A stretch of DNA of 64,000 bases from Stachybotrys elegans (taxonomy: Eukaryota > Ascomycota > Sordariomycetes > Hypocreales > Stachybotryaceae). This document shows positions 1-64,000 of this stretch, one piece after another (the stretch's first letter is position 1; the number at the start of each line of letters is the position of its first letter). A program made the position numbers and the translations under genes. The stretch covers positions 1,860,001-1,924,000 of the forward strand of contig JAGPNK010000003.1 in the NCBI GenBank assembly GCA_020746835.1, read 5' to 3'. Below the pieces are notes generated by a model that ran no database searches, was not told the origin of the DNA, and saw only the letters and a list, made by a program, of their open reading frames with translations.

Positions 1-25
1 CAACACCCCTCTCTAGGCATTCATC

Positions 26-2428
26 ATGTCTTCCTTTAAGAGTCTCATCGTTGCCTTGCTGGCCGCCTCGACCGTCTCTGCGGTCCCCAGTCGCCCGCAG
101 AGAACCTGGGATGTCCATGCGAGTTCGCGCCGGACCAATGAGCCGTCAGGAGAGTCTTGTCCTGTCCCCAAGACTATCGAGACAACCGCCAAGGTTCCCT
201 CGCCTTTCCGCCACCTCTCCCAGTGCGAGCTGAAGAGCATCACAAACTGGCTCCAGGCTCCTGAGCGAGGTCTTAACCTCACAGACCCCTCCGCCGAGGG
301 CCTCAGCATCAGCGACAACTATGTTTGGCACATGGAAGAGCTCAAGCCCAACAAGACTGATGTTCTCAACTATCTCGACAAGGGTGAAGCCCTGCCCCGG
401 TATGCCAGAGTTGTCATCATGGAGGGCGGCAGAGAGGAACCTGGTGTTGCCGAGTACTTTGTAAGTCATGCTATTCGGCTCAACCTACCAAGCTTACCAG
501 TATAGGTTGGTCCTCTGCCAATCAGTGACAACACGACTGTTCAGCCTCTTGACTACTTCTACAACGGACGCAATGGTGCACGCATTGGATTCGATGGTCG
601 TTTCACCGATGGACCTCTTCGAACCGCCATTGATGAGTGCGTCATCAAGCACATGTCGCAGATTGCTGACATTACCATGGACATGACTGGGCTCGTCTAC
701 TATGGTAGCGACGATGAAAGGACGAACTCGGTTTACTTCATACCCAACCCTTATTCCATCGACGGCACGCAATCTGTTGCCTGGTCGACTTGGAGACGGA
801 ATGGTCTCGCCGATTACGACCTGATCAGCGATCTGTATGTTGGGTTCGATTTCCACGGTACTGATCCCTCTTTGTGGAAGCTGAGAATGATTGTCTACAA
901 CAACATCGTTTACAATTCCATCGAAGAGCTTCGTGAGGCGTACGAAGCTGGCAAGATTGAGATGCGCCCTCACGTCCCCACTGACGACTCTTTCCTCCGA
1001 AAGGATAGAAAGGGGCCCGTCCGTGAGCTCGAGGACCGCATTGCTCCCGCTATCATGGAGCCCGATGGCAAGCGCTACAAGGTCGACAGCAACAACAGAT
1101 ACATCGAGTACCTGGGCTGGCAGTTTTACACGCGTTACGACCGAGATGTCGGCATTCAGTTCTACGACATCAAGTTCAAGGGCGAGCGCATCATGTATGA
1201 GCTTTCTCTTCAGGACGCCATTGCTCAGTACTCTGGAAACAACCCCTTCCAAGCCAGCACGGGCTACATCGATAGGTTCTATGGAATCGGCGCTCAAGTT
1301 GGCCGCCTTGTCCCTGGTTACGATTGCCCATACCACGCTACCTACTGGGGCACAGAGTTCACCTCTGGGCTCAACGAGATCAGGACCAATAGCTCCATCT
1401 GCATCTTTGAGGCGGACATCGGCGTTCCCATTACGCGCCACACGGACCCCTCGTACATTCAATCCACCAAGGGCTCTAAGCTGGTTGTCCGGCAGATTGC
1501 CACCGTCGGCAATTACGACTACCTTTGGGACTACGCCTTCTACGTTGACGGAACTGTGACGGTCGATGCTCATGCCTCTGGCTACGTCCAGGGCACGTAC
1601 TACCGACCCGAGGATGAAGGCAAATGGGGTCCTCGCATCCACGAGCGTCTTTCCGGCACCCTGCACTCTCACGTTATGAACTTCAAGGCCGATTTCGACC
1701 TCGTTGACGAGGAGAACACTTTTGTCAAGACTGACATCATTGTCGAGAACGTCACGCAGCCTTGGTTCCCTGAGCGAGGCACATTCGAGATGATGCGGTA
1801 CAACATCACCGAGCTGGAGGAAGAGACACTGCTGCCCAATCCCGCCAACGGGCAGTCCATGTACACCATTGTAAACAAGAAGCACGCCAACAAATGGGGT
1901 GAGGCTCGTGGATACCGTATGCTGCCCGGTCTGAGCAACGTCCACCTGCCGGCCATCAACTCGCCCTTCTTCAACATCTCTGGACAGTTTGCGAAGCAGG
2001 CCTTCTCCGTGTCGCGTCATCACGACGGAGAGCAGCAGTCCTCCGCCACACTCAACCAGAACGTCCCCGATGCCCCCCTCATCGAGTTCTGGAAGTACTT
2101 CAACGGCGAGGACATCTCCCAGAAGGATCTCGTCATTTTCTTTAACCTCGGCATGCAGCACTACACCCGATCGGAGGACATTCCCAACACTCTGATGAGT
2201 GAGGCTCATTCCTCCATCATGTTTGCGCCTCAGAACTGGGGAGACCATGAGGGCACCGTCGATCTGCAGAATGCCATCATCTACAACCGGGATCCCGATG
2301 CAGAGCTTGTTGAGCCGGAGACGAACGGTGTGAATCCGCCCGCCTGCTATGCGCTTGGTCCTGAAGATGCTTTGCTGGGTGTGTTTGAGGGCATGGGCAT
2401 TCCCTATGCTCACTCCAAGCCTGTGTAA
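26..2428 (+). CDS. Secreted copper amine oxidase
   Basis: Two exons, 26-460 and 506-2428; the 45-nt intron starts gtaagt and ends tatag, giving 785 aa. Residues 1-19 form a signal peptide, so the enzyme is probably secreted or vacuolar. The motif VGNYDY holds the tyrosine (about Y482) that copper amine oxidases convert to the TPQ cofactor. HSH (H532, H534) and the His in GMQHYTRSEDIP (H697) fit the three copper ligands. The family oxidises primary amines to aldehydes with release of ammonia and hydrogen peroxide, often for nitrogen supply. Length suits the fungal secreted group. The 639-aa antisense reading frame is a shadow. The substrate cannot be told from the sequence. Confidence 0.95.
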
Positions 2429-3514
2429 GCGGTGGATCTAATAGGACGAGCGAGTTCATGTCTCATGGGGTTTCTTGGCCTTGGTTAGCATACACGGTGC
2501 ATGGTTTGGAAAGCACCCCGACTGTCCATAGAAGTAAATGAGTTAATATGACTTAATGAGCCATCCCATGTCTCTACTTACAGTGAATTGCCCATTTGAC
2601 GACCTTTGTTCAAACATTAAATTTCTACGGGGTCCTACTGCAACAATCTTGCCACCCGCACACTCAAACATTGGGGAGGCGGACATCTCCAGCCAAGCAA
2701 GCTTGGAACCTGCGATGATCTCTCATTTGGATTCCTGAGAAAACCCTGCCCACAAACTGGAATGAGCGGGGCCGTAGTGCGCATGAAGCCCGCCTACTAA
2801 TAAGAAGCTGATGAAGTACCGGACCGGTTGTTTCATGTTTCATGGAGCCCCAGTGCATCATTTTGCATTCTCAAAACCCCCGTAGGCGGATGAAGCAGAG
2901 AATTGCGTAGCGATTCGGGGAGCGCGACGGAGAGTAAAAAGCCACCACTGAGAATTAGGCACAATTGTGAGCAGCCCCAAGAGGGGAGAGATATGGTTAA
3001 AATCTGCCCCAGAAATACAAAGATTTGTCAACGGCAGCTTTTTCGTAGCGTGGCCCGGCGTGAGGCCTGGGAAGGGCGATGATCTACCCGCAAACTCCTG
3101 TCCAAGTTTCTCACGGCGGCGGGTCGATGCCCAATCAGGACTCCAGAGACGTCACAAAACGGCTATGCGGGACTAGACGAGATTCCCTGGCAGGCTTCTT
3201 GATAGGGGCGGTTCAATCTGCGTGAAACTTCCAGCAGCAGGAAAAGCTGACCCCTGCACCCTGTCTGGTGTTGGCTGCTGCGGGTTCCTAGATGAACCCG
3301 GCGAATTTCTTTCTGTTTGAAGATATCATTAATGGGAAAATAGGACCCAGAGGCCGCCTGGTTCCCCTTGCTCGCCGGACGGAGCTGACCACTCCACATT
3401 GCCGGAACGAGAAGCCAGCTGGGTTCCCTTGACGTGCCGTACGTTGCCGTGGGACTCGCGTCCTCCTTTACTTTCATTTCTTTGTAGGCCACGATGATCT
3501 TCAAGAGGACGACG
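2429..3514. other. Intergenic, no gene seen
   Basis: About 1.1 kb between the amine oxidase and the GH62 gene. Reading frames here are short and lack signal peptides or known motifs. The right-hand part is presumably the GH62 promoter; a GGCTAT at 3161-3166 matches the loose GGCWWW form of an XlnR/XYR1 site but could be chance. Confidence 0.5.
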
Positions 3515-3555
3515 GTGGGGCGGGCAATGCGATACCAGTAGGCCGCGTGTATAAA
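3515..3555 (+). promoter_or_regulatory. Core promoter of the GH62 gene: CreA-like site and TATA box
   Basis: GTGGGG at 3515-3520 fits the SYGGRG consensus of the carbon catabolite repressor CreA. TATAAA at 3550-3555 lies 100 nt before the ATG at 3655. Repression by glucose is usual for arabinofuranosidase genes; here it is inferred from the motif only. Confidence 0.5.
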
Positions 3556-3654
3556 GGCGATGATCTTCCGCCCAGAAGTCGATCGTGTGGTCCCTAGATC
3601 TCAGCATCTGACTTCTCCCATCAACTCATCGCTACTTGGCAGTCGATCGCAGCC

Positions 3655-4620
3655 ATGAAAGTCACCGGTATCCTTGCCCTCTTGGCCTCCGTCGCCGGCG
3701 TGTCTGGACAATGCTCCCTGCCCACCTCGTACCGCTGGACTTCCAGCGGTGCCTTGGCGCAGCCTCGCTCCGGCTGGGCCAGTTTGAAGGACTTCACCTA
3801 CGCGCCCTATAATGGCCAGCACCTCGTGTACGCCACCAACCACGATCAGGGCTCGGCCTGGGGCTCCATGAACTTTGGTCTCTTCTCCAACTGGAACCAG
3901 ATGGGCTCGGCAAGCCAGAACGCCATGTCCTCGGCTACCGTGGCGCCCACTCTGTTCTTCTTTGCTCCCAAGAACATCTGGGTTCTGGCCTACCAGTGGG
4001 GAAGCTGGCCCTTTATCTACCGCACCTCAACCAACCCTACCAATGCTAATGGTTGGGGCTCGCCTCAGCCCCTGTTCACGGGAAGCATCACCAACTCGCC
4101 CACTGGCCCCATTGACCAGGCCCTTATCGGCGATGCCAACAACATGTATCTCTTCTTCGCTGGTGACAATGGCCGCATCTACCGTGCTAGCATGCCGATT
4201 GGCAACTTCCCTGGCAACTTTGGCTCTGCCTCTACCGTTGTCCTGCAAGACAGCACCAACAACCTCTTCGAGGCTGTTCAGGTCTACACTCTTGCCGGCC
4301 TGAACCGCTACCTCATGATTGTCGAGGCCGTTGGTACCAATAATAACCGCTTCTTCCGCTCCTTTACTGCCACCAGCCTGTCTGGCTCCTGGACCCCCAA
4401 CGCTGCTACCGAAAGCAACCCCTTCGCCGGCCGCGTTAACAGTGGTGCCTCATGGACCAACGACATCAGCCATGGCGAGCTGATCCGCACCTCGGCTGAC
4501 CAGACCATGACTGTCAACCCGTGCAACCTGCAGCTGTTGTACCAGGGCCGCAGCCCCAGCTCCGGCGGCGACTATGGCCGTCTGCCCTACCGCCCCGGTC
4601 TGCTGACTCTGCAGCGATAA
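3655..4620 (+). CDS. GH62 alpha-L-arabinofuranosidase, secreted
   Basis: Single exon, 321 aa. A signal peptide ends near VSG-QC (about residue 18) and the catalytic domain follows at once, without a carbohydrate-binding module. Family hallmarks are the N-terminal block [19 protein letters not shown], the block LVYATNHD, and the C-terminal block [12 protein letters not shown] followed by NPCNLQ.LYQGR. GH62 enzymes remove arabinose side chains from arabinoxylan outside the cell. Length is normal for a single-domain GH62. A TATA box and a CreA-like site lie just upstream. Confidence 0.95.
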
Positions 4621-5669
4621 AGGATATGACTTTCAAGCTTTGCGGGGGGAAGGATAGTTGCGTCTTGAATGGTTGAGTTGGAAAATGTTGAGACTCGGTT
4701 GACTTGTTTTGGGTGAAACTACAGAGTCCGTCAAGAAACATGTGTTTGTAGTATGCAGTCAATGTAGTTAAATCCATATTCATCGTCTGGCCAAAACTTG
4801 GTTCTCCTATGTGTCCCTCTTCCGTCGTGGTTCTTGGCTGTGCCAAGATGTCTCTTGCTTGGCTATCAACAGGTATCAGATACCTGAAGCAGAAGCCCTC
4901 TTTTTACTATGTAAAGACAAGGATTGGAGAAACCATGTATTGAGATTCACCCATTCGCTTCGTTGCGTTGCATGTGAACAGTTAGTCTACAATACTACAA
5001 CCTCGAAACTCTATGTTGCGGCCTCTCTGAATAACGGCATGTTAATTCGATGAACCACTGACCCTCCGAAAACATTATTCCAGTCATTCTGGAATTCTAC
5101 GTAAACACGTTACGCTCTGCGCTGGCCGGTTGGTTTCGGAATACGTTCCATATCAAGCAACAGCGAACAACCAACGCAGTCAACTCGGCGACAAGCAATG
5201 CCATAGCCTCAGCCCAAGCACCCGCAACAAGCTATATCGCACGAGATATAACCTCTCTGAAAAGCTTAAGAGTATGCCAAGTGGCTTTCGAACTCCCAAT
5301 CCCGCCAATACTTGATCATGTTCATGTCATCTGCTAGTTGTCGGACCCTTGGTTCCGAAGCTGAGCAGCGAAAAACAGGTAGTGTGCAGGAAAATCCGGG
5401 GATCCCAGTCCTCATTCAGCCTGGATGGTGCGGAGCCGGTGCGCGGAGAACATACCGAATAAGCTTTGCTCATGCACGATCCCAGCAACTCCCCCACAAT
5501 CTGGGCCACGTCTAATCACCTGGACGCGACCATTCGGCCCTACCTGGTCCGTTGGCGTGTCCTACAAGAGAGATGAGTTCGCTGCCCCAAGAGACGGGCG
5601 TCTTGGTCGTCTCTCTTCACCATCAAGGTTCAATGATTTCCCAGTCTTGAGCAGCCCCTCGGGCGCTAT
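4621..5669. other. Intergenic, no gene seen
   Basis: About 1 kb with only short frames on both strands. No motif, repeat or RNA gene was recognised. Confidence 0.5.
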
Positions 5670-7172
5670 GTGGCCATGGAGCTATCTCCTCGAAACCACG
5701 CGGATGAAGTCCACAGCTTCGTCTCTCCGTTCACAGAGCTCAACATCGGACTATGGTTCCTTTTTGCAGGCACCACCATCCTGCTAGGTCTCCGTTTGTG
5801 GATCAAGGTGTTTCGGAAGCACCGCTTGTGGTACGATGACTACATCTTGATTGTCACTTGGGTATGCACTAGCTTGTTTCTCCTACATTTTCTGCATCAC
5901 TAACCGAAGCATTCAGGCTGTTTTACTGGCAAACAACGCCCTCATCATCCACGAGTTTGCTACCGGCTACATCCTAAAAGACTCGACGCAGAAATGGGAT
6001 CAACGGATGCGCATCCTCATCAATGTCTCGTCGTGCGGCACGCTCATCGGCCAGGCATGGTCGAAGACGGCCTTTGGAGTCACTCTGCTCAGGCTGGGTT
6101 CGCAGCGACTCCAGTGGTTCATCTGGGTTTGCATTGTCACGATGAACCTCTTCATGATTAGCAAGCTCATCCTGCAGTGGGGAAAGATCTGTGACAAGGG
6201 AGGCTACGACAACTGGTACCGGCTCGACTTTTGCGTTTCCTGGCAATTTCGAGAAGACTGGAAAGAGGGCGGCAACAGTAGGTTCCGCAAATTCTCCTTT
6301 GGGCTTCTACAGCTAACCTGTCCCAGTCTACAATATTATCATGGATTTTGTCTTTGCTACCATTCCATGGTTCGTTGTCCGCAAGCTGGAGCTGCGAAGG
6401 ATTGAGAAAATAGGCCTCGGCTTTGTCATGAGCCTCGGAATGATGTAAGATCCTACGGACTGTCCAATTTAGGCCACCTTGTTAACCCGTAGCCAGCGTC
6501 GCGATTGTCTCGGCCGTCCGTGTTGCCTGGAAGGACACTGGTAACGGACGTGACGAGTACTACATCTGTACGTCCCCCTTGAGCTACTCTTTGCACATTT
6601 ACTTACCGTACGCAGGGCGCAACGGAATGTCACAGATATGGTACTCTTCAGAGATTACTGGCACAATCATGGTGCAGTGCGTGCCAGTCCTACGAACCTT
6701 TGTTCGAGACATGCGCACCACAATAGCCTCAAAGAGACTCAGCGGCGGCACCATGGACAGACGGAGCAGCTTCAGGATCAGCCTGCTTCGGAAACGAACT
6801 TCGAGTGCCCCAAGCACACCTAACGAGCCGGACAAGGGCTTTGTCAAGATGCCCTTCCGATCCCCTCCTCTGGAGGATGTCCCGGAGAGCCCTGTCGAGT
6901 TTGACCATGTGGAGAAAGCATCACCAACACACGGCAGGGATTCTCCAATACTGTATCCATCACACACCCACAGCTGGCCTTTTCCGCCTGAAGGCCAGTC
7001 GAGTCCCGTAAGGGCTGAAAGGGCGAGACACTCCCTCGACACTAATACCACCACCAACACCACCACTGTCGCGCTGGACTTTGGCTTCGAACGTACCCGA
7101 GGTCTATCGCCACCACCACGCTCTCACCAAATGTTGAATGTTATGCAAGCGAATCTCCAAAATGACGAATAG
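5670..7172 (+). CDS. SAT4/rhodopsin-like 7-TM integral membrane protein
   Basis: Five exons: 5670-5861, 5917-6277, 6327-6444, 6497-6567, 6616-7172; 432 aa. All borders are GT-AG and keep frame. The N-terminal two thirds carry hydrophobic helices with family signatures: W.DDYILI after helix 1-2, a TLIGQAWSKTAFGVTLLR helix, an IMDFVFATIPW helix, and W.RNGMSQIW.SSEI before the last helix. The C-terminal 150 residues are Ser/Pro/Thr-rich and probably cytoplasmic. The fungal rhodopsin-like family (PF20684) is common in plasma membranes and near secondary-metabolism genes; its molecular role is mostly unknown. No retinal-binding lysine signature of true rhodopsins was seen. Confidence 0.85.
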
Positions 7173-7262
7173 TTCTTAGTTCTTAGATAATAATTACAAA
7201 TTATGGGCCAACAGGCATACTCAGAGTATCCATGCTGCCTGCCTAAACCGGTGCAAACACCC

Positions 7263-7290
7263 GTGTGTGTGTGTGTGTGTGTGTGTGTGT
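7263..7290. repeat. (GT)14 microsatellite
   Basis: 28 nt of perfect GT repeats about 90 nt after the stop of the preceding gene, in its likely 3' UTR or just beyond. Probably length-variable between strains. Confidence 0.95.
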
Positions 7291-7949
7291 TGGCTGCGTC
7301 GCTGGTGGATGTCAAGCCCCTCCCATCCATCTAGACGGTAAAACATATCCGAGGTGGGTTTTCAACAGCCGCCATCACGGCCCGCTGATCGGAAATGAGG
7401 CAAGCCACGGTACTGGGCCTTCATCCACTGAGGTTTTACTGGTGGCTATTCAGTGAGCTTGCGCAGCTATATGATGATCTATTAATTTTTCCATCCCATG
7501 TCTTGCGCAGACCGTTGATTCATGTGTTGTCGGCCGTTCGACCACATAACGAATGAAGCAACAATGGGCCGGAAGCGTGACGATGCTACCATGGTGTTAG
7601 GCTCCAGATAAGGTCCTATTGAGGCAACTTACAGGGACATTGATGAACACAAATCGAAGAAAAAGAACCTTATTCATTTCACTATTCCACCTCAATCCTA
7701 AGTTCTTATAGCTACTTCCTCTATCTCCTTAAACCCATAGCTAGGCTAGCAAGATCGTAGCTTCAAGGCTAGGGCTCAGGCTATGGCTGCAAACACCATC
7801 ACAAGCCAGAGCTGCATTCGCCACCTGACGGCAGCGAAAACCCTTCGCAGTCATGTATGTGATGCGATGTGGAGCTGGCTTCAGAGAGCTGAGACGGTGA
7901 AGCCTTTGTACAAAGCACTGACTCGAGATCCGAATACGGGCCGCTAGGA
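7291..7949. other. Convergent intergenic region, no gene seen
   Basis: Lies between convergent genes and presumably holds both 3' ends. No open frame of note and no RNA gene recognised. Confidence 0.5.
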
Positions 7950-9377
7950 CTATCTCAGATGAGACCTGCTAGGCCAACGCGATCGAAGCAGCCGGGATGC
8001 TTTTATGTCGGCAATTTGGGGGCGGTTTTTATCTCCATCCTTCGATACATTGGATGGCGGTGCGCTTGGAAGATATTGTAAACAAAGCTCCGGTTTGTAT
8101 GCTGAAAGATCCCACGGTTCAAATCTGGGCCGTCCAAATTCGGAGAGTGTGACGGTTCCATTTCCTGGATCGGAAGCGGAACGTATGGCGGTTTCAACAG
8201 AGCCGAGCGCCTCCAGTGGGAATAGCCAGAATCCATAAGCGGAAGGGAGTTCTGGTCCATCGTGTTCGTGTTTGTATTTCTTCGAAGCGTCTCTCTTCCA
8301 AGCGCACATCGTCTTCCATGCCTCCCACCTGGCCGTCTCCCATTTGAGAACTTCAGATGCCTGCTCTTGGCTTCTCGCTCTACGGCAGATTGTAGCAACC
8401 ATGAACAGGTACTTGATATTGGGCCAGTGGTGTTCAATACCCAGACCTTCAAGTAGTTTAAACCAGTACTGTATGTTGTGTCGCGCATTGTAGATACCCA
8501 GATCAACATATTTTAACTCTGTATCTATCGCTCGTGGATCCGAGGAAAGCCTTTTGAATCTCGAGACGTCAGACAGGATTGGTCGAGAACGGTATATCTG
8601 TTGCATCGCTGGCTTGGGACTTTTCTGGTTGTTAAGTTGCGAGCCATGTTCTTGCTCCTGTTGGATGCTGAAATCGTCACATTCCTTCTCATACTGACGA
8701 GTCCCCCGCCCATATGATCCCACAAACCCCAGCATAACATAGCGAAGTCTCAGCAATGCCTGATGCAAGAGGTCATGACCCACAGCCCTTTCTCTGCATG
8801 ATGTCGCAAAAAGTGGTGTAAAGGTCCTGAAAGGCGTAAGTGTCTCCAATATGGCCATATTAACGAGTCCAACGCGTCGAGGGTCGTTGATCCACAGCTC
8901 ATGCGCGAACCTGGAAAAGAATGTGTAGTTAAAGTGCCAACGCACATTCAAGATGTCCAGCTCTGGGTTGAAGTAGAAAATGGATTTCACTTTTTTAGAG
9001 CCCCGTCTCGGCTGATAATAGCATGGCATTCGTACCCGGTAGAAGCCCAGAGCAATCTGTCGTGATTCAGCACAGACATGGAGGAGCTCGTTGACTTCGT
9101 TATATTCCAAGAAAACGTAAAACTTTTGGTCTGCAGGGCTAGCAGTTGTCGTGTTTGTAGTAGACAGTGGCGTCTCCCCGCCCTCCCTGACTGGCCTTAA
9201 GCAGACGACAATCAGACGCTCGCAGCAGAGGAATTGCTCCCATATCTTAAACCGAATCTCCGCCGGGAAGTCTTTGAAACGAGGGAATGTTTCGGTGCTT
9301 GGACTTGGCACCTCATTGATGAACTGCAAGCGAGGCGAAGAGATGTGAGAAATGCCCTGCACCGAGCTGCTGTCCAT
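7950..9377 (-). CDS. 2EXR domain protein of unknown function
   Basis: Single exon, 475 aa. The block FPRFKDFPAEIRFKIWEQ (residues about 31-48) followed by NELLHVCAESRQIALGFYR is the two-part EXR signature (2EXR family), which resembles an F-box at its first helix. The remainder has no motif I recognise. No signal peptide or membrane helix. 2EXR proteins form large expanded families in filamentous ascomycetes and have no established biochemical role. The start at 9377 gives a short N-terminal tail before the motif. Confidence 0.8.
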   Translation of the reverse strand: MDSSSVQGISHISSPRLQFINEVPSPSTETFPRFKDFPAEIRFKIWEQFLCCERLIVVCLRPVREGGETPLSTTNTTTASPADQKFYVFLEYNEVNELLHVCAESRQIALGFYRVRMPCYYQPRRGSKKVKSIFYFNPELDILNVRWHFNYTFFSRFAHELWINDPRRVGLVNMAILETLTPFRTFTPLFATSCRERAVGHDLLHQALLRLRYVMLGFVGSYGRGTRQYEKECDDFSIQQEQEHGSQLNNQKSPKPAMQQIYRSRPILSDVSRFKRLSSDPRAIDTELKYVDLGIYNARHNIQYWFKLLEGLGIEHHWPNIKYLFMVATICRRARSQEQASEVLKWETARWEAWKTMCAWKRDASKKYKHEHDGPELPSAYGFWLFPLEALGSVETAIRSASDPGNGTVTLSEFGRPRFEPWDLSAYKPELCLQYLPSAPPSNVSKDGDKNRPQIADIKASRLLRSRWPSRSHLR

Positions 9378-11122
9378 GATGGGTCGTGCTAGACTGAGAT
9401 GGATGGCAGATATTTGAAGAAGAGAAATAATAACAGGAAACAGATCAACCTACGCAAGATTTTATACCCAGAAAACTAGCTTTGCAGAAGGGAGCTTTGC
9501 AAAGAAGAGAAGACGTCGATGCTCGTGATTCGCTGGTGCTCTGCACATGCGAAGAAAAGACGTCGACGACGTTGATTGGTTCAGGTTGGTCCTACGTATG
9601 ATAGGAAAGTTCCGGTTGCTCAGATTGCATTTACTATGGTGATTCACGCACAAGTGTTGATCAAGGTATTCCTTTAAACAAAGCGAAAACCCCCTTCCAT
9701 CCTTCGATGCCCGTACCATAATCATACGTCTGGGGCCACGCTGCGCATCTCGGCAAGTAGTCAGGCAATGAAACTGTATCTGAGGGTAGCACATTACGAA
9801 AGACTTGAAGAGTGAAAGATCTTTGTTGGTGCCGGGAACCTTCTTTTGCCCTTCAGTGTACCACCTAGCGCAACGCCTCCTCTCTCCACGCGGCTTTGAC
9901 CATGCCCGCACATCATTCTGCCGCCGCCATCACAGGTGTCACTGTATGGCAGCTGGGATCTTGGGGATACACTATCATCCGCGATTCTGGGATTAATGGA
10001 GCCGATGAAAACGAAGCGACTCATCCACCACGCCCAATATCCCGTCGTGAGACATGGGACAGGTCCCTGCGAATGTAGGCTGGTGTGGCCTGATCGTCCT
10101 GATGTGTTCGTCAATCCCCTCACTCGAAACATTCTTCCAGGTCTAGGCTTTCCTGTCAGGCTCAGGTGGCCTTCTCATATTGGGTACTAGGCATTCGTCT
10201 GCCAACGATTTCTCCCACTTCTCGAAGGGGGGGGGGGGGGGGTCTTGACCAGTAGCTGAGTTGGCCAAGGTATGAATAATCAGAATGATGAACTGCCTCC
10301 GCCGGTCGCATGGTGAAATAGACAGTTAGTCTCGCTGTCCTTCGGCCATGGTCGTTGTTGAGCACTGCACCTGCGCCGAACAGTTCCACGCGACCCGAAC
10401 CACGCGGCTGGACGATTAAAATACCATGATGTGGGCGACGTGCATTCTACGGCGCTTTCGATGGAACCGATGAGTATTGAGATGACGGGTCACTGCTTCA
10501 TTGTATCCCAGCAAGGGCACCCTTCCTTCCCTCATTTTCCTTTTCTGTCTCTACCTTCGCCTGGTCTTACTCGTTTGGACCCTGCGCGTGCTCCCAACAC
10601 CAACAAAGGGATCAAGCCTGGCAAATTACCGCATACGATCGCGCTTGTTCCTGCACAGAGCAATCGAGAAATCAAGCAACTGGTCAAATCCTAATACTTA
10701 GTTGAAGGTTTACCAAGTAAAAGACTGATAAGCCGGCGATGTTGTTGTCGACGCGGGACCGGAAATGTGCCGGTTTGCCTGGACCGGTCCGGTTCCGGTC
10801 TGGAAGACTGCACTTCCCGACCGGCTTGAAGTCAATCGGATGGCTGCGCTTCCAAATAAGCCGGATGTGTGTTCTAGATGCCGCATAGATCGTGGTGTCG
10901 CAAATCGGGCAATTTAATATTGCATTCACTCTGCCATTCATGCCTCGGTTGGAGACGAGTCTGTGTTGGCTTGCAAGATCATCACAACGATTGAATGCAC
11001 TTGGATTGATCGCAGGATTTTGTGGCATCGTGGAAATCGAACAGTAATATTAGATTTCGAGTAATTCGATCTAGTGAATTCAATGCTTGTACAAATAATC
11101 CATGCTCATAAATAATTCACGT
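9378..11122. other. Long intergenic region with a G16 tract
   Basis: About 1.7 kb. Frames up to about 150 aa are present but have no recognisable domain, no start context and no partner exons. It contains an uninterrupted run of 16 G (10227-10242) and a CGG/CCGG-rich stretch at about 10750-10830. No gene is supported. Confidence 0.5.
10227..10242. repeat. Poly-G tract (16 G)
   Basis: Uninterrupted homopolymer on the plus strand in a gene-free region. It could fold as a G-quadruplex and is a place where assemblies often misjudge length. Confidence 0.9.
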
Positions 11123-12769
11123 CTACTCCACACCCGTCATCACCATTTTGAGGGTGAGGTAGTCATCGATGCCATATTTGCCTCCCTCTCTACCAAATCC
11201 ACTCTGCTTAATACCTCCGAAGGGTGCAGCCGGGTCACTGATGGCACCTATTTGACGTTAGCCATAGCCAGAAGACAATGGACGGATGTTCAGCGACTTA
11301 CCAACGTTGACACCAACCATGCCCACCTCCAGAGCTTCTGCAACGCGCCAGCAGCGGCTTGAGTCTTTGCTGAAGAAGTAGCCAGCAAGGCCGACTTCGG
11401 TATCGTTGGCAAGCTCGATTGCCTCTTGCTCCGTGTCGAACGCGAAGAAGGCTGCGATGGGTCCGAACGTCTCTTCCTCGCAGATCCGCATACCGGGCTT
11501 CATGTCTGCGAGGACAGTGATGCCAAAGAAGTTGGGTCCTAGGGCAGGGAGGGGCTCGCCTCCGTGAAGCAGCTTTGCGCCTTTGCTCATGGCATCCTTG
11601 ACATGTTCGCCAACCTTTTGCGCAGCGCGGCCATGGATAAGAGGGCCGTGGGTGATTCCCTCGCCAAATCCGTCGCCAACCTTGAACTGCTTGACGGCAT
11701 CTACAACCATCTGCACAAACTTGTCATAGACGGAGCGGTGCACGAGGATTCTGTTGGCGCAGACACATGTCTGGCCAGACAGACGGAATTTCGAGGCGAT
11801 GAGCCCCTTGAGGGCCAGATCAAGGTCCGCGTCGTCAAAAACGATAAAAGGCGCATTTCCACCAAGCTCGAAGGAGAGCTTCTTGAGAGTGGACGAGCAC
11901 TGGTTCATCAAGAGCTTTCCCACGCCAGTAGATCCAGTAAAGGACACCTTCTTGATGATAGGATGCGTAGTGAGAACCTTGCCCACAGTCACCGTGTTAT
12001 CCAGGGCCGTGATGACATTCACAACACCCGCAGGGATACCTGCGCGGTGAGCCAGCTCAGCCAGCGCGAGGGCAGTGAGAGGAGCCTCGGCAGGGGCCTT
12101 GATAACCACTGTGCAACCTGCGGCCAGCGCGGGGCCGACTTTACGGGTGATCATGGCAGCCGGGAAGTTCCAAGGCGCAATGAGTCCGCAGACGCCGATA
12201 GGCTCCTTCAGAGTCATGATGCGGCAGGCTGGGTTGCTTGCCTGGATGGTGTCGCCGTAGATGCGGGTGGCTTCCTCGGAGAACCACTCGTAGAAGGAGG
12301 CGGCGTACTTGACTTCAGTCACTGAGTCGGCGAGCGGCTTTCCATTCTCCGAGGTGGTGATGACTGCCAGATCGTCGAGGTTTTCAAGCATGAGGTCATT
12401 CCACTTTCGTAGCCACCGGGCTCTGGTACGAGCAGGCGTCTTCTTGTAGGACTTGAATGCTGCATGGGCTGCCTGGATGGCGAGCTCGGTGTCCTCGGCG
12501 TCAAACTCGGGACAGCTCTCAACATGTGCAAGGGTAGAAGGGTCTGAGGTTCGTTAGTCGTGGCTGCTCCGAGGAGAAACGCCGTACTCACTTTCGACTG
12601 CAAATGTCTTGCCTGATGCTGCGCCTACCCAGCTTCCGTTGACGTAGCATGAGGTCTTGAGCAGAGAGGCATCTCTCAGCTACAAACACGTCAGCAATTC
12701 GTTTCGTCTCTTTGTCGATAGGTGAATTGTGGTGAATTTGAGGCTTACCTTGCTCGCCATGCCAGCCAT
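11123..12769 (-). CDS. Succinate-semialdehyde dehydrogenase (GABA shunt)
   Basis: Four exons on the minus strand: 12769-12749, 12679-12592, 12543-11302, 11247-11123; 491 aa. An aldehyde dehydrogenase fold with PWNFP (oxyanion Asn about 162), IKAPAEAP (Lys about 185), [17 protein letters not shown] (general base Glu about 262) and SGQTCVC (nucleophile Cys about 296). The second Cys two residues after the nucleophile and the end [14 protein letters not shown] are typical of SSADH. It oxidises succinic semialdehyde to succinate with NAD(P)+. It is divergent from GABA transaminase, the preceding step, so the pair probably forms a GABA catabolic module. No clear mitochondrial presequence, so cytosolic action is possible. 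Confidence 0.95.
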
Positions 12770-13181
12770 TGTATTGAGGTTTTGTATGTGCGGCGGGAAT
12801 GACGGGGATGTGCTTGTGATGGCGCTCTGTGAATACAGAAAGTGGTCTGGATCCCGGTCCTCGGAGATGTGAAGAGGGAAATGAAATATAGTCACAAAAA
12901 TGTCGCGTATCATTGATAGGTGATAGCGATTAGGATAGTCGTCCGGAAGCCATAGCCGGTCTAAACCATCTGCCCGGATGAGGCCGGTCGCCTCCACCCG
13001 CCACGCCACATGCTCAATGTTGGTCCGGCCCCACAAACCCCAAGACGGTTGACTTATATATTCGAGAATCTGTGATGCCGATTTCTTTCCCTTTGGATGT
13101 TTGCAAGACCTCGGCCTGAAGTTTCAGAACCTCTCATTCCAACCAACAAGCATCCTCCACCCTCCTTCTGCCCGCCAAACA
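12770..13181. promoter_or_regulatory. Shared divergent promoter of the SSADH and GABA transaminase genes
   Basis: 412 nt between the two ATGs. It is rich in CGG/CCG triplets (about 12855-13027, for example CCCGG, CCGGA, GCCGGT, TCCGGCC), the half-sites used by Zn2Cys6 regulators. A TATATAT at 13055-13061 serves the transaminase side. A Zn2Cys6 gene follows 0.6 kb after the transaminase; control by that protein is an inference from position. Confidence 0.55.
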
Positions 13182-14930
13182 ATGCCTGCCGTTCTGGAGA
13201 ACAAGGTGGTGACTGAGGTCGTTCCTGGCCCCGTGTCTCAGGCCAGCGCCAAGAAGCTCGATGCCTTCTTCGACGCCCGCTGTGTCCAGCTCGTTGTCGA
13301 CTACGAGAAGAGCAACGGAAACTAGTATGTACACATTTACCGATGTGTGCTTGGTTCCTGTCAAACTAACCGCTGTGTAGCCTCGTTGACGTAGATGGCA
13401 ACACCTACCTCGATGTTTACTCCCAAATCGCCTCCATTCCTGTTGGATACAACAACACTACTCTGATTGCTGCTGCCCAGTCGCCTGAGATTGTCTCAGC
13501 GCTCGTCAACCGCCCTGCCATTGGAAACTTCCCCTCCAACAAGTGGGCCGAGATTCTGGAGACCAGCCTGCTCAAGGTCGCCCCCACGGGTCTCAACCGC
13601 ATCTTCACCGCTCAGTCCGGATCCGAGGCCAATGAACTCGCTTTCAAGGCCGCCTTTATGCTGTACCGCCGCCGAGAGCGTGGCGAGGGCGTTGAGTGGA
13701 GCAAAGAGGAGATTGAGTCGTGCCTGAACAACTCCAAGCCCGGCTCTCCCGACCTCGCTGTGCTCAGCTTCCGAAACTCCTTCCATGGCCGAGGATTCGG
13801 CAGCTTGTCCACCACTCGCTCCAAGGCAGTTCACAAGCTGGACATTCCCGCCTTCAACTGGCCTCAGGCTTCTTTCCCTGCCCTCAAGTACCCTCTCGAG
13901 CAGCACGAGGCTGAGAACGCTGCCGAGGAGAAGCGCTGCCTGGAAGAGGTCGAGAAGCTGATTACTTCTTGGTAAGTGAGAGGGTTGGCGGCTGCACCAA
14001 TAACAATATTAATTTCGGTTTAGGTGGTGCCCCGTGGCTGCTCTGATTATTGAGCCTGTGCAGAGCGAGGGTGGCGACAACCACGCCTCGCCAGCCTTCT
14101 TCCAGGGACTTCGTGATATCACGAAGAAGCACAACGTCACCATGATTGTGGACGAGGTGCAGACTGGTGAGTCTTGGAATGTCCTTGCTCACGAGTCAAT
14201 ACTAATTGTATAGGATTCGGTGCTACGGGCAAGTTCTGGGCCCACGAGGGATTCAACCTCACGACGCCTCCTGATATGGTCACCTTCTCCAAGAAGGCCC
14301 AGACGGCAGGATACTACTTTTCCGACAGTAACCTCGTCCCCGACAAGGCTTACCGCCAATTCAACACGTAAGCGCTGTTTCACTCGGCCCATCGGAGAAT
14401 TATTACTGACTGTCGATAGCTGGATTGGTGATGCTGCTCGAGTGCTCATGTGCAGGGCTGTTATCCAGGAGATTCTGGAGAAGGATCTCGTTGCACAGAC
14501 TGTGCGTTGCCCTCCGTGTTTCTGGCTATAAAAAGAAGTACTGACTTGGAATAGGCTCGCGTTGGCGACATTCTCTTTGCTGAGCTTGAGAAGCTTGCTG
14601 CCAAGTATCCCGCGCTTGTCCGCAACCTCCGCGGCAAGGGAAAGGGGTATGTAAAGCACGTCTACGAGAGATCGCGATGATGCTGACCTGTGCTTAGAAC
14701 CTTTATTGCATTCGACACCAAGGACCCTGCTGCTTTTGTGAAGGCGATCAAGAGCCACGGCATCAACATGGGCACTTGCGGAAACGAGACGGTTCGCTTG
14801 AGGCCGATGCTGATCTTCGAGGAGGCGCACGGTGAGTATTTCGATACCGAGGTGAATCTCTGGGTGCTAATGGAGATGACCAGTTCCCATCCTCGTCAAC
14901 ACCATGGACAAGGTGCTTGCATCTGCTTGA
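13182..14930 (+). CDS. gatA: 4-aminobutyrate (GABA) aminotransferase
   Basis: Eight exons: 13182-13324, 13381-13971, 14024-14166, 14214-14367, 14420-14501, 14555-14646, 14698-14831, 14884-14930; 461 aa. All junctions keep frame with GT-AG borders. Class III PLP aminotransferase with [53 protein letters not shown] and the cofactor lysine in [10 protein letters not shown] (K319/K320). It converts GABA plus 2-oxoglutarate to succinic semialdehyde and glutamate. Its neighbour on the other strand is the next enzyme, SSADH. An in-frame ATG at 13101 would add 27 residues; it lies about 40 nt after the TATA-like box, so I prefer 13182, in the normal position for fungal GatA proteins. Confidence 0.95.
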
Positions 14931-15565
14931 ACACGAGTTTTGATGACGAATCGTCCAACCGCCAGCCTACCTATTGCCGAGAGAACTGGGGAGAGATAAG
15001 GGATGATCCACGAGCGAGCGATTCATTCGCCATGCCTTCGACGACCTAGCCCAAGGCTAGAAGGATACCACGGTCCCGGGTAGGCTGAACTAGCTGGGCT
15101 AGCCGGACTAGCCGGGGGGTTTGATGTAATGAGTGTGTTTCATAGCCGGATATCGGGGGCGTGACCTGGAGTTTATGTGAGATTTTTGTGGACACGGGCA
15201 ATAATAGACAAACAACGCAAACCGCTAGGGCTGTGGTGATAAGGCTGTGCCATGTGCTGGCGCTGGCCTTGTTTTTGTGCATATTTAATTGACGCCCGCG
15301 TGACGAGACTAAAGAAATAGGAGGAAGCCGCTATCTTGCCTCCCCCGCTTTCGTGCTCTCGTCTCCTGTTTGAAGGTGGGGCAAGGGAGAATTTGATTTG
15401 GCAGTTGTTGCCCGTGTTGCTCTGCGCCGAGTTCTGAGTTCTGAGTTCTGAGTTGCCTGTGAAGAGACGCGCCGCCGTCGGGCTGCCTCAGACTGCCTCG
15501 TCTCGCCTCATCTGTCTCTGTCTGATTCGGCTCGGTTTCACTTCCTGCATCATCTGACTTGCCCG
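14931..15565. other. Intergenic, 5' region of the Zn2Cys6 gene
   Basis: Holds a 7-nt tandem repeat (GAGTTCT, about 3.5 copies, 15429-15454) and the presumed promoter and leader of the regulator. No other gene seen. Confidence 0.5.
15429..15454. repeat. Tandem 7-nt repeat (GAGTTCT)n
   Basis: About 3.5 perfect copies, about 110 nt before the ATG of the Zn2Cys6 gene, likely within its promoter or 5' UTR. Confidence 0.85.
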
Positions 15566-18116
15566 ATGGATGGCTTAGAGTCGCACATTGGACGGCAGCG
15601 GCGCGTGGCCGAGAGGGAGCGCAAGAGGGCCGTGAGAGCGTGAGCCCACCACCACCATCATCACCATCTACCTGCCTTGTTGCCCCGGCCGCTGACTCTT
15701 CCCGCCTCGTGCGCTTAGATGCGACAACTGCCGCCGACAAAAGGAAAAGTGCGACGGAGGCGTGCCGTGTCGGAGATGCCAGCGGCTGCACCGCCAATGC
15801 GAGTTCGCGGGGCTTCCGGCATCGGCCGCCGGCGAACCTGGGCTCGACGGCCTTCGGTAGGGATCACCACCCCCAGCCCGCCAAGTCCGGCCTGCCCCTG
15901 CCGTGTAGCAGTCTGCTGACGCCCTCAAGCAACCGGAGGATTGCTGAGCTGGAGCAGCGTATGGGCTACATGGAGACGCTGCTCAACCACTACACGGGAA
16001 AGGCCAATCTAGACCTCGACACCCTGCGCACCCTGACCCAGTCGGTCGAGGAGCAGCAGCCCGTCAAGACCCAGTCTCCGGACCTGCAGTCCCTCAGCTC
16101 CGGGTACCTGGGTCCCGATGACGAGGACTTTACATTCCAGCCATTGACAGACACGACGCTGCACTACTCGGGAGAGCACAGCCACTGGAACTTCTCCATG
16201 CGCATACAGAAATGGATTCAGCAATGCGTGCCAACCCAGGGCAAAGACGTATGATATCTGTTGGAAGGTCATTGGCGGCGCATTCTAACCGTGATCTAGG
16301 ACGCGACGCACTCATTCAAGGAGTACTATCGGCCTGAGGAACTGCAGTCGCCATCAACTACGACTACCTCGCTCTCGGCCTTGCCTCCACGATATGTCGC
16401 TGATTTTCTCGTACACAACTTCTTCAAGCACGCCCAGACAAACTACTTTTATGTCGACAAGGGCTGGCTCATGGAGAAGCTGGATCTAGTCTACAGAGAG
16501 ACTTCTAGCTTCACACGCCGTGATGTCAGTATCGTGTGCATCCTCTTCATCGTGTTCGCCATCGGAACACGATACGCACACCTGGAATCCCAAGGCCAGA
16601 CACCAAGTCAGCAGGCCGAGGCAGCAAGCAAAGGGCCCTTCTCGGAAGATGCCATTGGAATCATGTTTTACCAACAGGCATGCCGCTTGGTTCCCGATGT
16701 CATAACGCTGGCATCACTGGAGAGCGTCCAGGCTTGCCTGCTCATTGGCGTCTTCACCAACCCTCTGGACGCATCGGGTTTATCGTGGACCTATTTGAAC
16801 TTGGCACTGAAAATGGCCATCCTTAATGGCATGCAGCGAAACTGCCCAAAGGGGGAGCTCGACCCATGGACCCGGGAAGTGAGAAACCGTGTCTTCTGGA
16901 GTGCATACTTTGCCGAGAAGCGCGTTGGCACCTACCACGGCCGGCCAATCTCGTTGCAAACAAACGAGATTGACGCCGAAATGCCGACCAACTGTCCACA
17001 CCTATTGCCGTCTCTATATCCGAACCAATATGCGTACATTATGGCGACGCTCCAGCTAAACCAGGCCCTCAACCGCATTGCTCAGGAAATGTAAGAAGCC
17101 ATGCCTTCAATTTTACCCTGCTGGCCATCCGGAACTGACTAGCATGCACCAGATCAGTACTGAGGACCTATACGAGGAGGGAAATGGCAGAGAAGCTTGG
17201 TACACTCGTAGAGCTGAAAACAAAGCTCGAGACTTGGTGGCAGCAACTTCCTGAGGACATTTTCCAAAAGGAGCCTCAGAACCATGCCATGATCTCCCGA
17301 TCAGCCATGCATCTTAAGCTGGAGTACTGCGTCGTTCGCATATTTACTGGCAGGCCATTCATCTTTCCCAGAGAACCCGTCAGGGGAGCAAGCTCTAATG
17401 GGTCCCCCGATGGACCTCCGTCACGGCCACCGGGATCTCACAGGTCCAACGCTCGATCTATGCTCGTATCAGACTGTGTTGAAGCGGCCATGTCCGTCAT
17501 CAACACATGCCAGGTGCTCCGAAACAGCATAGGGCTCGCGCGAGCTTCCTATACCGAGTTCAGCTCCTGTCGAGCTGCTCTACTCGTAATAGTCACGCAA
17601 TGCTTGCAAAAGAAGACGGATCGTCTTCGCGACGCGCTGCGCATCGGCATGTCGATGATCAAGGAGATGGCCGCGGGAGGGGAGTCAGCAACATCCGAGG
17701 CCTCTCTGATCGAAGCCTTTGAGCGGGCGATTGCCAGGCTCGACGAGAGCGAACAAAATGAGGAGTTGTCAGAGCCCAACACGAGCAAATCGGACTATAA
17801 CAACTTCAAGCGCTGGGAGATGCTGTGGAAGAACGATCCTCCTAGCGAGGGAGGAGTGAATGGAATATCTCCTGGGGGCGCCCTCATGCCTCTCCCACCA
17901 CAACCCATGCAGCCGCTCCAATCGGCGGGAGTCTCGAGGCATGAAGCCATGAACGCACCTCTGTCGTTACCGACGCCATTCTTTGGAGTTGATGCCAACC
18001 TACAACCGTTCTCGCAGTCGATGGACGAGTCACCAGCGTTATTTGGATACGACTTCGGACTACATATGGATGATACGCCGGCACCTGGGGGGAATGCGCA
18101 CCTGTGGATGCCATGA
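15566..18116 (+). CDS. Zn2Cys6 transcription factor beside the GABA module
   Basis: Five exons: 15566-15639, 15719-15856, 15909-16248, 16300-17090, 17153-18116; 768 aa. The first intron falls just before the zinc cluster. The cluster is C-x2-C-x6-C-x5-C-x2-C-x6-C at residues 26-52, preceded by a basic stretch RRVAERERKRAVRA. A short leucine-rich helix (IAELEQRM, possible dimerisation) follows, then a fungal_trans domain with the LLIG..TNP..S..TYL and FWSAY..EKRVGTYHGRPISL blocks. The C-terminus is Pro/Met-rich. The third intron acceptor is a TAGCAG tandem site, so one residue may vary. Position after gatA and SSADH suggests a GABA/omega-amino-acid activator comparable to A. nidulans AmdR; this is inference only. 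Confidence 0.9.
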
Positions 18117-19204
18117 GGGCCCTTTGCTCAATGGTCTATTGCTTGAATGAAGAAACAGATCACGAGAAGCAAGGCCATGCGCTGGTACTGCACGACACGA
18201 AGTCATCGGCGCCATTCCAACACCGCCAGGAACCGTGCCAGATTTATCATGAGGTGGGAAACTCGTGCCATCCCCCCCGGACATATTGGAAGTGAGGATG
18301 CAAACATCGGCAATTCTGTCACTCCAATCAGCGACGCCATCTCTTCACTTTGCTACACGACGCGCCGGGAACCGTATGAATAGCACACGGACTTGGACTA
18401 AACCGGATCGGATGGATCAACTATACGTGACAGAGCATCCCATTGGGGCACACGAACGGGAAATCCCACATACGCGAAAGAGTATATTTTATGCAAGCCA
18501 AGTTGCAACCATGCCGAAGAGCCCTTAGGGAAGGAGAAGGCGTGTCATGCCGATTTGTTCCCGGTGGCCATGAATCTGGGAGAGCGAGGCAGTTTTGTTT
18601 CCACCTTCATTTGCATAAATAGGATTATGCCATACAGTGGGAAACTACCATAGGGAATGTCACGATGAGGCAGAACAGCATGCGCTAGGACAAGCGATAC
18701 TTGTCCAATTGCCGAACGAGGACTTTTCTTTTCCATCTGTTTGACGAACCTTACTATTGTTAGAGTACTGAATGACTATACCGATCGGACGACATTTGGC
18801 CCACGCTGCTGATAGACAACTGCGTTATGGCAGGTATGGGCAACCAATAAAGATACGTCTTCACTCCCACTCCCACTGTTTGGGCCGACCGGATGAGCTC
18901 CGAAAATGCAATGCTCTCATCCGATCCAGCGTACGCAAGCTCGATCGCGACATTGCTCTAGCAAGCAGCAGGAGATCAAGGCGAAAACCCTTATCATTCA
19001 AGTGGACAAGAGGGCCTCGCGTAATCCGCAACGGTGGGCTCAGGCGCTACAGGAGGCCTGGGTGTTCGCTCAAGAACTGATCCGGTATTGCAGAATACTA
19101 CAAGTTAGGCCGTGAAACCATCGCATACTGGAATGTAAATGCCAGGGAGATTAACCCGATATTGCTCGAGTGATTATGAATACTCATTGTACATGGCAAC
19201 CCAA
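18117..19204. other. Intergenic with one arm of a direct repeat
   Basis: About 1.1 kb. It contains the repeat copy at 18846-18877 that recurs at 21042-21079, on the other side of the F-box-like gene. No gene or RNA recognised. Confidence 0.5.
18846..18877. repeat. Direct repeat, copy 1 (AATAAAGATAC..)
   Basis: 32 nt beginning AATAAAGATACGTCTTCACT and ending in a CCCACT tandem. It matches 21042-21079 except for one base change, one C/T difference and one extra hexamer. The two copies flank the F-box-like gene and the MITE. Confidence 0.75.
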
Positions 19205-20614
19205 TCAATCCGTAGGAAGGCGAGTCCCATTGTTCATCACGACATTTAAATCCCAGCTCAGTAGCCATCCTGTTCGCAAGGGTTTGCACTCGGGCAATTC
19301 CTTGAGAGCCTCCACTCGCCAGCGGTCCCATAAAGCAAAGCCAAACTCTCTCCATACCCTAAAGGAAGCCAAACGAGCGAAGTACACGGTTGCTGTCTCT
19401 TCTCCGGTCAGGTTTTCCGGCAATGGGATCCATTGCTGGAGAGCATTCCCGAACCAGTCGATGCATACACTATCCGCAGCGTCGATCCAGCCAAAAGGGG
19501 GAAGGTTGACGCCATCTCCAACGTACTCCACGGTTGCTTTCTCTTGCTCTTGCTCTTGCTCTTGCTCTTGCTCTTGCTCTTGCTCTTGCTCTTGCGTTTC
19601 TATTTGTTGACCAGGCTGAGTTCTTCCCAGTCCTGGGAACATAAGCGACCTATGCTGTTGCCAAGCCCAGTCAAGGCAAAGTAGCAGATATGAATTTAAC
19701 CGCTCATAGTACCTGTTCATACCGTCCGTGGAATCTGGGTGGCTTAACTGAGGCAGCCTCAGATTTAGAGACATTGTTCGGATGGCGATTTCTGTAATGT
19801 GGGCATTTGCCTGCATGAACTGAACCAGGGCGCTTGTCATTGAGTAAATGGTTCCTAGTTGATCATTTCCCATGGGATGGTCGGTCTCGTCGCAAGCCTG
19901 ACACAGCGCACAACAAAGTCCTGCAACCATGGACTCGGCGTGGTCCACCTGCTGCAGCTCCCATGACTCAAATGCGGTCAACAATCCTAGCCGTCTTCCC
20001 TCACCCTCAAAGGGGCAACCAAAAGCAATCGTGTCTTGTTCGGACCACTGAGCTTCGCGCGTTGTTGGCGCCCAGGCATTACACAGTATTTGACGCCGAT
20101 AGAAGGCTCGTAGAACGCGTTGTCGTTCCGGAACCGAGAGTGGTACTGTACGTATGCCGGAGGCATCAAATTGGTCAAGTCGTAGTGATAGATATGTGTC
20201 GGCCACAAACTGCATCTTATAATGTGTATGACAAAGCTCAGTCAATTCGACGAGGCTCGGAATAGCCGTACTGACTTGCGCAGTGTCGCCATCACATGAG
20301 GCATCGCGGGACAACATGCTCCTATACACAGTAGTCATCTCATGAATTCTGTCCCAGTATTCCACATTTTCGTGAGCACTGGTTCGAGACCTTGCGTAAG
20401 GGAAGATGCGAAGAAATATTGCATCAACGAGCACAGGCCCAAGCTCATTACACAGAACGCGATAGATGATGATCTCTTTCTGGACCTGGAATCGTCGAAG
20501 AATAAAGCGTGAGACTCTGATGAGTCTACCAAGGGCTTTAATAGAGTCCAGTTGCCACAATATGTTATCAGTGAGCTCAGCTGGCATAGCACTGAAGTAG
20601 CTGTGACTGCCCAT
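19205..20614 (-). CDS. F-box-like hypothetical protein with a Gln-Glu repeat
   Basis: Single exon, 469 aa. The N-terminus MPAELTDNILWQLDSIKAL followed by LIRVSRFI resembles an F-box, the adaptor motif of SCF ubiquitin ligases, but I cannot confirm Skp1-contact residues. The middle is Cys/Leu-rich without known motifs. Residues about 340-362 are an uninterrupted Gln-Glu dipeptide run encoded by a perfect hexanucleotide repeat. No signal peptide or membrane helix. It sits between two copies of a short direct repeat and next to a MITE, so it may be in a dynamic region. Function unknown. Confidence 0.7.
   Translation of the reverse strand: MGSHSYFSAMPAELTDNILWQLDSIKALGRLIRVSRFILRRFQVQKEIIIYRVLCNELGPVLVDAIFLRIFPYARSRTSAHENVEYWDRIHEMTTVYRSMLSRDASCDGDTAQVSTAIPSLVELTELCHTHYKMQFVADTYLSLRLDQFDASGIRTVPLSVPERQRVLRAFYRRQILCNAWAPTTREAQWSEQDTIAFGCPFEGEGRRLGLLTAFESWELQQVDHAESMVAGLCCALCQACDETDHPMGNDQLGTIYSMTSALVQFMQANAHITEIAIRTMSLNLRLPQLSHPDSTDGMNRYYERLNSYLLLCLDWAWQQHRSLMFPGLGRTQPGQQIETQEQEQEQEQEQEQEQEQEKATVEYVGDGVNLPPFGWIDAADSVCIDWFGNALQQWIPLPENLTGEETATVYFARLASFRVWREFGFALWDRWRVEALKELPECKPLRTGWLLSWDLNVVMNNGTRLPTD
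19541..19594. repeat. (CTCTTG)9 hexanucleotide repeat inside a coding region
   Basis: Nine perfect hexamers on the plus strand; on the coding (minus) strand they read CAAGAG and encode alternating Gln and Glu. Length changes would stay in frame and alter only the acidic-polar run. Confidence 0.95.
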
Positions 20615-20748
20615 ATTGAATAGAAATATATTATAGAAGATACAAAATTGAGAAAAGGTGTAGTAGATACATTATGCATAGAAATATCTCATGTATTTAT
20701 GTGTAGTGCGGGGTAGGTGAGTTAATTTGAATGGATTTAGGTCATCTA

Positions 20749-20949
20749 TCCCTTGAGTGTGGAAAGCCCCCAAAGTTACAGCAATGCTGGCCTAGCTAGC
20801 GGACTGGAAAGGTACTGAGCATGTAGCTATAGGTACTTGATTCTTGTACGATATCTAGCAGTACAGTCAAGTACTTCTCTCTTATCTACTGGTTATTGGC
20901 TAACATCCCTGTTAGTGACCAGCTTGCTGCCTTTCCACACTCAAGGGGA
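20749..20949. mobile_element. 201-bp MITE (Tc1/mariner type) with TA target duplication
   Basis: Terminal inverted repeats: CCCTTGAGTGTGGAAAG at 20750-20766 and its exact reverse complement at 20931-20947, 17 of 17 matching. The ends extend to TCCC..GGGGA with one extra G on the right. The dinucleotide TA flanks both ends (20747-20748 and 20950-20951), the target duplication of Tc1/mariner and pogo elements. There is no coding capacity inside; the interior has a weak palindrome around GGTACTTGATTC. So it is non-autonomous and needs a transposase in trans. Confidence 0.8.
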
Positions 20950-20994
20950 TAATAAGAGAACTTAACATTATCTATGCCATATAATGGGCATTAA

Positions 20995-21030
20995 CTGTCT
21001 TGTCTTACCATTGTTCTGCCCAGCGCGACA
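20995..21030. repeat. Dispersed short repeat, copy 1
   Basis: Centred on TTGTTCTGCCCAG with flanking CTGTCT..TCTTA and GCGA.AG. A similar block occurs at about 28009-28045, before the FAD oxidoreductase gene. Probably remains of a mobile element; too short to classify. Confidence 0.4.
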
Positions 21031-21041
21031 GTTGTTTTGGC

Positions 21042-21079
21042 AATAAAGATACATCTTCACTCTCACTCCCACTCCCACT
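21042..21079. repeat. Direct repeat, copy 2 (AATAAAGATAC..)
   Basis: 38 nt matching 18846-18877 with one additional hexamer. Same orientation, 2.2 kb apart. Confidence 0.75.
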
Positions 21080-21840
21080 TTGCATGTAAGCGTTGATCTT
21101 TGATCCTGTACGCATATGATGGGGGCAGCCCGCTCTCAACATGGGTGAAAGGACACCCCCTCCCTCCTATGCAAATGCAGCTCTCGTCACATGTCCATTT
21201 CGCCGTCGATCAAAATCTAGGGGCAGGCATTCTAGAAACGGCAAAAAGGTTGCAACGCTGAGTGGATTCGGCCTTGCCGTTGTTTGGGGGTCGTGTCCCT
21301 GCGGCAACTCCCGAGCGATGGATGGCTGCCCTGTCGACAACAGGTCCTATTCCAACACCCTACTATACAGCTCCACTGTGGAAACCTTCATCGCCGACAC
21401 TACTCGAAGGAGAAGTTCGACGGCGAGGGGGCCAGTCTAGCCTGAATCCTTTGCTGCATACCGCCTTTAATAATGCATCCCCCTCATTCCAGGGCTTGTT
21501 TGCATAAGCGGCGGTGACGAAGGACGGTTATGTGAGAAAGTGGCGGGGGTGATGTCGTCGGCAAATGCAATCTGTGGCATTCGCGTCGGGTCGGCTGAGC
21601 AGGGGGCCTCGTCATCCTGAAGGAATCGCCCCCCGAGAAGACGGATACCTCTGGTTTATGCGTGAAATCTTCAGTTCATGGCTCGGCTCTGGAAATGGAT
21701 CCCAACACGGCAGTGGTTATACATCAATGTCTAAATGGGGATTGTATTTGGGTTCATTAAGACATGGTGCACAGGGACAGGCTGGATAATGCATTGTATA
21801 ATTACTGCTTCCACTGATTTTCCGCAACAAAAACACCCAT

Positions 21841-23101
21841 TTATGCATAACTTACAACCGGTGGTCTCGGATTATCCTCGAAAGTGGTGGATATCTCGGT
21901 TCTGGCAAGAATGCCTGTTTGATGGTCGTGTGATTCTGCAGCCCCCGAGAAGCCCGCTGTTGCGATAATTGCGTGGTCTTCATGCCACATCTCCTTTTGA
22001 GAGGAGGAGGATCTGTTGTTCATTATTCCGTCTTCTAGTTTGGAGAGATGATAGCTGTGCCTGGCACTGGAGCGGTCGTTCGTAATATCCACCCACTTGT
22101 TGATACCGCTGCGTCGTGACATGGTGACGACTTTGTCGCGGAAGCCACCAAAGATGGGACCCAGCACGGGCAAGCAGCATACCGTCATGGCTACATTGGC
22201 TTCGATGGTCGACCAGAGAAGCGTGAGGGTGACATCGCCAATGAAGTCTGGGTTTTCCTCTTGGTTGTAAGACGTGGCCAAGTAATAGAACAAGCGCGCC
22301 ACTGCAGCACCAGTTGTGCTTGGCTCGTGTTAGCAACCTGGGTATGCGTAAGTGGGTCGGGAAGAGAGGGGGGACTCACAAGAAACCCAATGCAAAGATG
22401 CCAGTCACGGCGATCTTCTTGTTCCTCGGCATCTGGAGGGACCAGATGAGGGGGATGGGCATGGCGATGATGATCAAATCCGTCACCACATCGGTAACGC
22501 CGAAGACGGTTAGTACGTCGAGACTGGCAGTACACTCGGCCAGGAAGACGTAGATGGGTGCCCAGTTCAGAGGCCAGTTGGTGCCGCACTGGAATACCGT
22601 CTCGAAGAAGAAGGCAACCATCCAGCATGCCACTATGGCAATCATGACATAGGAGATGATGGTAAAGGTTCTGGATGTGCCGAATAGACGCTTCCAGAGG
22701 AACAAGATAGACAGCTTGATCATTCCAAAGACAACCTTTTCCATCGTTTGGTATGCATATTTGTACCTCTGCATCAGGATCTCGAGGTCGTTGGTCACTG
22801 GTCTGCCGTTGACGACTATCGAATGCCCCGTGATGGCACCTTCTATAGTGCCAGCAAGAAAGACGCCATTGAGAGCAAGAGTGAGTACCTGCGTCTTGTT
22901 AGTTTCCGGTGCTGTAGTGATCCGAGAGACACGAGTCGGACATACCAGTGCGACTAGAGCTAACCAGTCATCAACCTGAAGTCCTGCCTTTGTGATGTTT
23001 CTGGCCCTGAATCGGAGAAAGACGCAGGTGATGATGAGGAGCGTGAAGATGACGGTCATGATGATGAGACCAGTGCGGTCACTGACCAGAGCCAAACGCA
23101 T
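21841..23101 (-). CDS. SAT4/rhodopsin-like 7-TM protein at the edge of the RiPP cluster
   Basis: Three exons on the minus strand: 23101-22946, 22888-22380, 22318-21841; 380 aa. The first intron (57 nt) has no stop and keeps frame, so it can be misread as coding. Family signatures are VDDWLALVAL, YAYQTMEKVVFGMIKLSILFLWKRLF, FFFETVFQCGTNWPLNW, DLIIIAMPIPLIW and the last helix LLWSTIEANVAMTVCCLPVLGPIF. The C-terminal 90 residues are hydrophilic. The role is unknown; members often accompany metabolite clusters. It lies about 0.8 kb from, and divergent to, a UstYa-like gene, so it may be a cluster member or just its border. Confidence 0.88.
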
Positions 23102-23880
23102 GGTGCCGGCCTCTGTGAAGACGAGATTTGATTCTGCAAGACCTCGCTCTGCAGAGAAGCAACGGACGAAGAGACGCTTACTCTCGCTCCGGCTTAGGTA
23201 GAAACGGTTTCTTCGCGTATCTGTACAAATCCGCGCAGCCCAGCGTCGGTCACAGGAGAGTCGACTCACGACACAACGAGGATCGTCGATGTGGATGTTG
23301 CCCGTTGTGGCGCCTGATTATGTGGTCTTCAGCTCCATTTGAAGTGTCGCATCTGGCCATATCGAGTCAAACCTTTCCATAGCAAGGGAAGGATTCAGGA
23401 TCGCATTCGCTGCCGCAGTACAAGGGTCAAGATACACAGCCTGAGCATTCCTCTGCTCCTTTGAAGCTCATACTATGCTATGTCGGGGCTGAGGATCCTA
23501 GCCTCGCGCGTTCACGAGTCCAATCCTTCCGCCGACGACTTACTTGTCAGGGTAATTTATTCTGTGTCTGCAGCGCCGATCCAGCGAGGGTGTCTTGGCA
23601 CACTTCGATCCCGCATCCCCACAACACCTTCCCAGGAAGATCTATGGAATATTACTCATGCGAGAAATATGTGTAGGTGCAGCAAAGATGCGGTGTATGT
23701 TCATCCATCTGCCAATCTTGTCCAATGACCGCACCTCTGCAATGTCGTCAACACATGACTAGAAGACTTGCATCTTGTAGTGGATCTTGTGTAGATAGCA
23801 AAGGTCGCGACACGTGTGATACAAGAACAAACCACCACTAGTCCTATCCCCCAGAATACAATCTCGGTTCTAACCTTACG
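23102..23880. other. Divergent promoter region of the 7-TM and UstYa-like genes
   Basis: About 0.8 kb between two divergent ATGs. No further gene recognised. Confidence 0.5.
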
Positions 23881-24762
23881 ATGTCTTTATCTGTTGATAG
23901 TACGGAACGCCGTGAGGCGTTGCTGGCTGAATACAGAGACGATGAGAGCTTCGACGAGAAGCGCGTGCTCCGACTACGTTCATCTCCCACCAGATTCAAC
24001 CTGTTCAACTGGCTGGTGATTGGGCTCTTGTCCTTGTCACTGGTGCTGAACACTACCCAATTCTTCTACTACTCGCGCCCCGTAGTCTGCGCTCCTGCCA
24101 GCTACAAGGAGCCTCCCTCTAAGTACGCCCATATCAGCCGCGACAGCAAAGAGCCATACGTCTACATTACTGAGTTTGGCACGCCGAACGTGACGGTTCA
24201 GGATAAGGCCTGGATGAGCATCGACGACGACCTGGCACTGGTGGCACTGTCGGACGAGTTTGCCAGCGCGCATGACCTTCGAAAGGCTCAGCGGTTCCCC
24301 TGGGACCAGACCAAGGGTCTCTACATCCTCCACGGCATCCACAACATGCACTGCCTGAAGAACATATACATCGCCCTCCGCGAGTATCAACGCGGCGAGG
24401 AGCAGTCGCGCTCATGGCAGCACATCAGCCACTGCCTCGACGTTCTACGTCGCCAGATTCTCTGCGACGCCGACGATACGCCCCGAGCCACGGACAGACG
24501 CGCCGAGATCGTTGCTGGCCTCGGGCAGTATCGCATGTGCCGCAGCTGGGATGCCCTGGAGGAGTTCGCTAAGAAGCACACGGCCTGCTACAAGCGCCCG
24601 AATGGCGTGGAATGGGACGGGCCGAAGAAGCTGGACCGGTTCAAGCACTGTCCCCCTGGTAGCGGGTACGTAGTCACGGATGATTATGTGCCAACAGATG
24701 AGATTCAGGTCGGCCTCCCGCCGGAGAATGTAGGATATGTGCCAGAAGGGGGGTCAAACTAG
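23881..24762 (+). CDS. UstYa-like oxidase (DUF3328), first of four
   Basis: Single exon, 293 aa. Cytoplasmic N-terminus, one membrane helix at about residues 41-62, then a lumenal domain. Both family signatures are present: HxxHC at H154-C158 (HNMHC) and the second HC in HISHCLDVLRRQI (H184-C185). UstYa proteins (PF11807) carry out oxidative cyclisation or chlorination of ribosomal peptides, for example in ustiloxin, phomopsin and asperipin pathways. Just downstream, on the other strand, is a KEX2-repeat precursor, and another UstYa-like gene follows. Lack of introns contrasts with the other three copies here. Role in cross-linking the neighbouring peptide is inferred from synteny. Confidence 0.92.
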   Translation: MSLSVDSTERREALLAEYRDDESFDEKRVLRLRSSPTRFNLFNWLVIGLLSLSLVLNTTQFFYYSRPVVCAPASYKEPPSKYAHISRDSKEPYVYITEFGTPNVTVQDKAWMSIDDDLALVALSDEFASAHDLRKAQRFPWDQTKGLYILHGIHNMHCLKNIYIALREYQRGEEQSRSWQHISHCLDVLRRQILCDADDTPRATDRRAEIVAGLGQYRMCRSWDALEEFAKKHTACYKRPNGVEWDGPKKLDRFKHCPPGSGYVVTDDYVPTDEIQVGLPPENVGYVPEGGSN

Positions 24763-25204
24763 GAGTCTTCGACGAGACGTTTACACTGGGGTAGTTGGGA
24801 CATGGTGGATTTGGCCACGACGCTCGTGAACTAGGAATAAAAATAAAAATACATACAACCTCTCCCCCAGGTATGAACAAGCTACTGCATTATCCATGTA
24901 AACAACCCTGGCAAAGGCTGTAGCTCATGCAACCCCTTGACACCCTCGCCGAAAAGCGAGACCGTCCCAGTCCGCGAAGCTTCTGATGAAGAAGAAGCAA
25001 AAGAAAAATGAGTCGATGTGACAGAGAATATTTCGCAGATGGCGCATTATACATGCACTTGTGTGACTAGAGGCCTTGCAGTTGAGTGAATATGCTTCTT
25101 AATTGAGAATTGCCTCCTGAACCCGGGGATACAATGTTTCACGAAGCTAACAGTGGACTTTTTCCTAAAATGTCAAAATTCCCTTATAAGTCCTAGCCGT
25201 GAGT
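24763..25204. other. Convergent intergenic region
   Basis: About 440 nt between the 3' ends of the UstYa-like gene and the peptide precursor. It presumably contains both 3' UTRs. Nothing else seen. Confidence 0.5.
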
Positions 25205-25549
25205 TCAGAAAGCGTCCGCCACGTCAATCTCCTCGCTCCGCTTGAAGGCATCAGCGACGTCGATGTCTTCACTACGCTTGAATGCGTCCGCTACATCAAT
25301 CTCGCTCTCGTCACGCTTGAAGGCGTCAGCGACGTCAATGTCCTCCTCCCCGCGCTTGAAAGCATCGGCGACATCAATCTCGCCCTCACTCCGCTTGTAG
25401 CCCTCGTTGACAACGGCAGCGGCAGCAGATCTTCCTACAGGGGATGTTAGTGTCTTTCTGTGGCGCCATCCATGGTACATGCCTGTCGGGAGAGCAGTAG
25501 CAATAGAAAAAAGTCCGAGGAGGACAGTGGGAATGGTTGTGGCCTTCAT
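25205..25549 (-). CDS. Dikaritin-type RiPP precursor with five KEX2-spaced IDVADAF repeats
   Basis: Start ATG at 25549, in frame with a clean signal peptide (MKATTIPTVLLGLFSIATA). After a short leader come five repeats of 10-11 residues: a variable acidic start (SEGE, GEED, DESE, SED, SEE), the invariant heptapeptide IDVADAF, then Lys-Arg, the KEX2 cleavage site. The last copy ends at the stop without KR. This is the architecture of UstA-like precursors. A 48-nt in-frame stretch (25482-25435) looks like a GC-AG intron: ACAG-gcatgt start, CACTAAC branch site, CTGTAG end. Spliced protein is 98 aa, unspliced 114 aa; the repeats are unaffected. The core has Phe but no Tyr or Cys. It lies between two UstYa-like genes. 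The mature product is unknown. Confidence 0.88.
   Translation of the reverse strand: MKATTIPTVLLGLFSIATALPTGMYHGWRHRKTLTSPVGRSAAAAVVNEGYKRSEGEIDVADAFKRGEEDIDVADAFKRDESEIDVADAFKRSEDIDVADAFKRSEEIDVADAF
25208..25405 (-). repeat. Five in-frame coding repeats of the peptide precursor
   Basis: Five tandem units of 36-39 nt (the last lacks the KR codons). The DNA of the units differs at third positions while the IDVADAF residues are kept, which suggests selection on the peptide and not a very recent duplication. Confidence 0.88.
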
Positions 25550-26579
25550 GCTGCAGTTGTTTGTGTGCGTGGGCAATTGATAACTTCAAAGGAAGAGCTA
25601 GATGCCAGTGTGGCCGTAATATTGATATCTCTAAGGAAGCGAGCAGATCGCTTGTTCTTCTTCTTGTCCTTCTGTCCATTTGTCTTCATAGTTGTCTCCA
25701 AGCTCATAACCCATGCCCACCCCAACAGTACCGCCGAGAAGGATTCAGCATTGCATCTCGGCATTCCATGACTGATTTCAGATGTGCTGGCACGGTATTC
25801 TGCATGTTCTGGTACCTATTTACATGCAATGGCATCGCATCAGCTGGTGTTTCTATCGGGCCGTTGATGGCGATTGCAGACACACCCCTGCCTGGCTCGC
25901 CGATCATGCCGCCTACGCTGCCGATATCACAGTCCGTTCAGGGCCCGTGTGGAGCAGGCTATCTCGGGGTTATTACGCACGATGCAGATCTACACTTTGC
26001 TACGAACAGAATCCACCAGCTGTTGACGGGGCCAATGCTAGAAAAAGACAAGCGAGGCATGCGTTGGCAGACTGACAGAGCCATCAACCTTTGTTTCTGA
26101 CATAATATTCGCTGATAAATCAAGCCCACGGCAGCATGTACGATCTCGGCGCCGCCGCGGACACCCATGCGTCGTGTCTTGGCTTGATGCATCCACAAAC
26201 ACATACCGAGCCGAGTTTATGCGGCAATTACTTCAAGGCACGGAGTTTGTCTATTTGGGCATTTTGAAGTTAGCTTGCTCATTTTTACGTATGATTGCCA
26301 TCCATCCCTGTGAAAAATCGGCCGCCCTTGCTGTGCGGAGGGGCGTAAGCCAAGCACACAGCACAATGCTGTTATCTCGTTCACAGACGAGTAGGATAAC
26401 CTAGTTATGCTCGATGCCATCAGCTATGCCGGATAAGTGCTACCCATGTCCCCAGAAAATGGGAGGTTGGTAAGACGCTTTGAACCCGGGTGTTCTTGGT
26501 TCCATCCCTCCTCATCTATCCTTACTGTCATGAACCGCTTGCAGGCAAACCTGGGGCTTTAGAACAACGACGCCTCATC
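25550..26579. other. Intergenic region between precursor and second UstYa-like gene
   Basis: 1 kb divergent region. Frames up to 187 aa (25537-26100) show no domain and no signal peptide with a plausible continuation. It probably holds the promoters of the two divergent cluster genes. Confidence 0.5.
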
Positions 26580-27432
26580 ATGGCGAGTCAAATCTCAAGA
26601 AAAGTCGAGTACTCACGACTCGTAGAGAATGAAGAAGGCCGGGAGGTCTCTGAACCTGTCTCTAAACCCGTATCATTTCTTCAAAGACCCGCTTACTCTC
26701 TTCATCTTATCATTATTGGGTTGGCTCTTGTTTTGACAAGCGGAGCCGGCTTCTTCGCAGGTGTTCTTTGGACACAGAATGCCCTGAACATAAACAACTA
26801 CTCGTCCTCGACGGCACCAAAAATTCCATTGCCATATACACAAACTGAATTCGTCTACTCTTCTCCATTCTCGTTAGCACCACCGCAGGGCGAGGGGTCT
26901 GGAGATGAGTCAGAGCCAATTTGGGACGACCTGGTACCAAGTCAGTTGTTAATATCTGGATTCTGAATAGGAATACCGATTTGTCACATTATCGTTGTGG
27001 AGTATGCTGACGATGAATGGTGTAGATGGTCTGGGCTACTTCAGAGACGGCAAGATTGCGCCCAAGGTCTCCATTCCAACCACATTTCATCAGCTGCACT
27101 GCCTTTACATTCTCAGACGGGCATACTACTCCACCAGATCTGACAGCCAGCTCGAGTCGTTCGATCTTGGCAAGAATCGGACCATCCACGCGGCCCATTG
27201 CTTCGACTACCTCAAGCAGACTATTACATGTTCAGTCGACAGCACTGTGGAGCCATACGAAGACGACGACAACACAGATGGATTCCTTGGCAGCGGATTC
27301 CTGCGGCAGTGTCGAAGCTTCGACGCACTTAAACAATACGTCGAGAAATGGAGGGTGTTCAACGCAACAGGCTTCTTAGCGGCTGGGATCGCCCACGGTA
27401 AGGCTCATGTGCATGGAAGCGAGGGGCAATAA
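26580..27432 (+). CDS. UstYa-like oxidase (DUF3328), second of four
   Basis: Two exons, 26580-26940 and 27026-27432; 255 aa. The donor is gtcagt, the acceptor ggtgtag, and the join gives VPNGLGYFR, the usual block before the first motif. One membrane helix at about residues 38-60. Signatures are HQLHC (H142-C146) and AAHCFDYLKQTI (H178-C179), the form closest to the classic UstYa motifs. Divergent from the peptide precursor and upstream of the FAD oxidoreductase. With the first UstYa-like protein it would make the pair of oxidases (UstYa/UstYb) found in dikaritin clusters. Activity on the IDVADAF peptide is inferred. Confidence 0.93.
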
Positions 27433-28126
27433 TTAGTATCAACGCCTAGCGTATAATTATTGATGCCACGTGTGGCAAGGACTGCTGCCGAATCCGGAAG
27501 CGTCTTCCGGCGCACAGGTGGGAGGACCTTTCGGCGCAGGGCCGACGGGATCCTGGCGGAATCCCGTAGACCTCGTGGGTATGGAGCAGCCCCTGGTTTT
27601 CTGGGTTCCAGAGGAGGGGAGAGAAGTAGTGTCAGATCATGAAATGTGGGATACCGTGCAGTAAACACTTGTAGAGTCCTTCGTTGGCGGCGCCGAGCCG
27701 TCTTTCCGCGGTCCACTCGGCAGCTCCATAGTCTTCCATAGCCCTACCTATGTGTTCCACGACTCCATTCGGAGCATCCATCCTCCGGGCGTGCCGGGAA
27801 AATATCTCCTGGGCCGGTGGCTGCTTGTTGAGCCAGTCCTGAACTGGCAGCTGAGATCAGAAGAACTCTTTTCACGCCAAGGGTGCATGTATGTGAGCAA
27901 GGGTTAAGTGGACTATTGAGTAATACATCAATTAGTGATAAATAGCTGATATTCAGGTCAAATGTGAGAGAACTCAACTGCAACCTGTGCCGTACAACGG
28001 GGATCACCTGTCTCATCTTACTGTTGTTCTGCCCAGTGCGAGAGTCATACAGGTGTTGCGTTGTTCCATCTGACAGCAGATCAGCTCCACATACTTCGGC
28101 TTCTGGGACTACGTGGCGAAATGGAA
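27433..28126. other. Intergenic, includes dispersed repeat copy 2
   Basis: About 0.7 kb. A 64-codon frame at 27470-27664 has a coding-like composition but no recognisable domain. A short repeat block at 28009-28045 resembles 20995-21030. No gene called. Confidence 0.45.
28009..28045. repeat. Dispersed short repeat, copy 2
   Basis: Shares TTGTTCTGCCCAG and its flanks with 20995-21030. It lies just before the TATA box of the FAD oxidoreductase gene. Confidence 0.4.
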
Positions 28127-28134
28127 TATATAAA
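28127..28134 (+). promoter_or_regulatory. TATA box of the FAD oxidoreductase gene
   Basis: TATATAAA about 100 nt before the ATG at 28235. Confidence 0.6.
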
Positions 28135-28234
28135 CTCGGCCGTCAACAATACATGGGCTAGGCCCGGGCGCTTCCCCGCACCTTCTGTCATCACCAAGTT
28201 CTGCGTCTTAGCATCCCTCTTTATCGGCCAAACC

Positions 28235-29835
28235 ATGAGTCTCAAGCTCACAGACGATCTCAAACCTCACCTCTCTGCCAAGGCTAAGGTCTACATCCCA
28301 AGCGATGAGGAATTTCCGGCTCTCGTCAGTCGCTGGAGAGAATATCATGCGCCCACTGTCGCCGCCCTGGTCCAGGTAGAGACGGAGAAGGACATTCAAG
28401 AATCGGTAGGTCACTTCGTGTTGACAATCACGGCAATAGAGTGTTTGTGCCTGGTCGCTAACAGATGCCCAGATTCGCTACGCCAACAAGCACAATGTTG
28501 CCTTCTTTGGACGTGCTGGAGGCCACGGCGCCACGGAAGCCATGGGCCTAGCACAAAACGCGCTCCAGATTGACTTTCGCAAGATGAACTACGTCAAGAT
28601 TGCTCCGGATGGCAAGTCAGCCAAGATTGGCGGCGGTGCGACCGTCAAGGATGTCGTCGACACTCTGGAGGCGCAGGGGAAGCGAACGGGTAATACCTGT
28701 CCTAGTCTTTGTTTGCCGGGAAGCAAATACTGACGTACTGCATTTTCAGTTACCGGAATATGCGAGTGTGTAGGGTTCTCGGCACCTGCTCTTGGCGGAG
28801 GCCACGGATGGCTGCAAGGCGAATACGGCTTGACCGCCGACCAGGTCATCTCAGCACGCCTGGTACTCCCCAACGGTGATGCTGTGACAGTATCCGAAGA
28901 TGAGAACCCCGACCTCTTCTGGGCTATTCGAGGCGCCGGCCACAACTTTGGCTTTGTGTCTGAGTGGACGTACCGCATCTATGACAGGAACCCGGAAGCT
29001 CCGAAGTGGTCGTATGAGATCTTCATCTTCTCCGGAGATAAGCTAGAGGCCCTTTACACCCTACACAATGAGATGCAAAAGAGCCAACCTGCTCATGCAA
29101 TCCATTGGAGCTACATCCTCCGAGTCGCCCAGATTAACCCTGACCACGTATGTACTCTCAACCGCCTCCCAATACTGAAATATTAATGCTAACATGTCCC
29201 AGCCCATAATTTGGTACGGCATCATCTACGATGGTCCTGAGGCCGAAGCTCGTGAATATGCTAAGCCACTGCATGATATTGAAGCCATAGACATTCAGTC
29301 TGGAGTGGCAACGACCCACGAGCTCGCCGCTCTCACATTCCAGGACGTCGATGGCCCTGGATGTGCCTACGGTCTGACATCTCTTCGGTACCCCATCGGT
29401 CTGAAGAGTTTCAACGTCCCGGCAGTCAGGAAGGTGTACGACTACATTGACAAGAGTTTCCAAGAGATTCCTGAGATTGCAGGCTCATTCTTTCTCCTGG
29501 AAGGCTACCCAACCCAGGCCGTACAGGCCGTTGACGAAAAGAGCACAGCTTTCCCCCACCGCAGTGATGAGATTCTCGTCACATCCTACGTCCAATATCA
29601 GCCCGACCCGAGGATTGATCCTCTCGCTGATAACTACGGAAGGACCCTGCGCAATATTCTGCTGGAGGCCAGTGACGCCCCGACGCAGCTCCGGGCCTAT
29701 GTCAACTATGCACATGGGGATGAAGATCTGCGGGAAGTATATGGCTGGGAACCTTGGAGGCTTGAGAAGTTGAAGGAACTCAAAGCCAAGTGGGATCCGA
29801 AGAATAAGATGAAATACTACATGCCGATTGTGTAG
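28235..29835 (+). CDS. BBE-type FAD-linked oxidoreductase
   Basis: Four exons: 28235-28405, 28473-28689, 28750-29147, 29203-29835; 472 aa. The FAD_binding_4 domain shows FFGRAGGHGATEA, whose His is the usual covalent flavin attachment site in this family. APALGGGHGWLQGEYGLTAD and FWAIRGAGHNFGFV follow, and a BBE domain ends in YVNYAHGDEDLREVYG. The Cys of bicovalent members is not in its usual setting (GICECVGFSAPALGGGHG), so bicovalent flavin is uncertain. No signal peptide, unlike plant BBE. Such enzymes oxidise alcohols or form rings in metabolite pathways. Lying downstream of the second UstYa-like gene, it is a candidate tailoring enzyme of the peptide cluster. Confidence 0.92.
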
Positions 29836-31012
29836 AATCAGAAGTCGCTGTAGACAGAAATGAGAAAACAATCGGCGCGCGATGGAGTCTCGCAACACAA
29901 CGATACTCCATACCAAACCCGATTTGCATCAAGGTTTTCGGATTGAAATAACGGGGCCATGGGATCAGATCGGTGACTTTGCTTCTAAAAAAGAATGCCA
30001 AGACCAACATATGAGGACGAAAAATATCACCGTTTCAAACATTCCAGTTCCGGTGGAGATCATGGCGGCAAAAAGAAAAGCGACTCCTCCGGACAGGCTT
30101 GAACTGTCAACCTCCTGATGAACTAATTCGTAACAGTCAGACGCGCTAGCCAATTGCGCCACAGAGGACATCTGCTGTGTTGTCATCCAGAAGAGTATAA
30201 CAATGAATCACCAGTGGTCACGATGCATTCCAAGCAGGCCCAAGCTCGACCAAATCATCATACTGGCCACGAATGTGTTTCTGTTCATTGCTTGATAATT
30301 GATGTCAAGTGGGGGCTTTCTTAGGCCGAGGGTGGGATTCACCAGACGAATTGTTTTCATGGACAGCCATGTTCGTTAGAAGCAATACCCTCGTTGAGAA
30401 GAAATGTATCGACGAGCGCAGAGGCGCGGCTCGCTATTGACAAAAGCTAGCATGACTTTCATCTTTCATATCCCCATAGCCATATGGTGGCCAAGTAGGA
30501 GCTTGGAATTGGTCACGGTCATGGATATCTCCATCATCCCAATTGCTCAACTCGGGAAACCGGTAGGACTATGAGAACGAGCCTAATAGTGAAGCCGACG
30601 GCACTCAGAGGGAGAGCTGCTGTGGCGGTGCCGCAAAGATTACAGACGTATGGCAATATCCAGGAGTCGAATTGACATGTGGGACTTTCTGTTTGTGTGC
30701 CCCAGTGGGATACACAGCGACTTAGGAGGCCCCTCTAACAATAAAGATGATCAAATCAATAGATAACAACTGGTAGGAAAATTAGGTTGAGGAGATTTTG
30801 TTGCTGCGGCGATGCCGATGTCAAACTCTTCCCAGTCGACTTGACAAAACTTCCGACATTTATTCTAATAAAGCTAGCTGTCATCCATATCAACCCCGGC
30901 AACTGTAATTCTATCTCAATCACGGCTCTATTGACACGTTTTGCTTCGAATGATAGGGCAGATATTAGTTCCTCCTCGGTTATATGGGCAAACTCATTGA
31001 ATCATTTTTACA
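29836..31012. other. Intergenic region holding a tRNA gene
   Basis: 1.2 kb; apart from the tRNA-Asn at 30084-30168 no gene is recognised. Confidence 0.55.
30084..30168 (-). tRNA. tRNA-Asn (GTT) with an 11-nt intron
   Basis: Cloverleaf read by eye on the minus strand. The acceptor arm TCCTCTG pairs with CGGAGGA (one G-T), with discriminator G. The D stem is GCGC/GCGC. The anticodon stem TCTGA pairs with TCAGG (one G-T) and the loop reads CTGTTA with anticodon GTT. The T arm is GACAG-TTCAAGC-CTGTC. The 11 extra nucleotides sit between positions 37 and 38, the canonical place of nuclear tRNA introns. 85 nt in total, 74 after splicing. Confidence 0.9.
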
Positions 31013-32581
31013 TCAGCCTCTTGTCCAGACTTCCCTTTCACTCCCAGCTACGAGACACCGGTAAAGAGCGCTGTCTCTTGGCAGCTGGTCGCTGCGTAGC
31101 CTCTGCAGAATCGTCGGTATTTCTTCGTGGAAGTAACCCCACTCCAATATCATCAACCAGGCATCGACTGTCTCCGCCGAGCCCGTTCTCCCATCAAAGG
31201 CAATTTGACATGCCCGCCAGTGGCCCCTTAGGTCAAGGTCCCATGCCACCCTTCTCACGAAACTTCGGGCAATCTCCTTGCCCAAGGCATTCAGACGGAA
31301 TAGCTCTAGCAGAGTACTGCAGTAACCACTGTATGCCATTCCAATATTAGTGCCTCCAGAGACGGACAACCACAGTCTGTCTCTCTGTAGGTCTTGCCAG
31401 CCAAGGCGGAGCGCAGTCTCAAACGCGTGCCAGACGCCCAGTTTGTAGGAGACTTTGATTTGCGCCCGGGCTCGTACTTTCAGCAGAGGCAGAATCGCAT
31501 AGATCCTGTCCTCTTGGTAGCGGCAGTCTTGCCGACCAAAAGCGGTGAATGCTTGGTAGAACGGAATACCATCATCTGGATCTATTGGAGAGAATCCCAT
31601 CAGATCGCCCGCGATCCGATCAGGACGCGGAGAGATGTTTCTCGAGTGTCGCAGATCAAGGAGATTCCGACCATGCCGGCCTTGAAGTGCATCGATAGCC
31701 CGGTGCAGTTTATCCTCTGCTGATCTCGCGACCAAAACAGCTTCGGACCCCAGAATAGGCGCACCATGCTGCTCGGCATTGCTCAGCTCAACCTCTAAGC
31801 GGACGAGACCAGGGATGTACCCCGCGAGAAGGTGGCCGTCAAAGGCCTGTCGGCCTAACACAACAGTCCATTTCTGAGGAGCGAGGAGAACCTCTGGCAC
31901 AACCCACATTCGGGTCCAATAAGTGTCTCGGCATAAAATTCCAAATGCATACAAGTCGTCCCGGGTCCATGATGTAAATGAAAATATTTGAGCCACATCC
32001 AAGGGAGTCATCGTCGTGGGGCCCCCAGAGATGACTGCACGCGGTCCATTATCGAGTTTGGAGTTTAGGGACCCGAGCATATCATGTACTTGTCGTTCCA
32101 TATTCTCGTCAGAACAAATGGGCTGGCCGAGGTAGGTGATGACATGAGAAGCGCCCCTATATATGTCCTCCATCTTTGGAACCTGGGATGCCTTTTCGTC
32201 TAGGTCGAACTGATTGATACATATCGCGTCGATAAATATCGGTATAGAGCAGTCGAATTCCACTGTAGCGGCGTCTCCTACTTGGCTCCAAGCAAGAGCA
32301 TCTTGGATGAACTCAAAAAGCTTGCCGCGGATCCAGAACTGCTGGTCTCCTACCCAGACCAGCTTCAGATCCTCGGCACCTGCGGTTCCCCATGCGTATG
32401 ACAAAGCGTGATATGTTGTTTTACTGAGGTCGGCAAAGGAAACAATATGAAAAGTAATGGCGTAGAGCCCTTGGCGTGCTACGGGCTCGAGTGTGACCAG
32501 GCGCAGCTGTTTAGATGCGTCGATGGAGGGGTAGGTGAAGCTGTTTTCCGAATTGCGTGCTTGGTCCAGATCTAAGCTCAT
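31013..32581 (-). CDS. HET-domain protein (heterokaryon incompatibility type)
   Basis: Single exon, 522 aa from ATG 32581; an upstream in-frame ATG at 32623 would add 14 residues. The HET signature (PF06985) is clear: YHALSYAWGT, then IPIFIDAICINQFDLDEKASQV and MEDIYRGASHVITYLG, within residues about 40-170. The rest is variable, as usual. HET proteins trigger cell death after fusion of unlike strains or act in other recognition roles. Here a role is not assigned: HET genes are often found singly near islands of accessory genes. Confidence 0.9.
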   Translation of the reverse strand: MSLDLDQARNSENSFTYPSIDASKQLRLVTLEPVARQGLYAITFHIVSFADLSKTTYHALSYAWGTAGAEDLKLVWVGDQQFWIRGKLFEFIQDALAWSQVGDAATVEFDCSIPIFIDAICINQFDLDEKASQVPKMEDIYRGASHVITYLGQPICSDENMERQVHDMLGSLNSKLDNGPRAVISGGPTTMTPLDVAQIFSFTSWTRDDLYAFGILCRDTYWTRMWVVPEVLLAPQKWTVVLGRQAFDGHLLAGYIPGLVRLEVELSNAEQHGAPILGSEAVLVARSAEDKLHRAIDALQGRHGRNLLDLRHSRNISPRPDRIAGDLMGFSPIDPDDGIPFYQAFTAFGRQDCRYQEDRIYAILPLLKVRARAQIKVSYKLGVWHAFETALRLGWQDLQRDRLWLSVSGGTNIGMAYSGYCSTLLELFRLNALGKEIARSFVRRVAWDLDLRGHWRACQIAFDGRTGSAETVDAWLMILEWGYFHEEIPTILQRLRSDQLPRDSALYRCLVAGSEREVWTRG

Positions 32582-32809
32582 GTTGTATAACAGGGACTTG
32601 AAATAATGATTACAGGTACGCATAAATCTTGCAGGTTGGAAAGCTGAGCTGAGCTGAGGGGCGCTATGCGATGTGGTTACATTATTCCATCACGTGCCGT
32701 GTCTGCCTAGACAGCCAAGCTGAATCGGACAAGGCAGAATGGGTCTATGCGGCGAAACTGTTATAAATTCACGACATCACAAGGACTGAGGCTGAATGAG
32801 CTACACAGC

Positions 32810-34203
32810 CTAGCTGAACTCGGCCACCTTTTCCAACGCGGCAGCAATGTGTGCCTTCGGGTCGAGCTCGAGGAAAGCCCACCGGGGTCCCAGAGCCGGC
32901 ATCAGCTTCGCCGGATCCAGCCCGGCCTCCGGATCCATCCCGCACAGAATGGTGCCAGTGCCACGGCTCGAGTCGACCACCTGCTGGCCCCTCGGGCGCC
33001 TGACAGCATCGTACGCCAGAAAGGCAGCATCAATGTCCTTGGGCGATGTCACCCTATTCTTCAACAATGCGGCCAACACCATGACGTCCTCGAAAGCCTG
33101 GCCTGCCCCAGCTCCCTGCCACGGGGTCGTCGCGTGCGCAGCGTCGCCAATGATGCAGACGCGCCCCTTGGCGTACGTGGGTGTCTGCTTGTGCTCCCAC
33201 TGCGAGTAGCCCTGCGGGTTGGGTTGCTCCAGGATGAGCTTCAATGCATTAACAAATGTCATGGACGCTTGGTGCATTCTCGCGCCCACTCACATCAATG
33301 ACGCCTTTGGCGATTGGTCCCTCCATCCAGCTACTCAGCGTGCTCTCCAAAAATTCCCGTGTGAGGGGCCGCTTTCGATCCTTGGGAGGATCGCGTTCCA
33401 CAGCCGAAATGACCATCTGCACCAGCGTTCCGTTCTCCAATACGTCGTGCATGATGAAGGCGCCGTCCCCAAGCCAACCGTACTGGCGGTCGAGCTTGAA
33501 CAACTCCTCACCCAGGGTCGCTTTGGCGATATCGAAGGGCGCGAGAACACGACAGTCCCAGAACCCGCCGGGCGACGCCGAGAAATCTTGGTCCTGGTCC
33601 GACTTGACGACGTGGCTGCGCACCGTGCCGAAGACACCATCTGCGCCGATGACGGCGTCAAACTGGGACACGGTATCGTCTTCGAAAGTGATTGTGACGC
33701 CGTCTCCCGACGTGTCAATCTTGGTCAACTTCTTGTTTGGGTGCAGAATGTCCTTGGGGAGTGGCGCAAGAAGCTCGCGCAGCAACGAAGCGCGGTGCAC
33801 GATGAGCTCAGGCTCGCTCTCCATTCCGGCAAAGTCGAGCAGCAAGCTGCCGGCCCCTGGCCCAGAGCCCTACATCCAACGGTTAGTCTTTGAATCCATC
33901 CAAACCCGGGCTGAGCATGGACCAGACGGATGAGCCGTTGCTTCAACTTACAATCATCAGGCGCGTGCTGGCAATGGGAACGCTGCCGGCCTTTTGCAAC
34001 ACCTCTTTCAAGGACTCTACCGACTCCTGCAGTGCTGCCTGCGCATTGGTCGATAGTCCAACGGCAGCGCCCCGTTCAGAGAACTCGGGAGCAGACTCGA
34101 AAACATTGACGGCGATGTGCGGCAGCTTGTAGAGAGCATTAGCAAGTGTGGCTCCCGCGAGACCTCCGCCAATGATGGCCACGCGGACTGTGTCGTTTGC
34201 CAT
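32810..34203 (-). CDS. FAD-dependent monooxygenase (salicylate hydroxylase-like)
   Basis: Three exons on the minus strand: 34203-33952, 33869-33294, 33238-32810; 418 aa. The N-terminus has the Rossmann motif IIGGGLAGATLANAL (residues 10-24). FDAVIGADGVFGTVRS is the DG motif and GDAAHATTPWQGAGAGQAFEDV (from residue 307) the GD motif of group A flavin monooxygenases. These hydroxylate aromatic or polyketide substrates using NAD(P)H and oxygen. The third exon starts after a GAAG acceptor. It lies back to back with the HET gene and head to tail with a 7-TM gene; link to the peptide cluster is possible but unproven. Confidence 0.92.
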
Positions 34204-34724
34204 CGTGATGGTTTACTGATATGGAAGGCTGTTTGAATGTCGATGCCAAGGCGAACCCTATCGTCCCGAAAATGGGCAAATTTGCGTGAAGAGCCTACTT
34301 ATTATGTGAGCCGCTTATCAATAAAGGAGTGAGTCTGAGGTAGCATCGCTTGTGGCCCCCAATTATAGGTCAGCCAACATGCCTCGGACGGCTCGATCGG
34401 CACGAACTTTTGGGAGGCTCTGGGACCCTGCAGGTCGTTGGTTGTCGACCCTGGTCTTACACCTGCGCATGACGTTACATGGCGTCTTCGATAGTCACAG
34501 CTACAGCAAGGAGGATTTGCGGCACATGGCGTTTGTGGAGTCAGGTCGCACATTTGTGTTCCGTGCTTGGCGTCAAGACGACCTCACCAAATATCTATGT
34601 ACCAAAATAATGGTCAATCAGAGCGGTTTGGATATTGTTACTAGATCTACCGAATCGACGCTGCATCATCGCCGCGTGCATAAAATCTTGGATCTACAGA
34701 CCACGTACAGCAATATCTGCATGC
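34204..34724. other. Intergenic, no gene seen
   Basis: About 520 nt upstream of the monooxygenase start and downstream of the next 7-TM gene. Nothing recognised. Confidence 0.5.
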
Positions 34725-36095
34725 TTAGACCAGAGACTCCTCCGATGTAGTCCTCTTGGACGTGGCAGAAATTTCGTGCCCCTTCACATGGCTCATTTCA
34801 AACTCATCTGGCACGCTATCCTTTTTCTCTGAGCCTGAAGAATCCTTGGTGGGGTTGCGCTTGCTCGCGTCGATGCTGTCGTAGGAGCGAGCGCTCCAGA
34901 GGCTGCGGAAGGACGAAGTAAAGGCCTTCCACGACCACGTCCGGGTCATGAACTGCAGGGACGGCAGGCAGGCCGCAATCACGGCGATTCCGCATTCCAC
35001 CATGCCCCAGTAGAGGTAGCCGGTCGTGACCACTGATGGGAGTCACGTTAGTCTCCGAGCCCGGGGCAGTCAGGTCGTTTGGTAGCACTTACAGACACCA
35101 TCCTCGTTGGCGTCGAAGCCAATGCTATAAAGTCTGACCATCATGAACAAGCGCAACAGGGAGGCGATGATTGTCCTGAATGGTATGTCAATCAAAGGAG
35201 CCAAGGAAGAAGCATGGGGGAGGACTTACACTCCTCCGAGCAGGAAGACTGCACAGACGGCCAGCTTCTTGGGAGTGGATAGATTGAGGCGCCAAACCTA
35301 GTCTCACTAGTCAGGTACGTCTTTAGTAAAAGGGTGAGGCACAAACCAGTGGGATCGGAATAGCGAAAATCACGAGGTCGGCCGCGACATCCGAGGAGCA
35401 AACGGCAATGTCCAAAATCTGGGTATGGGGACACTGAGTGGCGAGGTCCAGCACGGACGAGTTAACCGCCCAAAAGTTGAGGCCGCATTGGAACAGCTCA
35501 GAAAAGAAAAAGGCGAGAGTCCAGATGATGACGAAGACCAGCATGCCGACCAGGAGGTAGTGGGTGCAGGATCTCTTGTTGACGGAGAAGATGCGCAGGT
35601 AGAAGCACACGAAGCTCGCTTTGGTGCAGCCTATGGCCAAGGGAATGACGGCCGCGAACGTCCATTGAAGCTGTGCCACCCTCATTAGTCTTGTCACTAA
35701 GAGATTTTCGCAGGCAGAGGCTTTACCGTGTTCATGGTCTTCAGTTGCGGAGAGGCGAGGGCAAGAATCTCCCTCGGGTCACCCGAAAAGTCCTCCGGGA
35801 TCTTGGTCGGGACACCAAACGACTCTACCGCGACGCCATAGATGAGCGTGACACCGATACCGACGGTGAACAGCTGCCAAATTGTCAACACAAACACGTT
35901 CTGGCGATAATTGTGGGATCAATGACGACTTACCAGGGCGGGCAGCATCAGCCAGTCATCGGCCTTGATCTTTTGCTTCTGCTTCTGGCGAGTATAGAGT
36001 CTTGCAGCGACGGCAGCAATGTCGAGCACAGACAGCACAATGGACGCAGCCAAGGCGTGCCCTGGCGTCTGGTAGTACAATTGCTCAATCTCCAT
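34725..36095 (-). CDS. SAT4/rhodopsin-like 7-TM protein, third in the window
   Basis: Six exons on the minus strand: 36095-35934, 35873-35727, 35670-35347, 35297-35230, 35175-35093, 35032-34725; 363 aa. All joins keep frame with GT-AG borders. Signatures are KADDWLMLPALL, CTKASFVCFYLRIF, FFFSELFQCGLNFWA, DLVIFAIPIPLVWRLNLSTPKK and the final YWGMVECGIAVIAACLPSL. The hydrophilic tail is charged. Same family as the genes at 5.7 and 21.8 kb but not a recent duplicate by eye. Next to a FAD monooxygenase gene in the same direction. Confidence 0.9.
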
Positions 36096-37051
36096 GGTTG
36101 CTGGTGCTCACTGTGCTTGAGAGTGCTGTGAAAGAGGTAAAGAGTGGGATGATCACGGTTTCACTGCAGGTACAGCAGATGGGGTTGTTACATCTGCAGA
36201 TTGGGTGCGTGATATATTATCTACACTTAACGCCGGAACACCACCCCTTTGCCAAATATTGGACACTGCAGCTCGAAGGAGCACAATAGACCTAAAGTTA
36301 GACACTGCTGCAAGGGTGTTATCTGTCGCCCTCTCATATGATCAATATCAGTGCGGGAAAGTGCTGTCCAAAGTCCCTTTACAATGTCAAACAGTAAGCG
36401 ACGACGAACGGCGAACGACGAACGCCCCTCACATACATACACAGATCCTGTATCCGACAGAATTAGGCAGCTGCTCCAAGATGGTGGGAAAGAAATCGGC
36501 ATCATCACCGGCCAGCCTGGGAAGCGAAGGGGGCGCAAAAGTCTGCTCCCGAGACTTGCAGGGATCACCGGGGTGGCTTTTGGTGGCGTGCGGAGTGGGC
36601 GATAAGGTTGAGGGGTCATACAGGAATCGGAGCGGGTGGCGGGCGCCTCGCAACGCCTCGTCTGCTGTTCGGGCAGACCAGGGGGGGCGAGGCCCATGAA
36701 ATTGGGCATACGAGCCGAGTCCCAAGAATAGAAGTCCCTCCCTCACACTTGCATATCCTAATGCCTCGAGCGTGGTAAAGTGCAACGCTACCAGCCGATA
36801 GATCTGTCATGGGTGTTTATGTTTAATTTGTTATACTATGGCACTATGATTTGAGTGATTACATGTCCAAATAAGGTGGCAGCTTGATGATTGTCTTTTA
36901 AGCTTGTCTAGATTTACCCCTGAGTGCTGTGTCATGTCTAGGTACATTTGATTAAGACTACATTTCGAAACCCATTATTTCATCATCCTATCATCCAGTT
37001 ACTTCCACCACTCCATCGCTGAATGGCTTGTAGTTGTCATTCTTGACTGGT
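36096..37051. other. Intergenic, no supported gene
   Basis: About 1 kb. A 73-codon frame from ATG 36384 and antisense frames up to 160 aa were examined; none shows a domain, a signal peptide or a convincing exon partner. Confidence 0.5.
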
Positions 37052-37297
37052 TTAGAAGACGCAGACGCGAGCCTCACCGCCCTCGGGGACGGGCTGGCCA
37101 GCGCGGATTTGACAAGCGTTGGCGTCAACGGTCTCCTCACGAACAACGGGCTGGGCCTTGTCTGAGGAGCTGTTAGCGGCAACAGGAAGCTTCTAAGCAA
37201 ATAGAACTGGGCTTGTCTCACCCATGTTGACGGGGCTGGCCATGGCCATGGCGAGCAGGCAGCTCAAGGCGGTAATGGAGAACTTGGAGTAAAGCAT
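37052..37297 (-). CDS. Small secreted protein with two cysteines
   Basis: Two exons on the minus strand: 37297-37222 and 37161-37052, with a gtgaga..ctcag intron; 61 aa. Residues 1-20 are a signal peptide (MLYSKFSITALSCLLAMAMA, cleaved about A20 or S21). The mature part of about 40 residues is acidic, has two Cys (in ANACQI and RVCVF) that may form one disulphide, and ends CVF. There is no dibasic cleavage site and no repeat. A TATATAAA element lies at 37412-37419 (minus strand), about 115 nt upstream. It is divergent from a UstYa-like gene. Function unknown; a small effector-like or structural secreted peptide is possible. Confidence 0.72.
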
Positions 37298-37937
37298 ATT
37301 GAATGTATTGGAGAGGAGGCCGGAGCTTCTGATGTTGTGTGAGTGCTTTGAGATGTTCTGCGACGCTGGGTGACGAACATCCAATTCAAATGACGGGAGT
37401 CGATTCTCACTTTATATATTTCAAGTCCATACGAACAAGAGTGAGTATACCTTCCCTGAACGTCCAGTTGATGCAGTCGTGTCCAAGATCCTGTCACGCC
37501 GTCGGCCGACGTATCCTCCAGCATGGGCTACGAGTTCAAGAAGGTACACGTAATATCTGAAAATGCAACCTTCCATCTTACATGCTTATTGGGGGCGGCG
37601 ATTAGGCGTAGGATTTGCTCGACCCCTCTTGTGAAGCCTCGGATAACAAGTCACGATTGCAGGGATATCGGACGCACCGCAGTTCATGCCTCAGAAGGCC
37701 CGCTGGCATACATCAGAAAGAACTTTGTGCTGCGTTGGGACTTTTGCCCTTTTGTGTAGTCGCAAGCGGAAGTATTATTCGTGCGGAAATTTATCCAGAT
37801 GCCATCACTCACGGGCATCCAGTTGGTCTATGCTTGATCGGATAACTTGGCTTTTGTCTTGTGCCATCTCGGCGGCCTTCTCTCGCCACAGTTTCAACAT
37901 CATCAAATTACTTGCTTGTGCCTTGGTCAACGTCAAG
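37298..37937. promoter_or_regulatory. Divergent promoter of the small secreted protein and third UstYa-like gene
   Basis: 640 nt between the two ATGs. TATATAAA on the minus strand at 37412-37419. No other gene seen. Confidence 0.5.
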
Positions 37938-38947
37938 ATGGAGAGCAAAGACGCGGATTTCGAAGAGTCTCGACCTCTCACTCACGAATACCACGATCGT
38001 TCAGAACAACAAGCAAGAAGTTATGGTAAATCTTTCGCAGCCAGGCTCATGATCAATTCGTATTTGGTCCTGCTTCACATTACTATTGTGGCACTGGTCG
38101 TTGTGCTCATGAGCGAGACATCAAACACTTCACCGTCGCCAGCGGCTGAGGGTATCAGCTGGTGTAAGTGCAGTCAAGTTTTTGTATCACCTCTGTCGCG
38201 TGTTTTTCTCACAACCATAACAGCGCCTGCGAGAAATATCGTCGAGTATGAAGTCAACGGGGAACATGCTCTCAATCATGAGGTCTACAGCCCTTACTCT
38301 GGCCCCCCGACGGACGAACAGGACCAAGCTTGGACGCATCTTATTGAGCGTGAGCACCGTGGTCCAAACGGAGATGAGAAATGGCTGACAAGATTCAGCA
38401 ATCTTCTTCAGCGCGTCGGCCGAAGAGCTCGAGCGAGCCGGCGAGTCTTTGCACAATGCTGTGCAGATGACAGAAGGCGGTTATCTGGCCACCATCTCTG
38501 TCTACCACGAGCTGCATTGCCTGGTCAGTACCACTTCTGAGTCAAAGTCCCGCTTCTGATGTGCATTTCAGCGACAACTGCGATGGTTCCTCTACAGTGA
38601 CGTCTTCTACCCTAACAGGACCATGGAGGAGGACAAGTATCTCCATGGGCACCTTGGTGAGTACCCACGTTTCTCGCCACTACGAACGGCACTGACTGAC
38701 ATGGTATGCGGCAGATCATTGCTTGGAAGCCCTGCGGTTGAGCATCATGTGCCATGGGAACACGGGTCTCTACTCCTTCTCCTGGGACGACCCTGAAGCG
38801 AGACAACCGACGACTAGATCCAACGCCAGGTCTACATGTGTCAAATGGAGCTCGATTGACGACTGGGCACGGTCCAGGAATGGGTCCATCGATCCGCTAC
38901 TGCGGTGGCCTCTCAGGGGGGATCACCGAGCCGGGTCTGGGTCGTAG
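37938..38947 (+). CDS. UstYa-like oxidase (DUF3328), third of four
   Basis: Five exons: 37938-38163, 38224-38349, 38399-38523, 38572-38656, 38715-38947; 264 aa. Membrane helix at about residues 38-56, then the lumenal domain with DEQDQAWTHLI, the HELHC motif (H154-C158), a FLYSDVFYPNRT block and DHCLEALRLSIMC (H189-C190). Introns fall in places usual for this family, including between the two motifs. It is about 10 kb from the precursor-UstYa cluster and divergent from a small secreted protein gene. Whether it belongs to the same pathway cannot be told from sequence. Confidence 0.92.
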
Positions 38948-40782
38948 GAGGAGTCTCAGCAAACCTTGTAGTACCATTTCGCAGAACAACATGAACTTTA
39001 CCGCGCATTGCGTCTAATTACAGTAACACATGAACTCGACGTCGCCATGTGAGAAGTGAGCTGGGAAAGGCGCAGACAATCGATACGCTCGATACGAGCT
39101 CGATACGGGCTCGATGCGGACTCGATGGATTGACGTTACAACTGCCGGATTGGAGCGTGGGCTCTTATCCGAGGGGTAACTGCGGCCCAGCTTGCTCTAG
39201 TGTATGCAGGAACTTATGTTGACCAGCACGGCACGGCAGGGATGAAGCCATCTCACTCAGCACCCCGAGTACGCTTGTCCTTGTTAATTTGTACTAGTAA
39301 TAATTGACACAGCCTTCGCCTACACACATCCCAGCAGAGGGTTACATTATTGGATTTCGCGAGCCAGACATTAACGCTGTGTCTTGGGCTACATACAGAT
39401 AAGCTGGGCCGTCACAGCGTCGCGCTGCATTTATCCATTTGGTGAGCTCCCCCGCTTCTCGTGTCTGTCTGGACGTGGAAATCCAACCCCGAAAGGATTC
39501 CAGTCAGATCGATAAGGCCCCCATGTCCACACAATCCTTTGGCTCACTCATGAACGCGGGCGCTTGCCACACATACAATCACCTGCAATCGATACGCACA
39601 CGTTGGAGCGCATGCCAAGCCTGTTCGTTAAAGAATCCCCTGCGGTATATTGGATAAAAGGACTTTGGTCGTCGACGAGCGACCATCAAGTCCTTCAATC
39701 TGCCTTGAATGGGCGCATCCGCTGGCTATGGCACACCAAAGTTGCCATCCGTGCCGGGATTGACCACAGTCATTCCTCGCTACCAACATGTGAGTTCCTC
39801 ACCTCTCGGCCGTCTCTTATTCTCGAGGGTGCGCAACCCAGACAGGCTCTTTCGTCCGACTGTTTTTACCCAACTGATGACATGTCGTTGCACTGAGGCT
39901 GTCAAATCCCACCCGCCAAGGTGCCAAGGTGCCAAGTTAGATCGAGAGAATCGCCAAGCCATGCCTCAGCCATGCCTCAGCATGGGAGGAAAGTGTCAGA
40001 TTGGGGGCACAACGTATCAGTGCAGGAAGCGCACTAAGCCTATTACAGGAAGGGACTAAATACAAGTTGCAGAAGAGCGAAAGGAAGTGTAGAATGGATA
40101 AATGCATATCATGTGACTGTTCTAAGCCTGTAGAAGGATCACTGTAAATCCTGAAAGGGGAAGGACAGACAGTCCAATCAAGAGCAACATTCAAGCTCAG
40201 AGACATCCTATGGTTCAACGGCACAAAACCGCGCCGGATCGAAAACCTCAGTCCCATGTGAGACGTCATGCCAAGTTCGCCGTCTTTCTTGATCTGACAA
40301 CTCACATGCGTCTGGATTCCCTTGCCGTCTTGGAGGCGGCGGACCAGCCCGTCCGTGGGAGTTCATCAAGTCAACGGCAGCCTGCGCCTCAAGTCGCCCG
40401 CGTCGACGCACGGGTGTATAAATCTTGATGTCGGCGAGGGTGGCGCCAACCGCTATGTCGAAGCAGTAAAGATAACCGGACGCAGGATGGGGAGTTCTAC
40501 GACTTGTCCTTGACCGCTGTCTCGTACCCTGATGCACAAGGCACTTCCTCGGTCTAGAAAATCGTCCCCGACACTGGTGACGGCGCTGATCAGGTTTCTG
40601 AGGTCTTTCATTGACTGTTCCGGCACTGAGATGCGGCTCCGAGTGTCATTATCTCACGCACAAACGCGAAGCTGGTGTATGGCGTCTGGAAGCAAAATTC
40701 GAGATGTGACTTGGCCGGTGCAGCAGCATCAACAGCTAAAATACTATCCGGAGAGCAAATGTAGTTCGTAGGTTGTCTAATG
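38948..40782. other. Gene-poor region, probably decayed sequence
   Basis: 1.8 kb without a supported gene. It contains a short tandem array (39081-39128). Frames of 110-122 aa at 39564-40305 on both strands show no domain. It borders the prenyltransferase relic and may be decayed cluster DNA. Confidence 0.5.
39081..39128. repeat. Imperfect tandem repeat (CGATACGRGCT)n
   Basis: Four to five imperfect 9-11-nt units starting CGATACG, just after the third UstYa-like gene. Confidence 0.75.
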
Positions 40783-40789
40783 CTAAGAA

Positions 40790-41955
40790 GTAGGCAGAGA
40801 GATAGCCTGCTTGTTGCTGCTTACAAGGGAGACAGCAGCTTTCCTTCCGCGTTCTCCTTGAGGAACTTGTTGAGTGCTGCCCGGGTAGCATTGTCCGGGT
40901 CCAGCCTGGCAAGAGATTCTTCCTATTGAGCTTGGGATCTGTCCTCCTGTCTGGCCTAGCTTGCGTGGTAAAAAGTGTGTTTTCAGTGATAAGCCACTTG
41001 GGAGAAACTCAGCGGCACAGAACCGTCGAGCTGAAGTGTGCTCCCGCCTCGGCCTCTTTAATGTGTTTGGAGATATCGAGGTCAACAGTTTTGTGAGCAA
41101 AGGATTAACCCAGGTGAGGTCCATTGTCAGAACGATCTCAGAGATACGGTGTAGCATTTCTTTAGAAGGAGTCTGGTTCAAAGGGCCCATGGCAGTGCCG
41201 GTAAACTGGTGGATAGGCCATTGTATGCCGAACGTCGGGTTCTTTGGTGGGTGTGTTCCATTTCCAAAAGTACTCGACTGGAGAACCCTCGACTCCGCGG
41301 AGAGCTTGCCATTTCAAAGGAGTACTGATATCCGGACTATGGATCTGTTTGGATAAAGGGACAGTAACAGGGAGTGTATTGATATTAGGGTTGTATGCTA
41401 AGGGGGCCTATGGCAGTACATGGGCACCCCAAGTTTCCGGTGGCCGCGATCCTAATCTTCGCCCACAGCCCTGACTATGGCCTTCGCCGGTAGCCCAGAT
41501 TAGGGCCTATAATCCTGACCTTCATTTACCTACCCCAGCATACAGTACCTTTATCGATCGACCCCTGTCAATCGTTTTATCCAAGTACAGTATGAATATC
41601 AATGCTCTTTCAAAGTGTTATCTTGTTTCGGACCCATATAAGGAACCCAAGGGTAGACAAAGTTGGCAACAGAGTTCATCCCTCAACACTTGGTTGTATT
41701 TTTTTACGATCCAATGAAAGCGAAATAATAAAGTGTCATATGCCTTCTCTCTATATATCCAGCGGTTTCAAGCATGCTGGCGAGATGCTCACCCATCAAT
41801 GCCCACCCGTGATCTTGATTGGCGTCGCAGGACGGGAGCCATTGGTTCAGTACGAACCAAGCGTAAGTCTGCTTCGCTTGTTGAGACACAGGCCTGGCAT
41901 CGGAAGGCCGTGGGGTTTCAACAACAGACAGAGACATGATGCTAGAAAGTGCCAC
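40790..41955 (-). pseudogene. Decayed aromatic prenyltransferase (DMATS type)
   Basis: Read on the minus strand in several frames. The first part has GWALMGEHLASMLETAGY followed by LYYFAFI, the N-terminal block of dimethylallyltryptophan-synthase-like enzymes. Then comes EGSPVEYFWKWNTPTKEPDVR, the block that normally follows the substrate pocket start (41215-41300). Last are EAEAGAHF and GLSLKTHFLPRKLGQTGGQ near 40950-41080. Stops and frame shifts separate the blocks and a large middle part is missing, so no functional enzyme can be made. DMATS enzymes prenylate indole or other aromatic rings in secondary metabolism. Family call rests on these blocks by eye. Confidence 0.75.
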
Positions 41956-43020
41956 GATTCTGGTCGATCTCTGGCGGTGATGCAGTCAAAACTCCAGAGA
42001 ACCGTGGCACTCCTGGTCTACTCTGACTTGAACATGGAATCTTCCAAACAAGCTAGCTAAGCCGAACCAGTCGTTCATCGCGTAATAAAAAATTGAGCCG
42101 AACATGTCCGAGTCAAGTATGCGTCAAGAAATGGGCGAAGACGAAACTGATGTTGACAAACCTGTAGCATTCGGTGCATTTGCGTTACCCAAGGAGCTAC
42201 GCACCGTAGGGCATACGAAGTTAATGCCGGTGCTAGGGGAGACTGGCATGCATCTCGGTCATGGATCGGTGTATTGTCGTCAGCATTATCAGGCCAAGAC
42301 GGTAAGCGGTTCGCCACTTATTCTGATCCTAAGTCTCCAGCACTGTCCATGTCGCGGTTCGGGGACGCGAAGCCCTCCAACTGCGGATCTGTATTCGACT
42401 GGCTCAAGGTGGTGATATGAAAACTTGAAGTTTGCTCATCAGAGGTTGAGGTTGGCTCCTGTGACGCCGAGTAGGGTAAGAGAGGCATGTGACAAGAATC
42501 AATATTAGGCGAAAGGGAGCTGGCCATATTTCCAATCTTCTTCCAAGGTAAAATGCATCTAAGGGTGAAATTACATGATTGAGTATTTGGATGTAGACCG
42601 AGTCTTGGCCATGGAGTCTTGGTGAGATCTAGGGGAGCCATATGTATGGGCGAACACTTGGACTTGCGCGAAACTTATCTATTTACTGCACAGTGCGCAC
42701 GAGACAAGCGAGGGACGGAGAAAACACTTGATCAGACAATGTACTCTCTTATTACACTGGAAGACGTCTGTGGCGCGTTCACCACGCTCGTCCGAGGTGG
42801 TACTATAGTTACGGTGCAACCCCCACCTCCTCCCTTCTATACTTGTTTGCGAGCCGAAAACCTCCATGTTCAGGTCTCGAAGAGACTCAGTAGTGCAAGA
42901 CGAGCCAACAGCATGACAAGGGGAACATCGGCCTGCATGCTCTTCAAAAACAAGATGCTCAACTCAGCACCAATTATAGAATTCGTGCCATGCCCCGCGA
43001 GGGGTTTCTTCACACCCACG
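41956..43020. other. Unrecognised stretch between two gene relics
   Basis: About 1 kb between the prenyltransferase and PKS remains. Minus-strand frames at 42318-42641 and 42075-42317 are Ser/Thr/Pro-rich like parts of a fungal regulator, but no zinc cluster is present. I cannot identify it. Confidence 0.4.
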
Positions 43021-44210
43021 TCATAAATACTTCATGAGCAAATGGTTTCCAAACTGCTTTCGAATGAAGCCCAAGACCGCCTCGGACGGTGTCTGCCCGG
43101 ACTGCACGAGTACCGCGGCTTCAGCAGGGAGACTGCCTGTCAAAGTCACAGCCTGAGCATCACCGCCGAGCGCCTCAATCTCAGGGTTTTTGCGGAGGTC
43201 AAGGCCAATCGTCACAAGTGGGAGCCTGTGGACTGTTCGCAAAGGTCTGAGGAAATGTCGAGTAAGTGGTTACCAGCGCAATAGTTGGCTTCTGTGGCTG
43301 TTCCGACGCTGTCCGAGACGGAAGAGGTCGTCAAATCGAGAGCCAATTCTCGATTCTTCTCTTTCAGGCTGTTGAGCAAGTTTCATGATCCATGGGCCCT
43401 TGGGTCGATCCCACTATGCCAACCTAGACAAATCGTGTCAGTTCCAATCGCTTTGACTGCTGAATTTCCTGAGACTTTAGTGCTCGATTACTCACCGAAA
43501 CAGAAGTTAGGAAGGACAAGAGGGACCAGAATTTTGAACACATACCATTTGTTAGACATGGTTAAGAAGGCTTTAGCAGTTGTAAGGCAGAAATATGACC
43601 CTCCCGGTAAAGGCCAAAGGCTTGAGCAAGCAGGTCACTCCATTGCCGGTTGAGGGATTCATTATCCGAGTGGTACAAGTGACTCAGGTCGGAAGCGGAG
43701 CGAATCGAGAACTACGTCTACACCCCGACCAGACGTCGCGTCGAGAAGTTCCATCCGGAACGACATACTGGTCCAGCTGAGGATATGGGGAAGGCTTGAC
43801 GCCAAAGCTGTCAACCAGAAACTTCCTCTTCGCCCCTGAAGCCGCAGTCGTGTAAACCTGCTCAACCTGTCAGTTTTCCTCCGTCTCAAAGACTCAGGGC
43901 GTAGAATAATCTCACCTCCGCTCCCGCTCGCATAGTGATCTGAATAGCTGCAAGGCCTACGCCGCTAGACTGAGAATGGATCAATACAGACTCCCCAGCA
44001 CGGGTATTAGAGTGGTGGTTTAAAGCAAAGATACCTGTCTAGGGCTAGGGTGGCGGCAAGGTCGAAGCTTTAACTGTCGGCCAGTTTGTGACAGACCAAT
44101 CCGAAGTAAGAAGGTGCCATAGCAACCACTCGGTCTCCGACAGAAAAGGACGTCACAGCGGAACCGACCTCGGTGGTTGTCCCGGAACATGGAAATACAC
44201 TTATGACATT
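43021..44210 (-). pseudogene. Decayed 3' end of a highly reducing PKS (ER to ACP)
   Basis: Minus-strand blocks in order: CSGTTTEVGSAVTSFSVGDRVVAM then RAGESVLIHSQSSGVGLAA, typical of the NADPH-binding enoyl reductase of fungal PKS. GRGVDVVLDSL follows, then a linker block LLAQAFGLYREGHISALQLL. The last frame (43242-43021) has QSGQTPSEAVLGFIRKQFGNHLL, which looks like the start of an ACP. In-frame stops, shifts and the absence of a KR domain between linker and ACP show it is dead. No KS, AT or DH part is in the window. Only the ER call is firm. Confidence 0.8.
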
Positions 44211-44397
44211 AGAAACGCAAGGAAAGCCTCGGTGATGTAACGAACGCATGATATGCCAAGATAGTATGTGCTGTGTATAAATGATGGGTATAAATCACAG
44301 TCAAATCAAATATATACATGAGAAATGCCGAAATATCCAAGGTAGCATCAAAGGATTGCCTCGTAACCCCAACGCCAGAGATGATGCAAGTCAATAC

Positions 44398-45412
44398 TCA
44401 GGTAGAGTAGTGTGCCACGTAACCAACCTCCATCATGGAGCCGTATCCGTCATGGGTGTTGCCGTCAGGGTAACCGGGCTGTCAATATGTTAGCCTCTGC
44501 CATAAGGGGGTTTCAAGTGTCAAAGGAGCTTACCCAGTTACCGCCAACTGCGACGTTGAGGATGAAGAACAGAGGCGACTGGGCAAGTCGCCACCAGACA
44601 GTTGGGTTGTTGACCCTCCAGCCGTAGACGCGGTGGAACTCGCGTCCGTCCATGAACCAAGCAATGCTCTGGTCGGCCCAGTTGCCAGGGCGGCGGTCGA
44701 TCTCGACACGCCACGTGTGCCAGCCTTGATCAGGGATGCCGATGGTGCTGCCGATTCCATTGCCTTCGTTGCAGGCGCCTCCGGGGTAGACATCGCAGTG
44801 GATGGTTCCGTGTCCGGTGAGAATTCCATTGACCGTCTCCAAGATGTCAATCTCTCCGCACTCGGGCCAAGGAGTTCCCTGGCGGATGGCCTGCCCAAGC
44901 ATCCACCAGGCGGGCCAGATGCCTCGCTTGTTGGTCGTTGGGCTGCCGCCAAAGCGGAGGACGGCTTCCACGCGAGTCAGTCTTCCCTCTCCCGGGGTAA
45001 AGACGCTGGAGATGGTTAGCAAGGGGCTTCGCGCCTTACACGGATCCTTGGCCTTACTATTTGCTCTCAACACGACCAGAAGTCCAACCTCGCAAAGCAG
45101 AGCCATCACGCCACTGGGCAAGGGTTAGTAAAGGGATATGAGGTGGTCGAGGATGAGGAAACTCACTGGAACCAGCTGCAGAGTCTCGCCGCCGCTGAGC
45201 TGCATGTTGCGGGTGCTGGAAGTGTAGATCTGAAGCTCGGCGTTTACACCGAGATCTCCAGTGACATAGTTCCAGTTGTTGCCATTGGGGAGTGTTCCTC
45301 CTCCACCAACAAAGTTATCCTGGAAGATGCGAGTGAAGCCACCATACTGTGGCGCCTCCCAGGCCAGGACAGCCGTAGGGAGGAGAGCGGAAAGGAACGT
45401 CGAGTAATGCAT
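44398..45412 (-). CDS. GH16 endo-beta-glucanase, secreted
   Basis: Four exons on the minus strand: 45412-45167, 45113-45058, 45005-44534, 44478-44398; 284 aa. Signal peptide of about 17 residues ends AVLAW. The GH16 core is clear: WTSGRVES, the active site CGEIDILE with E152 (nucleophile), D154 and E157 (acid/base), then HTWRVEIDRRP..I.WFMDGREFHRV and FFILNVAVGGNW. This eGH16-type fold cuts beta-1,3- or beta-1,3/1,4-glucan, in the fungus's own wall or in plant and microbial walls. Normal length for a single-domain secreted enzyme. No GPI signal at the C-terminus. Confidence 0.95.
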
Positions 45413-48079
45413 ATTGGGGAGCAGATAAGGCTAAAGGAGTGACTGTAGATCGAGAGCCGTGCTGATCTGATCGGCCCGAGGATTCGAGAGAGGGATCAGC
45501 GCAGCCAGAGGATCTTTAAGTAGTTACGGGCGGAAGGACGCGCAAAGCTCCTATACCACTGTTTCGGAAGGTCCCTAGGCAAGCTGGGCACTTGAGCATG
45601 CCTCCTGAGGGATCTTGGCCAGTCATGGTAATATGAATCATCAGGGGTGTGTCCCGTGCATTATCTTTGGTAGAAAAGCAACATGCGAGAGCACAGGCGC
45701 CGGCATCACGGTTCGAAGTGTTCACGGACGGCTACCACTGGCAGGTGGTCCTCGGTAGCATTGAAGAGGGGGCCCATCAGGGGGGGGACAACCAGATGGC
45801 AATGCGGGCTCGAGCAAGGGGGGACTGTGACCCTAGCGCAGGAACATATGCAGGTTTGGCAAAGGGCCGATGTGGCAGAGAGTGCATTTGCGCACACGTG
45901 CTTGGGATTGGGCGCGAGCCCCCATGTCAGATGAGAGGCCAAGAGGGCTGTCATTTCATTGCAGCGTGGATGAGCCTGGAAGGCAAAAGAAACGAGATGA
46001 AAACATTTTTTTTTCAGCAGCCTCAGAGTGAGTCTCGACGTTTGGCATCCCGGTGTTTGGTGCCGGCTGTTTCAACGCGGGACGAGAAACGGCCAGGTCT
46101 GCGCAGCCATTGGATAGTCGAAACCAGAGTCAAATATCAGACGCGCGGCACAGGTTCTTGTTCATGCAACCGTGCAATCTGGGGCAATGCTCCAATCAGC
46201 GGGCAGGGCAGGGGAGGATTCACACGTCTTGTCAACTCCCTAATCTAGCGTCGAGCTCGGTGCTTTTTCTTGATTCGATGGAGCCCCCCCAGCAAGTGAG
46301 AGTAGGAGATGTCAGGGGGTTGCGCCCAGAGCCCCACGATCAACTTTGTCCTGTCCTGTCCTGGCCTATGCCCGTCAGGACAGGTGGCCCCCTTCCCAAA
46401 GGCACTCCGACCCATGTGATAGCCGCGATGCATGAAAGAGATCAAGAGTCGTCGATCAAGTGCTCCGCCTGCGTGGACAGTTTACTCCGCTACTCGTTGA
46501 TCTCCCGCCGAGGAGAAAACTTGGCTTTTGCAGCCCACATGGGCCTGGACTTGTCTCAGACTTACGTACATACATACATACACACGCACATACACGCACA
46601 TACACGCCTATGTGCGGATACATTGGCGACTCGCAAGTCATGCCCATCTTTGCGCAAAAGATATGGATGGGGGTTTCCTGTTTAGGCAGTTCGCATATCG
46701 CCGATTCCGACATGCGCGTCCATGGGAACCCAATGTGAATGCCGAGAAAGAAGCATCCCACGTCGCGAGAGGCGAATGAGCCCCTCTCGGTTTTTCTGGT
46801 TCGGAGCAGTAGCGTGACAGGGACCCGGGACGGTCCTATGGAATGGGAATGGGCGGCCGCGCCCACCATGGGTTCATGTATTCGTGGAACCGTCCCATCC
46901 CATCGTCCCGTGGCGCTGCCCATTTGAGGGATGCATCAGAGCTGCCTCTTTGAGTATGCCGGACTGAATTTTTCCTTTGCAAATCTCTGATGGCTATGGT
47001 TCATCTCAACATTCGAGATTGCGACATGGCCAGATCCACTGCCACGGCTGCGCTGCACTGCAATCATGGTGATCACTCCCTATTGCGGGAGGCTGCAAGT
47101 TCCCCGTCTCGTGCCGACGGCCCAGATGCCATATTCGCGATGCTGTTCATGTAGACAGCGCCGATCCGCTTCATGGCCTTCGGATCGCAGAGCGTGACTT
47201 GAATGATCGACGACCAACTTCCCCGCGTTTGCACAAGCAGTACTAGTCCCCAGGCTTTCGGTGAGCCGTCTCTTTTTTGCTCATGGGATTCAGAGAAGTG
47301 CCGTGTGGGGGGTCACGCGAGACGGCCAGAGGCATCGCACGTGGCTCCCACCCTCCGGTATTCCTGCATACATACATGCATACTTACTCCTCCAGTTCCT
47401 CTCCGCCGGACGTAACGTGTCATGTACCGCCGCCCAAAACTCCGACGACTGGCCCACGATCCGGGACTGAAGCAGCCGACCCAATAACCGGGGCCAAGAG
47501 AGCATACGTTGGTCCGTCCCCACGCATCACACTCGTAGTTTATTCCTCGTGCGTAACGTTTGTACGGGTCTCGACTCTTGACCTTCCGCTCTGGCTGTGT
47601 TATCGCACACTGCTTGCTTGCTTGCAACGCAACCCCATCGACAGATCCCCTGGTACATTGACGGAAACCGGTAGGTGATGTACCCGAAAAAGCTTGGCGG
47701 GATTTTCCTCGGGCTTGGCCGTTATAAATATAGGATAACCATGGTCGACATGTGATAAAGCCACGGTCTCGTCTTTGGGGTACCTGATTCTATGGTCTAC
47801 CCAGGCTCAGATCAAGAGGGATTTCTGCAATATTACTAGGCACGATATATTGTCTATATGGTGTGGGAGCAGCTCATATCACTGCCATGCTGCTATTATG
47901 CACTGCATTATCTACCTCACGGTCATAGAGCAATTATGTCACGGGAAGCTCATGCAATGTGTATTCACCGCCCCTCATAAGCAGCGGGAATTCACTTGAC
48001 AGCAAGACAAGCCAAGCCATTGAGCGATATACACTGCTATTCCGCCCAAGATCGTATTGATCGACAGACAAGCCAACAC
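45413..48079. other. Long gene-free region (2.7 kb)
   Basis: Frames up to 210 aa occur (45649-46248, 46053-46685) but are Arg/Cys-rich without domains and overlap on both strands, as expected by chance in GC-rich DNA. A CATA/CACG-rich simple repeat lies at 46566-46605. No RNA gene recognised. It may carry regulatory DNA or genes whose exons are too short to see. Confidence 0.5.
46566..46605. repeat. Simple repeat (ACAT/ACAC rich)
   Basis: Imperfect microsatellite of CATA and CACGCACATA units in the gene-free region. Confidence 0.8.
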
Positions 48080-49053
48080 TTAGACCTGTGTCTTTGCCAT
48101 TGTCTCCTCGGCCTCTTTCTTCCACTCTTCGCGCCATCGAGATAGAGGAGACCTTCCGTGCACAATGTCCCCCACAGACCATAGCATGCGTTTCTTGTCG
48201 GTCTCCTCAGAAACATCGTTGTCGGGACAGATGATATAGAACTGGTCATCTACCATCTTGTTGAACATGTACTCAGCAACTTGCTCCGGCGCCCACGCTC
48301 CTGCAGGCTTTTCCTTGCCCTGTCCGCCTCCAGTCTATTTGGCATGTTAACAACCCGATCGGCCTCCCGTCACGAGAAAAGGGATTTAGTCTTACCAAAC
48401 CGGTGAATGTCCAACCGGGTACAAGCAAATGAACGCTGGTGTTGCTACCCTTGAGTTCGTAGCTCAGCTGCTCTGCAAGTGACTTGACAGCGGCCTTGGA
48501 CGCGTTGTAGGCGGGGTTTCCTGGAGGATTGGTGATACCTTGCTTGCTCCCTGTGATGACAATAGCAGTTCTTTTCGACTCTGCTGCCTTTTTCACTGTG
48601 GGCAAGAAGGTGTTGACCCCATGCAAAACTCCAAACAGGTTGGTTTCCAGAGTCTAGAGGAAGTGTTAGGCCTGTACTTTTGCCTTCATGCAACATAGAA
48701 GTAGTACTTACAGTTCTGAAGTAGTCGTGGTCTCCCCAACCCCCCTTCATGCCCATGCCGGCATTGAGAACGAGAAGCTCGATGCTTCCCACCTCCGCTG
48801 TGACCAGCTCTTGCAGCTTTGACCAGTCCTCTAGTTTACTCACATCGGCTGTGAAGGACTTGACGGTGGGTGAGTCCGAAACATCAGAAATGTCAGATAC
48901 TGCTGCCTTGAGAGCTTCTTCGTTACGGTCGACGAGCAATAGGTTCATGCCCTTGCCCTTGCACAATTTGGCTATGGCCAGGCCAACACCGGAGGCTCCC
49001 CCAGTGATGAGAGCTGTGGAGCCCTGAGCGAACACAGTCTTACTGTCAGACAT
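48080..49053 (-). CDS. Short-chain dehydrogenase/reductase
   Basis: Three exons on the minus strand: 49053-48712, 48653-48396, 48334-48080; 284 aa. Classical SDR: TGGASGVG nucleotide motif (residues 17-24), VDRNEEA pointing to NAD(H) preference (Asp after beta-2), LVLNAGMG, and catalytic S150, Y163 and K167 (YNASK). PGWTFTGL follows. The C-terminal lobe has SPLSRWREEW. Substrate not predictable. A longer frame from 49125 would add 24 residues; 49053 gives the normal distance to the glycine motif. Its neighbours (ammonium transporter, GH16) do not suggest a pathway. Confidence 0.93.
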
Positions 49054-49513
49054 GATATGAAACGATGCGCTATAAGGGGACTGGGAATGTTGAAGTGAGT
49101 TGATAGCTGGCAAAAGGAAATCCAATGCCTATGACGCGAGGTAAGCGGGGGACGCGGGGCGAAAACAACCCCTCCGTTAACTCCGTCAGTTACTGAACCA
49201 GGACCACTCAAGACCCTCGCATATCTCCGCCTTCCATTTGAGCAGCACATGGCTGAACCGGCATTCATGCTGCGCCGTGGCCGCCCAAGCATGATGCTAC
49301 CGCAATTCTTTTCACGTTATTCATGGTTCGCTAACGAAACACAAGCCCTACTTGGCTTTTGGTGCTCTCCCAGAAGAGGAGCGTGTACTATTCTATGCTA
49401 GACTTCTATGTTTGTACATAATATCGCAGGAAAGGCAGCTTCAGTTTTGGTTCTCATGCTCAACAGTTCGGTGCCGATAAGCAGGAAGCAGCTTACAGTT
49501 ACAGAAAAGCCGC
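49054..49513. other. Intergenic, no gene seen
   Basis: 460 nt between the SDR start and the transporter 3' end. Nothing recognised. Confidence 0.5.
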
Positions 49514-51087
49514 CTACTCCAGCTGCGGGGAAGATCCATTGAGAGGCATGTATTCCTCTTCATCGGGATGGAGGTACTCGCAAAGAGTCTCTTCTGTTTC
49601 ATTTGTATCCAGCCCTGCAGCGACATGCCTTGAACCTGTCAGTATTGTCTATTATTGGGCACAGTTAAACCACTTACTTATCGACAGCCAGCACTTCGAA
49701 GCCAGGAATGCAATCGATCAGCGCGATGATTGCAAATGATCCGATGCCGGACCAAAGAAACCCAATGAGGGCCTCAACGAGCTGTATGCCCAATTGCTTG
49801 ATGTTGCCGTCAAAGAAGACACCGCCGACAATATCGACCTCACCGTACGCCGCAACTTCTTTTTGAGCAAAGAGACCCGTACAAACCGTTGCGAGGACGC
49901 CACCGACACAGTGAGTAGCAAAGGTGTCGCCATTGTCGACCCAGCGGAACCGTTGGGCCACCATTGTGGATTTAATCCGCAGCGCTTGCCGGCATACCAG
50001 TGCACCTATAACGCCCAGAAAGAAGGACGTATTGAGGTCGACGAACCCCGCAGCCGGCGTGATCATGACCAAACCCGAAATAGCACCCATGAAAATAGCA
50101 TCAATGGACCAACGGCCCGTCTCAAAGAAAGCCATGAGAGCCCAAGTCAGCGCACCGGCCGAGGCGCAGAGGTTCGTCACAGCAAGCGCCATGAGCGACT
50201 GGAAAGAGAGCGTGAGTGTCGTCCCCGCGTCAAAGGCAAGCCAGGAGCCCCAGATGATGATGAGAGCCAGCAGCTGGTAGAAGGAGTTTCCCGGGCGGTG
50301 TAGGCGAATATGCGACGGTGTTCTAGAGCTGGACTTTCGAGATCGGAAGATGGGATAAGACAGGTACAGACTGACGGCTGTAGCAGTTGCCCCTGAGCAG
50401 ATGTGGACCGGCGTTCCTATTCAGTCAGTTCACGTCCGCCATGCAAGAGGTAGACGTAAAGGGCTCACCTCCTGCAAAGTCTAAAACTCCCAACTCATTT
50501 CCAAGAAAGCCCCCTCCCCAGACCATATGAGCCAATGGACAATAAATAAAAGTCGACCATAACTTGGACACAGTTAGTCTTTGCTCCCAGCATCCTCAAA
50601 TAATTGGCGAATAGCGACTTACGAAGATGAAGGGTATGACGGGCAGAAGCCTCCCACGCTCAATGAACCCCCCAACAGCAATGGCGCACACAGTGGCCTC
50701 GAAGACGAGCTGGAATTGACTAAAGAGGAGTGCAGGAATGGTTCCGATGGGCTCGGCCAGCACCCCTCGATGGAATACGTGGCTGAAGTCGCCAAAGACG
50801 GCGCCGCCCTCGCCGTAAGCCAGCGTGTATCCGACAATCCACCATTGTATCGAGCATGTCATGATGACCAGCACGGCCGGGATGGCGCTGGCAAGTCCAT
50901 TGTACTTCCAGGCATACCCGCCGTACGCGATGCCGACCTGCTACGCGTCAGTCAAGGTCGGGGATCGGGTTGAGGAGACACTGACGGTCGGGACAATTGT
51001 CCAGCAGATGCAGGTACACACAATGATGAAGAGAGTGTCGGTCCTGTCGCAATTGGCCCAGTCCTCCAACACAGTGCTGGCCGCCAT
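49514..51087 (-). CDS. Ammonium transporter (Amt/Mep family)
   Basis: Five exons on the minus strand: 51087-50986, 50937-50623, 50562-50469, 50416-49678, 49628-49514; 454 aa. Eleven hydrophobic helices. Signatures are [58 protein letters not shown] and [13 protein letters not shown]. The pore His pair is expected in VHICSG and FATHCVGG. First intron has a gtcagt donor. The last intron was placed with acceptor TTCAAG because it opens an acidic tail ending [14 protein letters not shown]; the nearer GACAG acceptor would stop after a few residues. It moves ammonium across the plasma membrane under nitrogen control. Confidence 0.93.
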
Positions 51088-51604
51088 GTTGACGGAGAGT
51101 TTCCCAGGGTCGCAAGCCTACAAGCACCGGTATATTCAGGGAGAGGTTCACCTCAGGACGTGTTGGAGAAGAGCAGAAAAACAGCCCCGCCTGGAATGGC
51201 TCGCTGCATTCCTGATCAACGTCAGCCTGTACGACATTGTTTGAGATAAGGCCCTGGTCGGTTGACGCAACGGGGATTGCCTTATCTCTCCTGCTCGGCG
51301 CTGTGGTTGGTTGGCCTCTTAGCAGCTGAGACAAGCTAGCCGGAAGTGGGCACAAATATGCACTTCCCTGCTTCACTGATAACAGGGAACCCGAAATAGT
51401 TGACGTCGGCTTCAGTATTTCTTGAAGTTTGACGATGATACACAAATGGTGTTGACTATACAAGCAGCCAGAAATCCTTGAGACAACATGAACCAGCCCT
51501 TTATCTGCTGCCTCCATCTACAACAGCGAATACCATAGCAGGACCTTTTGTTAAGAGCTTCCAAACTCATTACCAACAGCCGTGTTGCCAACGATGAACC
51601 CTCT
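51088..51604. other. Intergenic, no gene seen
   Basis: 517 nt upstream of the transporter and downstream of the YCII gene. Nothing recognised. Confidence 0.5.
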
Positions 51605-52042
51605 TCAGAATATCCCCTTCTCTATCTCCTTCCTCAACTCAATCTCCCGCTTCTTCTGCCCCTCCGTCATACTAAAGTCCGCCAGCTCGCTGACCCTTCT
51701 CAACTCCACTTCGGCATTCTGCTTGCCTCGGAAGGGAATCCTCGTGGCCCAATCCAGGGCTTCTTCGGCATTCTTGACTTGTATGAGCCACCACCCAGAT
51801 ATGGTCGACTGCTGCTGCAGATCAAACGGCCCCAGTAGAAGTTCGGGCTTGTCCGTTGTGTCGGAGAAGCGAAGCCTGTATCCCTCCTCGGATGTTGGGC
51901 GTAGACCTTCGCCGCCGAGGAGGATGCCGGCAGAGTGCATCTCCTCATTGAACTTGGCAACGGCGGAGAGCGTTTCCGGCGCTGCGGTGCCCTTGCCTTC
52001 GGTCGTAGGGGTTGCCTTGATCAGGATAGCGTAGCGCGGCAT
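51605..52042 (-). CDS. YCII-related domain protein
   Basis: Single exon, 145 aa from ATG 52042; an in-frame ATG at 52093 would add 17 residues. The YCII fold (PF03795, ferredoxin-like alpha+beta) shows MPRYAILIKAT at the N-terminus, GILLGGEGLRPTSE, LLLGPFDLQQQSTISGWWLI and VKNAEEALDWATRIPF, ending with an E-L-R-RV strand. The family is close to bacterial DGPF/YCII proteins and its role is unsettled; in bacteria such genes accompany extracytoplasmic sigma factors. The charged C-terminal helix is an addition. Cytosolic. Confidence 0.9.
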   Translation of the reverse strand: MPRYAILIKATPTTEGKGTAAPETLSAVAKFNEEMHSAGILLGGEGLRPTSEEGYRLRFSDTTDKPELLLGPFDLQQQSTISGWWLIQVKNAEEALDWATRIPFRGKQNAEVELRRVSELADFSMTEGQKKREIELRKEIEKGIF

Positions 52043-52787
52043 GATTGCTGGGCCAGTATAATGCGATGAACTTGATGTCGCGTCAGACCCCAAGATGTAT
52101 CCCCTTCAACAATGTCGCTTATTCCAAGAGTCAGATAGCCTCTGAGGATTGGTATGAGCGGGGAAGAGATGTCTGCATGGGCGATCAGCAGCTGGGCTCG
52201 GTTGGACTAGTAGCGTCTGGCGCGTGGCGTTCACCAGCCAATACCAAGAAGGGTTGAAGTGATCACATGATAACTTTACCTCAGGCTGACAGTGTTGGAT
52301 GATCTGAATACCTTGCCTAATCCTCACGTAAATAGGTCCACCAATGACACGTAACAGTCGTTTGGTTGGCTGTCATTGATGATGAAAGGACACTTGCCAA
52401 ACCTTAGCTACATATCCAGCATGCCGTACCACTGTTTCCCAGGATCAAAATTACGAGAGAACATAATGGCTATTCAGCAGTAGCCTTGTGCTGTCAACTT
52501 TCCCCGGATTACATGGAGTAGTCTTATCTAGGGGTGTTTTTAGCCCAGCACATCATATTAGTGATGCTTGGCTCATGGATATCCGGAACAGTGTATTATT
52601 TGACTGGCTAAGAGGCCTTTTGGCGTTCCTGGCTTTACTATCCCCCTCATCCCCAAATATTACTTCCCCCCCCATCCTCAAATATTACCCCCTCGTCATC
52701 TCCAAATACTTTTCCTCCTCCACCCTATTTATCCACCATCACCCACCCTCGCTTTCACCAAGCCCAGTTGGCCCAGTGTGCTCGAAT
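52043..52787. other. Intergenic, no gene seen
   Basis: About 0.75 kb including a C/T-rich stretch (52635-52760) just after the stop of the Tyr-rich protein gene. Nothing else recognised. Confidence 0.5.
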
Positions 52788-53424
52788 TTACTCCTCGGCC
52801 GCGTCCTCATCTCGTCGGTAGTAGTTGTACTTACCGTAGCCGCCAGCAGGCTTAGGATAGTTGCCGTAGCTGCCGTACTTGCCGTAGCCACCAGGACGCT
52901 TCTCGTACTTGCCGTAGTCGCCGTACTTTCCGTAAGGGTTGGGAGCAGCAGCACTCGTAGTAGGGGGAGGAGGTCGGTAAGTAGTGGTCGTAGTAACGGG
53001 AGCCCGAGTCACAGTCGTAGTGGGAGGAGGGGGGCGGTAAGTAGTGGTAGTAGTGGGAGGAGGGGGCCGGTAGGTAGTAGTCGTAGTAGGGGGAACCAGA
53101 GTATAAGTCGTAGTCGAGGTCGTGGTGACGGCAACCTTCGTGTATGGAGGAGGAAAGACCTTAGGAGGAAAGACCTTCTTGTAATCACCGTAGTGCTGGT
53201 ACTACAAAGCCAAAGCCGGTCAGTTCTGTCGACGGCGCAGTATAAAATCCAACTTTGGGGATCTCCGGTGGTTTGCATACCTTGTTGTACTTGTACTTTC
53301 CATACTTGGCGTATCCGCCTCGCTTGTCCATGGCCTCGGGGGCAGCATCAGCATCAGCATCAGCAACTGGTGCAGCCAGCAGGAAAGGGACCGCGGCGAG
53401 AATGGTGAAGAGAGTGAACTTCAT
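52788..53424 (-). CDS. Secreted Tyr/Gly-rich protein with dibasic sites (possible peptide precursor)
   Basis: Two exons on the minus strand: 53424-53281 and 53201-52788; 185 aa. Signal peptide of about 18 residues (ends LLAAPV). An acidic propeptide runs to MDKR, a KEX2 site. Next is a Tyr/Lys/Gly block (GGYAKYGKYKYNK). A central Thr/Pro repeat follows with three copies of TTTTTYRPPPP. The C-terminal block has GKYG/GYGKY repeats, with EKR and YRR as further dibasic sites. About 24 tyrosines in the mature part. It may be a wall or surface protein cross-linked through tyrosine. It is divergent from a UstYa-like gene, so a peptide precursor role is possible. TATAAA on the minus strand at 53564-53569. 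Confidence 0.8.
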
Positions 53425-54593
53425 TTTTTCTCTCTTTTTTTCTTTTTTGGTATATGTTGCAGCGAGTGTGTTGAGGGGGTTTATAGATGGTTGCTTAAGT
53501 TGTTTTGATGGGTGGTGGTGATCGAGAGGATTGAATCCCCAAGACTGGGAAGTGAGGCCTTCCTTTATACTTGATCGGGCCTCCTCCTCCTCGCACTCAA
53601 ACATGATGGTTTCTCACAAAAGGTCTGGAGCAATGTCGCCGCGTCAGACTCTGGACCCCCATCACCAACTCATTTCCACCATGTCATCACACCTCTTCGG
53701 TTCTGCGGCTGCACGATCCAGTCGTCCACGTGAACCAATCACAGCTGTGCAATCCGACTCACCAATTCTCAGCAAGACCCTCGGGAATGGCATCAAAGCA
53801 TGGCATCCCGTAGAACCATCAGATTTCCGCATGCGGCACCGCCACACGCAGGTGGCTTTCGATAGCGCCGGGCTTAACCACGCGGGGAATGCATCACGAA
53901 GCAAGCCCCATGCCCAGCTGGCCCTGTCTTCCCATTGATGATCGTGGAGCTACGCTTCCCTTAGAGCTTATCGAGGACTTTTTTCCGTTACGAACCGCCT
54001 GTGCGAGCCAATGATACCATGGAGCCGGGACGGAATGAGCGGCTCGACTGCCCTTCCGGGAACCAATTACCTGGAATCGAGCACCAATCGAGCGTCAGCT
54101 AGAACCTACGCTGTTCGTCACATTTCCCCTTTGAACTAAGTTTTCATGTCAGCACTCGGGTGGACTTTGTGAGATTGGCCGAGGCTCGATCTAGAAACAC
54201 ATGGAATCAGCACTACTGGCACCACTCGTGAAGGACTCATATTCCGTCATTCACTGGACATATGATGATGAGCTGGAGGGCAGTTTTGGCAGCTGAGGGA
54301 AATTCCTGACGACGCCAACAACGCCCCTTTGCCGCCACCTTCTCCTCACCTTGGCCCCGACACGAATGTCGCGTGATGCTTACTGCTGTAGCCACAGGAG
54401 GTGCATCCCTTGAAAGCATGATCTAGAGCGGATTGGTCATACTTTCCCAAGAATTGAGTGGCAGGGTCAGCTATTTGACTTGAAAATTCGGCTCGCTCGG
54501 TCTCTTTCTCCATTTCCTTCGCAACACTTCCTCCCGACTCCTCCACCCCCCCTTCTTTCATCCATCTTCACCCATCCATTTGCAATTCATAAG
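53425..54593. promoter_or_regulatory. Divergent intergenic region between Tyr-rich protein and fourth UstYa-like gene
   Basis: 1.2 kb between two ATGs. TATAAA (minus) at 53564-53569 for the Tyr-rich gene, and a C/T-rich leader (54500-54570) before the UstYa-like ATG, common in strongly expressed fungal genes. No other gene recognised. Confidence 0.5.
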
Positions 54594-55701
54594 ATGAACA
54601 AAGATTGGGAGGCACAGCAACCGTTGGTGGGTGCTCCTGGGTCAGAGGCTTCTGGCTCAGATGTCGAATTGGCATCGCCACCTCCAGAGCAGAACAGCCC
54701 CAAGCAGAGCAGCCGAAGAAAGGTGCTGCGGCACCTGCCGGCGATTGCGGGTGTTATATTTGCCTGCCTTGGGTCTGCCTGGATTGGGTCACACTACTCT
54801 CCCTATCATTCATTGGATAAAGAATGCTCAGCACATACGGTGCAGTGGTGTAGGTCCCCAAGGCCACCTCAATTCTGGTATCTGGTACTGATATCTGATT
54901 GTCATAGCGCCCGTACTGCGAGATGTATCCATCTCCTACAGACCCCAGCATTTCAACGGCTCGTTCATGCACGAGGACATCTATCGCAAGCCGGGGTCGA
55001 AAGAGGTCGATGAAGCCTGGGAGGCGTTAGGTGTTGACTGTAAGAACGCATATTCCTGTTCATACTATTCGACTTTCTAACTCGCCAGATCGCCCGGGAA
55101 TCATTTCCAAGGAGGACGGCCTGGCTAGTGGTCTTACAGAGTCCTTTGTTCAACGTGCTGACAAGTATGGTGGCGGCTTTATCGTCAACGTGGAAGGCCT
55201 TCACCATTTACACTGCCTGGTATGACTGCATACTGCTGAAAAGGAACTGCTCTAACAGACTATAGAACCTGCTTCGAAAGTCCTTGTACTTCAACTACGA
55301 CAGATACAAAGAAATGAAGCATCATGCCTTTCAGAATGACCCGTACATTCTGCAGTTGCACGTCAGTATGTATATTTCTCTCCCGAGTTATGGTATCCGC
55401 TGACCACGCCAGCTCATTGCCTTGACGCACTGAGACAAGTTCTCATGTGCAACGTCGATACAGGCGTGCTGGGTCAAGTCTGGGTTCACCCGAAGGCGCC
55501 CGCGGCATTCCCCGACTTTAACACCAAACACGTCTGTAAGAACTATAAAGATGTCCAAGCTTGGGCAGAGAAGATCCAGGTACGTATAAGAGACACGGGT
55601 TGCCGAGATTCGCTAATAGTGGTTAGGCTCCGCCAACTGACGAGTTGCCTGAAGATTATCTCGCACCGCCTCCTGGCGATATTGAAGAAGACATTCCTTG
55701 A
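54594..55701 (+). CDS. UstYa-like oxidase (DUF3328), fourth of four
   Basis: Six exons: 54594-54849, 54908-55039, 55089-55219, 55266-55365, 55413-55579, 55627-55701; 286 aa. Basic stretch SSRRK then a membrane helix at about residues 47-66. The lumenal part has EVDEAWEALG, RADKYGGGFIV, the HxxHC motif (HHLHC, H168-C172), the block LRKSLYFNYDRY and THCLDALRQVLMC (H208-C209). The C-terminus is Pro/Glu-rich. It has the most introns of the four copies. Unlike copies 1 and 2 it is not beside a repeat precursor of the IDVADAF kind but is divergent from a tyrosine-rich secreted protein. Function on that protein is a hypothesis. Confidence 0.92.
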
Positions 55702-57001
55702 TGTTCATTATGAATTGTACAAGACGCATTCCATTTCAATTGACGCTCTCATATTCCTAGCATTGTTACAAGGAGGGTCGCAAGGTGGATAATAAGGTGA
55801 CATAAACGACATATGTGGAGGTTCGAAGACTTGAACTGCTTGGTTTTATACAAACTACTCCTTTTTGTAACTCATAGGAGTTTTATGCCAGGCCTCCTCT
55901 CAGGTTGTTTCAAGTCTTAATAGTGAACTCGTGCCAACAAGACGGCGTGCACTCCCACATTCTCAACCTTGCCTCTCAGTCTATTTATTATGATAGTGTT
56001 GACTGGTTCAACTAAGACATATACCTCATATCCGACAAACCATTTCCAGAAACCAGAAGATCTGGCTACCAAAGAGACCATGGCGTTTTTCCCTCCCGTC
56101 GATTTGACGCTCCAAACGTTGCCAAGAGCAGTGGGTGGATCCTATGGTAAAAGGATCATACAGAATGGTTATCGACCATATCACTTAGAAAGCAATACAC
56201 TTGGATCGTAAATTATGGCAAGTTAATGCTTTGTCTTTTCCAAGAGCTGTCTATTGCTGCGCTTTATGCCAACGTCTCTAGCTCCGAGAACTTTTAGCAA
56301 CTACCATAAGAACCAGTCATGGGTTGAAGCGTAGACCCAGTTAGATTTCAATTGCGCCGGACAGAAAGCAAAGAGAACAAGAAAAGTGGTAGCTAGTACA
56401 GTACATGGGAAGATATCCCTGCTAATGTAAAAAGTAATCTTCGTCCACCACGTCTTACTGTTTATGTTTTATGTCCCAGGCGAGCTTGATTGACCCGTTT
56501 AACCCACACCGACCTACAATCATAGGATTTATTTGAAACAGAATGATCATTCTTGCCATTGCCTTTTGCGGGCAGCTACTCTTTTACGAGATGATGGACA
56601 CACCGCTGGTGACTCAATCTCTCGACACCAAGATTCCAATGGCGAGAATGTAACACCCTCAACGAGATGTTTGGTGTTTGGCATAGAATCTGCAAACCGT
56701 CATGGTTAAATGGTCCGGCTTGTATCGGCACAAGGTTCTTCAGCTGATGACCGCACGTGACAATCTGGATGTGCCAGCAGCCACCGGTACAACTACGGGT
56801 GAGTGGTTAGGAACGTGATGTTTTTGTCGGGAGAGTTGAGCGTCTAGGCAGCTTACAGCCAGACAAGGGAACAAGGACCCAGTTGGCACTACGCCCGGCC
56901 TTCTTTTGCGGGTCTTTCATTTGGTCGGCTGGAATGAATCATGGCATTCAGCAGCCCCGCAGACAACCAGACTCCTCGTTTCCTGATCTGGGGGCGAATC
57001 C
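55702..57001. other. Intergenic, no gene seen
   Basis: 1.3 kb, AT-richer than its surroundings. Frames are short (80 aa or less). Nothing recognised. Confidence 0.5.
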
Positions 57002-58013
57002 ATGAGGCTATTATTCTCACAGGCACAAACTCTGCTTGCCAGCCGCGCAGCATATCCCGTCCGGATCCCCCTTTTACGCGCCCGAAACTCTAAAAACGCA
57101 TTCCTCCGCACCATCCGCAACATGTCCCGCCCGGATTTCAAGACTGTCGAGGCCTCGCGTCCGGAATGGAACCCCTCGTCCAGCTTCCACTACACGCAGA
57201 CTGTCACTCCGGGATGGAAGGTCGGCGATGGGGCCAATCACCTCTACGATGAGGCAGCCGCCGCCAAGAAGCACATCCCTATCGACCCTCAAGAGCAGGG
57301 CCGTCCTGCTGTCTCCAACTACAAGCTGCTCATCTCCGGAATCACCCCCCGGCCCATTGCCTTTCTCAGCACCCGCAGCGCCGACGGCAAGACGACCAAC
57401 CTGGCCCCTTTCAGCTACTTCAATGTTCTGAGCCACGATCCTCCTCTGTTCGTCGTCAGCTTCTCCTCCGGTACCGGCGTCAGCAAGGATAGTCTGCGGA
57501 ACCTGCTCGAGTCCAAGGAGTGCGTCATCAACATCATCTCGGAGCACTACATTGAGGCTGCCAACTCGACCAGCATCAACGCCCCTTATGGCGTCTCGGA
57601 GTGGGAGGTCAGCGGTTTGACTCCCGAGTACGACTGCGAGACGGTCAAGTGCGCGCGTGTCAAGGAGTCCGTCTTCAGCATCGAGGCCAAGCTCGATTCG
57701 TACAAGGAGTACGAGAGCCGAGCCAACCCTGGCAGGATATCGAGCACTGTTGTGACTGTTGAGGGAACCCGTTTCTGGGTACGAGAGGATGCTCTCAACG
57801 AGGAGAAGAATACCATCGATCCCACAGTAAGTTGCTCCGGCGCAGCCAAGAGAGCTAAGCTCACAGAATTTCCAGGTCCTGAGACCCATGGGCCGTCTTG
57901 GAGGCATCACTTACGGAAGGTGCATCGAGGCAATGGAGCTTCCTCGTCCTGATTTTGAGAAGGATCTTGGCGGCCAGGAAGCTTATGAAAAGCTCGCCAA
58001 GAAGTCGTCCTAG
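57002..58013 (+). CDS. Flavin reductase-like domain protein (FMN split barrel)
   Basis: Two exons, 57002-57826 and 57876-58013; 320 aa. From ATG 57002 the first 40 residues are Arg/Ala/Leu-rich without acids, like a mitochondrial presequence; ATG 57122 would give 280 aa without it. The flavin_reduct domain (PF01613) shows NYKLLISGITPRPIAFLSTRS, NLAPFSYFNVLSHDPPLFVVS, DSLRNLLESKECVINI and a C-terminal RLGGITYGRC. Members bind FMN and reduce it or act as small oxidoreductases. No partner monooxygenase is next to it. Exact reaction unknown. Confidence 0.9.
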
Positions 58014-58354
58014 ACGGATGGACACAAACGGTAATCATACGAAGCATGACGTCTTGTGGATACCTTTATACGTCTCTGGGATAGAAATAGTTTCTAGAAA
58101 GAACAGATGTAGACTTATGCGATGAAGGTACGTACTCGTACGAATATAAGGGGTTTCAAGCAGACGGCGGCTACGTTGCATTTTACTGAACGTGGGATTA
58201 GCCACATTTCCATTCAAACAAAACTGTAGAGAACTTTGATCTATGGTATATTCTATTATGCCCACCCAAATCAATCCAAACGCTTATATCCCAATCTAGT
58301 AAAGGAGACCAACATGCTAGTAGTAAATCAAACAACTGCACTATGCTCTGAGAC
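58014..58354. other. Convergent intergenic region
   Basis: 341 nt between two 3' ends. Nothing recognised. Confidence 0.5.
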
Positions 58355-59384
58355 CTAAGCTTCTGCGGTTTCGGTTGTCTCTCCGTTCTTATCATCTCCG
58401 CTGTTCCGCTTTCCGCTCAGAACAGGACCAGGGTGTCCAACATTGAGGCAGATGACGGCAAGACACATGATGACTGACTCGAAAACAATGAAGAGGTCCT
58501 GGTCACGGAACCAGTGGCTGAAGTAGCCGTCGTGGAGCTCGACGATTCGGTAGATGCACCGTAGCAGGATGAGAGCGATGGATAGAAAGAAGAAGGTGAG
58601 GAAGAAGCGCATGGGCTTGTCGATCAAGGGCCAGGAAGGCGATTTCCGGCAGAGGAGTAGATAGTCGACAAACAGGGTGCAGAAGGCGAGCAGGGTGAAG
58701 ACCTGGAAGACGAGGCCGGCAAGGGAGATGTTGACACCCACCTGCACAGCGTCCACGTTGGAGGCGGTGCTCGAGAATGCGCCGCCGACGGCCTGGAGCA
58801 CGAGCGAGATGATGTCAACTGGGATGAAGACGCAGTAGAACAGCTTTGGCGAAAAACGCGAAATAGATCTGTCGACCTTGTTGATGCTGCAAGGGGGTCA
58901 GCCGTCGCCATGATATGGTCTAGTCGGGACAGTCAACATACACTTGAGATAACAGTACGTAGATGGCGGAGCAGAAGAAGACGGGCGAGACGGTGATGCA
59001 GACTACGAGCTGGTTAGCAACCCTTTTTTTTCTTCTTTTTTTTTTCCTTGAGCAGAAGGGGGATGGCTAGGACGGACTGATTTGCATGAGGAAGCCGGAA
59101 AAGTCAAACGGATTGTCGTGAATGATGATGCGGCCGCCGTAGCCCAAGACCTCGAGGATGCATCCCGCCACCATGCACGACATGAAGCCCCACGTGCGGT
59201 AATAGACCCCCTGGGCAACGTGCGCGAACAGACACAGGGCAAAGGCGGCGATGAAGGCGGCGCTGGCGCCGACGTAGGGCTGGTAGTGCAGGACGCTGGC
59301 TTCGAGGGGACATAGCTCGAGCGTGCAGTTGGCGAGGGGCCCAAAGGCGATAAGCCCGTTGGGCAGCTGGGGTAGATGGGACAT
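58355..59384 (-). CDS. RTA1-like membrane protein (lipid-translocating exporter family)
   Basis: Three exons on the minus strand: 59384-59078, 59002-58942, 58886-58355; 299 aa. Seven hydrophobic helices. Family marks are GYGGRIIIHDNPF, the SPVFFCSAIYVLLSQVI helix followed by RFSPKLFYCVFIPVDIISLVLQAVGGA, and FLSIALILLRCIYRIVELHDGY near the end. The first intron has the uncommon donor gtccgt and holds T-rich tracts; it is needed to join LMQI to CITVSP. RTA1/RSB1-type proteins move sphingoid bases or give resistance to membrane-active compounds (7-aminocholesterol in yeast). Divergent from a UPC2-like regulator, which suggests a lipid-stress pair. Confidence 0.92.
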
Positions 59385-60107
59385 GGCGGGTCTCTGCCTC
59401 TCTCTCTTTTTTCTCTCTTTCCTTTCCCTTGCTGTCTTCGTTATATTGTTGTTGGCGTTGGTGAAAATCCTGGGATGGAGGCGAGTCGGGTCGAGGAGTA
59501 GCTTGGCTTATCAGCGAGCGCGCGCAGGGAAAGTTTTTTTGCGACTGTCAGACGAAGCTGAAGCAAAGGAACAGCGCGCCCGTTATTATATGCAGTCAAC
59601 AACACCCTCATACGACTCTTGTCAACCAAACCGTCAGAATCCTGGTTACGAGACCCGAAGAATCCGCTATCGAAAACCTCGCTCCGCCTCGCATAGTCGG
59701 GAATCTCGGGCTCTCAGCCAATCAAAGCAGATCGGGACTTGCTTCCTCCCGAGCTCTCGGTTTTTTCTTTAACTGGCCCCGCTTGTTTCCATGGAGCCCC
59801 TTGAATCTCTTGGACTTTTCACACTCGCGTCCCCTCGCTTTCTCGGTTTTCTCGCTCAGCTGGGCTGAGCTGCTCATTTTCCTACGCGTCGTCGTGCAGG
59901 GCTACGCAATGGACGGGAAACACCATTGCCTATTCTGTCAGTATCTGTATTTTATTTCACACGTATTCCGTCAGCCTGCTTATACGAAGGAGCCGAGACA
60001 ACCCATCTCATCCGACATCCTATTAAGCTTGCTGGGCTGAACTCTCTCTACCAACCACAAGAGACAAAAGCAACCAACCAACCAACCAACCAACCAACCA
60101 GCCAGCC
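59385..60107. promoter_or_regulatory. Divergent promoter of the RTA1-like and UPC2-like genes
   Basis: About 0.7 kb between the two ATGs. It includes a C/T-rich tract on each side and a CCAA repeat just before the regulator ATG. No gene seen. Confidence 0.5.
60071..60100. repeat. (CAAC)n repeat in the 5' leader of a regulator gene
   Basis: About 7.5 perfect units ending 7 nt before the ATG at 60108, so it is almost surely transcribed in the 5' UTR. A CA-rich unstructured leader would suit efficient scanning. Confidence 0.9.
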
Positions 60108-61415
60108 ATGAGCACCGGACCGTCTGAGAACGCGTGGCGCACTCCCCGAGGGCTCGGAACCCCTCGCGCTCCCCATAAATGGCATACCAAGTCTCGCACC
60201 GGGTGCCAGGCGTGCAAGGCCAGAAAGGTCAAGGTACGTTGAATCAATCCCAAGAAAGCAGACACATGAGGGATGAGGCCAGAAACGGCAACCCCAGGGG
60301 ACGTGGGCAAGCGGATACCCGAATCCAGTATGCCCGTACATGGACATAATAGTGGCGACTGCTAACCATTCCCCTCGTGCCCCCTCTGTCGCAAACAGTG
60401 TGACGAATACCACCCCAGCTGCAGAAACTGCACCAAGCGCGGCGTCAAGTGCGATTTCCTGCTGCTGCAGGGCCCTTCGACGCCCTCGATCCCGACGCCG
60501 GCCAATCTCGAGCTGGAGCTGCTGCACAACTGGACCGTCTCCACGTCGTCCACCTTTGCCGTCAACGCCCAGGTCCGCGATGTCTGGCGGGTCCTCGTCC
60601 CCCAGATCGGCTTCTCGACGCGCTACATCCTCGATGGCGTCCTCGCCCTCTCCGCCCTGCACATGGCCAAGCACGACGAGGGCCGCAGGGACCTGCTCCT
60701 CTCCCAGGCCACCCAGTACCACATCTCCTCCCTGAATGAGGCCACCCCGGCCATGTCCAGCGTCACCCGCCAAAACTGCAACAACCTCTTCCTCTTCAGC
60801 GCCCTCACCCTCTACACCACCCTCGCCAGCCCCAAGAGGGAGGAGGACATGCTGATTGTGGGACACGGGGGCATTCCCCAGTGGCTGTTCCTCCTGCGCG
60901 GCGTCGACGCCCTCGTCTGCGCCCAGGAGGAGGTCATCATCTCGTCCGCTGCCTCACTCATCTTCCGCTCCACCGCCAAGGGCGCCCAGTTCTGGATAGA
61001 GCACTCGCCCCCGGAGCACGAGGGCCTCAAAGACCTAGAGGCCGGCATCCGCGCCCGCAACGCCGACGACGCCGTCCGCCAGGAGGCCCTGCTGACGGCC
61101 CTCGAGGCCCTGAAGCGCAGCTACACCTTCCTCAGCCTGCCCTTCAACGACGACGACAAGGTGAGGGGCTTCTACCACTGGCTCTTCTCCGTGTCGGAGG
61201 AGTTCCTCAAGATGCTCAAGGATGCCGACAACGACGCCCTGTGCGTCTTTGCCTTTTACGCCGTCTTGCTCAAGGAGCTGGAGAAGTTCTGGTGGATCCA
61301 GGGCTGGGCCATTCACATTGTCAAGCGGATATACTATTTGCTAGACGAAGAATACCGGCTGGTCATTAGGTGGCCCATCGAGGAGCTCGGATGGGTGCCG
61401 GAGAGGAGGTTGTAG
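60108..61415 (+). CDS. Zn2Cys6 transcription factor, UPC2-like
   Basis: Two exons, 60108-60233 and 60399-61415; the 165-nt intron cuts the zinc cluster after KVK. 380 aa. The cluster C33-x2-C36-x6-C43-x6-C50-x2-C53-x6-C60 starts TGCQACKARKVKCDE, the form seen in sterol uptake control (UPC2/ECM22) proteins. The remainder is helical: LLHNWTVSTSSTF, FLLRGVDALV and the terminal WPIEELGWVPE, as in fungal UPC2-like ligand-binding domains of about 380-400 aa proteins. Divergent from RTA1, a gene type linked to membrane lipids. A role in sterol control is not shown; the label is by family resemblance. Confidence 0.92.
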
Positions 61416-61702
61416 GGTCAGTAGTTGCTCATTTATTTAGATATCCCATCCTCATGTATTCACTCAACAGCCACCTTTCAAATTCCGATTCATTTCAGTG
61501 ATTGGATCATTTCAAACAATTTGGAAACGAAATTGCAGTTTGTTTACCGAGTATGTAAGAATCCGGGTGAGACTGTCTCAGGATCCCAGGGAAAGATCCA
61601 GTCCACGTCAATGTTCAACGACAGACATTCTCATTCCGTGATGCAATCACTTCAGCTTTCTCCTTCTTACATTAACCATCGCATATCAATAACAAATCAC
61701 CT

Positions 61703-62686
61703 TCATCCCTGCTGACGGTTTTGCACGGCACTCTCAATCACCTGGCACAGCTCCGTCTTTCCCCGGACGATCTCCTTCTCATCCCAATTCACCTTGTCCA
61801 CTGCTATGATCCCCCCAGGCAGGAAACTCGTCGCCATCTCGACCCAATCATCTACAATCTCAGGGGGAAACAGCCGCGCATAAAAGTTATGCAGCTCATG
61901 CTTCTCAACGGGCTTCATAGCAACATCCTGGCCTACAGCCTTGGAAAAGCAGCTCTGCACATCCAACGGGCTGTACATCTTGGGTCCGTGGAGTTCAAAT
62001 ACGAAAGGCTTCGAAGGCGGCGCGGATTCCTTGACGAGCTCGGATGCAAGCGTGGATCCAACATCCTGCACAGCGACCATGGGGACGTTAAAGTCCACGG
62101 GCGTGATGGTAGATATCACATGCGGCTCCGGGCCGTGGAGCGTGTCGAGGAAAAACGTCCAGTTCTCCATAAAGTAGACGCACCGGACAAATATGAGCTC
62201 TGGGATCGGCGTCTCGGCAAACACCCTCTCGGCCATGTTGTTGGATTTTATTTCTCCCTAGCCTGAATGTCAATCGGAACACCAGAAACGCCATGGAATA
62301 AATTAGTAGGGCAAGCTCACCACGCCAGTGTCATGCTCGGCGCCCACACTGCTGAGCAGAACAAGCCTCTTCACGCTCCCGGCCTTCTCCACAGCCGCCT
62401 TGACATTCTCAGAGATCTCCTTGGCGTGGGACACGAGATCGCGGCCAGAAAACGACGGCGGCGTGATGGTCAGCACGGCGTCGCACCCGGCAAAGTCGAG
62501 CGACGAGGCATCCTCGATGGTGCCCTCCACGGCCTGGAATCTGGGCGACGATTGGAATTCGGCGGGGACTCGGCTCAGGTTTCGATAGTACCCCTTTATC
62601 TGAATATCTTCCTTGGCAAGAGAAAGGAGAGAGCGGATAGTGGCAGCGGCTGCCTTGGTGCTTGCTGGAGCAATGACAATACGCAT
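61703..62686 (-). CDS. NmrA-like NAD(P)-binding protein
   Basis: Two exons on the minus strand: 62686-62321 and 62257-61703; 306 aa. Atypical SDR with a degenerate nucleotide motif at the N-terminus (MRIVIAPASTKAAAATIR in place of GxxGxxG), then VEGTIEDASSLDFAGCDAVLTITPP, RLVLLSSVGAE and a C-terminal NmrA half with PELIFVRCVYFMENW and VPMVAVQDVGS. NmrA-like proteins sense NAD(P) redox state or reduce isoflavone-like or quinone substrates. The missing glycine motif makes cofactor use uncertain. Start 62686 places the first strand at residue 2, as usual. Confidence 0.9.
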
Positions 62687-63209
62687 GGTTGCCGGATGCT
62701 GCGGGGAGGTGGGCATGAAGATGGTGATGGTGATGATGTCCGCCACGCGGGGGTGGGATGCGCTACGCTTTTTATCGTTGGTCAATCGTAGATCAACGAC
62801 TCCGAGTCCAGCTGGTGGCTTCGTAATAAGCATTTCTAGAGTTTCTACCCCCTCCGTTGGCTCTGTGAGCGGTTAGTCCCTCTTGGCTACACGACCGCTA
62901 AGATCCAGCTCGCTCTTGTTTTGGACATCAAACGTCATATTATCCGTACCAACGATCACGTTACCGTCCACATGGTTCATTACGCCGGCAACTCCTACTG
63001 GCTCTGACCTTGAGGTTGTATTTCGCATGTAAACTCGTTCAACGAGATGATGTTCAACACCCTTATTTGTACCATGGCCGTGGTAAGATTGACGGGAGAG
63101 CAAAGTTCAGCCTGTCTAGAACGTTAAGTGAAAAGGGGAAAGCGTATTCAAAACCTGCTCCATCGTACATCGCCCATATTGTATGTCTCTAGCCCTCTAC
63201 CACTGACTT
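62687..63209. other. Intergenic, no gene seen
   Basis: About 520 nt upstream of the NmrA-like gene and downstream of the hotdog gene. Nothing recognised. Confidence 0.5.
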
Positions 63210-63936
63210 TCATTCCTTGCTTCCGGTTGTCGCGGCCTCGGCGTCCTTCTGAATCCTTCCCTGCCTCAACGTATCGGTCAGAGCATCAATGGCCTCCATT
63301 GTCGCAAGCGTCTCCTCCTTCGCCTCCGAACCCTTGGCGTCCACTTCTATCGCCGCCTTGTTGATCTGAGAATAGCACATCAGGCCTCCAATCTCCCGCT
63401 TCACCACCGGATCCTGGCCCGCTCTGATGACCTCGAGTATCGTTTTGCCCACGTGCTGCTTCATCTTCTCCATATGCAGCTCTTGCTGCTCATATCTTTC
63501 AATGAACTGGCTCAGCATATAGTCGGGTATCTCAGCGCGCGTGCCCCTATCATAGTCGTAAAACACAAGCTCCTCGAAGCACCGGGCCGCCACGCGCCGG
63601 TGGCTCTGGGAGCAGATCATGGCTTCAAGAAAGATGCTGCTGGAGGTTTCGTCGGGCTTCTTGGTAAGTCTATGGACAACAAAGATATTATCCGGGTATC
63701 GTAGAGGCTAGCATCCTCAGGTTAGAGCTTGGGTTGGGCTCGAACGGGACGCAAGCTCACAAATTTGTAATCAGTATATATGGACTTCATAATCATGCCG
63801 GGGCCAGTGGGGGTCATGAGGCTTCGCCACGCAAGTTGTTCCTTGCGGCTCAATCGATCGTCGTAGCCAAATTTGGTGAGCCAGTTGACTCGCGAGGCTT
63901 CCGCATACTTGTTGTAAGTCACGTTGTTGACATGTC
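63210..63936 (-). CDS. Hotdog-fold thioesterase-like protein, 5' end outside the window
   Basis: Two exons seen on the minus strand: 63936-63761 and 63707-63210; the start exon lies upstream, near or beyond 64000. The hotdog signature HVNNVTYNKYAEASRVNW opens the visible part, then LMTPTGPGMIMKSIYTDYKF, the join to PLRYPDN, and SHRRVAARCFEELVFYDYDRG. This is the 4HBT-like family of fungal mitochondrial-type acyl thioesterases. The C-terminal 80 residues are helical and charged. Substrate unknown. The exon before 63936 contributes one nucleotide to the first codon, but its border could not be fixed. Confidence 0.85.
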
Positions 63937-64000
63937 CTGTCCTTGTCAGCCTTTATAAGACATACTTGAGAGACGGTATATACCCTAGCAACTATTAGCA

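Follow-up and report, generated by a model that had tools for sequence, protein, structure and literature searches.

Precursor and UstYa genes at the locus

The window analyzed here, a 64 kb stretch of DNA from Stachybotrys elegans (Hypocreales), carries on its reverse strand a single-exon gene (25205..25549) for a KEX2-type repeat precursor of 114 amino acids. The coordinates given in the original prediction are exact; that is, the frame opens with an ATG at 25549, closes with a stop codon at 25207-25205 and contains no internal stops. The signal peptide claimed for it is probable at residues 1-19 (25493..25549, reverse strand; the place of cleavage is approximate), based on hydropathy (highest 11-residue mean of 2.24, at residues 9-19) and on an ALP(T) motif near the N-terminus that is common to most homologs. 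The hydrophobic stretch extends to about residue 19 and is followed by LPT and then by a leader of about 30 residues up to a Lys-Arg site at residues 52-53; the leader, this first site and the first acidic stretch together occupy residues 20-57 (25379..25492, reverse strand). Visual inspection of the leader brought up one possible short intron, which was dismissed because splicing it would disrupt the core frame, and a bacterial promoter and terminator scan was inapplicable because the host is a fungus.

The rest of the protein consists of repeats of one heptapeptide, IDVADAF, which occurs at residues 58-64 (25358..25378), 71-77 (25319..25339), 84-90 (25280..25300), 96-102 (25244..25264) and 108-114 (25208..25228), all on the reverse strand and with start-to-start spacings of 13, 13, 12, and 12 residues. 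Upstream of every core there is a Lys-Arg site and then three or four acidic residues (SEGE, GEED, DESE, SED, and SEE). Hence, the five units proposed originally are present, each with Lys-Arg ahead of its core, but only four of the five cores have Lys-Arg after them because the fifth forms the C-terminus of the protein. The repeats were also recovered at the DNA level, where pairwise base differences among the five cores amount to 39 synonymous vs. 0 nonsynonymous; therefore, it is the core peptide itself that is maintained, and the repeats are not recent copies of each other. These data show that selection acts on the core letters within the S. elegans precursor gene, and synonymous-only variation, together with the homologs described below, rules out a chance repeat. 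Searched against the proteins of its own 43.4 Mb genome, the precursor matched only itself, and a simple scan revealed no second Kex2-repeat gene in the 64 kb window.

The precursor had also been placed between two UstYa-like genes, and Pfam matches bear this out on both sides. UstYa1 (DUF3328; 23881..24762, forward strand; 4.1e-21) encodes 293 amino acids in one exon, with copper motifs HNMHC at residue 154 and HISHC at residue 181. UstYa2 (DUF3328; 26580..27432, forward strand; 4.2e-23 on the spliced form) encodes 255 amino acids in two exons (26580-26940 and 27026-27432; intron 26941-27025 spliced out), with HQLHC at residue 142 and HAAHC at residue 175, and its spliced model is 100% identical over the full length to the public S. 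elegans protein B0I35DRAFT_425006. The two are distant relatives of each other (35% over 91 residues). Both HxxHC motifs were present in 114 of the best 120 of 122 UstYa1-family matches (one motif in two) and in 76 of the 79 UstYa2-family sequences among the matches listed (one motif in three); in the CctR homodimer, HxxHC(x)nHxxHC is described as forming a dicopper site (PMC12435403). No solved structure for the UstYa1 family was found by sequence at E up to 10, and AlphaFold modeled the two UstYa proteins with too little confidence (pLDDT 49.1 and 66.6) for a fold search.

Homologs of the precursor

The search of fungal proteins that the original prediction had recommended (E up to 10, 195 candidates) returned eight homologs of the precursor, with E values from 3.1e-17 to 4.2e-8. 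They come from Monosporascus, Parahypoxylon, Nemania diffusa, Anthostomella pinea, Xylaria scruposa, Xylaria telfairii, and Apiospora arundinis, with the eighth on an 850-base contig; that is, seven of the eight belong to the Xylariomycetidae (six Xylariales plus Apiospora, of the Amphisphaeriales). None was returned from Aspergillus or Penicillium in this search.

Splitting the nine precursors at basic pairs, with any last letter allowed, gave 36 segments from the first core onward, and 34 of these end in Phe (34 of 37 if the degenerate first segment of P0002 is counted). The three exceptions are this degenerate segment, ahead of the first P0002 core, and the cut-off gene-model ends of P0004 and P0006. 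The commonest letters of the last seven residues were I (32 of the 36 segments), D (33), V (32), A (31), D (32), A (32), and F (34), and exact IDVADAF cores numbered 27 across the nine precursors. Tyr, Cys, His, and Trp were all absent from the last seven residues of the 36 segments, so that the lack of Tyr and Cys noted originally extends to the cores of all nine precursors; a lone Tyr lies in the acidic stretch ahead of one P0007 core. Leader length differs among the homologs, two of the basic pairs of the Apiospora precursor are Lys-His, and one basic site in Parahypoxylon is Lys-Lys-Arg. P0006 is extended at its N-terminus, and a clear signal peptide is missing from P0007, both perhaps gene-model errors. 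In seven of the eight homologs, Lys-Arg and Lys-His pairs are both missing from the roughly 11 residues ahead of the first core, which implies that the mature N-terminus is either fixed some other way or irrelevant.

Linkage of the precursor with UstYa genes

Linkage in other fungi was read from the locus tags of protein records and from equal-sized contigs under the same species name, using UstYa matches at E 1e-20 drawn from candidates with common short words (the best 120 of 122 for UstYa1 and 79 rows for UstYa2). Among the matches listed, four of the eight precursor homologs have a UstYa1- or UstYa2-type partner, with adjoining locus tags in three of the four. In Anthostomella pinea, UstYa2 (Uu.00g010960), the precursor (010970), and UstYa1 (010980) repeat the three-gene order of the window; this is the only one of the eight with both partners beside the precursor among the matches listed. 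In Monosporascus, UstYa2 (DL768_002059) adjoins the precursor (002060); in Parahypoxylon, UstYa1 (AAE478_007620) adjoins the precursor (007621); and in Xylaria scruposa, UstYa2 and the precursor are both on a contig sized 457,707. The other four homologs, i.e., those on the 850-base contig and in Nemania diffusa, Xylaria telfairii, and Apiospora arundinis, have no partner on the same contig among the matches listed, and the UstYa2-like match of Nemania diffusa is on a different contig from its precursor. Such absences weigh little because the UstYa lists are limited by E value, short-word filter, and number of rows. The original prediction had been made to depend on homologs not being consistently free of UstYa-like neighbors, and, with partners for four of the eight among the matches listed, they are not.

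The two UstYa types also occur together more widely. A UstYa1-type gene was found on an equal-sized contig for 32 of the 79 UstYa2 rows among the matches listed (the window's own and two further contigs included), and these contig pairs occur in Xylariales-type species, Aspergillus, and Penicillium. A single gene number separates the two in Penicillium concentricum (007407/007409), Penicillium robsamsonii (005192/005194), and Xylariales No.14919 (067110/067130). Since the Aspergillus and Penicillium pairs come without a precursor match, the pair may serve other cores there. In the S. elegans genome we found 28 UstYa matches, forming about 23 gene-like groups, of which four are in the 64 kb window. 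When 23 groups were placed randomly, UstYa groups at most 3 kb away on each side of a random point arose in 1 of 200000 trials; this placement test and the recurrence of the linkage rule out a chance UstYa neighborhood of the precursor.

A probable dikaritin-type precursor with a Tyr-free core

We consider it likely that 25205..25549 encodes a fungal RiPP precursor of the dikaritin kind within a compact cassette of UstYa1, precursor, and UstYa2. Given that parts of the cassette recur in other fungi, its product is very probably a peptide natural product, of which we found no description. The proposed likeness to dikaritins (the ustiloxin, phomopsin, and asperipin-2a type) is supported in design, i.e., a secreted Kex2-repeat precursor, with secretion judged here from hydropathy, adjoining UstYa (DUF3328) genes that carry two HxxHC motifs each. 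The difference lies in the rings, which are Tyr-based in dikaritins, whereas the IDVADAF cores have no Tyr, making Tyr-based dikaritin rings impossible on them; in particular, the core Tyr that the ustiloxin/phomopsin subgroup uses for its ether ring was found in 0 of the 36 segments. Hence, judging from its residues, IDVADAF is a new Tyr-free core family within the known dikaritin-type RiPPs. With the victorin cluster, the cassette has in common a C-terminal Phe, which is reported to be cross-linked in victorin and ends 34 of 37 segments here. The comparison with victorin is thus reasonable but unproved, and the two-residue AF likeness on its own would have little meaning. Kex2-processed repeat proteins (KEPs) at large, including pheromones, share the precursor architecture, but recurring UstYa partners set the present family apart from them.

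A survey of 1461 strains (PMC7329392) reports 7878 Kex2-repeat proteins, 22% of which have DUF3328 genes nearby; 65.6% of the repeats in this DUF3328-linked fraction contain Tyr, and repeats with Tyr are also described for its type G-6 KEPs, which include Monosporascus and Hypoxylon. A 2022 review contrasts five reported dikaritins with at least 838 Kex2-repeat protein types, 22% of the genes having UstYa neighbors (PMC10512285). A survey of the Hypoxylaceae describes one RiPP cluster as ustiloxin-like and states that its authors are unable to judge whether the RiPP diversity is thereby covered (PMC8403587). For Anthostomella, the accessible text of the genome paper puts the predicted fungal RiPP clusters at 23, with no mention by name of the IDVADAF cassette (PMC10763133). 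The strings IDVADAF and DVADAF were not found in the paper texts searched; supplementary KEP lists, which were outside this search, may hold homologs. Related core strings matched a P450 protein-sequence paper, which we took as unrelated, and our search for literature on UstYa in Xylariales found none.

Known precursor logic suggests the following route. The precursor, if secreted as its N-terminus indicates, would undergo Kex2 cleavage at each Lys-Arg pair, and a carboxypeptidase would then trim the basic pair to give Phe-ended peptides, a step that the fifth core would not need, its Phe being terminal already; the three or four acidic residues ahead of each core would be either trimmed or retained. 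UstYa1 and UstYa2, as membrane-bound copper enzymes that possibly act as a pair, would oxidize the core at the C-terminal Phe and/or at aliphatic C-H bonds, without a phenol. Phenol, imidazole, indole, and thiol groups are all missing from the core, which leaves the ring or C-beta of Phe and the C-H bonds of aliphatic residues or Asp as the expected sites. The calculated [M+H]+ is 750.3668 for the unmodified heptapeptide, 748.3512 after loss of 2H, and 1095.4840 for SEEIDVADAF. By analogy, the likeliest outcome may be ring closure at the C-terminal Phe, as in victorin, for which a review describes cyclization through an internal Leu and the C-terminal Phe (PMC9233826), or desaturation, which UstYa homologs are reported to perform in phomopsin (PMC10512285). 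More speculatively, and with distinctly less confidence than in the assignment of the cassette itself, IDVADAF peptides could form a family that is ancient and almost unchanged among fungi, in which a dedicated UstYa1/UstYa2 pair cross-links or desaturates carbons of Phe, Val, Ile, or Asp in the absence of a phenol, and whose role is that of a conserved signal or metal binder as opposed to a diversifying toxin. The cassette, with its highly conserved Tyr-free core, would represent a small test system for UstYa chemistry on Phe and aliphatic carbons, and for why two different UstYa proteins stay together.

Neighboring genes and alternative explanations

Beyond UstYa2 lies a gene for an FAD-linked oxidase (FAD_binding_4/BBE; 28235..29835, forward strand; 472 amino acids in four exons), whose membership in the cluster is possible and unproved. 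Downstream of the cassette there follow a HET-domain gene (31013-32623, reverse strand) and an FAD monooxygenase gene (FAD_binding_3; about 32810-34203, reverse strand), the end part of which resembles salicylate 1-monooxygenase with a score under the model's cut-off. Further along, the window contains two more UstYa-type regions, UstYa3 (37647-38878, near 38.4 kb) and another at about 55103-55789, as well as a Trp_DMAT-type prenyltransferase exon (40786-41313, reverse strand). It is conceivable, albeit on balance doubtful, that the cassette is part of a larger cluster with a more decorated product, to which the FAD oxidase (28235-29835), the FAD monooxygenase, UstYa3, and the prenyltransferase would contribute. 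Four UstYa regions within 64 kb and the proximity of the FAD_binding_4/BBE, FAD_binding_3, and Trp_DMAT domains would fit such a cluster; however, the HET-domain gene separates the FAD oxidase from the FAD monooxygenase, and UstYa1 and UstYa2 gave no tblastn match to UstYa3 or UstYa4 in the window at 1e-3, which indicates that these regions are not recent copies of each other. The extra UstYa regions and the Trp_DMAT exon raise the possibility that a second biosynthetic cluster adjoins the first. Tyrosinase, methyltransferase, and peptidase domains were absent from the 50 frames scanned of the 144 frames of at least 110 amino acids. A copper amine oxidase gene (506-2425, forward strand; Pfam 4.7e-111) is located about 23 kb from the precursor, and no evidence links it to the cassette.

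Alternatively, the precursor might yield a linear secreted signal, i.e., it would be a pheromone-like Kex2 repeat protein free of UstYa modification, with the UstYa genes serving other chemistry. Conservation of the core between a Hypocreales species and Xylariomycetidae would suit a signal, and beyond the UstYa pair the locus has no assured tailoring gene. We nonetheless regard this explanation as improbable, since UstYa partners accompany four of the eight homologs, once in the identical three-gene order (among the matches listed), and since mating-factor repeat proteins are reported to be almost all without DUF3328 neighbors, with three exceptions (PMC7329392), whereas here UstYa genes, expected to be missing around a linear pheromone, lie on both sides of the precursor.

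Descent of the cassette

Quick trees were computed from 40 and 37 chosen rows, without bootstrap. In these, UstYa1 of the window is one of seven sequences in a group (99) whose other members come from Conoideocrella (Hypocreales), Golovinomyces, Hypoxylon argillaceum, Xylariaceae sp. FL0594, and two further contigs; UstYa2 groups with FL0594 and Xylaria scruposa (98). The grouping of UstYa1 and UstYa2 of S. elegans, a Hypocreales species, with Xylariales sequences in these trees of chosen rows without bootstrap suggests that the cassette may have been horizontally transferred. Distances of UstYa1 and UstYa2 are correlated over 32 pairs (r 0.81, 0/5000 permutations), a result that is also expected from a common species history. 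A silent cluster, i.e., genes intact by sequence with a product no longer made in S. elegans, would be compatible with the gain from Xylariales that the UstYa trees allow, but seems quite unlikely given three open frames, a spliced UstYa2 identical to a public protein, intact active-site motifs in both UstYa proteins, and cores that vary synonymously only. Finally, the UstYa1 homolog P0015, which is 68% identical, is on a 1012-base contig labeled Golovinomyces magnicellulatus and is perhaps contamination from another fungus.
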